Source of the DNA: Harmothoe impar | Taxonomy: Eukaryota; Annelida; Polychaeta; Phyllodocida; Polynoidae | Direction: 5' to 3' | Assembly: GCA_947462335.1 (NCBI GenBank) | Contig: OX381705.1 | Location: 33,813,570 to 33,877,569 of the forward strand | DNA: 64,000 nt | Shown: positions 1 through 64,000 of the stretch, one piece after another | Numbering within the stretch: position 1 is the first letter of the stretch | Layout: every line of letters starts with the position of its first letter | Program-made: the position numbers and the translations under genes | Notes under the pieces: generated by a model | What the model was told of the DNA's origin: nothing | The model's input: only the letters and a program-made list of their open reading frames with translations | Database searches by the model: none

Positions 1-1057
1 GGGGTATTTTTCAGGACCCCCGCTCGGGGCTCTGGGCTAAAGGAATCTTCAAGTATATCTTAACCCTCTGTGGGCAAGCAGCAATTCTAGTTGATGCTAT
101 GGCTGGGCAAGCATCAACTACAGTTGATGCCATGGCAGTGGGAGCATTGACTATGATAAATCTTTTGGAGTTAGCAACGCCTGTCCCGTATAAGCACCTG
201 TCTTGTATAAGCGCAGAGGTAATCATGCCTCCAAATTAATGAATGTATAGGGCCATTTTTATATATGGGACAATATGAATGTAGTCATTCATAAATGTAG
301 ATACTAAAACCTGAATAGCTTCACTGATTTCACTGATTTCTGGCTCTGTCTCACTAAAGTGATGCAACTGCAATTGGTGATGTATTTCAAAGGGTGATGT
401 ATTTGACTGGCAACCTCTGAACAAACTTTGTATTTTACATGTCCTTGAGGTAATAGCGTTACTTTAGATTACTGTCACTGTATATGAGATAAATCAGATT
501 TAAATTGACACTCCGGTCAAATACGTCACCTGGTCAAATATGTGACCATTTGCACCTGCATGACCTTGCTGTGGCAGGGTCATATAAGCATAGACATATA
601 CATTAAAGACCTGTACTAGCCTACTTAAGTCACTTTCTGCCCGATGTGACAATGGCCAATTAGTTGCCATTCCAGCTAGATAGCAGAGATACTGTTACAT
701 TAACATCAGTTTTGATACACACTATCAGGAAATATTGTATTAAAATTATTATCCAAACTAGTTATTTTCTTTTCATTTTAATAAATGATACGACTGGACT
801 TGAAAATGTGATGTCACACAGACCTTGACACCCCCCACCCCCCATGTCACTTTTCGTCACTAAACTGAAAGACCCACCCATCCCCTAGCAGATGACGTCA
901 TTTGTGAACGTTCCCTTTCTCCAAATGCTTTGGAGGAAAAGCCTCTTCATTCAAAGCTTTAGAAACGTTTTGATGAAAAGCGTGTTTAAAACGATTGCAA
1001 ACGTTTGGAAAACGTTTACTGTTTTTTATTAGCTAGGCATCTTGCTTGGTGTCTTAC
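1..1057. other. gene-poor stretch, probably intron of the left minus-strand gene
   Basis: No exon recognised. It lies downstream (minus strand) of the last visible exon of the left-edge gene, so it is probably intron. Positions 63-160 contain TTAACCCTCTGTGGGC followed by alternating copies of a GTTGATGC/ATGGC motif that resembles the internal repeat of the TTAA-flanked element at 60689-60889, so an old relative of that element may sit here. Positions 910-1020 are rich in AACGTTT motifs. Confidence 0.4.
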
Positions 1058-4000
1058 CTGAGCTGGGGACGTGCGTGAAGAGGACGAGGAGGGCTGGTCC
1101 TGCCCCGACCACCCTCAGACAGTAGCGCCGCCTGTCGTTCTGCAGCAGAAGCTGGTGTTGGCGGCTGTCGGCGTGCTCACTGTGCAGGCAGCTGAACCCT
1201 GGCAACAGCAACATGGGTCTCAGACAACAGTAAACAGCTACAATCCAATTTATGACTTATGAGTTAGGATATAGATTTTGTGGGTTTTTATCAAAGGAGA
1301 CCCTGTTCCCTATCAGACTAATGACCATTTCAAGTGTAGAGCTCTACCACTATCAAAGTACAACTCCATGATTTGTACCAACTTTTATTTGCACCCACTC
1401 CCATACTTATAATGATAAGGGTTCAGTGGCTAGAAATAATTAACCTCGTTTTATCCCATGGCATGGTCCGGGTGCATAAATTATATTGTATGAGCTGAAG
1501 TTTCGCCTCCTCCTGATATATCTTAAATACGCAGTATCTCAACAACCATTCGTCCGATTGACTAACTTGGGACTGGTATTTTAAAGGAGAACAGATCTAC
1601 CTTCCTATCAACCCGACTTCTTCTCCTCAGACGGCCTTGTCTTTAATTGTTTAAATATGAGAATTGGGTGAATGTCAGACAAAACATTAACGCTTTTCCC
1701 CTGTGACGTTGAAATCATTTTCTTTTGCTTTAGACACTCACACATAAGTCTGGAAGTCGCAGATTACGTTACATATATATTGCCTTACTTAGTGGGTACA
1801 TACTCCCAAAACATAGAATTTCAATAGTGTTGTCATAAGTAAGTGTAGTTATGACTTTAAAATAATTCCCAAAGAATATATTGTAGCATCATAATGCATA
1901 CACTGTAAAAAATATCCCGTAAAAATTACGGTGAATCACTGGCATCACTGAATGCCGACCGTTTCCCGTTTTTTTTACGGTCACCGTATTTTGCTTTCCC
2001 CCTGTAAATTTTACAGGCCTTTCCCGTTGTATTTTTACGGTGATTCATCATTATTATACGATGATTCTCTGCTATTCAATGATGATTATAATTGTTTCTG
2101 GATTCATTGTTGTATATTTCATAATATCATCTTAATTCTAGGCATGTATATATATATATATATTAGGCCTGAGAAGCATAATTGAATGCCTCATAGCAAT
2201 ATACAATTACAATCCATGAGCAAAAGGTACTCTAGGATTGTTACAAAGAAACTCTGACAACAGTCTCAATATGTATAATTCTAATTACCACAACATGGGT
2301 GTTTATACTATTCGTACTAGTGTCCAGGGTCTCAAAAAGGGAAATTATATATTTTTTATCTTTTATATGCCAAAGGCTTCAATTTCGATTGTGTAATTAA
2401 TGAGATAGTTGGATATCTTCATAAATCTAACACAATCATATATGTTTTTGGTTGATAGCTTCCACTAAAGTCTCTCTATCAAACCAAGCTGCCACCTGGT
2501 GAGCAAACTTTTAACGTGAGATTTGCCGTAAATGAAAAAACATTGTTTCACTGTACTGGTTTACGGATGTTCAATGTAAAAGTAATAAGTTTTACAGTGT
2601 AATACCGTAAATCACAATTACGGTGATACACCGTCAAATTTAGCATTGATTCTCCGTAATTTCAACGGCAATGTTTTACGGTGTACTGTCATTGTCGCAA
2701 TGACGCAGACTAGACAGTGACCGTGACATAAGCCCGGCCTTATTGGATGTTATCATGGAGACGGCATGCCCGGGTGTAGGTGTATCCATGGACACTGGTA
2801 ATCATATTGTTTGAGAGGTTAGTCAGTAGTGGCAATCCCAGATTTGTCACAGGGGTATCCACCATGCATTCGTCAAAATGAGGAGCTGATCATCAAAAAT
2901 GTTTAAGGGAAAACTAATTATGGCTGGTACAATGTACGTAATGCTCATAGAGATGAAAACACTAAAGTTGGTTTGGTCAGTATTGACTAACCCGGCAATA
3001 TTTACTTACTGTGGCTGGACGTGAAGGGAGCCAGAAAATAATCACAAGTTGTTGGCCACTAGTGACTAAGCTCCGGAGCATAAATAATATCAGTGTAGGT
3101 GAGTAGGTACCTGCCGTGACCACCTCCCTGATGTTGGTGACGCTGTACAGGTAGACAGTGCCGCTGTAGTTGACCACCCAGGTGAGGCTGTTGTCATAGT
3201 GACTGAACCAGGTAGACTCCCGCCACTCTGCTGGGACGTCACAGTTACCTGCTAACAACAACTCTAGTAAATAACTCCATGTAACACAGTGGTAAACTAT
3301 GGCAAAAGACCCCGATAGAATTTCAGCAGAAATATTTACTGAGAATTATAATGCTACTACATAATTATTAGCATTTCAGGCCCTCCAATAGTGTTAAACA
3401 TCGACACGCATGTAATCGGTCATAGTTATTGGAAAGGAATATTATTACATATGTGACACGATCTGCGAAAAGGGACCTTAGTGCAGGGTACAGTAAGGAG
3501 CCTTTTCCCAGTACATGTCACATATACTCTCGAATCCAGTAGGTTAGTTGTTGGATTCTTCTAAATACTTGAAGATGGCATCTATTTCATGGTCAATTCT
3601 TGAGATATTGACCATTGTTGACATGTTGTCGATTAGCTTTGAAATTATAATTAAAAGATAAGCGACGCAGTGGGTAGTGAATTATATGTTTAATCAGGAG
3701 GATGTGTGCAGCTAGCCTTTCCCAACTTTTGGGTATAGTGGAATGCGTGGCATAGAAAAGGGGATACTATCAATATTCTTTGAAAAGGACCACTTCCAAA
3801 TAGGACAAGCTGCCATGGCAATATAACTAAGCATTATTTATTTACAAATACCACTTTACCTGCTGTGAATGGTATTAGCTGTAAATATAAGATTGGAGTT
3901 CTTAATCGTCAGCACCTGAGTCTAAGGAGTTGTAATTATTTTATGTGGATCTTCATTTGAGCTATATAGTTATGTGCTGGTCTTTAAATTCGAGGAACTG

Positions 4001-4901
4001 TCGGCAATGATCAACACCATCACACTAATCCTGCTAATGTTGACCCAATAAGGGCAACATAGATGGTAGGCCATTCTAGGCTAGCACTCGAAAAGTCATG
4101 TTGGAAATGTGATGTCAGGCCAACAATGAAATCCTTTATATTGACCCACCTCTTGTTTAGTTCGCCAATTGCCGAGTAATAGCCCATGCTTGCAAATGCT
4201 GACATCATCAATGTTATATCGGTCTAGTGTTGAAACGATGTTGGGCCATCATTTTATTTCTAATGTTGGACCAACATCGGATATGATCACATTAGCCCAA
4301 TGTCGTCCATGTGATCATCTGTTGTATGGAGAGATTCTTACAAGTTAAAGCTTGACTGTCATGGTTGAAGTGAGGCCAAAAGCACTTTTAGATATATTTC
4401 AGTTTTCATTCACAAGAGGGCTCTTAAGGGCCGGGAGCTCAACTCTTACAGGCACAAGATAGGGTGAATAATTATGTTGTAGCTGGACAATGCTCATGGT
4501 CCCCTGTCCAAACACTGCTGCCCTCTGGTGGAACTGTTATTTTAGTCCATGTATGGAAAATGCTGAACATATTCCCTGACAGCCCAGCTTAAACTCATGC
4601 ATTGCCATCCTAATGAATGATGCATTTGACCCTCACTCTGATCTATAGGGTTTGATGTCAGGGATTTCAGTGATGGAAAGTAGGGAACAACATTCTGCAG
4701 GAAGTTGTATAATATGATATTTCCTCAACATTGGCCCAATGAATTTTTGGAGTCAATTCTAACAGATGACAGACAATGTCTTTCCATGTATATGATATAA
4801 TATATGGTACATTTATAGTGTATACTGTTCTAGAATAACGTTTTATGATGACTCACCTGTGTAAGAGCCAATACAATAGCGTAGACGCGTAGTCCCAACA
4901 T
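1058..4901 (-). CDS. 5' part of a secreted/surface protein paralogous to the 14.5-29.0 kb gene (partial, runs off left edge)
   Basis: Four exons join in frame on the minus strand: 4901-4857 (ATG, 15 codons, phase 0), 3878-3860 (19 nt), 3248-3111 (138 nt) and 1198-1058 (141 nt), the last three ending in phase 1. All have GT-AG boundaries. Residues 1-21 (MLGLRVYAIVLALTQLIPFTA) form a signal peptide. The 138-nt exon starts GNCDVPAEWRESTW; the 141-nt exon starts GFSCLHSEH and contains RRRYCLR. These match, module for module, the exons [10 protein letters not shown] and TYECLG...LFCREY of the plus-strand gene at 14.5-29 kb, including an identical 19-nt second exon. The CxFPxxW start recalls the DUF7042-7045 type of animal extracellular domains (recalled from memory, not searched). 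No function is known to me. Further exons lie left of the window. Confidence 0.75.
1899..2601. mobile_element. TIR element, TACACTGTAAAA ends
   Basis: TACACTGTAAAA at 1899-1910 is matched by its exact inverse TTTTACAGTGTA at 2590-2601, giving a ~700-bp non-autonomous element between TA dinucleotides. The interior carries many ACGGT/ACCGT and CCGTAA repeats and a short (TA)n at 2144-2163. Similar motifs continue to ~2690, which may be a second, damaged end. It lies in an intron of the left minus-strand gene. No open frame of note. Confidence 0.6.
3448..3526. repeat. short palindromic repeat, ACATATGTGACACGATCTGC family (copy 1)
   Basis: ACATATGTGACACGATCTGC followed by a purine-rich middle and ending in ACATGTCACATAT. 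The two ends are inverse to each other. A second copy is at 11791-11847, so it is a dispersed mini-element. Confidence 0.6.
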
Positions 4902-5893
4902 CTTGGATGTAATTTAAAACTGAAAAGTCAAACAGATATGATCATTAAACCACTGAACCCGTTCATGGTCCAGATGTGCTTCGTTGCAGTACAATATGGA
5001 AGGATGCATCTTTAGCCATTAAAAGGGATGATACATACAGATTAGCTTTTGAATTGTAAACGTGTATTTGTCCATAAGTCATCTAGTCATCTTCAGATGT
5101 GTTTAAACATGACTGTATTTCTCATATTGCTAGGACTATCGATAACAATGTATTTCAGGACAGAGGGTGATGGTGTCAAGTTCAAGTTCAAGTTAATAAG
5201 TGTTTATTGCTTCTTCATTCGAAATGATCTACCTTCCGCAATCCGGGGTGCGGTCAGTCCCCGTACAATTTTCAAAGTCTCATGCGTTTACTGATTTTAA
5301 CAATAAAGAGTTGGTACATGTAACAAAGACGAGTTGTTTGTTGTTTGTAACCTAGTATGTAAAAGACCTGTATGCTACTGTTCGTTGAAACTGGCTAATT
5401 ATAGATTAGTCCTTGTCTCAGAAAAAGGGCTTTCTTGTCGCTGGTACAGATAAAGTTCTATAGTCATGTTATTTGCAAGTGGTACAGGGGGCCCTCCTCT
5501 GGGCGTTCTGTTTCAATACAGTAGTGATAGGTGATAATGAGTATAGGCATTTGGATAATGAGTATAGGCATTTGGAAATACCCCATCGTCTCATCGTAGA
5601 TGTTTATTGTTATTTATAGCAGTTAACGATTGCCTGGTGCGCTAACCATAGATTAACATTACTGATATTATGTATGTGGATGGCTATAAGGGTGTTACCT
5701 ACTAGCGCCACCTACAGTCAAGGTCTAAGGTCCAGGTGCCACCAGCCCCCACCTCCACCTCCAGCCCAGGCTGCCCACGTGTTTACCTTGAGTACATAGA
5801 CATGACACTAGTCTGGGAGGTGCCCCCAGCGTCCTGCCTCTCCACCCTCTGTCCCACCACCACACGTCCCAGCACCTTTACTGCTCCATTAAC
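4902..5893. promoter_or_regulatory. divergent intergenic region between the left minus gene and the elongase
   Basis: About 1 kb separates the start codons of the minus-strand gene (4901) and the elongase (5894), so the promoters probably lie here or in untranslated exons within it. The minus ATG exon has an acceptor 18 nt before the ATG (TTTTCAG), implying an untranslated exon further right. No TATA box is convincing. The elongase side, about 5700-5890, is C-rich. Confidence 0.4.
5175..5310 (-). mobile_element. 3' tail fragment of a non-LTR retrotransposon
   Basis: Read on the minus strand, this ends with AATAAACACTTATT followed by about three AACTTG units. AATAAA plus a short tandem 3' tail is the usual end of CR1/L2-like LINEs. 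No reverse-transcriptase coding remains, so the assignment is by the tail only. Confidence 0.4.
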
Positions 5894-8800
5894 ATGTCGG
5901 TAAGCCTACTTCACGCCAGATTTTGCTCATCTTTTGTATCATCTTGCCTGTTCAGTATTAACATTAATGTTAGATAGCCTAAGGATGGATATGATGTGTC
6001 CAAGTGTTTTTGGAGAAGTATGTTATTGTATACCAGAACCAGACTGAAGAATCTTAAAATAATCCTACCTGAACTGGGGTAATCCCTGCTATATTAGCAG
6101 TTGACGATCCGGCTCCATGAAAACTCCCATGTATGTACACACAAAGGTACCTGGGTATAAAACACTGTACCTGGACACTGTTCCCTTTCCAAGTACCTTA
6201 CTGGATGGTCAGGGCCTTGATGTCCTTCAGTCTGAGGCCACGCCCTACCCCACAGGTCATCAACATCCAACACCCTGATGCTGCCTCGGCACAGAGATGA
6301 CCATGGCATGGGAAGTGTCCTATTTGCTTGCTGGAGGAGCAGGGTAGCAGAATATAGTGACTCAGCGCAGGCAGGGAGCATGTCAACATAGTGAGGTATA
6401 GTGTGCAGGAGGAGGCTTGTAGAGAGAGGGGGCAGAGGGAACTGTGTCATGTTTGAAGATGGCTGTCTAATGCACACAGACGGTGAAACGTCGTGCAATG
6501 AGCGCTAGGTGGCAGGGGGAGAAGTCACGACGTAGTTTGTGGTATATCAATTCTGCTTTAAAAATGGGACACCCTTTGGATTAACACTGTGAGTCAGTAC
6601 TCCTGTACCTCCAACATTATTTCCAGGCACCATTTGATTATTGTAGTGGAATGAATTTATATGTTCTGTCATCAACTGCACCTTGTAGTCTGAGCCAGAC
6701 TCTGTACCAGAAGCGGACCATATCTACATCCATAAAAGTGTGTGACAAAGCGTTACATGAAGTAGTCAAGTGCACCCAAATCACTGGCACACCAATGATC
6801 CATTGAGCCAATGCTGGGTCAATGTATGCCTTATGATTTGGCTTGTATTGGAATTCCAATATTGGCTCAGGTCTGGTTTGACCACTGGCCCAGTGCTTGA
6901 CAATGCTTGACAATCTGATTTTCCAATATTGGACCACTGCAGCAATTGCCGATATCGGCCCAATACCAAAGTGCCAACTTTCATTTGATCAATAATAGAT
7001 GATCCATGATTCCCTGATTATGCAGTGCTTATCAAAATAGAAGACTATCAGACAATATAACTGTGGTCAAAAATGATTAAAAACGGGACATCATAAGTTT
7101 ACAGATAACCATTTGTGTCTTCACAATTGATCTCTAGCTATCTCACAACCAAAAGGGATAAGGATAGAGACTACTTTAATTCATTCAGAACCTCACTACC
7201 CACAGGTCAGAGATTCTTCATGCCACGGTTGAGATATTCTTAATAATTTCATGCAGTAATCTAATGATCTTTCTATCTTAAATCAAGAAAATCTCTGACA
7301 TCACAGTGAAGCTCAAATCCCACAATGATTTCTGTGCCTCCCAAACCTCTGCAATTTAAAGCTCTTGCAATTTGGGAGTCTTACGTTTACTCTAAATTGC
7401 AAAGGTTCTATTGCAAGCGTGCTTACTACAAGGGTTCTCCTAGGTTAAATTTCAATCTAAGATTGAAGTCATTTATAAGCTTTCCAATGAGGCCTGAGAG
7501 TCGCTGATCCCTGGTGGCGGTTGCATAGGGATTGTGCCAATTTTGCTAAATCCAATGTTGGTCCAAAACTAAACATCAGATCGCTATCTTTCAAGCAAAT
7601 GCAAGCACTGAAACAGCAGTCAAACCGGAGCTAACCCAATATATAGCTTGAAATATTAGCCTATCATCACATTCAAGATTAAGCTTAAATCCACTATGCA
7701 ATTGTTGCAAGAAAGTTTCTGTTGCAATCTTGATCCAATACCCACCAGATGTAACTACAATTGGAAGGTATACCAGCTAGGAATCTGTCTGTATTTAGGC
7801 CTAACCTAACATCTAGATATTTAGATATTTTCCCTCGCTCAAATGAAAGGTTTCTGTAATTTGGCATTTCCTCTTGCAATTTACGCACAAAAAAGAAGTA
7901 GAATCACTGTGACTCCCGACTTGATCACTGAGGTAACTCTCCCCAGGACTCTAACATGACTCCTTAACATTAGCAGGACTCTAAAATAACTCTATAATCA
8001 CTCCTATTCTCAGACTCCCTAATGATTGGGAGTCACTTTAGAGTTGTGGGGAGAGTTACCTCAGTGATCGGATCACGGATAAATTGCAATGTCTGTTCCC
8101 CCCAATGTCTATATTGCAATAGATATGCCCAAATTGCAGATGCAGTGCAATATTCATCGTACAGTGGGATTTCGAGTAAGCACCCTTGCAATAGAACTTT
8201 TGCAATTTAGAGTAAATGCGAGACTCCCAAATTGCAAGAGCCTCTGCAATTGCAGAGGTTTGGGAGGCATAGAACGTATCATGGGATTTGAGCTTTAGCC
8301 TAACATCACGTTATTACTGCCACCTGTTTTGCTCACATTGGGCAATTGTTTGCTTAAGGCAAAAAAAAAAGGTGTGTTTCAGGCAACCCGACCCTAGATT
8401 CAAAAAAGGGCCGACCCTAGCATTTTTGTTTATTTCTCTCAATTTTTACAAATTCTTTCAAGAAAAACAAGCTCCCATTGTCCTCAGAGGCCTGGATAAT
8501 TGATTAACTTCAGAAAATGGCCTTTTAAGAGGAATATGCAATAACTTCTTGATATTCCTAGTCAATAGAGGATTTATTGAATGATTCTGGTGAGTCGCGA
8601 GTCGATTTCTCGATTCGCGACTCATTCCGGGTTCTCTCTATTTAAAAAAAAAAAGAAAATAAAAATAAAAATCCGACCTACCTACCCTAGAAATTCTGAC
8701 CATGTTGCCTGAAACACACCTTCTTTTTTTTGGCCTAATTTAAAGATTGTAATGCTGCTGATATCGTTATTACTGACAATGGCCGAATATATCCTTGCTA

Positions 8801-9944
8801 TCTGGAATTTGTAAATGTATAGAGCTTGGATAGAGGAAGCCAATATGCAGGGTGACTCAATATAACTATGCACAGATTCTGCACATTTGTTAACAAATGC
8901 AACATTACACTCTGATAATATTCTTATGTGCTCTGTGCCTAAACCTGTTGTCACCATATATATAACTGTATTTGTGTATCTTTTGTGTTACAGAACTGGA
9001 AGGTGGATGACGGAGAGCCCGGCTGGTTGCCGCTATGGGAGGAGCTGGTACCCCAGGACACCACAGGCATAGTCCAGCTCACCTCCGGCTTAAACACATC
9101 TTTCATGCTACCCTTTGAGAACTATGACGAGCTGCGCTTCTACCGCTGGGCCATGCCCTCCAACTGGAAGCAGTGTTTCCTCTACTCAGTCTTGTACATT
9201 GTGGTCATCTTCGGGGGTCGGCGGCTGATGGAGAAGAGGCAGCGCTTTGAGCTGCGGACTGCACTCACCTTGTGGAACCTGGGGCTGGCTGTGTTCAGTA
9301 TCTGCGGCGCGGTGCGCATGAACCAGGAGATGTTCCACTCGCTGCGCACGCATGGCCTCGAGTACACCTTCTGTGTTCCATCCTTCGGCTACCCGCCCTT
9401 CGGCTTCTGGGTGGTGACGTTCGCTATCTCTAAGGTGGTGGAATTTGGAGACACGGTGTTCATTGTGCTCCGGAAGCAGCCGCTCATCTTCCTGCACTGG
9501 TACCACCACGTGGCTACCCTGATCTACACCTGGGTGGCCTATACGGAGAGGATGTCCTCCGGGCGCTGGTTCATCACGCTTAACTTCACCGTTCACGCCT
9601 TCATGTACTCGTACTACGCGTTACGCGCGTTGCGTGTACGGGTGCCGCGGTGGGTCAACGTGTGCATCACCACCATGCAGACTTTACAGATGGTGGTAGG
9701 CATCGCCGTCAACTACGGCGTCATCCTCGTCAAACGTCGCGGCGACCACTGTCAGCAGTCTTACGGCAACGTCACATTCTGCCTTCTCATGTATTTCAGC
9801 TACTTCCTTCTCTTCTCCTGGTACTTTTACAATGCCTACATCAGGGCCAAGCCAATTAAGCCTGTCCCTAAATCACACCACAATGGTGTACATGCCAACG
9901 GGGTATCCAATGGAGTTAGCAATGGTATAAAGAAGTATGACTAG
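5894..9944 (+). CDS. ELOVL6: very-long-chain fatty acid elongase, ELOVL3/6 type
   Basis: Condensing enzyme of the ER fatty-acid elongation cycle (acyl-CoA plus malonyl-CoA to 3-ketoacyl-CoA). The main exon, 8994-9944, follows TTTTGTGTTACAG. It holds the histidine box HWYHH (about residues 170-174), FGGRRLMEKR, a GDTVF segment, the MYSYYALR motif and several membrane segments. FLHWYHH is typical of ELOVL3/6 rather than the polyunsaturated-fat elongases. The open frame has no ATG at its 5' end. The best start is ATGTCG at 5894-5899 (A at -3), followed directly by GTAAGC, which joins in phase to AACTGG and gives a 318-residue protein. A later in-frame ATG at 9105 would give a shorter form closer to vertebrate length. 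The C terminus carries NGV/SNG repeats and ends KKYD, a KKXX ER-retrieval signal. The 3094-bp intron carries two transposon insertions. Family certain; ELOVL3 versus 6 and the first exon less so. Confidence 0.9.
6775..6990. repeat. degenerate GTTGGCCCAAC-type palindromic repeat
   Basis: Several inverted CCAATATTGG, TTGGCCCA and GGCCCAATA motifs are clustered here in the elongase intron. The same word family is at 4210-4310 and, better preserved, at 57858-58110. Ends could not be defined. Confidence 0.35.
7309..8295. mobile_element. foldback element with CAAATCCCA ends
   Basis: A 987-bp inverted-repeat unit in the elongase intron. The left end AAGCTCAAATCCCA (7309) and the right end TGGGATTTGAGCTT (8295) are inverse, and the similarity continues inward for over 100 bp (for example GCCTCCCAAACCTCTGCAAT at left against its inverse at right). 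The middle (7905-8085) folds on itself through GATCACTGAGGTAACTCTCC and its inverse. The motif GCAATTTGG recurs many times. A distinct element with the same CAAATCCCAC end is at 37040-38081. Confidence 0.7.
8358..8735. mobile_element. MITE, GGC(C)AAAA...GTTTCAGG ends
   Basis: Left end GGCAAAAAAAAAAGG then TGTGTTTCAGGCAACC; right end GGTTGCCTGAAACACACC in inverse orientation ending TTTTGGCC. The interior holds inverted ACCCTAG copies and a palindrome at 8591-8624 (10-bp arms TGAGTCGCGA and TCGCGACTCA). Relatives are at 13322-13497 and, decayed, at 12583-12835. It ends about 260 bp before the elongase main exon. Confidence 0.7.
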
Positions 9945-10570
9945 TCTAATCTGGCACTATTATGGCATTATGACTATAGCTTCATCAGGACCAGTCCAAG
10001 TAACATTACCTGTGTTATCCATTCATAGACTACATCCTCCGCCCTCATGTATCATTGATAACAGATGGTGGCCGAGGATCACACGTAGACTTATTCATTA
10101 TAACTTCACTTCCACATGGCCGGCCATTGTTGATTGCTACTCTCCGCGCTCACCTCATTCTGCAGATGTAATTCGTGATCTGCCTCATGGCACATCTCAG
10201 GTTTCCCCTCAAGCAAAGCAAGCATTAGCTGACATGCTGGTTATAATTAAGTGTGTATTTGTTATTCCACTCCATGAAAGAAGCACATCGTGTCTCATAA
10301 CATAAGACAAAGTATGACGAGGGTGCTTTTATGTGCTATGCTTTGTTTCTTTAATGAATGGGTTGGAGAATGTGCTGTCCACGAGAAAATAATCCTTGTT
10401 GGGTTGTTTTAGTTTAGTTGCCAACAACTGTGATTAAAATCAGATGTATCCAAGTTTGGTCATTTTTATCATAATTTGTGAACATGAATATATTCTCAAA
10501 TGATTTTATTTCTCTAATGCGCCCGAAGATCAGTAACAAGTTATAATGGAGAGGCCTTATTGTGAGGCAT

Positions 10571-10710
10571 AATAGGTATGTGTCCACTATGATTCAGTAA
10601 ACTGTTCTAGCGCCAAAACGATTTTGTCAGCGCCAAAACAGGTTTGTCAACACCAAAAGGGGGTTTGGTACCAAAATAGTCTGATAAATCCTAGTGGACA
10701 CGGGCCTATT
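10571..10710. mobile_element. 140-bp MITE, AATAGG..GTGTCCACTA ends
   Basis: AATAGGTATGTGTCCACTAT at the left is matched in inverse by CTAGTGGACACGGGCCTATT at the right. The interior repeats GCGCCAAAAC and TTTGTCA. It is the same family as 11351-11486. Confidence 0.7.
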
Positions 10711-11350
10711 GTTGAGGTAGAGGAAAGAACGAAATGAAGTTTTTTTTACATAATATAAGTGATTATGTATTATCCGTTTTGTATAAATGTATGAGTAACA
10801 CTCCTGTTACCAATATTCCTGCTTGAACCCTATCATAAAGGTGCAAATGGGGTTTCTGGCATTTCAGGTTATTCGACCCGACCTTAGGAATGCGGGCCTG
10901 ACAATAGAAATTGTTTTCCAATTTTCGAATAAAAAATAGGTAAAAGAATGTAAATGTTACTTTCTCTACAACAGAAATCCAGTCCCTATAAGGCCTGTCT
11001 ACATGGCTACAAGGAAAGCCGTATTTCAGTTTTGTCGTCCAGTTTTGTTACTGAAATATGTCCACTACGATACATAATTGTCTAGAATTACATCTAAACT
11101 GTACACATGGGAACGAGATATAAATAAAAGAATAAAAAGGCCACTTCCTGTACACAAAGAAAACAAAGATGTTTGATGTGTTGACGGCGACTTTTGACGT
11201 TCGCCATTTACTATCGCACTTTTGTATTTGGGAGACAAACCATATATTTCACCTCATCATTTAGATTGTTGTTTTGACGGACGACAGGCGGTCATATAAA
11301 TGCTAGTGGACACATGGTTTAATTACGTGGATGTAGGTGTAAATTGTATT

Positions 11351-11486
11351 AGGCCTGTGTCCACTAGGATTTATTACACTGTTTTGGCGCCGAAGAACAT
11401 GTTTTTGACACCGACAAAACGGATTTGTCAGTGCTAAAACTTTTCCATGCAAAAACAGTGTAAATTATCCTAGTGGACACAGGCCT
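11351..11486. mobile_element. 136-bp MITE, AGGCCTGTGTCCACTAGGAT ends
   Basis: AGGCCTGTGTCCACTAGGAT at the left and its exact inverse at 11467-11486. The similarity runs further inward (TTACACTGTTTT against AAAACAGTGTAA). The middle carries GTTTTGGCGCC and inverted CAAAAC/GTTTTG motifs. A more degraded relative is between about 10990 and 11320. Confidence 0.8.
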
Positions 11487-11790
11487 GATGCGAAACCAAG
11501 TATATATACCATAAGAATTCCATTTGTTACTTTTTGTTCATAGCCTACTCATATATATTGCTCATTATATAAACTTAATTCCGTTTGTTTTTCCCTTGTG
11601 AAAATGCTTTTGAGATATATTTCTTGAACCATTGATCTCCATTTTTATTGCATTGCTGTGTTTTACAAACAAGTGCAATCGGCTATGCCTTCAGTCAGGA
11701 CCTTAATGTGATATCACGAAGAGCAAGCATAACACTTCTGTATCTACCAACAGTACCACATTCCATCAACCCCAACTTTCCTTTCTGGAA

Positions 11791-11847
11791 ACATATGTGA
11801 CACGATCTGCGAAAAAGGCCCTTCTTTTTCCCAATACATGTCACATG
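11791..11847. repeat. short palindromic repeat, ACATATGTGACACGATCTGC family (copy 2)
   Basis: Same 20-bp start as at 3448 and a terminal ACATGTCACATG in inverse orientation, with a shorter middle. Confidence 0.6.
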
Positions 11848-11954
11848 TTATTCCACATGAGAAAGAACTTCCATATGAGCTATACCGTCAACGCGTGACA
11901 AACCGTTACCTACAGTATCATGAGTGTTGATGTGTGAATTGGAGCAACTATATG

Positions 11955-11957
<3 letters not shown>

Positions 11958-12036
<79 letters not shown>
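11958..12036. repeat. (TA)n microsatellite
   Basis: About 79 bp of uninterrupted TA dinucleotides. Open frames reading YIYIYI across it are artefacts. Confidence 0.98.
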
Positions 12037-12039
<3 letters not shown>

Positions 12040-12582
12040 GGATACATCAGCAAGGCAATACCATCCCCATGCTATAATACACATGTAGAGCTTGATTGCT
12101 TGCTACAGACAGATACATATAATTTTATGTTCTTCTTATCTTCCAGCGTTGGTGTCATAAGCTTGCAATTAAAATTTAATAAGCTATTCCATCCAGTATA
12201 TACGTTAGCTGTATGTGTTAGAATAATAAGGAGCGTGAGAGTCAAGTGTAAGTGCTGATATATCAATATTAGGTACATGTACTTGTGTGTGGAGGAAGGT
12301 GTGTGCATGGCTGAAATCGTGCTACTGTAATGTGATTGACTATGTCTACCAGAAAGTGCTCTGGTACCCCATCGTGAACGAGTTCAGAACTGGAATAAAC
12401 TATATGATACAAATCTAAAACGCATATTTTTGTTGTGGCGTCTTTTTGCCTCATCGGAACAATCGGATACCAAAATGAAGGCCCATTGTGCTTGTATCAA
12501 TAAGCAGACAACATACCTAATTGCCACGTACGGTCTTGATCTTACCAAGATTCGATCACAGTTGTGACCAGCTATTGATTAA

Positions 12583-12835
12583 GCCAAGCTTCATGTTTCC
12601 CAACGCTACCCAGCAAAACAGGGCCGACTCTAGCCATTTCTTTTAGCCAGTTTTTTAAATAAATCATACTTTAGTACTTTAGGTCATTTTGGGGCTATTC
12701 AAGATTTGATTTGTTAGTCCACAAGTCGAGGCCGCCGTTGCCATGGCGAGTCGGCCCTGAAGTTAGATTTAAGTGGTTCTTTTAAAATCCAACATTCCTA
12801 CCCCAGATTTTTAACCTAAAACACACCTTTCATTG
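12583..12835. mobile_element. decayed copy of the GGCCAAAA/GTTTCAGG MITE family
   Basis: CAGGGCCGACTCTAG near the left and ACCTAAAACACACCTTTC at the right match the interior and right end of the element at 13322-13497. The terminal bases are worn. Confidence 0.4.
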
Positions 12836-13321
12836 TGTCTTCCCTTAGTCTCCATCAAATTCCAAATGGCTGTCATACTACTGTCTAACTAGCGACACGA
12901 TTAGATTAGTTGATCAACAAAGTACGTACCAAAGTGACAGTTTTGCTTCTTTTAGATTTGATTACTAATAGCAAGGGTTTCATCTGGGACCTGGTGGCCA
13001 TCTTAGATATTACGAATATTCGAGGTTCCAGATTCTAGACTGGCTGTCAAAGGATCTGAAAATATTTGTCGCCATTTTGTACAACATTTTAGTTTCAAAT
13101 GGTACACTTATTGGATTTCATGTTGTTGTTTGTTTGTTAGACTATTGCTTTCAATAATCGATTTTAATCGAATCTGCTATAAACTAATAGCAATTTAATC
13201 CTATGTTTACCCACCAAAGAATTTCTCCCGGATTGCCATGTCAGAAAACCATAAAGATATTTTTTAGACAGAGGAAAAGGTTTCTAGTGCTGTGTCATAG
13301 TACTGTGAGTAATGATAAATA

Positions 13322-13497
13322 AGGCCAAAAATAAAGAAGGTTTGTTTCAGGTTACCCACCGACTCTATCAAAACAGGGCCGAGCTAGTACTTAGTACCGA
13401 GCATGTTGAAAGAAAAAGTTTAAAAAGAAAAGAAATCCGACCTACCGACCCTACATTTTCTGCCCATGTTACCTAAAACAAACCTCTTTTTTGGCCT
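13322..13497. mobile_element. MITE, AGGCCAAAAA...GTTTCAGG ends
   Basis: AGGCCAAAAATAAAGAAGG then TTTGTTTCAGG at the left; CCTAAAACAAACC then TTTTTTGGCCT at the right. It shares the ACCGACCCTA interior with 8358-8735. Confidence 0.7.
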
Positions 13498-13898
13498 GAC
13501 GATAAGAGTCGCACGACACCCCCCACCCCCAAGTTTTCAAGGGAGGAATTCTGATTACTTCGATGCAATGGGATCGACAAACCTTAAAAAGAAAAATGGT
13601 TAACATGCTCCCAATAGGGAACGTTGCCGTTGGTTGGCTAGGTCTAATCTTTAATTACTTTTAAGTTTCCACCTGCTCCCATTTGTAATATAACGATGAG
13701 ATTGTATCTATTCGATACATGTTGAGAAGTGGAAATGGCCAGGCTGTAGTCGTGTTCATCTATGTGTAGTACCAGGATGTACCTGTGTTGGGGGTGGTGA
13801 GGGATGGGAGGGAGGGGAGGGGGCAGAGGCTCTGTATTTGCACTGTCTGTGTGCCTGTCCCCAATTTTACCTCTCCTCCTCCTTCTCCTTCCCCATAG

Positions 13899-13991
13899 AA
13901 CCCACTGCAGACCCTCCGCCATACACGCTTTGGCTATATACAACCCGTTGCACTCACGCCAAAGAAGAGACTACTACCCAACATCTTTTCG
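13899..13991 (+). other. candidate 5' untranslated exon of the EGF/TM gene
   Basis: A long C/T tract ending CCCCATAG precedes AACCCACTGC, and the segment ends TTTTCG followed by GTAAGTTTTT. Both splice sites are strong. The next acceptor downstream (ATTACAG at 14505-14511) leads straight into the ATG exon, so this is most simply a non-coding leader exon of that gene. Transcript data would settle it. Confidence 0.5.
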
Positions 13992-14530
13992 GTAAGTTTT
14001 TGTCTTTTAGAAACTTTCTTTTACTTATTACACACCCAGGGTTCTTTTATCACACATTGATATAAATCACAAAAGCCTGAGTGAGCTATCTGATGGATCG
14101 TCTCCTTCGGGAACCCCATTTACGAAGGAATACTAAAGGAGATGACCTGATAAAAATACCAAAACCACGTCGGAAATACCTTTTTGCAACTATAGCACTA
14201 CAGGAGAGGATTACGTTTTCTTAAATATGATATATCTGAGCATGTAAATGCCACAGTAATAATGAATCTGCGTCATGTATCTGCGCAACCAATGACTTAA
14301 GACACACAGGTCCAGCTACTGACAGGTGTCAGTTTGATACGTGTTACCGGAAGCATAGCTGACACTGTCTGCTCTACAGGTACTTTGTTACCAGACTTGT
14401 CACCAGTTATCAGATACCGGGATGCAGTCATAGTATATTGTTATTGATTGTCCTTGACAAGATATTTTCGTTTTAAATGAAAAATAGAGAAGAATAGAAT
14501 TTCAATTACAGGCCGCAATTTGGAGACAAC

Positions 14531-16629
14531 ATGCACACCATGAAAGGACTGTCGTGGACATGCCTACTAAAGGTAAGAATACACTTACAGTGTAATGGTG
14601 CAACTATATTGCTGAGTGATCTTCAGCAAATATTATCTATTTATATCGTTTAAAGATAATAAAGATAGCATTGGTGCCTTGGGTTGAAGAGTACCATCTA
14701 CAAGTATAAGTACATGCACATGGTGACTATCAGTTGAGTTGCCTTAAAGCGTTTATTTGGAGACGTGAAACTTAAGCTGGGGCTCCACTAACCAATTTTC
14801 TGGTCCATTATCAAGAAGGTAAATCTGTCAACTCATGGTAACATAGATGATCATATGTTAGGGGTTGTTATATATGTTATTTTTTCATATTTTTTTCAAC
14901 AGAATCGGGTAGCTGAGTCCCGTCTATAAAGAGATACGTTTTTACAATTCATATTGTTATCAATCTAGTACCATGCTCTTCTATCCACCAGGTCATTATT
15001 GTAACAGCATGTGAGTATCGTTATTTATTATATTGGGGGAATGAGTCGTGTTAGGGAGGGAATATCTGAATGGCTGTATGCATTTCAATCTGAAGGCAAG
15101 CCCAAGTGTAGGCCCTATTGGTATTTGGCCTACATCGGTTAAATCATAATACAACATAGTCATTCGCTTTTATTAGTAATAGACGTATTGTTACATATAA
15201 AAGGGACCACTTTACTGTCATCTTTAAGTGTGTATCTCTATAAGTATGCTCATGATGAACGTATAACCAAGAGCTAAGTAATTAAACATGTGTTCACATT
15301 GCAGTGATAACACGGACAGTCACACTACAAACTTCAGGCCCTCCGTCAGGTAATGGAATACACCAGTACTATGTACTGACATTGTCCTGGTGCCCTTATA
15401 CAGGTCAAAACAGAGCATTACAATGTATTATTGGTAATCTGGTATACCAAATGTAGTACATATAGTGCGTTCATGTATTATGCCCTTTATCGTCATGATG
15501 CATCTATGCAGGCGAATCTACTTTCAAGGCCTTCATTCATGTGTCATGCTGACCCTCATGACTTATACATCGACCTCGTAAGGTCAGCATGATACGCGAT
15601 GCTTTGGGAAGTGTATATAGCTAAAGAGATGTGCACGAATATATCAATCACTAGCTAGACAGCATTTACAATTGTTTTTAGAGAAACCAAACATCACATT
15701 CAGGAATGCATTTGAACTGTATACATGTGAAATCGCACAGCATTTTAAAAAAAAACACAATAACATGACGTGGGATGTATAAATACATAATTATTGTTGA
15801 TCCATTGAAATAGTCGCCATTAGTATGTGAGTGATTGGTAGGTGTACATATATAATGCCTTGAGATAATGGTCTATGTGTAAACTAACAATTATTTGGAT
15901 AATCTTGGTAGTATAGCTATATATAGACGACTGCTTTTGCATGCATGGATCAGGTCTTGGGTGTGGTTTAGGTTTGGCATTTTCTCATAAGTATCAACCA
16001 CATAGCTGGAATGTCAGCATCTTACAATGTTTCAGTGATACAACTTCCCCACACAGACAGTTTTCGCAGGTAATACGAGAGATTTCCTTTTTATGGCGAA
16101 TTGTAATTTCTTCCTGAGTCCCAGTCGATGCATTGGATATAATCACTTTAAAATAGGATTAATAGTGCGTCAATTGATAATCCCAGATGGCAATATCGTA
16201 CCAGACTACAAGCTCTGCAGACAGATGCGATTCTCACAAGCAACTGCATGCCTCTTATTTCACTTTTGATATTCCCTATCATTTTGTCTTCTATTTTTCT
16301 CTCACAATTTTGATAATTGGGAGTTTATAATATACTGAATGGCCTAAATGTATGCGTATCTCACTCGTTGTATGTGCACCCTATGTATAATAAAATATAT
16401 GACCGTTGTGTTCTGTAACAGGTACAACACTCCCCCTAAAGCTGGCAACGGACCCCAAAACAACTTATCCAGGTAATAGCGATATACATCCTACATTTCT
16501 TTAATACTCACTGATCGACTGCTATAACTAACCCATTACAATAGGGGCTGATTAGAGTAAGCGATGTCTAAAGAGAGATAACAAGCATTTATATCAAATT
16601 CACCATGATAATTATGTAAGGATGGGTCA

Positions 16630-16723
<94 letters not shown>

Positions 16724-19700
16724 AATAATATTTCATTTCGTATATTAACAGACTTCTTTGGTAACTCAATGGACTGCCCACCTGGGGGCCACTTCATGTT
16801 GACCAGGGCTACCTGCAGGGGCCCATATGGGCTTTAGCCCAGATTTGAAATGGGCTTGCCTGGTTAGGATCTAAGTGGGGCCAAGGTGGGCTCCCTTAGT
16901 TGGGGGACACATATTGGGGGGATGGGGGCTGGAGGGATGGACACCAAATGTTAGCTATAAGCCTAGTCATTATCTAAAACTCTCCTGCACTTGATGAGCA
17001 TCTGTTAAGAGAAGGTACCAACAAACAAGTGTTCTGGACAGTGGTTGCTTAAGTTATCTGCAGTTAATGTCATCTCTTCCCTTTATTCAAGGGGAGACAC
17101 AAAATGCATCCTTTGACTAAGTTCAACTCTGATCACATTGGGTGACACAGTCAGAGTTCCTGTAAGTCGGACAGCAATACCTGATTCAGTGCTGGGATTA
17201 TGCATTATGATCATATTCAGAGGAAAGGTGTCTGAATCAGAATGCTCCTTGTTTTTCTACTCATAATGCAAAATTGTGTAGACAATTTCACATAATATGA
17301 ATTAACTGTGAAAACTGTTTCATTTGCAACAGTTTTAAGGTAATTGTGAATTTATCCCTCATTGAAATAGAAACAAGAAAATGTCTGTAGGATACCAGAT
17401 TTCCTGTACTGCCAATGATGACCTATTCTAATGGTAAGCTCAAGAACAGTACTAGCCCACTTAACCCAGGGCTAGCCTAGCTGAACCCCACTCTTTTGGA
17501 GAAACTAGGTCTTGACCATGAAAGTTGTATTGGCAGAATTAGCCCAGAAAGTGAAGTTTGTGTGATGGCCCACATGGGGCCTATCTGGGAGCCCACACCC
17601 AGCTCATGGAAAATCCATGGAGACTTTAGTCTACTTAGCCCAGCTCTAGCCCAGGTGGAACCCAGGCTGACAACATAGAATAAAAGGCTTGCATTTTCTA
17701 GGGGGGAAAAGACAAGAGAGGATGAATTAAAGTATTATATGTATCTGCAATGCAAGAAATCCATAAAAAACAAATAAAGTAAAAGTTCAGTTCATGGTCT
17801 GAGCCCACCTGGGCCCTACACAGCCAACACACCCTAGTGAGCCATAGGTTGGTCACAGATGGGCTGCCTTATGGGGCCCATAATTATGGGCTGCCCATCT
17901 GAGGGCCGCTTTGTTTTGACCGGGCCTATCAGGTGGGGCCCAGAAGGGCTTGCCCAGGTTTGAAGTTCAGATCTAAGTGGGACCCAGGTGGGCTCCTTTA
18001 GTTGGGGAACACATAATTGGGGGGTGGGGGCTAGGGGGACGGACACAACATTTTTTTTAGCTATAAGCTTAGTCTTTATGTAGTTGATGACCATATGTTA
18101 AGAGTAGTTACCAACAATTATTCCGGTAGGTCAATTAATTTATTTGCATTTAATGTCATCTCTCCCTTTATTTAAGGAGGAGAAGCAAAATGCATCCTTT
18201 GACTAACTACAATTCTGATCACATTGGGTGACACAGTCAGAGTTCCTGTAAGTCTGATAGTGATACCTGATTCAGTGCTGGGATAATGTACCATGATCAT
18301 ATCCAGGGGAAAGGTGTCAGTATCAGAATGCTCCTTGTTTCTCTATTCATATGCAAAATTGTGTAGACAATTTCACATAATATGAACGTACTGTGAAAAT
18401 TGTTTCATTTCAATGGTTTTGTGAATTCATGGCTCATTGTAGTAAAGACAAGAAAATGTCTATAGGATATCAAATCCCATGTACTCTCAATGATGACATC
18501 TAGTGGTGAGCTCAGGAACAATACTTGCCCACTTAGCCCAGGGCTAGCCCAGATGAACCCCACTCTTTTGGGGAGAGGTCTTTGAAATGTGATCATGAAA
18601 GTTGTGTTGGTAGAATTAGCCCAGAACGTGAGGTTGGTGAGCTGGCCCACATGGGGCCCACCTGGCAGCCCACACCAAGCCCATGGAAAACCCATGCAGA
18701 CCTCAGCCCACCTAGCCCAGCTCTAGCCCAGGTGAAACCCAGGTAGACAACATAGCATGAGAAAAATAATTTGAACTTGCATTTTCTAGAAAAGAGAGAC
18801 AAGTGAGGATAATTTAAAGTATCTGCAATGCAAGAACTCCATTTAAAGCCAAGTTCAATACATGGGCTAAGCCCATCTGGTCCCTACCTGGCTGCCCATG
18901 CTGAACCCATGGGAAACCCAGGGACACCTTTGCCCAGTTTGCCCATTTCCAACCCAGGTGAAACCCACATTTGTAGAAACGCATATAATGTCAATTTAAA
19001 ATGTAAATCAATTGAATATTTTCAGAAATGACCATGAATTGAAGGATTTGCAATGCAAACATGACATGATGATATTCTGGGCTGATCCCACATGGGCCGC
19101 ATCTGGAAGCCCTGACAATAACCAGTAAATACCCAGATATGGGCTAGCCCAGGGTGCCCATTTGAGTGTGTTGGCTGGGTACCTACCCCCCCCCCTGCTG
19201 AGCCCATAGGAGACTCAGGGACACCTCTGCCCAGTTTCTCATTTGCAACCCAGTAAATTCTTGAAATATTTTCAGAAATGAGCATGAATCGAAGGATATG
19301 GCTCACTCTCACCAAATCAGTGCAACTAAAAAAGTGACGTACATGATCGGCGGACGTACATGATCGGCGGACGTACATGATCGGCAGAGTCCAAAATCCG
19401 TCTTTTACCCCCTGCACTACGATGTTTAACTCTCCCAACCATACCTACAGGCTGTAATGTATCTTTGGGGAGTTTATTAGAAAAAAAAACTCCCAAAATA
19501 TTTATAGGGGCCGGAGGGGGGGGGGCTCAATGTGTAACCGATCATGTACGTCACATGACGTACATGATCGGCTTGGAATGTCATGTAAAATTTCCTATTT
19601 ACCCACTGCTTGACCTGTCTATGATTACACATATTTAGACCTACATCATATGTACACCTCACTATGATTGATTAATGTTTTAAATATGGTCAGAAAAGGT

Positions 19701-22700
19701 AATTAAAGCAGTCAATAAATAATGGCCGATCATGTACGTCACATGACGTACATGATCGGTATTGAAATGTCATGTAAAATACTCTTACTAGACTCATCTA
19801 CACATTTAAACCATTTGAAATACCAAGACAGACATTATATGTACACCTTGGTAAGGTTTATAAATCTTTTATTATGGTCAGAAAGAGTAGGGCAGTCAAT
19901 AATCACCGATCATGTACGTCACCGATCATGTACGTCACATGACGTACATGATCGGCATTGAAATGTCATTTAAAATACTCTTACTAGAATCATTTACACA
20001 TTTAAACCATTTTAAATACCAATACAGACATTATATGAACACCTTGGTAAGGTTTACTTATGTTATATGATGATCAGAAAGACTGGGGCAGTCAATAATC
20101 ACCGATCATGTACGTCACCGATCATGTACGTCACCGATCATGTACGTCACCGATCATGTACGTCCACCGATCATGTACGTCACCGATCATGTACGTCCAC
20201 CGATCATGTACGTCCACTGATCATGTACGTCACTTTTTTAGTTGCACTGATTTGGTGAGAGTGAGCCATATGCAGTGCAAACATGACATTATTTTTATCT
20301 AACTGCAGAGAGAGTCACCCCCAGACATACTACTTTTCACAGAGTGGATGGTACAAAGAGACGGGCAACGACTAGGGGCCCACCAGGTAATGTAGCCGGT
20401 CACCCAGGTAACACTCAGCCTCAGGTAGGACTACACCTGTTCTTACTGGGGTCTAACCCTGGGTTCGCGAATCAATGAACTCTGCTTATTCATTTGACTC
20501 GATTTAGACAAAAGAATTGTTATTGCATGTGACTATACTAACGTCCATTCTCCAAGTTGTAATATATAGTGCTAACCTTATAACTACGCATTATTTCTAA
20601 TGGGGACGGGCGCTTTTTCAGTTTTTATATTTCCTTTACACATCTGACCTGCATTCAAGGCATTATTATAAACATGTGTACACCGTTTATTCTATATACT
20701 GTGATTATGTATGTGTATAAAAGTGCTCAAAAGTGCATATATGGGGTTATTCAGGTATGCCCCAAAGGGGATTTTTCACTTGTCACTGACTCTTGCAACA
20801 ATACTGCAGTGCACTTGATAATACAAGTCATGTTCGTAATACCCTCAGAGAAATCCCCTGTCGTTCGTTAAAATGATAGTGTAACAGTGCATGTGGACGA
20901 CCATTGGTTAGTCTAGACATAATTATATGATAACTTGATAGTTTAAGTGGTAGATCTGGTACAAGTGGGTCTGTAAAAGTGTTATAAGCCAAGGACAGGG
21001 TAATTGTCCAAGGAGCCAGCAGAGGATAACTACTATTATCCGAGACTTATAACGCTTATGCAGCTACTCACACATATCATATCTGACTTATACTCTCAGT
21101 AGGAGAGGCTGCTCAATAGTCAGGATCCACTTACAGCCATGTTTGTAACATACAATCAGCCCATATCTTTTGTTCTCTCAGCCAACTGTTGTGAAACGGC
21201 AATGTACAATATTATCTCTGGTGGCATTCAACAGTTAATTATGGGCCATGCACAGGCCCATTATATGTCACAGTGGGTGAAAACGGCAATGGTGTTATAA
21301 ATCTGTTGTTAATCATAATATGATGGGTGTGCTGAGCGAAATAAGAATTATAACTGTTTAAAGAAGACCGTAGATAACCCCCTGCTTCACATCTGTCCCA
21401 TAGTTTTGGCGTGAAATAAAGAATCCCGTTGTCTATTCTCTAAATATATCATTGAACTATCTCACCATACCTCTATCATGTGTGTGGCAGGCGGAGCGGC
21501 AGGCAGTGTGCCTCGAGGTACCCCTCCTGGTGGCACCAACGGTGTCTCAGCAGGTAAGCATTATGTTGTAGACCTCCAACAGGAACATTTCTCAGATATG
21601 ATATTAATAGTCCTCAAGATATCCTAATGTTAGCAGTTTTCTCTTCGCCAGTTTCCACTAAATAGCCTTGGGTTTGTCGGTACGTGCGACATGAATGTTA
21701 TTGCAGCTGGTATTGGTGTTAATGTTGTTGCCGGTGTTGTTGTTGTAGTTGTTGTTGTTGCTGTTGTTGTATCTTGTTCATCCTATAACTCAGGTCAGTG
21801 CCAGTTCCCCTCTGAGTGGCGGAATGGCAAGCAGTGGTGGCGGGGGTACGTCAACAACATTGTGGAGATCTCCGTGCCTGGACTGGACTACATCTATGAG
21901 ACGTTCGGCACCAAGTCCATCAGCACCTTCCAAAAGTCACAGCCCAACCAACAGCTAAGTAGGTTCAGCAACTCATAGTTTAGATATATAGACACATGCC
22001 AACACCCATTGATACCGTCTTTATTGTATTTTAAGAGTGGGGCTATGACCCAGCCCCCACGAGTGAAATACATCAGAGACAGTATCAATGTAGTTTATTT
22101 TTCTTCATTTGAATCCCTTTAATGAAGGAAAGATAACCCTTTCCTAGCCCATTGGATACGGCCACATTAGTTACGCCCTGTAATGGTCTCTTAACCCGTC
22201 AACTTGGTAACTCTGATGTATGCATCTCTCTGGCAGCTACGTACGAGTGTCTGGGAGCTGGGCGGCGGGGTCCGGCCTACATCTACGTCCTCGTCCACGA
22301 CAACAAGCTCTTCTGTAGGGAGTACGCCGAGGATGCGGGGATCCTGCTCCTGAGGTGGATTTCTGTCGGCATCCTACCCGGTAAGACACAGGCTGGATGT
22401 GTTGTGTACTATTGTGTTCTGTATCATTGATATAGGTCACCATTCTCTATATTACTAATCTATATACTACAACCAGGAACTATGCTACCATTCCCTATAC
22501 TACTACCATTCCCTATTATGCTATCCCTCTCTATACTGCTACCATTCCCTATAGCACGGTTACCATGCGATTATCTATACTGTTCCCTATAATACTACCA
22601 TTCCATTTGCTACTATAATTATAGTACATGTACTACCATTCCTCGGCCCTAACTTAAGCTGTTACTGGTGAGATAATCACTGATAACAGTTGTCACATGG

Positions 22701-25700
22701 ATGCTAGTTACACCTTAGGAATTCTTCAATCAATGATTGTTCAGGGAATTCCCTGGCATATCCAAATACCTTTCTCTATGCCAATGCTATCATTCTCTAT
22801 AAGCCTACCACTGTCATTCCCTGTCCTACTACTATTCCATATTCTACTACAAGGCCCTATCCTACTACCATTTTCCTATACTGCTGCTTATATATACCAT
22901 TCTATAAACTATAGTACTAGGCCTACTGGTATGATATTGTTCCATGATCTATGCCCCTACAATCTTTCTGTGTACTACTTCTACATTTAAAATTGTCTGC
23001 ATTTTCCGTACTAGCACTGCTACTATTACCCTTCCCTGTACCATTAATACACTTCTCTATCTCACCAAGAAATCCCTATGATACTGTAGGGGTTGTGGAA
23101 GTATCACACGAACACAGGTTCCAAATTCGGTTTGAATGCAATAGATTTTATTCAGTCACGATCACAGCCTCAAAGTAACACGAAGGTTTGCTCGGTTCAG
23201 TTAGATAACCAACTCGAAGATGTACAGCGTTCTACCTTTAGTTCAAAGTCAGCAAAGCTGGATGATCTGGTCCTGAGCCAGCATGGCTGGTGCAGGAGCC
23301 AGAGAGTGAGAGGGGTGTAGGTGCCCCGTAATCGAAAAGGTAACGAAGGTATTGAAAGGTGTGGGTCTGAGCTCGTCCTGGGACGAACTTCCTGAGGTAG
23401 CCAACCTCGGCCTCTTATATACCCTGAGCGCGGACCAAGCAGTGTCGACGTGGCACTACACCGGCGCGCCGTCTGGAGTGCCCTGCCTGGCTCCGCTACC
23501 GGATAATCAAAAGGACATAGCGTAGGTGTTGCCACCTAGTGTCCGAAGGAGGCACTTCCCACGTTGACTCCACGAACCCATATATACACGTATTATTCAT
23601 GCCCCTACATCACTATCAGTCTCTACACTACTACATGTATACCACTGCTTCTATCCTCTATAATACTAGTACTATGTGCACTGTTCTGTTTCAGTGCAAA
23701 ATGTACCTCCTACATCCCAGTGGGCAACCTTCAGTTGATTCAATGTTGATTCAATGTGTGTAGCGACATGATATCAACAGTTGATACAGGGTTGTCATTT
23801 TGTTGATATTGATGAGGTCATCAACGTTGATCATTCATCAGTGATTCAACATTGAAATGGCCATTGTGAATCAACAACAAATAAACATAATAAAATGATT
23901 TACATTGATTTGATATTCACTGCTGATGCAAAATTTGAAATTCAGTATATCAGATACAGTATTCTTATGTAGACTGATTCCTTCAATTTACATATTTTCA
24001 TTACAACATCTCCCCCTCCTCCATTTCTCCGAGATTAAATGCTAATTTTAGCACCATCCAGGGAAGGGGTACATGAAAGAACTTTGATGATCACACTAAG
24101 AGGCATTCACATCCATTTTAAACTGAGCTGGTCATGACTGAGGCTTTATCTATTATTCTTAGCAACATAAAGGGTGTCTTACTGAAACCATGCATGTATT
24201 CTTGTCATTTAATTCCAAATGTCAACCAAATGCACACACCATAATTGTCGATGAAAATGAATGACATTTTGATCAATTGTATACATTGATGAGAAAATAA
24301 GAGCTTACAATTAGGGAAAATTGATGTAGCATGGAGATAGAAATGCTAAGGAGTAGGTTGTGGAGGCACCTAGTGGGAAAGGTGGGAAAACCCATGGTTG
24401 ATTCAAGGTTGATATCCAAACATTGCATCAATGTTGAAATAGGGGCTGGTTGACAACATTGAAATTGCAACATTGCATCAATGTTGAAAACAGGTTGATC
24501 TACCCTGCAACCCTATATCAACCAGTTGTCAACGTTGAATCAAGGGTTTGTGCCCACTGGGTAGCGGGCGATTTAATCGGTTTCTGTAATGAAAATGTTT
24601 CTGCATATCAAACAGGAATTAAGTAATCTAATCACATGCATTTTTGTAACAATTTCGGTATGACAATTTTGTTTGAATATTCAATCCAATGCGATACATG
24701 ATCATTTTCCTAATATTTGTTGAATTATAAAACTGTCATTGATATTAAAAGTTTTGGAACCATTGTCTCTGTTCCATGCAGGCTCGATACCCAGTATCCA
24801 GGCGTGTGCAGACGCACTGTCCTCCATGTCATCCTACGAGGTCCTTCCCCTGTGTAAGTATTACTTTTGTAATATAGGCTCAGGTTCGATGCTTTCAAAC
24901 TCTGTAAATTGATTTTTCTTCCAAATTTGAATCTTATAAAATTATAATCACTTTTCTACTTCTATTTTTGCATTAAAATATAAAGTGAATAATCAAATCA
25001 GTTCCAGGAGGATTTATCATAAGTTAACGGACGATTTTCAACACCAATGGTTGATAATCTGGAGTGAATCAGTTGTGAGATTGTTAATGGGGACTATAGG
25101 AGAACGTCTCGTTGGGCAGTAAAATCGTCGGAGAACTGGACTTGGCCGAGAATTGGGCAGTTGGTTTTATATATCCATACCTTTTCCACCTGTAGTTAAC
25201 CCACAGACTGGGGAGGTGGAGGTTCGGAACTGTCCCTTACCGTTTGGTGTGTACAGGACCACTGTGGTAGAGCAGACCTCGTTAGGACGGAAGACGTTCT
25301 GTGAGGACCGTGCTGACTCCAGGACTATCATCAACAAGGCTAAGATAGATGTGGAGACCTGCCTCCGGGCCGACTCCTATGGTGAGCCACTCTTAGTACT
25401 TTACATGTACTGTATAAGGTATCGAGGTGTGACTAGGGTAAAAGGTCTATTTAACTCCAATTTCAGTTGGTCCTTTTATTGTATGTGGGATGACTATAGG
25501 TGTACATGTTTTACTATATGTATCCTCTTGTACAAGGCCAGAATAACAATTATTTAGCTTCTCTATAATGTTAACATTGGCCAGGACTCGCTCACTCAGA
25601 ACTGACAAATTAATCTCACAGAAAAGGGTGCATTTTAGGCAGACATGCTACTTTATTATTGCGAAGACTGTGGTGCAGGTCTACCAAGAAGGGTCTACTA

Positions 25701-28700
25701 ACATTTGGCAAGTAATTCCATTATGTCTCTTGTATGGCATTTGATTTAGGCTGTTATTATTTATCATGTATTTGTGTTGACCACAGAGAAGCCGTACTAC
25801 TCCTACATGTACTGTGTGGCTTCCTGGGACGGTAACAAACTGGGGGATAACTTCGGCTTGGTAGCAGCCAGCGACAAGAGTGTGCTCCTCCTGTACCAGA
25901 ACAAGAACACCAACGCGCGGCCACACTTCTACGTCGGGGTGAGTCCTAATTTCAACTGTTACAAAACACCATTCTTATTTATTAGCTACTGATTGTTCCT
26001 ATTGTGTTGGCCTAGCATTTTACCAAGTACTTCGGGTGTCCCATGGACGTGGTTGGGTAGTTTGCTTACACATAAAAGTTCGATTTCTGTACTACACAGT
26101 TGAAATAGCACCCTTTCCTAAATCTGCTGCAATTTATTTGTTATTAGAGATACAAGAATCAGAGTACCCACAAGAGTGCACACAAACGTTTGCATTGAGT
26201 TGATACTTCGTTATTTTATTTCCCTCATGTTTGCGGCATAACCCCTACCAAAAAGCTTAGAAAAGTTTCCTATTGCGTGAAGCTCTCGATGCGAGTAGTA
26301 TATGGAATTTGTGCATTGAGACAGGCAATGTATGTTGAACGTCTATTCGTCTGATTAAAACAGGAAGAATCCTAGCGTTGTGAGCGGTACACCATACTTG
26401 TCCTGCTGCTATTTTCTCCCGGGTATTTTCTAATATGTCACGTTGTCCACATTACAGAGGTACCGCACGGATGCTGCAGGCAAGCTGCTGCTCAGTCTGT
26501 ACGTGGCTGACGTGAGGGGCATCACAGGGGTCCTCACCGCCACAGCCGAACAGAAGAGTACATCCTACAAGAACTTTATATTCACAAGTAAGAGGAAACT
26601 TCATACATTAGCATAATTGTACATTCATGAATCTGAATTTAATCATGGTTAGCTACACGCCTTTTACATGTTGATTGAATGACATATGCTGTGTGCGTAT
26701 TATGTCATATTGAGGTTGTGTCAGTTCCTGATTGACATTTCGTGCACGTACCTGTGAGATATTGTAAAACAACATTATAAAACGACAAGTTGTGTGTAAT
26801 ACCTTGAGCGGCGTTTCCTGCCGCTCGTTACAGTCCAGGGTGACTGGTCTTTGATTGGTCTAGACATAGTCATAACAACTTTTGATTGTTTGCACGGTAA
26901 TGTATACAACATTATCAGTCGGCCTACCACTCAACAGCCAATCAAGGATCAACTAATTGTTTAATCGTAGCCCGTTGTTGGTGCAGAATATTGAGAATAT
27001 ATCACCACATTTCTCATACAAATAGTCATTTGTTGTATTCGCTGAGATGTACATTAACCTGTTGTGCCTACCGCTGACAGAGACCGGGGAGGCCCCTGAC
27101 CTGTCTGGGAGTGTGAGTCAGACAGATAACCCCATCACAGCGCGGTGTTTGGGCGGCTGTCTGAACGGTGTGTGCAGGGAGAAGGCTGCTGGCTGGTCGT
27201 GTGACTGCAAGCTGGGATATAGCGGCAAGAGTTGTGAGAGAGGTGAGCATTGGGCATCATAACAAAGTAAATTGCCAAAATTTAATGTTAAAGGATGAAA
27301 GTCACAGTCAAATAAAGCAATTAGATATGTGGTTGTGCTGCCTTTAATTATACATTGTGTAGTGCTGTGTAAGAGCATAGATATGACTTTATTTCTTGAC
27401 AATAATTTATTATACCAGAGGAAAATATCTTAAGCAGAAATTCAATTTGATCACTACGTTTGTTCATTTACATTGATATAGTTGGTAGAACGTTATGGGT
27501 TAAATATGTAGCGCTGTCAGTGTCTGTGAAATAAAACCGCACATAACTGCCTCCATTGTAGCCCTGACAAGAGGAGACTGTGCCAAGACGCCGTGTGTGA
27601 ACGGCCTGTGTCAGCAACATGGGGACTACTACTACTGCGGCTGTAAGGAGGGATACACAGGACTCAACTGTGACGGTCAGTAGCTAACTTAGTAAATGTA
27701 AGGCATGATGTGGCAGGACATAAACTATGGCATTCAACCTAAAGATTTTAGATTAGTCTCTGGAGCCCTCCACTACACAATAATGGACCGTGTTCTTCTG
27801 TGTACATGCGGAGCAGTCCTTGAGCTTGCAGAGTGTCTGCCTAACCCATATATACTTTCAGTTGCCGAGTAAAGCCTGTTAACCCATGTACTGTCCATTT
27901 CAGTTGCCGAGTAAAGCCTGCTAACCCATGTACTGTCCATTTCAGTTGCCGAGTAAAACCTGCTAACCCATGTACTTTCCCCTTCAGGTGGCCTTTTTTG
28001 TCTGCTCAACCCACCTACTTTCCCTTTCAGTTGGCCAGTACTGCCTGCCTAACCCAGTACATACACGTTTAGTTGGCCAGTACTGCCTGCCTAACATGTT
28101 TACTTTCCCTTGTAGTTGGCCAGTACTGTCTGCCTAACCCATGTACTTTCCTTTTAAGATGGCTATTATTGTCGGTATAATCCATCGTAGTACAATTATT
28201 TGTATTTCCTCTTTCAATTGGCCAGTACTGCCTGCCTAATCCATGTACTTTCCCTTTCAGTTGGCCAGTACTGTCTGCCTAACCCATAATTATACCTTCC
28301 CCTTGCAGTTGGCCAGTACTGTCTGCCTAACCCATAATTATACCTTCCCCTTACAGTTGGCCAGTACTGTCTGCCTAACCCATAATTATACCTTCTCCTT
28401 ACAGTTGGCCAGTACTGTCTGCCTAACCCATATACCTTCCCCTTACAGTTGGCCAGTATACTGTCTGCCTAACCCATATACCTTCCCCTTACAGTTGGCC
28501 AGTACTGTCTGCCTAACCCATAATTATACCTTCCCCTTACAGTTGGCCAGTACTGTCTGCCTAACCCATATACATTCCCCTTACAGTTGGCCAGTACTGT
28601 CTGCCTAACCCATAATTATACCTTCCCCTTACAGTTGGCCAGTACTGTCTGCCTAACCCATATACCTTCCCCTTACAGTTGGCCAGTACTGTCTGCCTAA

Positions 28701-29037
28701 CCCATGTGCCCGGGGAGTGTGTGAGCTGTTCCAGGGTGGCTACAGGTGTCTGTGCCCTGACGGCTACACGGGACGGGAGTGTGCGGAGAACGTGGTGGCG
28801 GAGGCTGAGGAGGACAAGAAGATCCTGATCGTGCTGACCACCCTGCTGAGTGTGTTCGTGGTCGGGGTGGTGGTGGTGGCCATCATCATCTGTCAGTGTA
28901 AGAGGAAGAAGGAGGAGAAGTTGATGCCGGCCAACCCTGACGGCGACCTGCCCAACCAGACCTACTCCTCCATGACCTCGTGGTTCCCAGACTACAAGCG
29001 CGAACTGGCGGCAGCCGAGGAGGCTTACAGTACATAG
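14531..29037 (+). CDS. type I membrane protein: signal peptide, Cys-Phe-Pro modules, three EGF domains, TM helix
   Basis: Fifteen coding exons join in frame to 593 residues: 14531-14572, 14992-15010, 15305-15349, 16422-16472, 20309-20386, 21491-21553, 21794-21958, 22237-22380, 24782-24853, 25196-25381, 25787-25938, 26458-26587, 27081-27242, 27562-27675 and 28679-29037. Residues 1-20 are a signal peptide ([20 protein letters not shown]). Residues 21-99 are Gly/Thr/Pro linkers, one short phase-1 exon each. Residues 100-226 carry [10 protein letters not shown] and TYECLG; 227-382 carry CPLPF, TFCED and [11 protein letters not shown] domains lie at about 404-435, 442-473 and 479-509. A TM helix at about 523-545 is followed by CKRKKEEK and a 45-residue tail with YSSM. 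Most exons are phase 1-1, which allows exon shuffling or skipping. The Cys-Phe-Pro/CxxSW modules resemble DUF7042-7045-type animal extracellular domains (from memory). Ligand and role unknown. A 9-nt microexon at 16061-16069 could add three residues. Confidence 0.85.
16631..16719. repeat. (TA)n microsatellite
   Basis: About 88 bp of TA dinucleotides in an intron of the EGF/TM gene. Confidence 0.98.
16774..19060. repeat. tandem duplication of a ~1.1-kb intronic unit, with partial third copy
   Basis: Two adjacent copies start at about 16774 and 17891 (CTGCCCA...GGGCC...TTTTGACC). They stay alignable throughout: GATCACATTGGGTGACACAG occurs at 17131 and again at 18217, an offset of 1086 bp. A partial third copy continues after ~19000 and is interrupted by the element at 19300. 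The unit is rich in GGGCCCA and AGCCCA words. No coding content. Confidence 0.8.
19300..20267. mobile_element. 968-bp TIR element built from a TGACGTACATGATCGG repeat
   Basis: Perfect 49-bp terminal inverted repeats begin GGCTCACTCTCACC (19300) and end GGTGAGAGTGAGCC (20267), flanked by ATAT on both sides (19296-19299 and 20268-20271). The repeats run into subterminal arrays of a 16-17 bp unit (CACCGATCATGTACGT; three copies left, eight right). Inside are three ~190-bp tandem segments, each opening with a 34-bp palindrome (16-bp arms, CA spacer) at 19538, 19726 and 19922. No coding frame, so it is non-autonomous. The sequence at 19021-19060 looks like the unfilled target. It sits in the intron before exon 20309. 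Confidence 0.85.
20896..20945. repeat. dispersed repeat with CATTGGTTAGTCTAGACATA (copy 1, partial)
   Basis: GACCATTGGTTAGTCTAGAC followed by AATTATATGATAACTTGAT matches 26848 and 30376, where longer copies occur. Confidence 0.45.
21690..21778. repeat. GTT-rich microsatellite just before exon 21794
   Basis: Imperfect GTT/GTTGTA repeats form part of the pyrimidine-poor region upstream of the acceptor CTATAACTCAG. Frames read across it as poly-valine are not coding. Confidence 0.8.
21984..22165. repeat. dispersed repeat, GCCAACRCCCATTGATACCG family (copy 1)
   Basis: Starts ATATAGACACATGCCAACAC and ends near TTTCCTAGCCCATTGGATA. The same order of motifs, including CCCCCACGAGTGAAATAC and TTTAATGAAGGAAAGA, occurs at 33925-34165. 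Both copies hold an internal inverted GATACCGT/CAGTATC pair. Confidence 0.65.
22440..23690. repeat. degenerate CTACCATTCCCTATACTA minisatellite, split by an LTR-like insertion
   Basis: Roughly 18-bp units with the core ACCATTCCCTATA run from ~22440 to ~23060 and resume, weaker, at ~23585-23690 after the insertion at 23083-23578. It is intronic between exons 22237 and 24782. Confidence 0.6.
23083..23578 (-). mobile_element. putative solo LTR
   Basis: A GC-rich block in AT-rich surroundings. On the minus strand it begins TGGGTTCGTG, has a TATA box (GGTATATAAGAG, near 23413-23424), then AATAAAATC near 23150 and ends CCCCTACA, so it runs TG...CA with a TATA box followed by a poly(A) signal as an LTR does. 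I could not find a matching target-site duplication, so the exact ends are tentative. No internal retroelement genes are present. A 112-residue frame inside it is not recognisable as a protein. Confidence 0.5.
23716..24561. mobile_element. 846-bp TIR element, CCCAGTGGGCA ends
   Basis: CCCAGTGGGCAACC at the left and TTTGTGCCCACTGGG at the right are inverse. Both ends continue into TTGATTCAA/GTTGAT-type repeats, which fill the flanks of the element. No coding frame. The same end occurs on the 107-bp element at 34394-34500. Confidence 0.75.
26838..26990. repeat. dispersed repeat with TTGGTCTAGACATA (copy 2)
   Basis: GATTGGTCTAGACATAGTCA, then CACGGTAATGT, TACCACTCAACAG and TTGGTGCAG appear in the same order as at 30376-30526. 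Intronic in the EGF/TM gene. Confidence 0.55.
27834..28704 (+). repeat. tandemly amplified intron-exon junction (about 18 decoy 3' splice sites)
   Basis: The last intron of the EGF/TM gene ends CCTTCCCCTTACAG and the last exon starts TTGGCCAGTACTGTCTGCCT. This whole junction (pyrimidine tract, AG, first ~26 exon bases) repeats upstream. Unit starts are 27862, 27904, 27946, 27988, 28031, 28073, 28116, 28157, 28218, 28261, 28309, 28357, 28405, 28449, 28495, 28543, 28587, 28635 and the real exon at 28679. Early units are 42-43 bp and diverged; the last ten are near-identical and mostly 44 or 48 bp. AG is kept in all but the unit at 28218. The 48-bp units put an in-frame TAA right after the copied exon bases, whereas the 44-bp units shift the frame. 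Confidence 0.95.
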
Positions 29038-29376
29038 AATGATAATACCCAATGTGCATCTTCAACAACATAGGGGAGTAGACAGTCTTTGATAACGGGG
29101 TTTGAGATTTGATCATATTTATATCATTAAATATTTTTTAATATTTGGTTTAATTTGGTCCCCATGGTTCACTCGTACTCTAGGGCAGGGAGCAAGATGT
29201 TTCGGGGAGGGGGGGACTGATGTGAGGTGCAGCTGACAAGGTGCCTGTCGCAGGGATATATGTTAACGTCCTTTGTAACACACCTAGTTTTAAAAAAAGC
29301 CATATGGACTATACATGGAGGTAACATTGATTGATTTTAATACATCAAGAGCAACGGCGACTCATTGAACATGTAT

Positions 29377-29499
29377 CCTAGTAAACGAAAAACGCTATAC
29401 AACATTTTGTAACGTTAAATAACGTTTTTCTAAGGCTCCTTACTACGGCATAACGTTATATAAAGTTTTAAAACGTTATTTTGACGTTAGTAAGCTGGA
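29377..29499. mobile_element. AACGTTATA mini-element (degenerate), in probable 3' UTR
   Basis: CTAGTAAACGAAAAACG at the left, AACGTTA/TAACGTT words throughout, TTGACGTTAGTAAGCTGG at the right. It is the same family as 32963-33088 and 43687-43811. Confidence 0.55.
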
Positions 29500-29619
29500 A
29501 TGTACCATTGAATTTTGTAATTTTGAGGTATTCCATATCAGTACATCCTAGTTCCCACTGCACCATGTATCAGTAATCGCGGACACTATAGTGAGTGATG
29601 TACTTTAAATTGTATCAAG

Positions 29620-29625
29620 AATAAA
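29620..29625 (+). promoter_or_regulatory. candidate poly(A) signal of the EGF/TM gene
   Basis: AATAAA 583 bp after the stop codon, the first one downstream on this strand that I found. Confidence 0.4.
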
Positions 29626-30365
29626 CAGGCTTATTTCTAGCGACATTTTAATCAGTGGTTTTACATCATTACTTCTCCTATATTCTTCATTTCAAAGTTA
29701 TTTAACACAAGTCAGATATAAACTAGGCCACAATATATCCATAACTGTTGTAAACAAGCAGTAAAACAGTTTATAGCACGGCATAAGAACCAGTTATTGG
29801 CACATATGTTTCACACAATAGGTCTTCAATCATTCTCACGCTAGTAGCAGCACACGACTGATACTTTGATATTCAGAAGCCCCCAATATATAACCTGTGG
29901 TGCCTATCCAATTGCCAATGAGCATTATTGACTGATCTTCTTACGTTCTTCTATAAGTTTACACATTATATATTTCAAAGCTCAGGGATCGATAGCTCTG
30001 GTAATTTCAGTCCAAATGCGAGGGCACTTACATTCGCATTGCATTGGCTTTAACATGGAATATACACTTACAAACTCATAGTTTAATGAGTAGCACCTTA
30101 TACATATATACTGTAAATCATTCATAAATTGAATTATTCATTTCCACGCTGTTCCATTTTGCTTTAATATAAATGTGGTCCTAAAATAGATTTTCAACAC
30201 TCAAGAATTGCGAGTAACTAATGCAGTTCCCAAGATATTAGACCAACCGACCCTTTGAGGTGGCCTGAAAAAAAAGACGGGCAGTTTTCCTTTTCAAAGG
30301 TTTATCATTTTCAGTTTCATGTATCTACGCAGCAAAACGTATTTCTTCTGAAAACCCTTGTTTCT

Positions 30366-30530
30366 TTGCACAGTGACGGATCATTGGTTGGTCTAGACAC
30401 AATAATTATGATGACGCCTTGATGGCCTGTTTTCCCTGTAATGTGCAATTCTTTGAGTACCACTCTACAGTCAATTGATGTCTAATTAAGAAGCAATCAT
30501 ACGCTAATGTGGGTGCAGACGACTCGCTGT
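30366..30530. repeat. dispersed repeat with TTGGTTGGTCTAGACA (copy 3)
   Basis: GGATCATTGGTTGGTCTAGA, then CCCTGTAATGT, TACCACTCTACAG and GGGTGCAG, in the same order as at 26838-26990. Confidence 0.55.
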
Positions 30531-31068
30531 TCAATTTTGCCTAATTTATGTTGGGTTTTGTTGCTTTAGCCACAACTTTCTTGTTTCACCTTGTCGTAAG
30601 GGGTGGCGGATTATTTAACTGACAACTCATTTGTGAGGACTCCATAAGTTAGAAGACCCTGGGACAAGTTTACTTCTTCAGTGTAGGTCACATGTGATAA
30701 TTCATGATCACCATCGTTCTGATTACCTTCCCTTGCCTCCCAATCTAATAATTATAGCATTAGACATACCGCATTATCTTAACGAAGAGATAGTATATAG
30801 GTATGACGGATGGTCATGACTGGAGCACAGGTGAAGTGGTTAGTTAGTAGCTGTGCTATCAGTGTCTTATCATTATGAGGTCACTTAAGCCAAACCTCGC
30901 CATCCCCAGTGGACCAGATCACCTGTAGCAGCAACCCCTCCCTAACCCAGTTTGTTATGTACTTACAGTGGGTTTAGTGTTCCCTCTGAGAGTCACAGAT
31001 GAGATAATGGACTAGGGATCCTATAGTGGAGTATTGAATTTGCATTGTAAGTGATTCTACATTTCAAG

Positions 31069-33423
31069 ATGCATCAGCATTTCGGCAAAGTAGTCATGCT
31101 GGTAAGTATATATCCTATTCAATGTTTCTGTTATTGGTGTGTTCAGACATATAATGCAGTACCCCCATTCAGAGAATCCAGACATAGATGATAAGCAACA
31201 AAGCTCACCAGGAAGGACTTAGAAACCCCTAAAGCCTCGGCCCCTTCTGAAACACTATCATGCAGTATGCAGGTTATCTGCTACTCTGCGAAACAGAATA
31301 GCAACTTGTATGTACCATGTAACATGTGTATTCTCATCAGCTAGATAACCACAATGTAGCAGGCCTACCCCATGTATCGTTCTGCTAAGTATGTCCGGGT
31401 AAAATCAGTTATAAGTAACCTCTTAATACAATATATCCTGATATAATCACTCTACTCTATGGTGATAGACATGCATGCTGTTTAACACCAGTTGTAGACA
31501 CGAGACATTGTGGACAGAATGGAACAAACTTGTGCTTATATTTCGAATGCAGCTGCTATTACTGGTGGCATCCATACTAGTAGACCCAGTTACACCAGCA
31601 TCAACTACACTGACAGAACCCACAACAACAGAGTCAACATCAATAGTAGAAACCACAACACCAGAGCAGACCACACTACAAGAAACCAGAACTACAGACC
31701 CAACTACACTAGCAGAAACCTCAACAGCATTCCCAACAACACTGTCAGAAACCACAACAGAGCCAACAACACTAGCAGAAACTACAACAGAGCCAACAAC
31801 ACTAGCAGAAACTACAACAGAGCCAACAACACTAGCAGAAACTACAACAGAGCCAACAACACTGGCAGAAACTACAACAGAGCCAACAACACTGGCAGAA
31901 ACTACAAAAGAGCCAACAACCCTAGCAGAAACTACAACAGAGCCAACAACACTGGCAGAAACTACAACAGAGCCAACAACAATGGCAAAAACTACAACAA
32001 CAGAGTCAACAATACCGACAAAAACCATAACATCCGTGGATGCCACATCTGAATCAACCCACGTGCCATCAACATCCGAGTCCATTATATCAACAACAGA
32101 GGACATGGCAACATCAACAGAGATATTTACTACAAAATCACCTGGTAGGTCATTTGTTATGTGCCAGAATATCACTATAATTGTATAGGTATGTGAATGA
32201 GGTAGTTCTAATGTATGGAATGGGTATGTTAGCATCACCCCCGTACCTGATGATCCTCCTTTTTTCCAAAGCTTATAATAGACTTGAAAAATGTAAAAGC
32301 TTCATTGGAAACAATTCTGACGTAAATTCTAAATCAACTCTCTCTAATGTGTTCACTCTCCGAACCTTATCAAAATAACTCCATGAGAGATATGACAACC
32401 GTAGGCCTACACTGAACTACTGGGCGCTTACTGAAATCAAAATAACGGGGGAAATTATCGGCCCACAAAAGAAATGACCACATTGACCAGATGATCAAAT
32501 TGGAAAGGCGACAATTCGGTGAGAGCTTACTCACAGCTAAATATAACTATCTCATTTCAAGAAAATAAGATTATTATTATGTGTCCACCAGACGAGTTTG
32601 ATAATCTTATTTTCTTGAAATGAGATAATTATTTTTGGCTGTGCTATATCTTGAATTCTGGTTTTCAATTTACAGTGTGTGTGCCTGGTCACTTTGGGAG
32701 CACATGTGAGTTTGTGTGTCTGTGTGCCGACCATTCTGAGGCATGTGACATAAGGAGCGGTTCCTGCAAGTCTGGATGTCCACTCGGACGACAGGGACCT
32801 GGATGTAATCTATGTAAGTAGTAGCCTATAGTAGCTCATGTATGAGGGTGTGATGCTTTAAGGTCAAAATATGGATGAAACATAATCAACATATTTTGGG
32901 TCAGGAAAGATCTAATACGATTTAATCAGGCTAATGATCTCCAAAATTGAGTCTAAGGGTAACCCAGTAAACAAAAAACGTTATACAGCATTTTATAACG
33001 TTCATAAGGTTCCTTTGTATGGCATAACGTTATGTATAGTTTTAAATCGTTATTTTGACGTAAAATTATGTTTCTTTTGGTAGCTGGGAAGCCATATGTA
33101 TAGTCACCAGATCTCTCAGTCACCGGAGAAAGGGTTATCCTAGGAAACCCATTTCATTGTAAATAACATGTAACAATGTGCCCTGAATATGCTCACATAC
33201 AATGTGCTCCTGTGTGTTACCTGCAGCTGTGGGTGGGGACGAGCCTGTGGTGCTGGTACTGGGCCTGCTGCTGGCCGCCGCCCTGCTCCTCATGCTGACC
33301 TTCCTCCTCCTGTGGGTCAGAACTAAGCGACTGCAGTATTACAGCGGCGCGGCCGACCACCACATATATGAGTTCCCACATATGGCAAGTGTGGACAACC
33401 CCAGCTACGATATTGTCAAATAA
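31069..33423 (+). CDS. mucin-like type I membrane protein with one MEGF-type EGF domain and an NPxY tail
   Basis: Four exons join in frame to 319 residues: 31069-31101, 31553-32144, 32676-32813 and 33227-33423. The signal peptide spans the first junction (MHQHFGKVVML then LLLLVASILV, with cleavage probably near TPA). A Thr-rich stalk follows, with about nine copies of the 10-residue unit TTEPTTLAET encoded at 31757-31990, likely dense in O-glycans. The third exon is one EGF-like domain (CVPGHFG start, CDIRSGSC core) of the MEGF10/Draper sort. The fourth gives a TM helix (about residues 261-285), a basic stop RTKR and a tail with IYEF and NPSYDIV, where NPSY fits the NPxY motif that binds PTB adaptors or drives endocytosis. 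Joins are phase 0 then phase 1, as in the neighbouring EGF/TM gene. A role as an adhesive or uptake receptor is inference. Confidence 0.8.
31757..31990 (+). repeat. 30-bp coding minisatellite (Thr-rich stalk)
   Basis: In-frame units ACAACAGAGCCAACAACACT plus TGGCAGAAACT-like sequence, nearly identical. The low divergence and 30-bp length make copy-number differences between alleles likely without frame loss. All six frames stay open here, so long antisense frames are artefacts. Confidence 0.9.
32963..33088. mobile_element. AACGTTATA mini-element, CCCAG ends
   Basis: CCCAGTAAACAAAAAACG at the left, TTTTGGTAGCTGGG at the right; inside are GCATAACGTTATGTA and TTATTTTGACGTA. About 126 bp, in the last intron of the mucin-like gene. 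Confidence 0.65.
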
Positions 33424-33616
33424 ACCATTCATGACTATACAAAAATCAATATCTCACCCGTTGTTAATGAGTTAATGGGATACATGGATCTACCCATGAG
33501 GGTTAATGTGCCAATTTAGGATCACAGTAGATTAAAGTATTGATCTAATTGGCCCCTTTTTAATCTCAATTAACGCTAAAATAAGTCTCTACAGAGCAGC
33601 GCCATGAATATCTACC

Positions 33617-33622
33617 AATAAA
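33617..33622 (+). promoter_or_regulatory. poly(A) signal of the mucin-like gene
   Basis: AATAAA 194 bp after the TAA stop. Confidence 0.6.
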
Positions 33623-33924
33623 GTCATACCAGATTCTATAATCTTACCTACAAAAGCTTGCAGTTTTACAAGGCTAATTATTTTTCATATGACTTACTCA
33701 TTGCACTATCTACTCACATAATATGTTTTTGAATACTTATGATGCAAGTTAGGAGACCCTTCCTGACGTTCGACGAAACCCTTGAATAAACAAGTTGAAC
33801 TACAAAAGAAGTTACCCGCATTAAAGAGTCGAAATGTGGATATGATCGGAAACCTTTATTTATCATAGTAGTTACATAGTACACCTCTAATAAAAAGAGC
33901 AGAGGTTTCCATGTGCGTTTGAGT

Positions 33925-34165
33925 AGATAATATAGACAAATGCCAACGCCCATTGATACCGTTTCTGCTGTATCTCACCCAGTGGGAGCTTGGACAGTGT
34001 CTGAAGTAGCCACAGGCTGAGTGGTGTGCGCCCCAACCCCCACGAGTGAAATACAGCAGAGCAGTATCAATGTAGTTGGCATTTGTGTTTATTTCTTTAC
34101 TTGGAGCCATTTAATGAAGGAAAGACAACTTTTTCTTATCCCATTGAATATAGCTACATTGTATT
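33925..34165. repeat. dispersed repeat, GCCAACRCCCATTGATACCG family (copy 2)
   Basis: Shares ATATAGACA, GCCAACGCCCATTGATACCG, CCCCCACGAGTGAAATAC and TTTAATGAAGGAAAGA with 21984-22165. It has an extra ~60 bp in the middle. Confidence 0.65.
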
Positions 34166-34393
34166 CAATGGGGGGGGGGGGATTGCGCATACGGCCCTTC
34201 TAGTATTTAAGCATAGTAAATCGTGTATTTCAAAAGAATATAATATAACGAGTCACATGAATATAGAGTCAGTGTGCATCAAAGAGCACATAAGAGAGTC
34301 CACTGGCAGGCTGAGTTCCTGTCCCTTCACAAACCCATGTCGCCCCCTGACGGATGGCGTGTACATCACACATGACTCCCCAAATTCTATTTT

Positions 34394-34500
34394 CCTGTGG
34401 GCACAGAATCCAGATTAACATTGAATCAACACTTAATCAATATCAAATCAACATTAATAACGAGTTATCAATGTGGATTCGCTATTCTGTGCCCACTGGG
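34394..34500. mobile_element. 107-bp MITE, CTGTGGGCACAGAAT ends
   Basis: CCTGTGGGCACAGAATCC at the left is inverse to ATTCTGTGCCCACTGGG at the right. The interior holds TTGAATCAA and ATCAACATT words as in the 846-bp element at 23716. Confidence 0.7.
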
Positions 34501-35651
34501 TTACTCAACCACAGATCAAACTGCATTCTATTGAGTGTAATAGGCTTTTCATCTAGATGTGTTTTGTTTCACCATCAACTTTTAATTCATATAAAGAGCA
34601 ATGTTAATGATGAATAGTGCCCACAGAGGGTTGGTATCAACCTTGCCGTCCGTGGGAGTCAGACACATGCACGCTAGTTTGGGTTGATATTCACACTGGT
34701 TTCAGGTGGGAACTATGGACTGTACGCTCCATGTTATGCAAAACCAGATAGCCTAGTAATCCCATGATAAAACACTTCCATGCAGTAAATATCCAAACGG
34801 CAGTGACCCAGGTGTTGTATTCTACTGTATGGGGACAAGATCGAAATGCTGATTCATTCAGATTCCAAAATCGACGATTATAAGGACCATTGATATGCGT
34901 AGCTTTTTAGGGAATTTTACAGGAAAGGGGGTTAATTTTGATATTTACTAGTTTCCAACTTAAGAGTGCTTCGTTATATTATACTAAACCAAGTACCAAA
35001 TACATGCTGCTCTCACTTGATACATATGCGTTTTACTGTTACATGTATTTGAAAGTACGAACGGATAATCTAGAATATCTTGTTCACAGTATGAATGGAT
35101 TATGAAATAAAACAAAGTCACATATAACTATTGATATTGGGCCCCTATATCCATTATTAAAAGTGTAAAATATTATAGCGACACTAAGATTCTTACATTT
35201 CTGATGGTCGCTGTAATCCGGGAGTCTATGACTAGTATGAGACGAAACGATGGTAGGAACCAAGCATTATATCGCTTAGTTTAGCTATTGATCCCCAGGG
35301 GTCACCACCTACCCCTCTCCTATTCTCACCTGTGATAATCTACCCAGGTGCAGGTCAGCAGGTACAGCAGAGCCAGTTCAGGCAGGCAGACAGTCAGTTA
35401 TAAAAATATAGATAACAAATTTTACTGTTATCGCAGACAGGTCCATTGGGGGTTCTCTGCTTCGTGGACTTTGAGGCTACAAAGAGTTGGTGGCCCAATT
35501 AGACTTTCCCTGGCCCAACTCCCCCATTTCAATACTTATGTTACGGTGTGATCCATCAGAATAATACGAAGGATAATACTAAAGCAATGATTCTGCGGAC
35601 AGGGAGACAAATAGAATATTTAAGAGAGAAGAGTCAATAACTTTAATTCTA

Positions 35652-35657
35652 TTTATT
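35652..35657 (-). promoter_or_regulatory. candidate poly(A) signal of SELENBP1
   Basis: AATAAA on the minus strand, about 400 bp past the stop codon. Confidence 0.35.
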
Positions 35658-36050
35658 GGTCTAGAGGTCATGGTTAGATAATTGACCCACCACCGGTATT
35701 ACACTATATCTTGTTCACTATCCAATGAACACAATTCACAATGCCACTGTCGATTACACACATCTCACATTCTAATACACAAATTTGTACAATTAAATCT
35801 CAGTCCCCATGGGAGACATTATGTAATTAACTATCATTGCTAGGCATTTTCAGCCAGAAGCAAAACGGTCATGATTACATGTTCCGATTACATATTGAAA
35901 GTCTACTGCAGGATAGTCTACTGTGACAGACAATGAGTAAGGGTGGAGTATTGAAGATCTATCTATTATGTATGTAATACACAATAGCACCATGCACTAA
36001 AAACACTGTTTTGTGAAAATAATTTTCATAAAAGTTGGTTGATTGATCGT

Positions 36051-39000
36051 TTAGAGCCAGATGTCAGACGTGCAGTCTCCACCCGGGTAGCGCATCTCGT
36101 GAGCAAAGGAGGGACCATGGGGCTCCTCTCCAAAGTCCACGCCAAAGTCCTCATTCAGCTTTATGCCGCCATTAACCGTGTCCACATCTATCACAAACAT
36201 CCAGGAACCCTTCCTGCAAGTACAGTAAACATGTGGATCAGATCATACCACGAAGCACAAGGAATGGGTGGGTTAGATCCTACTACAAAGCACACTGAAT
36301 GTGGAGGTCAGACCCGGGGGGTCACTGAGTCTATGAGGGTAGATAGCAACTGCCGCCCTACCGCCCCTCTTATCACAGCTTGGGAAATTTGACCGCCCTA
36401 CTTCTCAGAGGTTGGGGAATTTGACCGCCCTATATTTCAGAGGATGGGAGATTTGACCGCCCCACTTTTCAGAGGTTGGGATATTTGATGATCTATTACA
36501 AGTTAAGGTCTCCCTGAATTTTGTACAAATACAATTTTGTTCATCCCTTTCAGCAAGAAAACTTGCTCAATTTAATTATATGATTTTAACCGCCCTACTT
36601 ATTAGGGCCTTGATGACATCTGACCACCCCCCTTTTCAGGATCTAATGGAAATTCACCGCCACCGCTTTTCAGAGTCATGCTGCAGTGGTTATCCAATAC
36701 ATGGTAGAGTGCCCCCCCCCCCGGAGGTCAGATTATACCTCATAGAACACCAAAAATGGGGGACAGAGTATACCCCAAAGCACAGCTAATATGTGGGTCA
36801 GATCTCATATCACAAAGCACACAAAACATAGGGGTCAGAGCAGTAGGCCTAGAGGTTAAATTGTACATTGTGCATTATCTTTTTTTTATCTCAATCAATT
36901 GGAAGGTTTAACTATTGTGAATACCAGTTTTGGTAGAGATTATACTATACATTGTCTATTATATTTTGTTTCTTTTTATCACAATCAATTGTATGTAACA
37001 ATCAATAAGATTTGAATACATTCTCTTCTAAGTACCTAAAGGTCAAATCCCACTGGGTGTTTTATGCGGGAAACTCTCTGCGTATTGGGGATCTGTTGCG
37101 ATTTGGGGATCTCCCTCCAATTGGCAACAGATATAACTATAAGAGGGAGGTATAACTGCAAGGAAACTAAGATTTAGATAATTAGATATTTTCCTATCAT
37201 GTTATTTCATGGTTAATAGTGTAGGATCTAACAATGGAATACACTGTAAAGTAACTCCTCCACCAATAACTACAAAATGCAATAGTTGAGGGAAAATGCA
37301 GAAAGAGAACCCTATGTACACTCAGCAGTGGGACTTGCAATTTTGAAAGGTGTGTGAATACCCTTGAAAATTAGAGAATGAGCAAGGGTCCCAGATTGAA
37401 ATATGTATAGAATACAGAGGATAACAAACCACAGATCGCATTGTGGGTGTTGGCCATAAGGTGAAAAATGGTCCTAAAAGTGTTGCATATTGAGATATTC
37501 ACAACAGGGAACTGTTGCAGATATTGCAAATCAAAACACTTCTACTGTATAGCTGGGCTGCCCTAAATCCCACTGTAGTGAATCTAGACATGCAGAGTGT
37601 TGTGTATTAGGCTGTATTGCTATGATTTGGACAGGGAGAGTGTTGTGATTTGGGCCATGTAGGGTTTGAATTCACAACAGAAGGGACTTTGATATTCAAA
37701 TTGTAAGGGAAGCTGATGCAATTATACTATCGGCCCCTCAGGATCTAACAATTTATATATAGATACATAGCTAAACACTATAAATTGCAGAGCAAAACCC
37801 TTGAATATATGCAGCATGTGGGATTTGGGTAATGACTAATCAGTGACACAACTATTGCGATATAGTAAGAAACTTTGACATATTCCAATAAGCAACATTT
37901 TCTATGCCTTCTGGTGTAAAATATCTAACTCTTTTGAAGCTTGCGATTTCCCAAATCACAAGATAAAGGCAACACTTTCTCACCAATTTGGGCCTGTCTT
38001 AGTGAATATAGGGCCCAAAATTGGCAATAACACCAACTCACAACATTTTCTGACCCTGTTTTGCATTGTGGGATTTGACCTATATACATTTTGGTTCATT
38101 TAAAACTGTGTTACTTACTTTCCCATCTCTGGGTAGAATTGGTTATCCCATGAGCTGTACAGGGATGTTGTGACATAGAGGCGTTTACCATCCAGACTAA
38201 GCTGGATCATCTGAGGTCCACCATGTACCCTCTTCCCCTTTCGGTACAGGGCCTTTGGCTGACTCTGATTGTGTAAAAGTTATTTAGAATAGATTAGGTA
38301 ATAGCAAATGGCCAAGCAGTTAAAATTTAATAGATAGTAGCTGAGTATCTAGTGCTTCTAAATGATATAGGCTCAGCTTGTGGATATCTCCTCCAATACT
38401 TTGCCTTTGATGTCCAAAGGTTAGATTTGATGATGATTAAATCTTTACTAGGAACCGTCTGTTACATAGAATCAGCAATGTAAAATATTTCTTGCTCCCT
38501 ACCACCATGGATGCCTATGTTTTCAACTATTTATACAAATTATACACAGAATAAGCATTGATTAATCTACTAATCATACCTTTAGTTCTGTGTCCTTTGT
38601 AACCTTGACAAGGTCCTCACTGCAGATACTTCCACTTATCCAGACCTGTGGTGAATGGAAAATAGAATGTACCGTAAATTCTCGCGTAGAAGCCGCGGCT
38701 TGTACGCGAGTCAGACTCAGCTTTCTTTTGATACCAAACATGCCTATATAGGGTGCGGCTTATACGAGAGTTTTTATTAGTATACTACAGTACCAAAATC
38801 GCAATATTCAGACCCCCTCTGCGGCTTATATAATTTGTCAAAGTTAGGGGTGCGGCTTATACGCGAGTTAGGCTTATACGCGAGAATTTACGGTATGTGA
38901 CTACATTAATAGATATAAGTGGCTAAGCTAAAATTTATGTGATTGCCATGCAAAGGAGAGATCATTATGTTTATGGGAATGTTCACAGATTATGACATCA

Positions 39001-42000
39001 ACTAGCTGCTAGGTTGTTTTTTTTGGGGTTCAGTGATGAGACTTGACCCGGGCTACACATTCATGCCCCATATATAGGAAAATCTCCAAAAATAATGACA
39101 AGAGTGGAAAATGATGATGTTATCTGTGAAAGTTCCCCACACAGGGGAGTTGGTGGATTTCCAGTTGAGCAATACATTTTCGCACCCCCCCCCCCCTTCA
39201 ATCTATAGTATGTAGTCCTTTTTTCACTTAAAAGGGGAAGAATCGTTTTGCTTTATTGCACAACCCAAATTCCAGTCAATCTGTTCACTGTCAAAGTTAT
39301 CCATCACCAAGTTGTCCAATGTCCAAAGTTGTCTAGAATCATCGGCATTGTGCAAGAAGGACTAACCAGTTTTGGTTTGGGGAGAGTGCATGAGAAGGAC
39401 TGACCAGTCTAGGGTTATCAAGTGTGTGTGTGATTAGTACTGACCTGTCCCACTAGCTTGGGGTTGCGACGGTCGGTGATGTCGTACTGACGGATGTCTC
39501 CATGTAACCAGTTGCTGAAGTACAGGAACCTGTCATCCAGGGAGATCAGGATGTCAGTGATTAGACCTGAAAAACATGATTGGTAACAAGCTGAAAGGAT
39601 ATTCCAATGTTAAAAAGATAAATTTCATTAAAAAATGTATCTTGGATGAAAGTAAATGTTGAAATAGCTTAAACGTTATTGTTCTATTCATTAAAGTATT
39701 ATTTACCTGGCATTACTGGTAGTGCCCATCCTTCTACTTCCTTGGGTGGAATACTGATCACCTTCTCTGCTGCCCAGTCTCCTACCTACAGTACAGTTAT
39801 AATAGTGTACATAATGATAGTATACATTCATACAGGACTGTAATCCTTAACCTAGTAATGAAAGGTTAAAAAACGCTTTTTCGCTTGTAATTGTATAATT
39901 TCATGAGATAAATCATTAATCTTTTATCACTTATTGTATTACAGTTAGGAATTCATATTGTACTACATGCACAAGAACGAATTCAAAATAGCCTATTTCG
40001 TCATACTAGTACTGGAAGAAAACGTTACAAGTACCTCAATCATTATTTGAGGTTTCTGAGTGTCAATAATGTTTGCTTATAAGTTATAGTTATACAGCAT
40101 AACAGTATTAGGTGTCAAGGTTTTACATTACATGTGCACACTTCATCTACAGATTGGTTGAACTTGAATGTGGTGTGGGTTAGACTAGATCTACATAGAG
40201 AATTGACAGCTCACCTCTGTCTTGTAGAACCTGAAGACAGTGGAGCTCAGAGCACAGCCCACATAACCCTCTGTGGCGCTGGGGTCGTGCAGGAAGCGGA
40301 TCTCCAGTGGGATCTGTCCGTCAGAACCCAGGTCTATCCTCTGTATCATGGTGTGCTTGTCCCAGTCCCACACGTTCAGGTGCTGCCCATAGTAACCTGT
40401 GTAGCAAACACTCCACATGTATTGAGTATAGAGATCCTCTCAAACGTGATAGAAAGAGTGTTCATAGATAGGCATAGATAGGCATTGTTTCCAATAACAT
40501 CCAATCAATTATATCCTCAATAGACCGGTAGCTTCTATACTTATAATTTAATTATAGATAAATTTCATTACCATTCATTAACCATGAAACTTGATGATAA
40601 TTGCAAGCTGTATCTCTATTTCAAAACTTGCATTTTAGATTATCTTTTATTAAGTATCACACAAGAATAATTATGCATCATTGTGATTGGTCACTTGTAT
40701 TTCTGGCTTGCCAGTTTCCATCTGATATAAGGTTTTAATATGAAATAGTTCCTGTTTGTGTGCAGATAATTATAGTGGAAGTGATAGTTGTTGGATGTAG
40801 GAAACATTGTCTCTGATCTAATTATTTGAGCTTCTAGATTTACAAAATAGAATTATCTATTTTACCGACTTGATTACTAATATGATAAACCATTTTACAG
40901 AGAGGGAAATATCACTTGTCATACCTTCAGCGACATGTTTGGGGTTGAAGCCAGACTTGATGCACCAGGGGGCGCCCCACTCAGTGCTGATCATGACGTT
41001 GTGGCGGGGCTGGTACCAGAAGTCATAACCCATGGGGGCAGGGCGGTCCTCCCACACACCCTTCACCCTGAACGTCTGACCATCCAGAAGCATGAAGCCC
41101 CCCTTAGCACCACCGTTGACATCACCAATACTGGAGATCATCACCTCCCCGTTAGCCAAACAGTGGGTGGTGTGTGGCATGCTCAGGTCTGCCTTCTTAT
41201 GCACCTCTGAAGGCTCCACCACCTGAAATGTATTGGTATCTACAGAAGTTTGCACCAGCCATTCAGTTGAAGGCCCAACTACATGTATTGCTTTCATTTA
41301 GAAACCCAATCAAAATCTTTTTCCTTTTAAAACATATTTTGGCAACATGAGGAATGTGGTATGCTGTATCGTCACCAGAGGGACAGTACGCAGTCATTTT
41401 TATCAGCATTATGAGAGATTAGAGAGGAGGAAAGTTATGCTTTTGCTTTTCATTTTGATGGAATTATACAGACCCCCTATTGAATTGTACAACAACCCCC
41501 CTATTCAAGATTGAAGGTTCAAGTACATTAGAGTGTATCATTATCAAGTTCCAGCCAGATGTCAAAGAGCATTTTCATGTGAAAGTCGACATGCACTAAT
41601 ACCTATGGTCCATAAACAATGTCTTTCTAATTTTTTCTTTTCCTATCGGTAATATCAATTGGTGACAATACAATGGAAGTGCACACTGGGACAGATAAGT
41701 TTCTACTATGTGTTATCTAATGTAGTTCAAGGAATCCTACCTTGTATAGGTTGGGGGCCCGGCTGTTAGCGCCCACATCTACAACATAGATACGGTCTGA
41801 GTGGAGGCAGGGCAGGATGAGCTTGTCGCGCACCTTGGTTGGGTCATCACAACAGCTGGAGCATGCATTCCATCCAGAGTGGTGCATCTCGTCTCCCATG
41901 TAGGGCATCTCCAGTCGGTGAATCACCTATAAAATGTCATAGAATATTATGCCTGCTAATGAATCACCCATATTAAACATAGCATGTATTAAATGTAACT

Positions 42001-43327
42001 ACATGTGGAAAAATCACATGTAACATACACAGTAAATGAAGGTGATAAATAAGTATCATAATATTATCATCTGCAGACTAATCATTATGATAAAGTATCT
42101 GTCAGATACCTATAGTGTGTGAATAACTAATGCATAATGATATGGTTGTAATACATAGTCCCTGTTGATGAAACAACCATTGCATACATATATAGTATAT
42201 GAGGAGTTTGCAAAACGCAATAAATCCATCCTAGAATTGAAGGTTTTTTTCAATAGATATCGTGAGGGCAATAATACAGTTTTAGTAGCAGAGTGTATAT
42301 ATACTGGATATGCCCTAATGACATGGGAAATAGACTACTAGTCTTTAGGAAAATGTTTCAGGGTTACATTTAACCATCCCTGTTTTGTTTAAGATGTTGG
42401 TGGTTTTTTTAAAAATATCATTTATTAAATTAAACTCTTCATATGGTCATGTTGGTGAATCACCTTTGGAACCATTATCATAGGTAGTGAAGTCATACAA
42501 AGGGCAATTTGATCAATTCCAGTTTAACATACAGTCTTGAATGTACAAAAACATGTTATATGTGTGAAGGTGAAAGTGTCAGCATGTGTTACCTGGCTGT
42601 AGGTGGGGGAGGTGGGGTCTACATCCACAGTGGCCAGGTAATCTGGCCGTTTGATAGGAGTCTGTGTGTAGATAGCTGGCAGGTAGATTATTTTCTCCCT
42701 GGCACCATTCCTGTAGGCATCCATAGGGGTCTTGTAGCCAGGTCCTGCACATGAGCTGCCACTACATGCTGCAACCCACAACAAATATATTGTGAAAGCC
42801 AATATCCTAATCAGAATCGTTCTACTCCAACCAAGTGGTTTGTTGAGGGAAATGTGCAGTTTAAATGTCTTAAGCAACAAGGGAGGTAAAATACTTCTGT
42901 TTTAGCCTTTAAAACGTATTTAACGTATAAAACAGCAAGTCTGTTTTCATGATACACCAATGTAACTCACCAGCACTGCTTTGATGTATCATGCTGAGTA
43001 CTCAGAAACGTACCAATGCCATAGGGCTAGCATGAATGCAGAAGTGCTAGCCATTTACTACAACCAGGAGTGAAGAGATTTTATTCAGATATATTCTATG
43101 AAATAGATTCAAAATTCATTCAGAATGTCCGTGTGTTTGTTTGTCAGGAGTAAAACGTGAGTTAATTAATCTATCCTAGTTTTGTATGAGATAGTATGGC
43201 GGTGTGCCATATAACATTAATGTACGGTAAGAATCCTCTCCAACTTACTTTCTGCCCCTGGTTTGGCACAATGGCCGGCCAAAGCCTTGGTTACAGTGGC
43301 GATACGCTCCGCCATTTTGCTCTAGTT
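36051..43327 (-). CDS. SELENBP1: methanethiol oxidase (selenium-binding protein 1)
   Basis: Oxidises methanethiol to formaldehyde, hydrogen sulfide and hydrogen peroxide; cytosolic in vertebrates. Ten coding exons on the minus strand join in frame to 492 residues: 43315-43249, 42768-42593, 41926-41741, 41222-40925, 40396-40215, 39785-39707, 39566-39445, 38645-38580, 38258-38119 and 36213-36051. All have GT-AG ends. Conserved blocks include [109 protein letters not shown], and the ending RYPGGDC...SDIWL. It is about 20 residues longer at the N terminus than the human protein (472). The ATG at 43315 follows a strong acceptor (CTCTCTCTCCAG) with only 12 nt of leader, so an untranslated exon must lie upstream. 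The position of human Cys57 is Ser80 here. Confidence 0.97.
36230..36840. repeat. two interleaved short tandem repeats in the last SELENBP1 intron
   Basis: At 36350-36500 and again near 36580-36680, ~35-bp units carry TTTGACCGCCCTACTT and TTCAGAGGTTGGG. Around them, at 36230-36320 and 36735-36835, are ~45-bp units with CAAAGCACA and GTGGGTCAGATC. Confidence 0.6.
37040..38081. mobile_element. foldback element, AGGTCAAATCCCAC ends
   Basis: AGGTCAAATCCCAC (37040-37053) and GTGGGATTTGACCT (38068-38081) are exact inverses. Tracts such as TTGGCAAC, GGGATTTG and TTGCGATTT recur inside in both orientations. 1042 bp, ending 37 bp from the donor of SELENBP1 exon 38258-38119. No coding frame. Confidence 0.65.
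38670..38895. mobile_element. 226-bp MITE, TACCGTAAATTCTCGCGTA ends
   Basis: TACCGTAAATTCTCGCGTA at the left and its exact inverse at 38877-38895. Inside, GCGGCTTATACG recurs four times. Its edge lies 25 bp from the acceptor of SELENBP1 exon 38645-38580, so it now supplies the sequence around the branch point. Confidence 0.8.
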
Positions 43328-43418
43328 CTGGAGAGAGAGAAAAACAAACTTACCATATCAAACGGTGAAAAAATGGTAGACTTGTATTAATCCACGACGT
43401 GCACATATACAGTCAACC

Positions 43419-43578
43419 CTCACTACCTCGAACATTTACTACATCGGATCCCTCACTTCTGCCTGGCAACAACCCTTTTCGGTTCCATTATATTTAGACT
43501 CTATTCCTCGGATGATTTGCTTCCTCAGACATTTTCCCTTACATTTTCGGAATTCGAGGAAGTGAGGGTTGACTGTAT
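43419..43578. mobile_element. 160-bp palindromic MITE, ACAGTCAACCCTCACT ends
   Basis: ATACAGTCAACCCTCACTACCTCGAA at the left is inverse to the segment ending 43578, with one mismatch. Interior words TTCGG and CCTCGGA are also inverted. Confidence 0.7.
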
Positions 43579-43686
43579 ACAGTGGTTGAATTGTGGGGGA
43601 GGGGGCAGATCAAGGGTCCAGTGGTAACTACTATAGCTGGAGCTCCAATAACCGATTTTCTCGTCGGTTCTCACAAAAGTAGATCT

Positions 43687-43811
43687 CCCAGCTAACAAAA
43701 ACACGTTATTTTACGTCAAAATAACGTTTGTAACGCTATATAACGTTTTTGCCATAAAAAGGAGCCAAAGAGAAACGTTATATAACGTTGTATAACGTTT
43801 TGTTCACTGGG
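43687..43811. mobile_element. AACGTTATA mini-element, CCCAG ends (inverse orientation)
   Basis: CCCAGCTAACAAAAACACG at the left, AACGTTTTGTTCACTGGG at the right. It is the best preserved of the three copies (29377, 32963, 43687) and is made almost entirely of AACGTTAT/ATAACGTT words. Confidence 0.75.
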
Positions 43812-45229
43812 CTGTCAGATCATGGTAACTTGGCTGATTATATGTTAGGGTTTGTTTATAGTTACATGTTTGGGTCTGGTTTATGAGAATAGGTCCGATC
43901 TGACGACTAAATCGGGTAGTGGAATCCCAGCGTAAGACAAGCATGGGCCCAATGACCTGTACCCATAGAACTCATTTGAACATATCATTGTGCATTCTTA
44001 ACATGAAAGTTCAGCTTCAGCATCAGCCAAAATGTGGGACCTACAGATGTATAAATAAAGCATCTCATATGAGAGTATAATACTCATGTATTCTCATCAT
44101 TCTTTATGATAGTATGCACGTCCATCTGTCTTAAAATCATATATTGCTATACATTGCATTACATTGCATTACAAAAGCATTGTCCCATTCCAACAAGCGA
44201 CGAGCGGGATGGCGCACATGGTTCATAAATACAAGTCATCTTAAACCAAACTAAACTGCCTCCTTTTACTTATCAATATCACTTCACTCCTCAGAAAACC
44301 CCACTTTCTGTAAAAGCTATCATTGGTCAGGAATTCTAAATGTAGTTAAAAATTGAATTGTTTGGTTACTCCACTCAATGTGGCACATGCAACAACAATA
44401 GCGAAACACAATAGAATTAATATAGCATTTGATATAATTTTCGGATGCTATGGCCTCTTATCGCACTAATGGCCCCGTTTATGTTTACACTTTAACCTTG
44501 TAAAAACCTTCCACTTCATCAAGGTGTAGTATGTGCTGTATGCCGTGTTGCTATTGCATTTTCCCAGATACTATAGGATGTGACTACAGATTACTATAGA
44601 TTTACCACCAAGACAGCAAGCAGCTACTGCGGCAGATGAATACGTAACAGCTTTTTTTTTCAAAATGTTTCGCTCCAATAAATTTATAGAGGTGCGAAAG
44701 AATAAATTCAGCAGAATGGCAGCGGTTGAATGAGTTGACCTCGCCGAGGGGAGTCTTTGTGCCTTCTGTTTGTTTGCATAGTATTGGAAGTGGGGCAGCA
44801 GGGTAAAACCCAGCATCAGTAAATAGAAGTTCAACATTTAAATCCCACAATAAAATTGCAACGCAATTCTGTACCAGATTTATGCATACTGTGTTCCAAT
44901 CTCGCTTGCAAACCATTATCAACATATCAGATTCAGGTAGGGGTTTAAAATGCCTTACTCTTGTTACCTGCCCAGCAAACGTTGTGAGACGGTTAAAAAA
45001 TCATTTTAACGTTAATTTGACGTAAACTGTAGACATAATAGACGTGAACTTAAATCTTTTCCAAAAGTTTTATAATCACAAAATAACATTTCAATGAAGG
45101 ATTTATATTGAATCAATGTAGAAAAGAACATGTGTACTATTTAGAAGAGTTTAACAAATGTTACGTACATTCTTTCTATTCAATCACACCCTCCATATTT
45201 ATGAGAATGTGCTTGACAAAGAGAGATAA

Positions 45230-45640
45230 AACGTGTCTCCTATCAAGATAGACAGTCTGATTGATGATAAACAGTTTGTCTTTTTGTCGGGCCGCTCTAC
45301 AACTGATGCATATTTCAGTATGATACAGATGTTGTATGAGAGCAACAACACGGGGAGGTGATTGCTGTGGTCTTCCTTGACCTGAGAAAGGCTTTTGATA
45401 CAGTAAAGCACCTCCTGTTAAATGAATTATGTCGGTTAGAGTGAAATGACCGAACTTTACTCTGGCTTAAGAGTTATCTCGCAGGTGGATGCCAATGTTC
45501 TCTAGTCGGTGATAAACTATCTAATGATAACATCACTTAAACCCTTTCAAAACTAAAAAAGAAAGCTGCTCACTTGCGGGGTACCGCAGGGGTCGGTACT
45601 CGGCCCTCTGTTGTGCATCGTGTACAGATAGACATTTCAA
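45230..45640 (+). pseudogene. decayed reverse-transcriptase fragment of a non-LTR retrotransposon
   Basis: Pieces in shifting frames read DKQFVFLSGRSTTDAY, then FLDLRKAFDTVKHLLLNEL, LLWLKSYLAGG and GVPQGSVLGPLL. These are the RT blocks around FLDxRKAFDT and GVPQGSVLGP, in order. At least two frameshifts and several stops separate them. Both ends of the element are missing. It lies in SELENBP1 intron 1, antisense to that gene. Confidence 0.85.
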
Positions 45641-45935
45641 ACAGACGGTGGACCTAGTTCTTAGGGCATGTTTGTTACCTGGCTCACAGGTCATACCAAT
45701 ATTTCTGTTATGATAGATTTCTTCTTTTTCTTGTGTGTATAATTATGTTACCGGTAGTTGATATCTGAGAGGAGGGGTGTTTGCTAAGTAATTTAGGCAA
45801 GAGAAATGCAAGCGCTACTATTGCATCCATCTAAGTACACTTGATGCAAGGACAGCGTCAAGGTGATCCACATAGAGGGTCAAAATATACAACACAGAGA
45901 TGCTATAGCGACAGTCTGAGTGGAGCAAGGATGGT

Positions 45936-46105
45936 GTTTCTCCACAAATTTGCGGACGTCCGCAAATTTGCGGACGTCCGCAAATATATTTATGGAGCTC
46001 CCCAAATTATGTCTTTTTAGTACTTAAGCATACAAATACGGACCTCCGTATATATTTGCGGACATCCATATATATTTGGGGAGCTCCGCAAATTTGTGGA
46101 GAAAC
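45936..46105. mobile_element. 170-bp palindromic MITE, GTTTCTCCACAAATTTGCGG ends
   Basis: GTTTCTCCACAAATTTGCGG at the left is the exact inverse of the right end. Internal motifs GCGGACGTCCGC and GGAGCTCC are themselves palindromes, so nearly the whole element can fold. Confidence 0.8.
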
Positions 46106-47980
46106 GGGACCCGGATAGCTACTCGACCCCATATTGAACGAGTATAGGGGTGTAGATAAACCCAGAACATTAAAATCAATCAAAAACGCCCAGACACAAC
46201 AGATAGCTATATCTGAAACCTTACTAAATGTTTAGAGCTGCCCTTCCATCGTTTCTGACCGCAAGATTAGATAATATACACTGATGATAGATAATCCAAG
46301 CACATGGGAGAACTGTGTATCACATGGACCTTGACACTGAGCACAGGGATAGATAAGGATCTGATACCAATATGTACCCTGGTACATGATGACAAGCCAT
46401 ACTGGATAATAACAAAGTAAATAGACCTATTACTAATACTACAATGCATATTTTATGGTTTTAAGTTCAAGAATTGTGGGTGAGTTAAGTGATTATATAG
46501 ATGCACTGCCAATCGTAATGGCTCTACAGCTATGTATACACCCAAATTTCATCTTGATGCTATTTACTTCCTTTAGTTGTTTTTTTTTGCATCTCTTTAC
46601 GAGACCCCTGTCCCAGCCCCCGACTGCATTGGAAATCCCTTGGTGGGACTTTTTATTTCTTAACATTTTATTGCGCACGATGCTATTTATGTTCTCCAGT
46701 CTAGCCGGGGTCTACGCCTTGAAACAAATACACTCATGAATATTTAAGTGCCAACTTATTCTAACACATAAAAGGTCCCTACTTAAATGCCAGCCTCGCA
46801 TGACAATTGTGTTAGTTACATACATATAGTACCATACTGATTATCAAAATACTGTAAAGATGTAAAGTAAAAGTAAATGAATACATTTTCGTGTCTGACC
46901 TAAGTTATAAACCAGTCGTGACAAGTGTGCAATAACTATACGGACCCATAGGACCCACATTTGCAGGTACCATAATAATTAGAAAACTACTGGCACTAAG
47001 TATTTCTAAGTATCCACGTGATTAGCTTCATAGAATCATTTTAGAACATTTTGTAAAGTCTCAGGCCTTGCCAACCTTACAGCAACAGTGAAAAGGTAGC
47101 GATCGACTTTATTTTTCCTTCGATTACCTCATCATCCATTGACTGTTAATTCATCATATACCATAGTGTTCAATGATGGAGTAGTATTTAAACTTGAATT
47201 GTTCATGAAAAACTGAGTACATGCATATATCATTACTGCATCATTACTGCCATCTTTAAATTACTTTTTTGTCGCGTTTCGAACGTGTTGTTGGTCAGTA
47301 AACGAGATCGCTCAAAGGTCATTGAAACAACGATAACAACACTAGGGGGTGTATATATCTATCATACCACTGGCTGGAACCAGTTTACACCAACTCCATA
47401 TTTACCTGTTCACACATGATACTCTCCTGTAATATGTCTGGGGCCGTCAATAAATGACATTGTACAGAGGGAGACCTAGGGTCCAGCCTCCCATGCATCC
47501 ATGACTAAAGCGGGGGGCGATCTGTCAATGGTCAATATCTGGATGCCTCAACATGATTGAAGAAATGAAAAGACCAGTCTAATCATATATATGTGGCCGT
47601 CTATCGGCACCGTAGCATTGGTATTTAGGTATCAAATATTTCTTTGCGTATTATGAAATCAAAATATGCAGCTCATAGAAGTTTCAAACCTGAAAGGACA
47701 GCTCATGTAGAAAGGGACGTCACAAGAGATTCAAAATAATAAATCACATTAAATGTGGGTAAAATAATGTTCCTAGCGGAGACAAGCTGCAGACGTTCTA
47801 ATGGTACTTTCATTGTAGATGCCTCTGTTTGCCCCTTAGACCGGACCCTGTGACGTTGGAGTAGAGGTTCAAATTCAAATCTCAAATAGTGTATGGGACA
47901 TTACGACTGGGGCTATAACGGCTAGCCACTGTAAGCGGGTTTAGAAAGGGTAGCTTCACAGTTGAACGGTTGAACTCTTC

Positions 47981-48310
47981 AGCCTCAGCCTGTACTCTCG
48001 TTCCCAAATCATTCCAAAAGAAGGCTCTGGGGACAGCCAGTATGACCTTGAACTTGGGATTTTGCTGGGTTTAGGCAGTCCCTGTAGTTAGCTTGGAACC
48101 AGCGAACAGGAACCAGAAATGGAACCAGAAAGTATGATGGGAAATACAGGTAAAACTACCATCATGCATTCTGGTTCCTGTCCACTGGTTCCAAGCTACC
48201 AGCAGGGATTGCCCAAACCCAGCAAAATCCCAAGTTCATGGTCATACTGGCTGTCACCAGAGCCTTCCTTCGGAAGGATTTGGGAACGATAGTACCTCAG
48301 CCTGAGGCTC
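47981..48310. mobile_element. foldback element with ~130-bp arms
   Basis: The left arm CTCTCGTTCCCAAATC ... GAACTTGGGATTTTGCTGGG ... TTGGAACCAG is inverse to the right arm, ending GATTTGGGAACGATAGTA. The arms match at most positions; a short ~60-bp middle separates them. No coding frame. Confidence 0.8.
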
Positions 48311-48381
48311 AGGGGACTGGATACGTCCTACATTTAATCCTGTAACGGTGCACGATACGTTTATGGTATTTTGTTAGGTCC

Positions 48382-48384
<3 letters not shown>

Positions 48385-48476
<92 letters not shown>
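48385..48476. repeat. (TA)n microsatellite
   Basis: About 92 bp of TA dinucleotides. Confidence 0.98.
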
Positions 48477-48478
<2 letters not shown>

Positions 48479-50080
48479 CTGTCTTTCTTGTTTGAGGTTT
48501 AACTGCTGCATGTATGCTGCATATTTTGACAGTTGTATGTCCGAATATTGCTGATCAATACAGGTACTACAAATAAAATGCAACATCAAATTAGGCTGGT
48601 CTTTTCTTTGATTCTTTTTGTGCCAAGAAATAGTTGATTAATATCAACATAAGTATTCCTATAATGTTGTGGGTTATGTATCCTATCTTGACTTTTTATG
48701 TTAGATAAGCATTTACTGAAAGATCTTGGAATTGAGTTGTCTTATGAATGTAAAATGTTCTATTAACTGCAAAAGGAAATGTGCAATTCTGTACTTATCA
48801 TATAAGTTATATCATGCTATTCTTAGGTGTGGATAGACTAGCTTGCAAGACATGCTTAGTTTAATCATTCAAAAAAACTCTTTCTATCCAAATAGAGGAT
48901 ATCATAACCAGAATCAGCATCCACAAATTAATAGCAGATGATTTTATGACCGTTTCTAATATGTCCTACTCATGCCCATAGTATAATCATTGTAATGTCA
49001 AGTGTGCTATTTGGAGGACTCTAGATTGGATGGATCACACCTTTGACCATGTATCTGGCAGTTTGGGACCCAATATGCATAAGACCCATGGATCACGGCC
49101 TTTCTAATGGTGGTAAAACTTTGAGAACTGACCAAGTACGTGTGTCTGGGCCCATGTATAGTGTAATCGTGTTATAAGAGGAACTGATGCAAGGAGATTC
49201 TTGTCATAAGGCACTCATTTCCATAGACACAATGGTCATATTCTATTCAATATCGGTTATACACGGAGCCAATTTGGCTGGTGCCAAAAGGCCCCCTTAT
49301 ACCGAGATTTTACTGTAGCTGTAAGTAGGTGCAAAACCACGTCCAAAAGGTGCTGGGTTACGATAGAAAGTAGCCTGTGGGCCTGATGATGATATTGCCT
49401 TCTTCTGTCCATTACCAATTAAGATTCACCTCCCTCGATTCAAACGAACAACTCAGGGTTAGCACAATAGCCACTCGCTAAATCGCCAATGGCGAAGCAA
49501 AATCCAATTTGATTAATGCTACTAAAAATTGGCCAAATTGGCGAATTATATCTGTGGTACAGTTTTTACCTATTCACTATAGCTATATAATATCAGCGGA
49601 AAGAGGAAATCATAGAAAAGACCTTAGATAAACACAAAATGTCTAGACACCGATTAGAATGTCCTATACTATCACTAAGCAGTCTAAGTCGCTGCTATAT
49701 TCTCTTGTGACTATGAATCAAATATTTTTGACATAGTCGGCTGTTACAAATTTATGGGTATGGCTGATTTAAGATGCTTTTCACGAATTTGGTTTAGAAA
49801 AAAACTCATACAGAAGTCCACATAACTTGCAATATTTTGCAACACATCTCTGCGGCAGATTAAGGCTCTTTTTACGAATTGATTTAATATTCATGATTTC
49901 GATAATGATGGAATGAGGAAGGCTAATTTCAGATATATACCTCGTCAATTACATGTATACATACCAATTAGTACTAAGCCTGATCATTGACAGCATTACC
50001 TGTTTATAAGTACAGGCACTTTCTATGCAGTGTGTGGGGTGACATGATGAGAGTGCATCCCCGGAGTAAAGTATACTCAC

Positions 50081-50215
50081 CACTTCTGCTAGCTGCTACC
50101 CTGGAGCCCGCTCCTGGTGGTGTGATCCACCGTCAGGTTAATGATCAAGTGGGACCCTGGTAGCGACTGCCGGTTCCCTCCAGTATAGGCTCACCAGACC
50201 CAGCAGCCAATCGCC
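50081..50215 (-). promoter_or_regulatory. candidate first untranslated exon and promoter of SELENBP1
   Basis: On the minus strand a GC-rich block ends AGCAGAAGTG followed by GTGAGTATAC, a strong donor at 50080. A CCAAT box in inverse form (ATTGG, 50207-50211) lies at its upstream edge. It is the best partner upstream for the acceptor 12 nt before the SELENBP1 ATG, implying a ~6.75-kb first intron. The transcription start is unknown. Confidence 0.4.
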
Positions 50216-50221
50216 GCATAT

Positions 50222-50257
50222 CTTTTATCCCCCCCCCGGGGGGGGGGGGGGATAAAA
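50222..50257. repeat. poly-C/poly-G hairpin with CTTTTATC arms
   Basis: CTTTTATC, nine C, about fourteen G, then GATAAAAG: a near-perfect hairpin, also able to form quadruplex or i-motif structures. It lies just upstream of the putative SELENBP1 promoter. Confidence 0.6.
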
Positions 50258-52680
50258 GCGCTCATTCAGTATATACTATGTGTGAACACGATTCCAATGG
50301 GTAGGGCTAGTTTTGGGGTCGTTGAAAAGGGTTGCTTTTTATGCCATTTTGGAGGAAAGGGGGGTACATTTTTAGCCTGAATGACTGGGGAAACCCTCAG
50401 ATGACAAATTAACCCAGCCTTTTCCAACATTAACGACACATGGGCAATTAAGGGCAACGACCCTAACGCTGTAAGCTTACACTCTACTATTCTTGGCATT
50501 GGTAAGGCCTACCTTTTCTGGGCTTCTTTTTAAGATATCACCATTGATGAAGGTATTTTTCTCAGTTCCTCTTGATCAGGTTTTGTTTTTTGTCCAGTTT
50601 TCCTTGAAAAGGGGGATATTTTGTCCATTTATCTCCCTGGATAAGGTTACCGAATTTGACGTGATGTTCACACAGTTACTATAGGAAAGGTAGGGAGTGC
50701 CCCCCCCCCCCCCGGGCTGTTATCTTACCCTCATCGGTACAGTCTGATAAGGCTCATCAGTGACCTCTATGGAGGTCACGGCTCATGGATACTCCATGGT
50801 GGGAATCTAATCTAACTTATTGTTATCACTGGCAAGTGGTATTGAATGTGTGCAGGTAGTCCAGCGAATGAAGAGCTCGAGGGTGTCTATTCTCAACAAA
50901 ATTGCTATGTGGGATTTTTCAGTTTTTTCATACACTCTGATATGTTTATTTCTCAGGGAAAAAAAGTTTACAAAAATCGTCCTTGGGGAACCCTGCTAAA
51001 ATGTCCATTTCCAAAGAAACTCTGGGGCCTATAGTACATCCTAATAGGCACTATACACCACAGTGCATGCCTCGTGTGTGCACAACTCACCCTTCAACCC
51101 CCTCCTTTCTTTTTGGATATTGACATTTTTTTAAAGAACCTAAATTAGGTCAATTCTAATATTGGCCTAATGCACTGCCCTAATTACAAGGCTTTCTGGT
51201 CCTATATGTCTGATCACAAGTGTGCAGCACAGTCAGCCTGCAGGGGTGATAGAAGCTCAACAGAAAGGTAAGATATACCAATTTGTTATAGCTTATATTA
51301 CTAATACATCATGAAGATAAGCTCTAATCTAATTCTTATTATATACCTAAATGTCCATGCAGGGCATATTTCTTTCAGAGGCTAGATTTATGACAATATG
51401 CTCTTGTAGACCTCATTGGCCCTAGCTATTCTTACTCAATCTCCACTATTAGCATGCCCAACTGGGACCCTGCCAGGTCTATATTGGGAAACCTTGGGTT
51501 GGGAACTTGTGTGTTTTTGTCGTGAGTACATCTATTAATTGTATACATTCAAGGGGGTGGGGTGTCAAGGCAAATGCATACAGATGTGTACAGGTCTGGT
51601 GTAACCTTCACATGACCTTGATCATCATTTTGCTCTATTTTTTTCTGCCCCACCTGGTGTCAATGTGCAGATAAATGATTACATATGGGTATGGATTGCA
51701 TCTTATGTACACATAGATACAGATACACTGTTTTATCAGTGAATAAGTATTCATTCATTCATTGTTGCAGCGAAATTGCAAAATATATATGATCTTGACC
51801 TTGAACAATGATTGTAATCAATGTATCGGTTGAAGCTGATGTCAACTGGTTTCTCATCACCAAGGTCTGAAAAATGTTTGCGGGCTAAAATGTATGGGAT
51901 GATATACGTTACCAGAATTCACATTTCAGTACTTATTTATGGACCTTTTAAAGTAGGGAATATGTAATTTCTATCCTACTGCATTTAATACTGGCAGTAT
52001 TGCTTTAATTTGATACCAAATATGCCAATATTTGTCTACTTTTTATCATATTTTTCATCAAAAATTAGCAAAAAAAAAAAAAAAGGGTTTCCTCAAAAGC
52101 TGATTTTTATGATGCGCGCAGTGATGAGAAACCATTTTATTTTTTTGAGTGGCCTAACATTGACAGGGAGTACAAAGGCGGCAATGTTAGATTTCAGGCA
52201 CTTCCCCAAGGAGGATTTCCTTAAACTTTTTGTTGTTGAAATGTGCTAGTATCAAAGAGTAGAAAACCATTGAAAAATACCAGAGAGCATTTTTGTTGAC
52301 CCTGACGTGTTCATTCATTGGACGAAGGGGGCTTCTTGGGGCTTCTCGCAACACATCCCCGAGTGGTAATATGTTCGCCAGAATAAGATTTCATCATGAT
52401 ATACGTATCACAGTTCTTTCATATTTTATCCCGTCTACATATAGTTTAGCTACCCATGCCTGTTCTCCCCGTCCTGTGTCTCGTCGAACACGAACTGGCA
52501 GTGGTCTTTGGGTTGTATTATTTCTTTAACATGTTTGTTCTTCCATTTTTTACTGTCGAGGCGCTGCGATTCTCAATTCCGGCTCAATTCTCTAGCGGCT
52601 AAACCATGCTGCATGCATCCTCTTCGTGCCCGTCACAGCCGCAAGCTAAATTAGGCTACGGTAGCTGGAACTGCACCATA
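50258..52680. other. intergenic, nothing recognised
   Basis: Several short open frames but none with a family resemblance, signal peptide or splice context. It contains G and C homopolymer runs (50701-50713) and A-rich runs only. Confidence 0.5.
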
Positions 52681-53904
52681 TAGGGTCGCTTCAGGTAAAC
52701 CGAACCAGTTTTTGCTTTACCCTGCAAAAGCCCCTAATAAAATCATTTTTCAAACATGATATATTCCATGAATTAACTAAGGCTATGGGTGTATGTGATG
52801 GAATAAAAAAAGTTTTTATAATGTGTGTTGTCTTGATGTCAGACCAATTCTAAGGGGAAAAAATAGTGGTTCGCTTTATATGAAGAATTAGGTAAAGCGA
52901 ACCCAAAATGTTGGAAAAGCGAACCAATGGTCCTATCTAGACTGTGAGAGAGAAACAGAAACCCTCCCCCTATGGGCGGTTTTGTGAGACCAAATTTTTA
53001 AATACTTATACATGTTAAAGGCTGAAGTTTACTTTTTTTGGCTATTGGCACCTGGTGGGTGGGGGTAAGGCGGCCATTTTCCAAGATGGCTGCCCTTTAC
53101 ATTTTTGGGTCAAGAAAAAATCGGAATCCTCTCCAGATGATATGCATTTCAACATATATGGTCGTTTAGTATCTTAAATCGAAGCTCTATGAGAGAACTA
53201 TCTACTCCATGATATTTGATAGTTGTCATGACAACATGGTTACCATGGCAACCAGATAACAACTGAATTTAGTCCTTTTTTGGGGGGGGTCGGGTTCTGC
53301 TGGGGCTTGTGACTACCAGTCGGTGAGTGAGTGGAGGCAGGCTTCTGGCCATCTAATCTCTGACTACTAGTTAGGTAACTGAGTGAGGGTGGGCTTCTTG
53401 CCCTCTGATCTCTGCCTTCTATCATAGGCAGGTGACTCAGGGGCGGGCTTCAGGGGCCATCTCCAAGATGATTGGTTAGGTGATTGAGGTGGCTTTTGGC
53501 CCTCTAATGACCAACTCTAGTGGTCAAGTGAGTGCACAGAAGCAGAGAGGTTTCTGGCCCCCTGATCTGCGACCACTGGTGAGAAAAGTTGGGGGCTTTT
53601 GCCCCCTCATCTGAGCTTACTCTTGGGTCTAATAATCTGGCAGAGTGGTTGCATTAGAGGGAGAAAAACATACTTTGAATCTTGAATTCCAGTGGTCAAA
53701 GGGTGGGGTGGTCACATTAGAGAAATCTTTTAACATTAAAAATAAACTGTAGGTAACTGTATTTACATGTATCACACCATTCCACAAGTTCTTTCATATT
53801 CTCTTCCCTGTATGGATAATCATTGGTGGTGAAATTAGTCTTATAGCATTCATACCCACAAGATTGCCCTCCAGGAGGTTATGGTCATTGTTGGCACACT
53901 CACA

Positions 53905-54085
53905 TGCTCCAGTGAGGGGGTTGGACATGAGAGAGGGGGTTGGATGTGAGGAAGGAGGTTGGACGTGAGGGAGGGGTTGGATGTGAGGGAGGTGGTTGGA
54001 CGTGAGGTAAGGATTTGACGTGAGGGAGAGGGTTGGATGTGAGGGAGGGGGTTGGACATGGGAGAGGGAGTTGGATGTGAGGGAG
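53905..54085. repeat. GGTTGGATGTGAGGGAGG minisatellite (block 1)
   Basis: About nine 17-20 bp units of GGTTGGAYRTGAGRGAGG. The same repeat resumes at 54580-54790. Antisense frames reading HIQPLPHVQPP are repeat artefacts. Confidence 0.85.
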
Positions 54086-54304
54086 AAGCCCGGTCCCCGC
54101 ACTCTCAAACCTATACTGACACCATCATCGTTATATGGTTTCAAATACACCCTATTTCCACAGATTTTGGAGTGAAAAGGGTACCCTTTTCATGGTGAAA
54201 TCACAGATTTTTGGAGCCTAAAAAGTACCCCTTTTTTTGGTAAAACACTGACACATTTGAGGAGCCCACCCTTTTCACAATTAAGATATAGGCTGTCCTG
54301 TCTG

Positions 54305-54500
54305 TGTCAAGACCCCCTGTCCGTTGAGTCAGTGTAAAATATACCCCTCTCTGTGGAGTTAGTGTCATATAAATCGCCACACAGTGTCAGTGTAAAAAAA
54401 AACCTTTCCACGAATTCAGTGTCAAAAATAACCCCTTTCCATGGATTCAGTGTCAAATATACACCCCCTTTCCATGGACTTTCTGCCAAATTATTGTCAG
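54305..54500. repeat. CCCCTTTCCATGGATTCAGT minisatellite
   Basis: About six ~32-bp units with ATTCAGTGTCAAATATA and CCCTTTCC, between the two blocks of the other minisatellite. Confidence 0.7.
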
Positions 54501-54579
54501 TGTTGAATCACTGATCATGAAAAGCACCCCTTTTCCGTGATTTCTGTAACAAGGATGGTGTCAATGGTGACATGAGAGT

Positions 54580-54790
54580 GCTGGGACCGGAGGGAGGAGT
54601 TTGGACGTGAGGGAGGGGGTTGGCCATGAGAGAGGGGATTGGATGTGAGTTGGACGTGAGATAAAGATTGGGCGTGAGGGAGGGGGTGGATATGAGGAAG
54701 GGGGTAGGATGTGAGGGAGGGGGTAGGATGTGAGGGAGGGTGTTGGATGTGAGGGAGAGGTTTGGACAGGAGGGAGGGGGTTGGACATAT
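54580..54790. repeat. GGTTGGATGTGAGGGAGG minisatellite (block 2)
   Basis: About ten units, same consensus as 53905-54085. Confidence 0.85.
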
Positions 54791-54966
54791 GATTTGTAAG
54801 AGACGGTGTTGGGCGTGAGGAGTTTAAATGAGATAATGGGATGTGGACAGATGAAATGGAGGTGAGTTTGGTGCCTACATGCAGGGAGCCCGTAGTCAGG
54901 GTGGCCTGTGGGCCTGTGGCTTGTAGGCCCAGGGGGGCCTGCATTCCGTATACCATTAGGTAATAG

Positions 54967-56163
54967 CCCAGCTAGCAAAACTTGTAGTAAATCACGTCAT
55001 CTCTACATCTTTTCTCAACAGATATCTACTACACTTGGTTACGTCGTATTCTTGGTCTCATGACGTCCTATATGCAAATGGTTTAGACATCATTCTTCAG
55101 ACATCTTTTTGATGTAACATAATAATATTAATATGACCAGATTTGAAAGACACCAGGAAGATGCAATATAAAGATGTAAGTAAGTGGACTAACTGTAGCA
55201 TTGTGTGAGGTGGGTATATTCAAAAATCATTTTAATTGTGGTATAAATTTATTTCATAAATAAGATGTCAGATGCAAACACATTTTAGACATCATGAAAA
55301 GACATGTATCTAACGTCTACACCTAGAGTAAGACTTCTCCATCAGAAGTAGGTAACATCGAAGGCAATTGATTTAATCAGTGTATTTTGCCTGTAGAAAT
55401 CACCAATTTTCCTGCAGAGACTTAGCACATTGATCCTAGCACAGTGGCCAAGATGCGATGTCAGCTCATGGTCAGTCTATGGCATTTGAATAGATTTAGC
55501 GACCACAGAAAAGGTGTGCTCGTGTTAATCTCCTGGTTCTCCCATTAATAATTATTCTATAGAAACAAAAATAACAGACCATACATGCCAGGCAAAAAGT
55601 TATTCAAGTTTTATCTTCTATGTAATTTCATTGTGTTGAATAGATACTAATTTATGGTCAAACTACTGCAAATGTAGATTGTATTCTATTGATATTGGCA
55701 GAGGGAGACATCTTGTGTCCAAAGTGTGAACTATTTGAGAGCTAAAGAACAGATGTCTTATAGACGTCATAATCTGACAAGATAAAGATGTACTACATAT
55801 GTAAAGTATGCGTAATGTTGATGTCAAATCTATTATGTCATTTAAAATGCACCTTAAGACATGAATTTGACAAAAATGTTTTATGTGTATAATTTCTCGA
55901 AAAAAAGATGTGATATTCTGATCTAGAATTAATCACTTGTTACATCAATTAATGACCACATAGATATGTAGGCCCTATGGATGATATCAATTGGTTATGT
56001 CTCTTTCTAATTGCAATTTAGATGTAAACAATACATCAGTTTCCTGTCAAACTGCTATGTAAAAGGATTTACTCCCTTGAGACGTCATGATCAGGTCATT
56101 TTGACGTATCAACGTGAATATGACCCGTAACAGACGTGCTTTTTACATAAGGTGCTAGCTGGG
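54967..56163. mobile_element. 1.2-kb TIR element, CCCAGCTAGCA ends
   Basis: CCCAGCTAGCAAAAC at the left and GGTGCTAGCTGGG at the right. The interior is rich in GACGTCA/GATGTC-type words. A lone right end (TTTTGCTAGCTGGG) is at 59709-59722. Nested inside 52681-57543. Confidence 0.65.
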
Positions 56164-56299
56164 AGGAGTCCTAAGGGTGTATTGAATACAATACACCCAA
56201 AACTAGGCAAAGGCTATTTCAAAATATATGTCATACCTAAAAATAAATAAACACATATGTGCCTAAGTGTCACAGAGGGCCTGCAGATGCCCCCAAAAC

Positions 56300-57068
56300 T
56301 AGGGTAAATGTGGGTAATATCGCGCACCTAGTGACGATATTACCCAAATGTTCTCCCCCACCCCTATCCAGTGTCATTAAAAAAGAAACAAATCTGTTTT
56401 TTCAAAAAAATAATTTAAAATGAAAAAAAAAAGAGAAAAAAATGCATGCCAATAGCAACCCCCTGTATGTTAAACAGGGGGTTAAAAGTGACTTAATTTT
56501 TGGGTTATATCGTTGTGATTGCTGTTATATCGCTCACACCATTGTGTTATATCGCTCACCCATTGGATTACAGTGCATTTGACCATATGGGTAGTTTCGC
56601 TCACCTGTTTTAACACCCAAAAGTGTGAAAACAGGGTGCCTCACCCCAAATGCTCTCACACCTGTCTGGTGAGAAGCAGCATCCCCAAATTTACACAGGT
56701 GTTAGAAAACACATAAGGCTACCCTTTAAAACTAATCCACTCATTTCATTGTTATTTAATATATTATTTTTTATTCTGTAAACAGGTGAGCGATATAACA
56801 ACATGCCTGAGCGATATTAGCTCTATGGGAATTAGTATAGAAACTGCTGATTTAGCAAGTATCAAAAATACCAATTATTAGGTGTTTTTGTTCATTTCTG
56901 ACTCCTGATATACATGTATATCACAGGTAAATGATATGCATTAAAATGATACTTGATATAACGTGGCTAACTAAAAAAAAAAAATTTAAATTTTTTTTTT
57001 GAAAAATGTCCCTTTTAGGGGGGGTGCGCGATATTACCACATGCGCGATATTACCCACATTTACCCTA
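56300..57068. mobile_element. 769-bp TIR element, TAGGGTAAATGTGGGTAATA ends
   Basis: A 27-bp terminal inverted repeat, perfect by eye: TAGGGTAAATGTGGGTAATA then TCGCGCA, against its inverse ending 57068. Inside, the words TATATCGCTCACC and GCGATATTA recur about eight times. TA ends, no coding. Nested inside 52681-57543. Confidence 0.85.
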
Positions 57069-57545
57069 ATCATAAAACATATTTAGATATCGGTTCGGTT
57101 TATCTAAAATAACTGGTTCACTTTATCTCAAAATGTGAGATAAAGCGAACCAAAAAGAATCTTTTGATTCTAAATGATTTTCACAGCATATTTTCATTTT
57201 AAGCATTTTTTTTATTAAAAAAAACCACAAACTTCATTCTAAAACCTTAACATATCAATTACCTATGGGCTTTCACTAATTTAACTGACTTTTAAAATTT
57301 CTGTCCAAAAAAGTCGGAAGCAGCGATTATGCATTTTTTGTCATTGTGGTAACTTTGGGATGTTGTAGTGCATGTACGAATACACTCAAATATAATGTTT
57401 TAGGATTTTAAAGAAAGCTTATCACTCATAGTTTCAATTTAATTATAGCCAGAAATTATTTATACATTTCCATGGTCAGTGCACTGCAAAATGCTCCAAC
57501 TGGTTCGCTTTATCTATGGTTCGCTTTACCTGAATCGACCCTATT

Positions 57546-57675
57546 AACCCTTTGCGGACCCTTTGAGGACAGTATAGTGCATCATACCCTTTGTCGTCGT
57601 GATGAATTGAATTCAGTCCCGGCAAGTAACTCACCAGTGCTGCATTCAAGCATCATGCCCCCTTGAGGGTTGAGA
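57546..57675. mobile_element. possible TTAA-type MITE, TTAACCCTTTGCGGACC start
   Basis: TTAACCCTTTGCGGACCC directly abuts the end of the 4.9-kb element, and CCTTGAGGGTTGA occurs 110 bp later in inverse sense. It may be an aged relative of the element at 60689-60889. Confidence 0.35.
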
Positions 57676-57857
57676 CACTTCTGAAGATTTTTTAGACAAT
57701 ATAGGAACATTAAATAAACACGAATCCCCACTTATTGACATACATGTACATCATACCTCACTCGGTGAAGCCGGGTCATATCACATGAAACCGGCTTTAA
57801 CTCGTGAAGTATGATGTATATGTATGTCTCTGGCATGGAGTTTTGTTTCTAACCGAG

Positions 57858-58110
57858 CCAGCAAAGATACGTTGGCCCAACGTTGGGCCGACCGTAGCTA
57901 ATGTTGGACTGACGTCAGATGATGACGTTGGGCCAACGTTCATTTGTCAATCCATCAGAACGTCGTCATGATGTCGCAAAGAAATGACGTTGGCCCAACA
58001 TTGTACCAACGTTGTGCCAACGTTGGACCAACTATATTTAGAGCCTAAAAATGACGTTATTCCAACAAATATATTCCAACATTAGCCCAACGTCCATCTA
58101 TCGATGTTCA
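57858..58110. repeat. AACGTTGGCCCAACGTTGG palindromic repeat
   Basis: GCCAGCAAAGATACGTTGGC opens a block of CCAACGTTGG, GGCCCAACGTT and GATGACGTTGGGCC words in both orientations. It is the best kept member of the family seen at 4210-4310 and 6775-6990. Confidence 0.6.
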
Positions 58111-59856
58111 CTCAAATGTTATAGTGGGGCAGATAACTGCCCATTTTCAGTTGAATCGTGCAAAATGCGATACAAGCGTGAAAGTTGGCATGGTGACTCC
58201 TTATGGGTTATTCTTAAAATTGACCCGTATTGTCATCTGAAAATTCCATTTTCTTGTTGCCATGGCAACCATTTTCCCTAGCAACCCTAAAAATCACCAA
58301 AAGCTTCAATAATGAGTATAAATATTGGTATTAGAAAAGTTGCATGGATACCTACCCCCTCTCTATTGACCCTAAAGAATGTATTGGTGTCCATGAATTG
58401 TTACCAGGATGAATGGTTACCTAGCAACAGCAGTTTTCCATAGCAACCTAAACTTATAGCCCATTGTATACAGCTCGAACATTAAAAGACCCGCTAGAAA
58501 CTATTTTTGGTTGCCCAACCCAAATAAATGCACCTTTCTGACTAGGTAATTATTCAACACTAACTCTGCTAAAATAGACATGGCTACCAAGAATCATCAA
58601 GATAGAAATAGCTTTTTCTTTTTCTGCATTTCACTTTAAACTCAGTGACTTGGTGAATTATAGTTGGACAGCCAAGGCACATAATGGGACACCTTTTCTG
58701 TGTCCTTTGAAATTGTATAAGAAGGAATTCTGGCTTTGGGCGGATATCATATCTGGGCCTCCTGGCTAGGATAAACGTGTCTGTAAGGAATGGAAAATGT
58801 CTGCAAAGTGTCTTTCACATCTGATTTATAATCACTACTGGGGGGGGGGGGGAGTATATCCTACTCAAAACTGGTATAAATGTCATCCCTGCAACATGTC
58901 ATGTACATATGTGAGGCGCCAAGCAGAAAGGATGGTCCCCGCGGGAATAGCTTTCCGAGTAAATCGATAGGGGGCGCCACTTATGCATTTCCCGCCACCT
59001 GCTGCCACCTGGACGCTATTGGGCCTACTAAGGTTCACCAAAAATACAGTTGGAAACGTGATTTAGAGATTAGTCAGAGGAAAATCCTGTTTTGTTGACC
59101 TAGCATTTTGTTAATTTGATATATTCCTTCCATATTTTCATTTGTTTTCTATATTTTTCAACTGTTTTACACTCTGAATCGACGGCACTCCCTGCGCGGG
59201 AACAGAGGGGTTGGCCAAAATGTTACACTGCAGATTCACATCGTAATACAACCTTGCTATGTTACAAAAGAAAGTACGAATAAACTTTGAAATGTACAAT
59301 CAGAAAATAAGATTTCCTTAAATTGTAGTCTAGTAATCGTTAAAGTATTTTTATAGTTAGTTTGTTATAGGATATAACCAGCAATTGTATTTAGGACTAG
59401 GACTACGGCAAACATGTCAGCAAATCACGATCCTGCTGTCATTATCTCCATATCATATCTTTTTGACATGTCTAAATTTATATGTTTCAGACATGTTTTA
59501 AAGCTGGTCATATACATCATTATTGTTATGTTCAAACATATCGTTGATGTGTATTTAAAAAAATGTAAATATACTTATGTAAAATACCCATGCAAAGGTA
59601 CACGTAAAAACTTCTTGCATATGTGACATCTTGGGAAAGACAATTGACATCATCCAATGATGTCACCACCGATCAGAAAATGATGTAAAAATGATGTAAT
59701 TTACATGAGTTTTGCTAGCTGGGTAATTATAACTCCTCAAAGACTCTGGACAACTATTGTGAATGTTTCCGATACGCATTTTAGAGCAATTGGAGAAAGG
59801 GTTAGCTTTAGAGTCGTAGCCTACTCAGCAGTGAAATGGCCATTACCCATACATTG
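58111..59856. other. intergenic, nothing coding recognised
   Basis: Holds a poly-G run (58839-58851) and an isolated CTAGCTGGG element end at 59709-59722. No family-like open frame. Confidence 0.5.
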
Positions 59857-60517
59857 TACCGTAAAACCCCGCCTATAAGCCGAATTTTATTTGTTGTTTT
59901 ATTTCCATATAAGCCGAATTTTCCTCCTCAAACTCACATTTGGCTTATAGGCGGGGTTCAGATAAATTGTATATCAAAAATGAGCTAGGGAAAGAAGAAA
60001 TTATTGATAGTTATAATTATACATTTTATATAGCCTACTTTTTCTTATACTGCACAGGTAACTTTCAGATTTTATAAGCGTGTATGGTTCAAGGTGCCGT
60101 CTACCTAATGAAATCGTTTTAAAAAAGTTAAAAATTGGGTTGGGGGAAGGGGCTCAGATGGGGGCCAAAGGCTCCCAAGATTCAAAAAGTAGGGGGTCGG
60201 CTTATAGGCGGGGTTTTCTAAATTGAAGTAGGCCTATTGAAGTATTGAAAGGTTTATTGAACATTCACCTCAGTGAGGCGTTCTTTCATGAACAAGTACA
60301 AAGATGATTGAATAGGCCGATGAAATAGAGTTATGATTATAGTTTTGCTTTTACCAAATAACCAGACCACAAAGCATCTCAGGATCAATACCACAAGAGT
60401 GATGATGACAAATACATTTAAGTATTCTAGAGATATGAGTTTTGATGAGGGGGTGAGGAGGTGGATTCATGTAGGGGTGATTAGTCCAGGTGATCAGTCC
60501 GAGTTACAGTCTTGAAT

Positions 60518-61067
60518 TCATGGGGGCTTGTCAGTCCACTTTTCTTTGACTTTCTGTTTGAATACATCTTTCTGTTCAATCTTTTGGACCTCATGGTCCA
60601 GTTCGTTCCAAAGATTAGTTCCTCTACAATAAGGACTCTTTTGGTAGAATGCCGATTTTGGGACTCTTTCTGGAAATTTGAGTTTTAACCCTTTAAGGCC
60701 GACCAAAAAAAAAGTTTGCTGGTGAAGGGGCCGGGAGATTTTCATAGGAACCCTCCCAGGGCCGAGCCTTTGCTGATTCCCATAGAGTTATGATGACTAT
60801 AGTCGATGCTCGGCCAGCCATGGCATTGACTATAGTCGATGCTCGGCCAGCCATGGCATCGACTATAGTCGATGCTCGGCCCTAAAGGGTTAAGTCACCT
60901 CGTGTTCGTCCTTGTGGATTATGAGTTGCTTGGCCTTTCCGTGCCAGTTTCCACATTTGTTGCACAAGCTGATGTTTGCGTCGTGTTTCTAGCATGGGGA
61001 TGTTGTTTATGCTATGAAGATCAGCTACGCTGGTGCCCCGTATGGCGGTTCTAGTGCAGATTGTCAA
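60518..61067 (-). pseudogene. C-terminal end of a non-LTR retrotransposon ORF, interrupted by a MITE
   Basis: On the minus strand the first part (61067-60894) reads AIRGTSVADLHSINNIPMLE and TRRKHQLVQQMWKLARKG. After the insertion, 60684-60518 reads KFPERVPKSAFYQKSPYCRG, then TNLWNELDHEV and VFKQKVKEKW. This is the usual order at the end of CR1/L2-like ORF2 (two-helix block with LExRR, then YxRGxxLWN and FKxxLK). Taking out 60689-60889 and one TTAA makes the frame continuous. Confidence 0.8.
60689..60889. mobile_element. 201-bp TTAA-flanked MITE with a 33-bp internal repeat
   Basis: TTAA lies at 60685-60688 and 60890-60893. The ends CCCTTTAAGGCCGA and TCGGCCCTAAAGGG are inverse with one extra base. 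Inside, GACTATAGTCGATGCTCGGC plus CAGCCATGGCAT is repeated three times. TTAA duplication is the habit of piggyBac-type transposases (known); which one moved this is not visible. Confidence 0.85.
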
Positions 61068-61153
61068 AATAATTTCCTATAAGCCGGATTTTTGTCCTTA
61101 AACTCACTTTCGGCTTATAGGCGGGGTCGGCTTATAGGCGGGGTTTTACGGTA

Positions 61154-61500
61154 TTATGTACAGGGATGCCCACTCAACAAAAAGACGTTATTTTACCCTG
61201 AAAAAAAACACGTTCATTTTTAACGTTTGTTTTACATAAAAAGTTGACTCCAAATGATGTAAATAAACCTTTTGGAAAAAGAATTGCAATCTTGTTGCCA
61301 TCTTAAATAACGTAATTTAAAGGTCAAAATAGCATTGTCTCCTGGTCTACATAAAGTTTTTTGTTAAGCCAAATCGTCCAACCTATAGCTGTAAATTCTG
61401 CTCAGCTATAACAGAGACACCTCTCTGCACATCTCTCGTCAACATGTTCACGAGAGTCTGCAAGATAGTTTTTATATAACTCTTATTGCCACAGCTTTGG
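61154..61500. other. half of an AACGTT-type mini-element and unassigned sequence
   Basis: CCCACTCAACAAAAAGACGT at 61168 resembles the left end of the CCCAG/AACGTT family; no right end found. Nothing else recognised before the LINE. Confidence 0.35.
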
Positions 61501-61539
61501 TGTGTTTCTCCCATACCCTGAATGTATAGTATTTTACCT

Positions 61540-63872
61540 TCAGAACCTTTCGAAGAAACAAAACAAATTTGCAGAAGAAGAATATCATAATAAAGAAATA
61601 GACGATAATGTAAACAACCCCAAAGAGTATTGGAAAGCCATAAATAACATAGTAAATCCTAAGCCTAAAAATATTTCCTTCAGTCTAATACATCACGACA
61701 CAAACCTTCCTGTTAATAATGAGGACACGGCCAACTATATAAATCAATATTTTGCAAACATTGGCCCTAAACTGGCAGAAAACCTATCTGAACCCTGGAC
61801 ATACAAACCGGAGCCATATATAGAGCATTTCTCATTCACCCCAGTTACAGAGTTAGATTGTATAAAAATAATTTGAAAATAAAAAAATAAAAAACTGTCA
61901 GGCATAGTGGGGATAAAAACTAGTGTTTTGAAAGATGCAATGTTAGGCCTACCCTCTCATATCATGTTTATAATGAATCTCGCCATAAAAGACTCTGTGT
62001 TTCCAGATAGCTGGAAAAAGGCCATAGTGACTCCCCTCCCTAAAGGTGGGGATACCTCTGATGTAAACAATCTTAGACCAATATCAATACTACCCCTTCC
62101 CTCAAAAATTTTAGAAAAAATCCTACATAAACAAATAATGAATTACCTAACTGAGTTTAAAATTCTGACAGAAAATCAAGATGGTTTTAGGCCTTTCAGA
62201 TCAACTATACATAGTCTTACAGAATTCACAAACAATGTTTATAGAGAGTCAAATAATGATAATGGTACGACAGCAATATTTTTGGACTTTAGAAAAGCCT
62301 TCGATACAATTAATCACATAATATTAAAAAATAAATTATCCAAATTAGGCTTCAAAACTAACCCCATAAATTTAACAGTAAACTATCTTTCAAACAGGGT
62401 CCAAACAACAAAAGCAAATGGCATCATGTCAGATCCACATCCTGTCTCTTGTGGAGTACCACAAGGGTCAGTTCTAGGACCATTACTCTTTATTATATAC
62501 ATCAATGACCTAGGCTCGGTCTTACAGGATATGTTATGTCAGCATTATGCCGATGATACGGTGGTTTATTTTCCTAATGGTGAGCAAAGTATAAATGTGG
62601 AGAATACTATTAATCAAGATTAAGCTAAGGTAAATACCTGGTGTAAGGCAAATAAACTTTCCTTAAATGCAAAAAAGACTAGAGTTATGAACCTTGGGAC
62701 AGATGCATTGTTAAAACAGATGCCTAAAACATCTATAAAAATAGAAAAATACTCCATTAACAAGGGCATATACATATAGGTATTTGGGCATTACCATAGA
62801 TACAAATTTGAATTTCAAGGCACATGTCAAAGGGGTAAACAGAAATGTAAACCACAAAACCCACATGTTCAGAAGGTATAGAAGAAAGATAAGCACAGCA
62901 GCCAGTGAAAAAGTGCTTAAACACATGATACTCCCTAGCTTAGACTATGGTGACACTCTCTATGATGTAGCTCCAAAAACTATTTTGGAAAACCTTCAAA
63001 CAGCTTTCAACAGGGGTCTAAAAACCACGTATAATAAGGAGGAATTCCATGAAGCCCCCTCCTTAGCTAAGTTAAAGGTAAATACCCTTGCTGACAGAAG
63101 AGAGATGCATCTAAGTCAATCTGCTTTTATCCTGTCACAAGATGATAACTGGATTGACAAAAGGGATTTCAGGACAAGAGCTCATGATGGCAAACTACTG
63201 ACTATAAAAAGGCCAAAAAAAAACTTTTACAGGAAAAGTTTGGAATTTAGGTTACCTTCACTCTGGAACTCCTTTAAAGAGGATACAAGAAATGTTATAG
63301 AAAATGTAAAATTCCAGAGTTGGAACAAGAAAAGGTTCAAGGATCGATTGGGCCCCCCCCCCCCATAAAACTGTAAAAAGTTATTTGTCTTCTTCTCTTC
63401 ACTCACACCCCCCACCCCATCACTCAAGCTTAGAAAGAAATTTCTCATAAATAGTTCATACTCAAAATTGGACAATAACATCAGTCCTTGGGAAATACCA
63501 TCATCCCTCATTTTTTTGGAAATACCATCATCCAACAAGGAAATAACATCATCCTAGGGCAAAAAACACCAGCCATATCAAATTTTTCATGTTTTTTGTA
63601 TTATAGAGAAATGATCTCTATTTTTTCTCCATAACATCAAAGGATAAATATATATGTATTGGGGGCTCAAAAATCCCACTCACGTGGGCCTGGGGCCGCA
63701 ATATATTATATTATATTATTATAAGAAATGTAATATATAACTAGCCTTTAAGGCAACTATATGTAACATAGTGGATAATCATCTTCCATATGCTACAGCA
63801 TGAACTGCCATTCGCTAACGGGGCCTGGCTCCACTGTTTGACAGGATAAATAAAGGAATAATCAATCAATCA
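61540..63872 (+). mobile_element. 5'-truncated, inactive CR1/L2-like non-LTR retrotransposon
   Basis: Plus-strand remnant with the linker and RT of ORF2. 61540-61873 gives NNPKEYWKAIN and ANIGPKLAENL. Two stops at ~61874-61882 precede a frame with LRPISILPLPSKILEK, GFRPFRSTIHSLTEF, FLDFRKAFDTINH and GVPQGSVLGPLLFIIYINDL. The active-site block YADD is at 62546-62557. A stop at 62621 sits where the frame would read D-x-AKVNTW, and a frameshift near 62775 leads to YLGITIDTNLNF and the C-terminal FRLPSLWNSF segment, ending 63368. AATAAA (63848) and an ATCA-type tail at 63861-63872 close the element. The endonuclease domain is absent. The family label rests on motif style. Confidence 0.9.
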
Positions 63873-64000
63873 GTATAGCAACCCTTAATCTTGTCACCAT
63901 TCTTTAGAGTACCAATTTGATATGAATACTGAAACTAAACTAATGGAAACAAGTTGGCATAATTTATATTTTGACAGGGTTTGATTTAGATTATTTGCTG

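Follow-up and report, generated by a model that had tools for sequence, protein, structure and literature searches.

The last intron of a gene for an EGF-transmembrane protein, lying in the 64,000-nucleotide stretch of DNA analysed here (the window), ends in 18 head-to-tail copies of its own junction, in which the end of the last intron and the start of the last exon are repeated together. The array is real. It is probably a minisatellite across an intron-exon boundary of the kind called a "mirage", a name that reportedly comes from the paper on amphioxus Adh3, and it would be tolerated, with the acceptor nearest the exon in use and the decoys leaving with the intron.

Host gene and anatomy of the array

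The joined exons of the host gene matched EGF-like domains in three stretches (PF00008, E = 1.4e-9); reading by eye placed a hydrophobic helix after them and, beyond it, a short tail. A homologue of the coding part of the last exon (P0001) was 80% identical over 85%. The genes of the window and the parts of the array are as follows.

8943-9944, + strand: ELOVL6-like gene
22237 to 29038, + strand: EGF-transmembrane gene with eight recognisable exons
27562..27675, + strand: exon 7, second EGF-like domain (EGF match in the joined exons), with the donor G/GTCAGT after it
27676..28678, + strand: last intron, 1003 bases, from the donor to the true acceptor
27833..28158, + strand: older array section, comprising a partial copy and units 1-8, spaced 42-43 bp and 16-50% different from the true junction
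28159..28260, + strand: units 9 (28217, AG lost) and 10 (28260), the last with an old-type intronic part
28261..28634, + strand: young part of the array, units 11-18, spaced 44-48 bp and 0-8.7% different from the true junction
28653..28657, + strand: CTAAC within the exon copy of the last decoy; its A, at 28656, precedes the true AG by 22 nt; candidate branch point, assigned tentatively
28677..28678, + strand: true acceptor AG, assigned from the reading frame and the complete EGF cysteine pattern
28679..29038, + strand: coding part of the last exon, with the third EGF-like domain, the transmembrane helix and the cytoplasmic tail; stop codon at 29035
29620..29625, + strand: AATAAA, a possible polyadenylation signal, weak in a window with 100 AATAAA against 85 expected
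42757-38124, - strand: SELENBP (methanethiol oxidase) gene

The donor at 27675/27676, put forward in the initial annotation, and a phase-1 join to the last exon are both consistent with this gene model. From donor 27675, the true acceptor gives 119 residues beyond the junction, six EGF cysteines included, and it is from the reading frame and these cysteines that we infer the last AG to be the acceptor in use. Beyond the gene, a 239-residue open frame (31469-32188, + strand) holds about ten 30-bp repeats reading TTEPTTLAE and is mucin-like.

Counting from the exon start as anchor gave 18 decoys and the true junction, in agreement with the roughly 18 tandem copies initially annotated, and the array ends in the true acceptor at 28678. 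The decoy AGs end at 27861, 27903, 27945, 27987, 28030, 28072, 28115, 28158 and 28217 in units 1-9 and at 28260, 28308, 28356, 28404, 28448, 28494, 28542, 28586 and 28634 in units 10-18, the true site being unit 19; the spacings in order are 42, 42, 42, 43, 42, 43, 43, 59, 43, 48, 48, 48, 44, 46, 48, 44, 48 and 44 bp. The previously given unit size of 42-48 bp needs a small correction: the young half runs at 44, 46 or 48 bp and the old half at 42-43 bp with one interval of 59 bp. The AG is kept in 17 of the 18 decoys, in agreement with the single loss noted initially, and is lost at 28217 only. A partial copy starts near 27833, ahead of unit 1, and unit 14 (28448) carries a 2-base insertion. 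Tandem Repeats Finder (TRF) called two arrays, 27855-28163 (periods 42 and 85) and 28206-28705 (periods 48 and 92). With up to three mismatches allowed, a 29-base junction motif had 12 matches in the window, 11 on decoys and one on the true site, all of them within the array; 100 shuffles averaged 0.00 matches.

Among the 28 other exon boundaries of this gene and SELENBP (the ends of the latter being approximate), none had a comparable copy: in the boundary scan, this acceptor alone of 29 had a full copy, scoring 84 of 84, with the others at 15-25. SELENBP acceptor 2, at 25 against a shuffle maximum of 23, and acceptor 6, at 24 against 22, barely topped their 40 shuffles and were rejected as second arrays, these scores being too weak. 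Four 32-bp repeats with a pyrimidine run and CAG, at 36360-36488, were not counted as a second array because no exon was recognised there. A comparison with Rfam returned no match. Elsewhere in the window, nested tandem repeats with units of 196 bp and of 16-33 bp, built on CGATCATGTACGTCA in both orientations, occupy 19336-20233, and two close arrays with a 19-bp unit, GAGGGGGTTGGACGTGAGG or similar, lie at 53914-54085 and 54590-54786. At 61469-63368 (+ strand) lie open frames that resemble reverse transcriptase and contain a YADD motif, probably from a LINE-type element.

Splice signals and turnover of the units

The exon start, TTGGCCAGTACTGTCTGCCTAACCC, includes CTAAC, a branch-point-like motif, and most units hold a pyrimidine tract, an AG and, within the copied exon, CTAAC at branch-point distance from the next AG. 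CTAA[CT] lies 17-26 nt ahead of the boundary in 16/19 units, all ten of units 10-19 among them (the units at 27903, 28030 and 28217 are without it at that distance), and in 15/19 no other AG comes between CTAA[CT] and the unit AG. Upstream of the array, the intron holds one YTNAY, 11 nt from the donor. Between the AG at 28642 and the true AG, the sole CTRAY is that at 28656. Given the scanning rule, under which the choice is made among AGs downstream of the branch point (PMC1431707), 28656 is the best candidate, and the best-placed branch point of the true acceptor would thus lie in the exon copy of the last decoy. Since AGs closer than about 12-15 nt to the branch point are reported to be bypassed at times (PMC1431707), a branch point slightly upstream of 28642 could also serve.

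A joint test that asked for at least 14/20 pyrimidines and a branch-point motif 15-40 nt upstream of the AG was passed by 25/38 array AGs, namely 15 unit AGs and 10 second AGs located 8 nt into a copy, compared with 24/3658 AGs elsewhere. This test does not separate used from unused sites, given that the decoys equal the true site by simple measures, with units 10-18 looking as good, and that 2/7 other acceptors of the gene reach the 14/20 pyrimidine mark.

Over an alignment of 18 intronic and 26 exonic bases, divergence from the true junction was 43-50% in units 1-3 and 0-8.7% in units 11-18, and similarity rose toward the exon (rho = -0.90, p = 3e-7, 18 decoys), which bears out the view that the copies nearest the exon are the most alike. 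Units 1-10 have an older intronic part in common and units 11-18 a newer one; given that the true acceptor has this newer part too, it belongs to the younger family, and the functional site seems to take part in turnover. The initial claim that the array grows from the exon side fits the similarity gradient but is one reading of it, since homogenisation near the exon together with decay at the far edge would yield the same gradient. Turnover is also not confined to the exon side, because the difference between units 2 and 3, at the far end, is only 2.3%; local duplication may have occurred there as well, or these two units may have been homogenised.

There was no sequence sign of selection on the decoys. 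AG retention in the old units showed no significant excess, with 1/18 sites changed in the AG, 26/126 in the tract and 40/216 in the exon copy (Fisher p = 0.22); with the true junction as reference, the corresponding counts were 1/18, 77/144 and 54/234. In young units 11-18, 3/128 intronic sites and 0/208 exon-copy sites were changed (p = 0.054, the insertion in unit 14 being uncounted), which is suggestive at most.

How the array may be tolerated

We propose that some 18 copies arose by tandem duplication or unequal exchange, each taking in the end of the last intron and ~26 bases from the start of the last exon. Given that most units carry the tract, the AG and CTAAC, each duplication would supply a ready-made downstream acceptor, which may be the reason why the array is tolerated, and the true AG would always find a branch point in the copy just ahead of it. 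With an intron of 1003 bases, the last exon would be recognised across the exon, the module nearest the exon would be spliced, and the decoys would be removed with the intron. The array itself would serve no function and would vary in length. These steps from anatomy to tolerance are ones that we infer. In the human data as reported, the preference for the upstream acceptor falls where flanking introns exceed 250 nt; those data concern internal exons, and the strict exon-defined class showed a reduced upstream preference and no reversal (PMC9225289).

The copied exon start contains the 8-base palindrome CAGTACTG (28684-28691 and its copies), which allows one unit to pair with another at the RNA or DNA level and may have a part in instability. 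A unit-with-unit duplex was equalled by 3% of 300 shuffled sequences. The region 28200-28720 folded with z = -2.57, and 1/100 shuffles did as well, but shuffling destroys the repeats. The predicted accessibility of the true AG, 0.21, falls inside the decoy range of 0.10-0.98. A structure that hides the decoys is not supported, as the true AG is not distinguished from them by its predicted pairing.

If a decoy were joined to donor 27675, the frame would stay open for only 3-64 residues past the junction in every one of the 18, and 0/18 (one of the 18 being without its AG) would read the transmembrane helix in frame, so the earlier statement that decoy splicing truncates the protein before the helix is upheld. 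The annotation was also right about the TAA straight after the copied exon bases in the copies at 28261, 28309, 28357, 28495 and 28587 and about the frame shifts in those at 28405, 28543 and 28635, to which 28448 adds its insertion. Under the exon-junction rule of nonsense-mediated decay, the decayed product that it also suggested is doubtful, because the decoy stops would fall in the apparent last exon.

If the decoys were used meaningfully, the array would be a copy-number-variable switch between membrane and truncated forms, as the initial annotation suggested, and the amount of truncated, possibly soluble EGF1-EGF2 product would scale with its length. If instead they were used only occasionally, the result would be splicing noise, a mild burden kept up by a high minisatellite mutation rate while selection caps the length. 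AG retention in nearly all decoys, stops before the helix in every one and splice signals in units 10-18 as good as those of the true site are compatible with both. The old units, which keep their AG no more than chance predicts, leave the switch unsupported, while their decay with no sign of AG retention agrees with noise. The long run of near-identical young units suggests little cost, which speaks against a burden, and lancelet mirages are reported to splice normally, undisturbed by their arrays, which speaks against a switch (PMC3087553, PMC3902484). We consider noise unlikely and a switch quite improbable. Improbable to us, too, is a combined reading in which the exon codons CCT AAC (Pro-Asn) of one copy serve as branch point for the acceptor of the next, the gene needs repeats of its own exon for its last splice, and copy number in addition tunes a truncated EGF-only form against the membrane form.

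A partial assembly artefact, in which the number of young units is wrong, could draw on the identity of units 12, 15, 16 and 18 to the true junction over the 44 compared bases and on one reported case of an aberrantly assembled mirage (PMC3087553). Nevertheless, the spacing of 48/44/46 and changes private to units 11, 13, 14 and 17 show the copies to be distinct, and the old units, 16-50% different, cannot come from misassembly; we find such an artefact very hard to credit. A tolerated boundary minisatellite, spliced at the acceptor nearest the exon, is the reading that we consider most likely.

Relation to amphioxus mirages and other systems

Although the mirages pointed to amphioxus, Branchiostoma is very unlikely to be the host of this array, which probably belongs to a spiralian. 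The window SELENBP was 67% and 65% identical to Branchiostoma, 68% to Owenia, 69% to Saccostrea and 68% to Xenopus among the matches listed (the best 120 of 6476 matches, with 8000 candidates scored). In a SELENBP tree of 65 rows, the window gene fell outside a 25-row group with Branchiostoma (99/97) and grouped beside molluscs at 94/73, in a tree whose deep order is unreliable because Lingula and sponges fall among deuterostomes. In the ELOVL tree (47 rows), the closest group of the window gene (99/97) lay inside a group with an annelid (95/86), and Branchiostoma, possibly a paralogue there, was separated from it at a root that is weak.

Two neighbouring phenomena share parts of this picture. 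The model of intron gain by tandem duplication of AG/GT sites, as discussed in PMC3087553 and reported for potato RdRp (PMC4974935), resembles the array in that sequence with splice signals is duplicated in tandem. A new intron is not evident here: the copies carry an acceptor, and no GT[AG]AG that could serve as donor occurs within 27833-28704. With competing acceptors and the AG-exclusion zone as described in PMC1431707, the array shares a choice among AGs downstream of branch points; it differs in that most array AGs have their own branch-point-like motif and tract.

The array matches mirages in every structural feature tested: intron end and exon start are copied, the AG persists in 17/18 decoys, and homogenised units stand against divergent ones. 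Amphioxus mirages, reported from Adh3, the globins BflGb6 and BflGb9, PGBD5 and troponin C, are likewise minisatellite-like tandem copies over an intron-exon boundary with a splice signal in many, not all, units, and their inner units are homogenised and their edge divergent, while here the homogenised units adjoin the exon (PMC3087553, PMC3902484). The unit length lies within the reported spread (Adh3 10-72 bp, BflGb6 150-160 bp), whereas the 18 decoys compare with 6 and 3 repeat units in two BflGb6 haplotypes and 2-7 in PGBD5; the array also stands at a last exon, in a host that is apparently not Branchiostoma, and has in its copied exon a branch-point motif that goes unmentioned for amphioxus in the accessible text of these reports (PMC3087553, PMC3902484). 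The unit number, this motif and the apparent occurrence outside Branchiostoma are new here; a literature search covering few subscription papers recognised, by title or start of abstract, no such array outside amphioxus. A ladder of about ten near-identical acceptors in one intron poses the question of which one the spliceosome selects when many are equal. Should the branch point lie in the copied exon start, each duplication would deliver a complete acceptor beside the exon, which is possibly why such arrays persist, and an array that apparently lies outside Branchiostoma suggests that boundary minisatellites of the mirage kind form a wider class.
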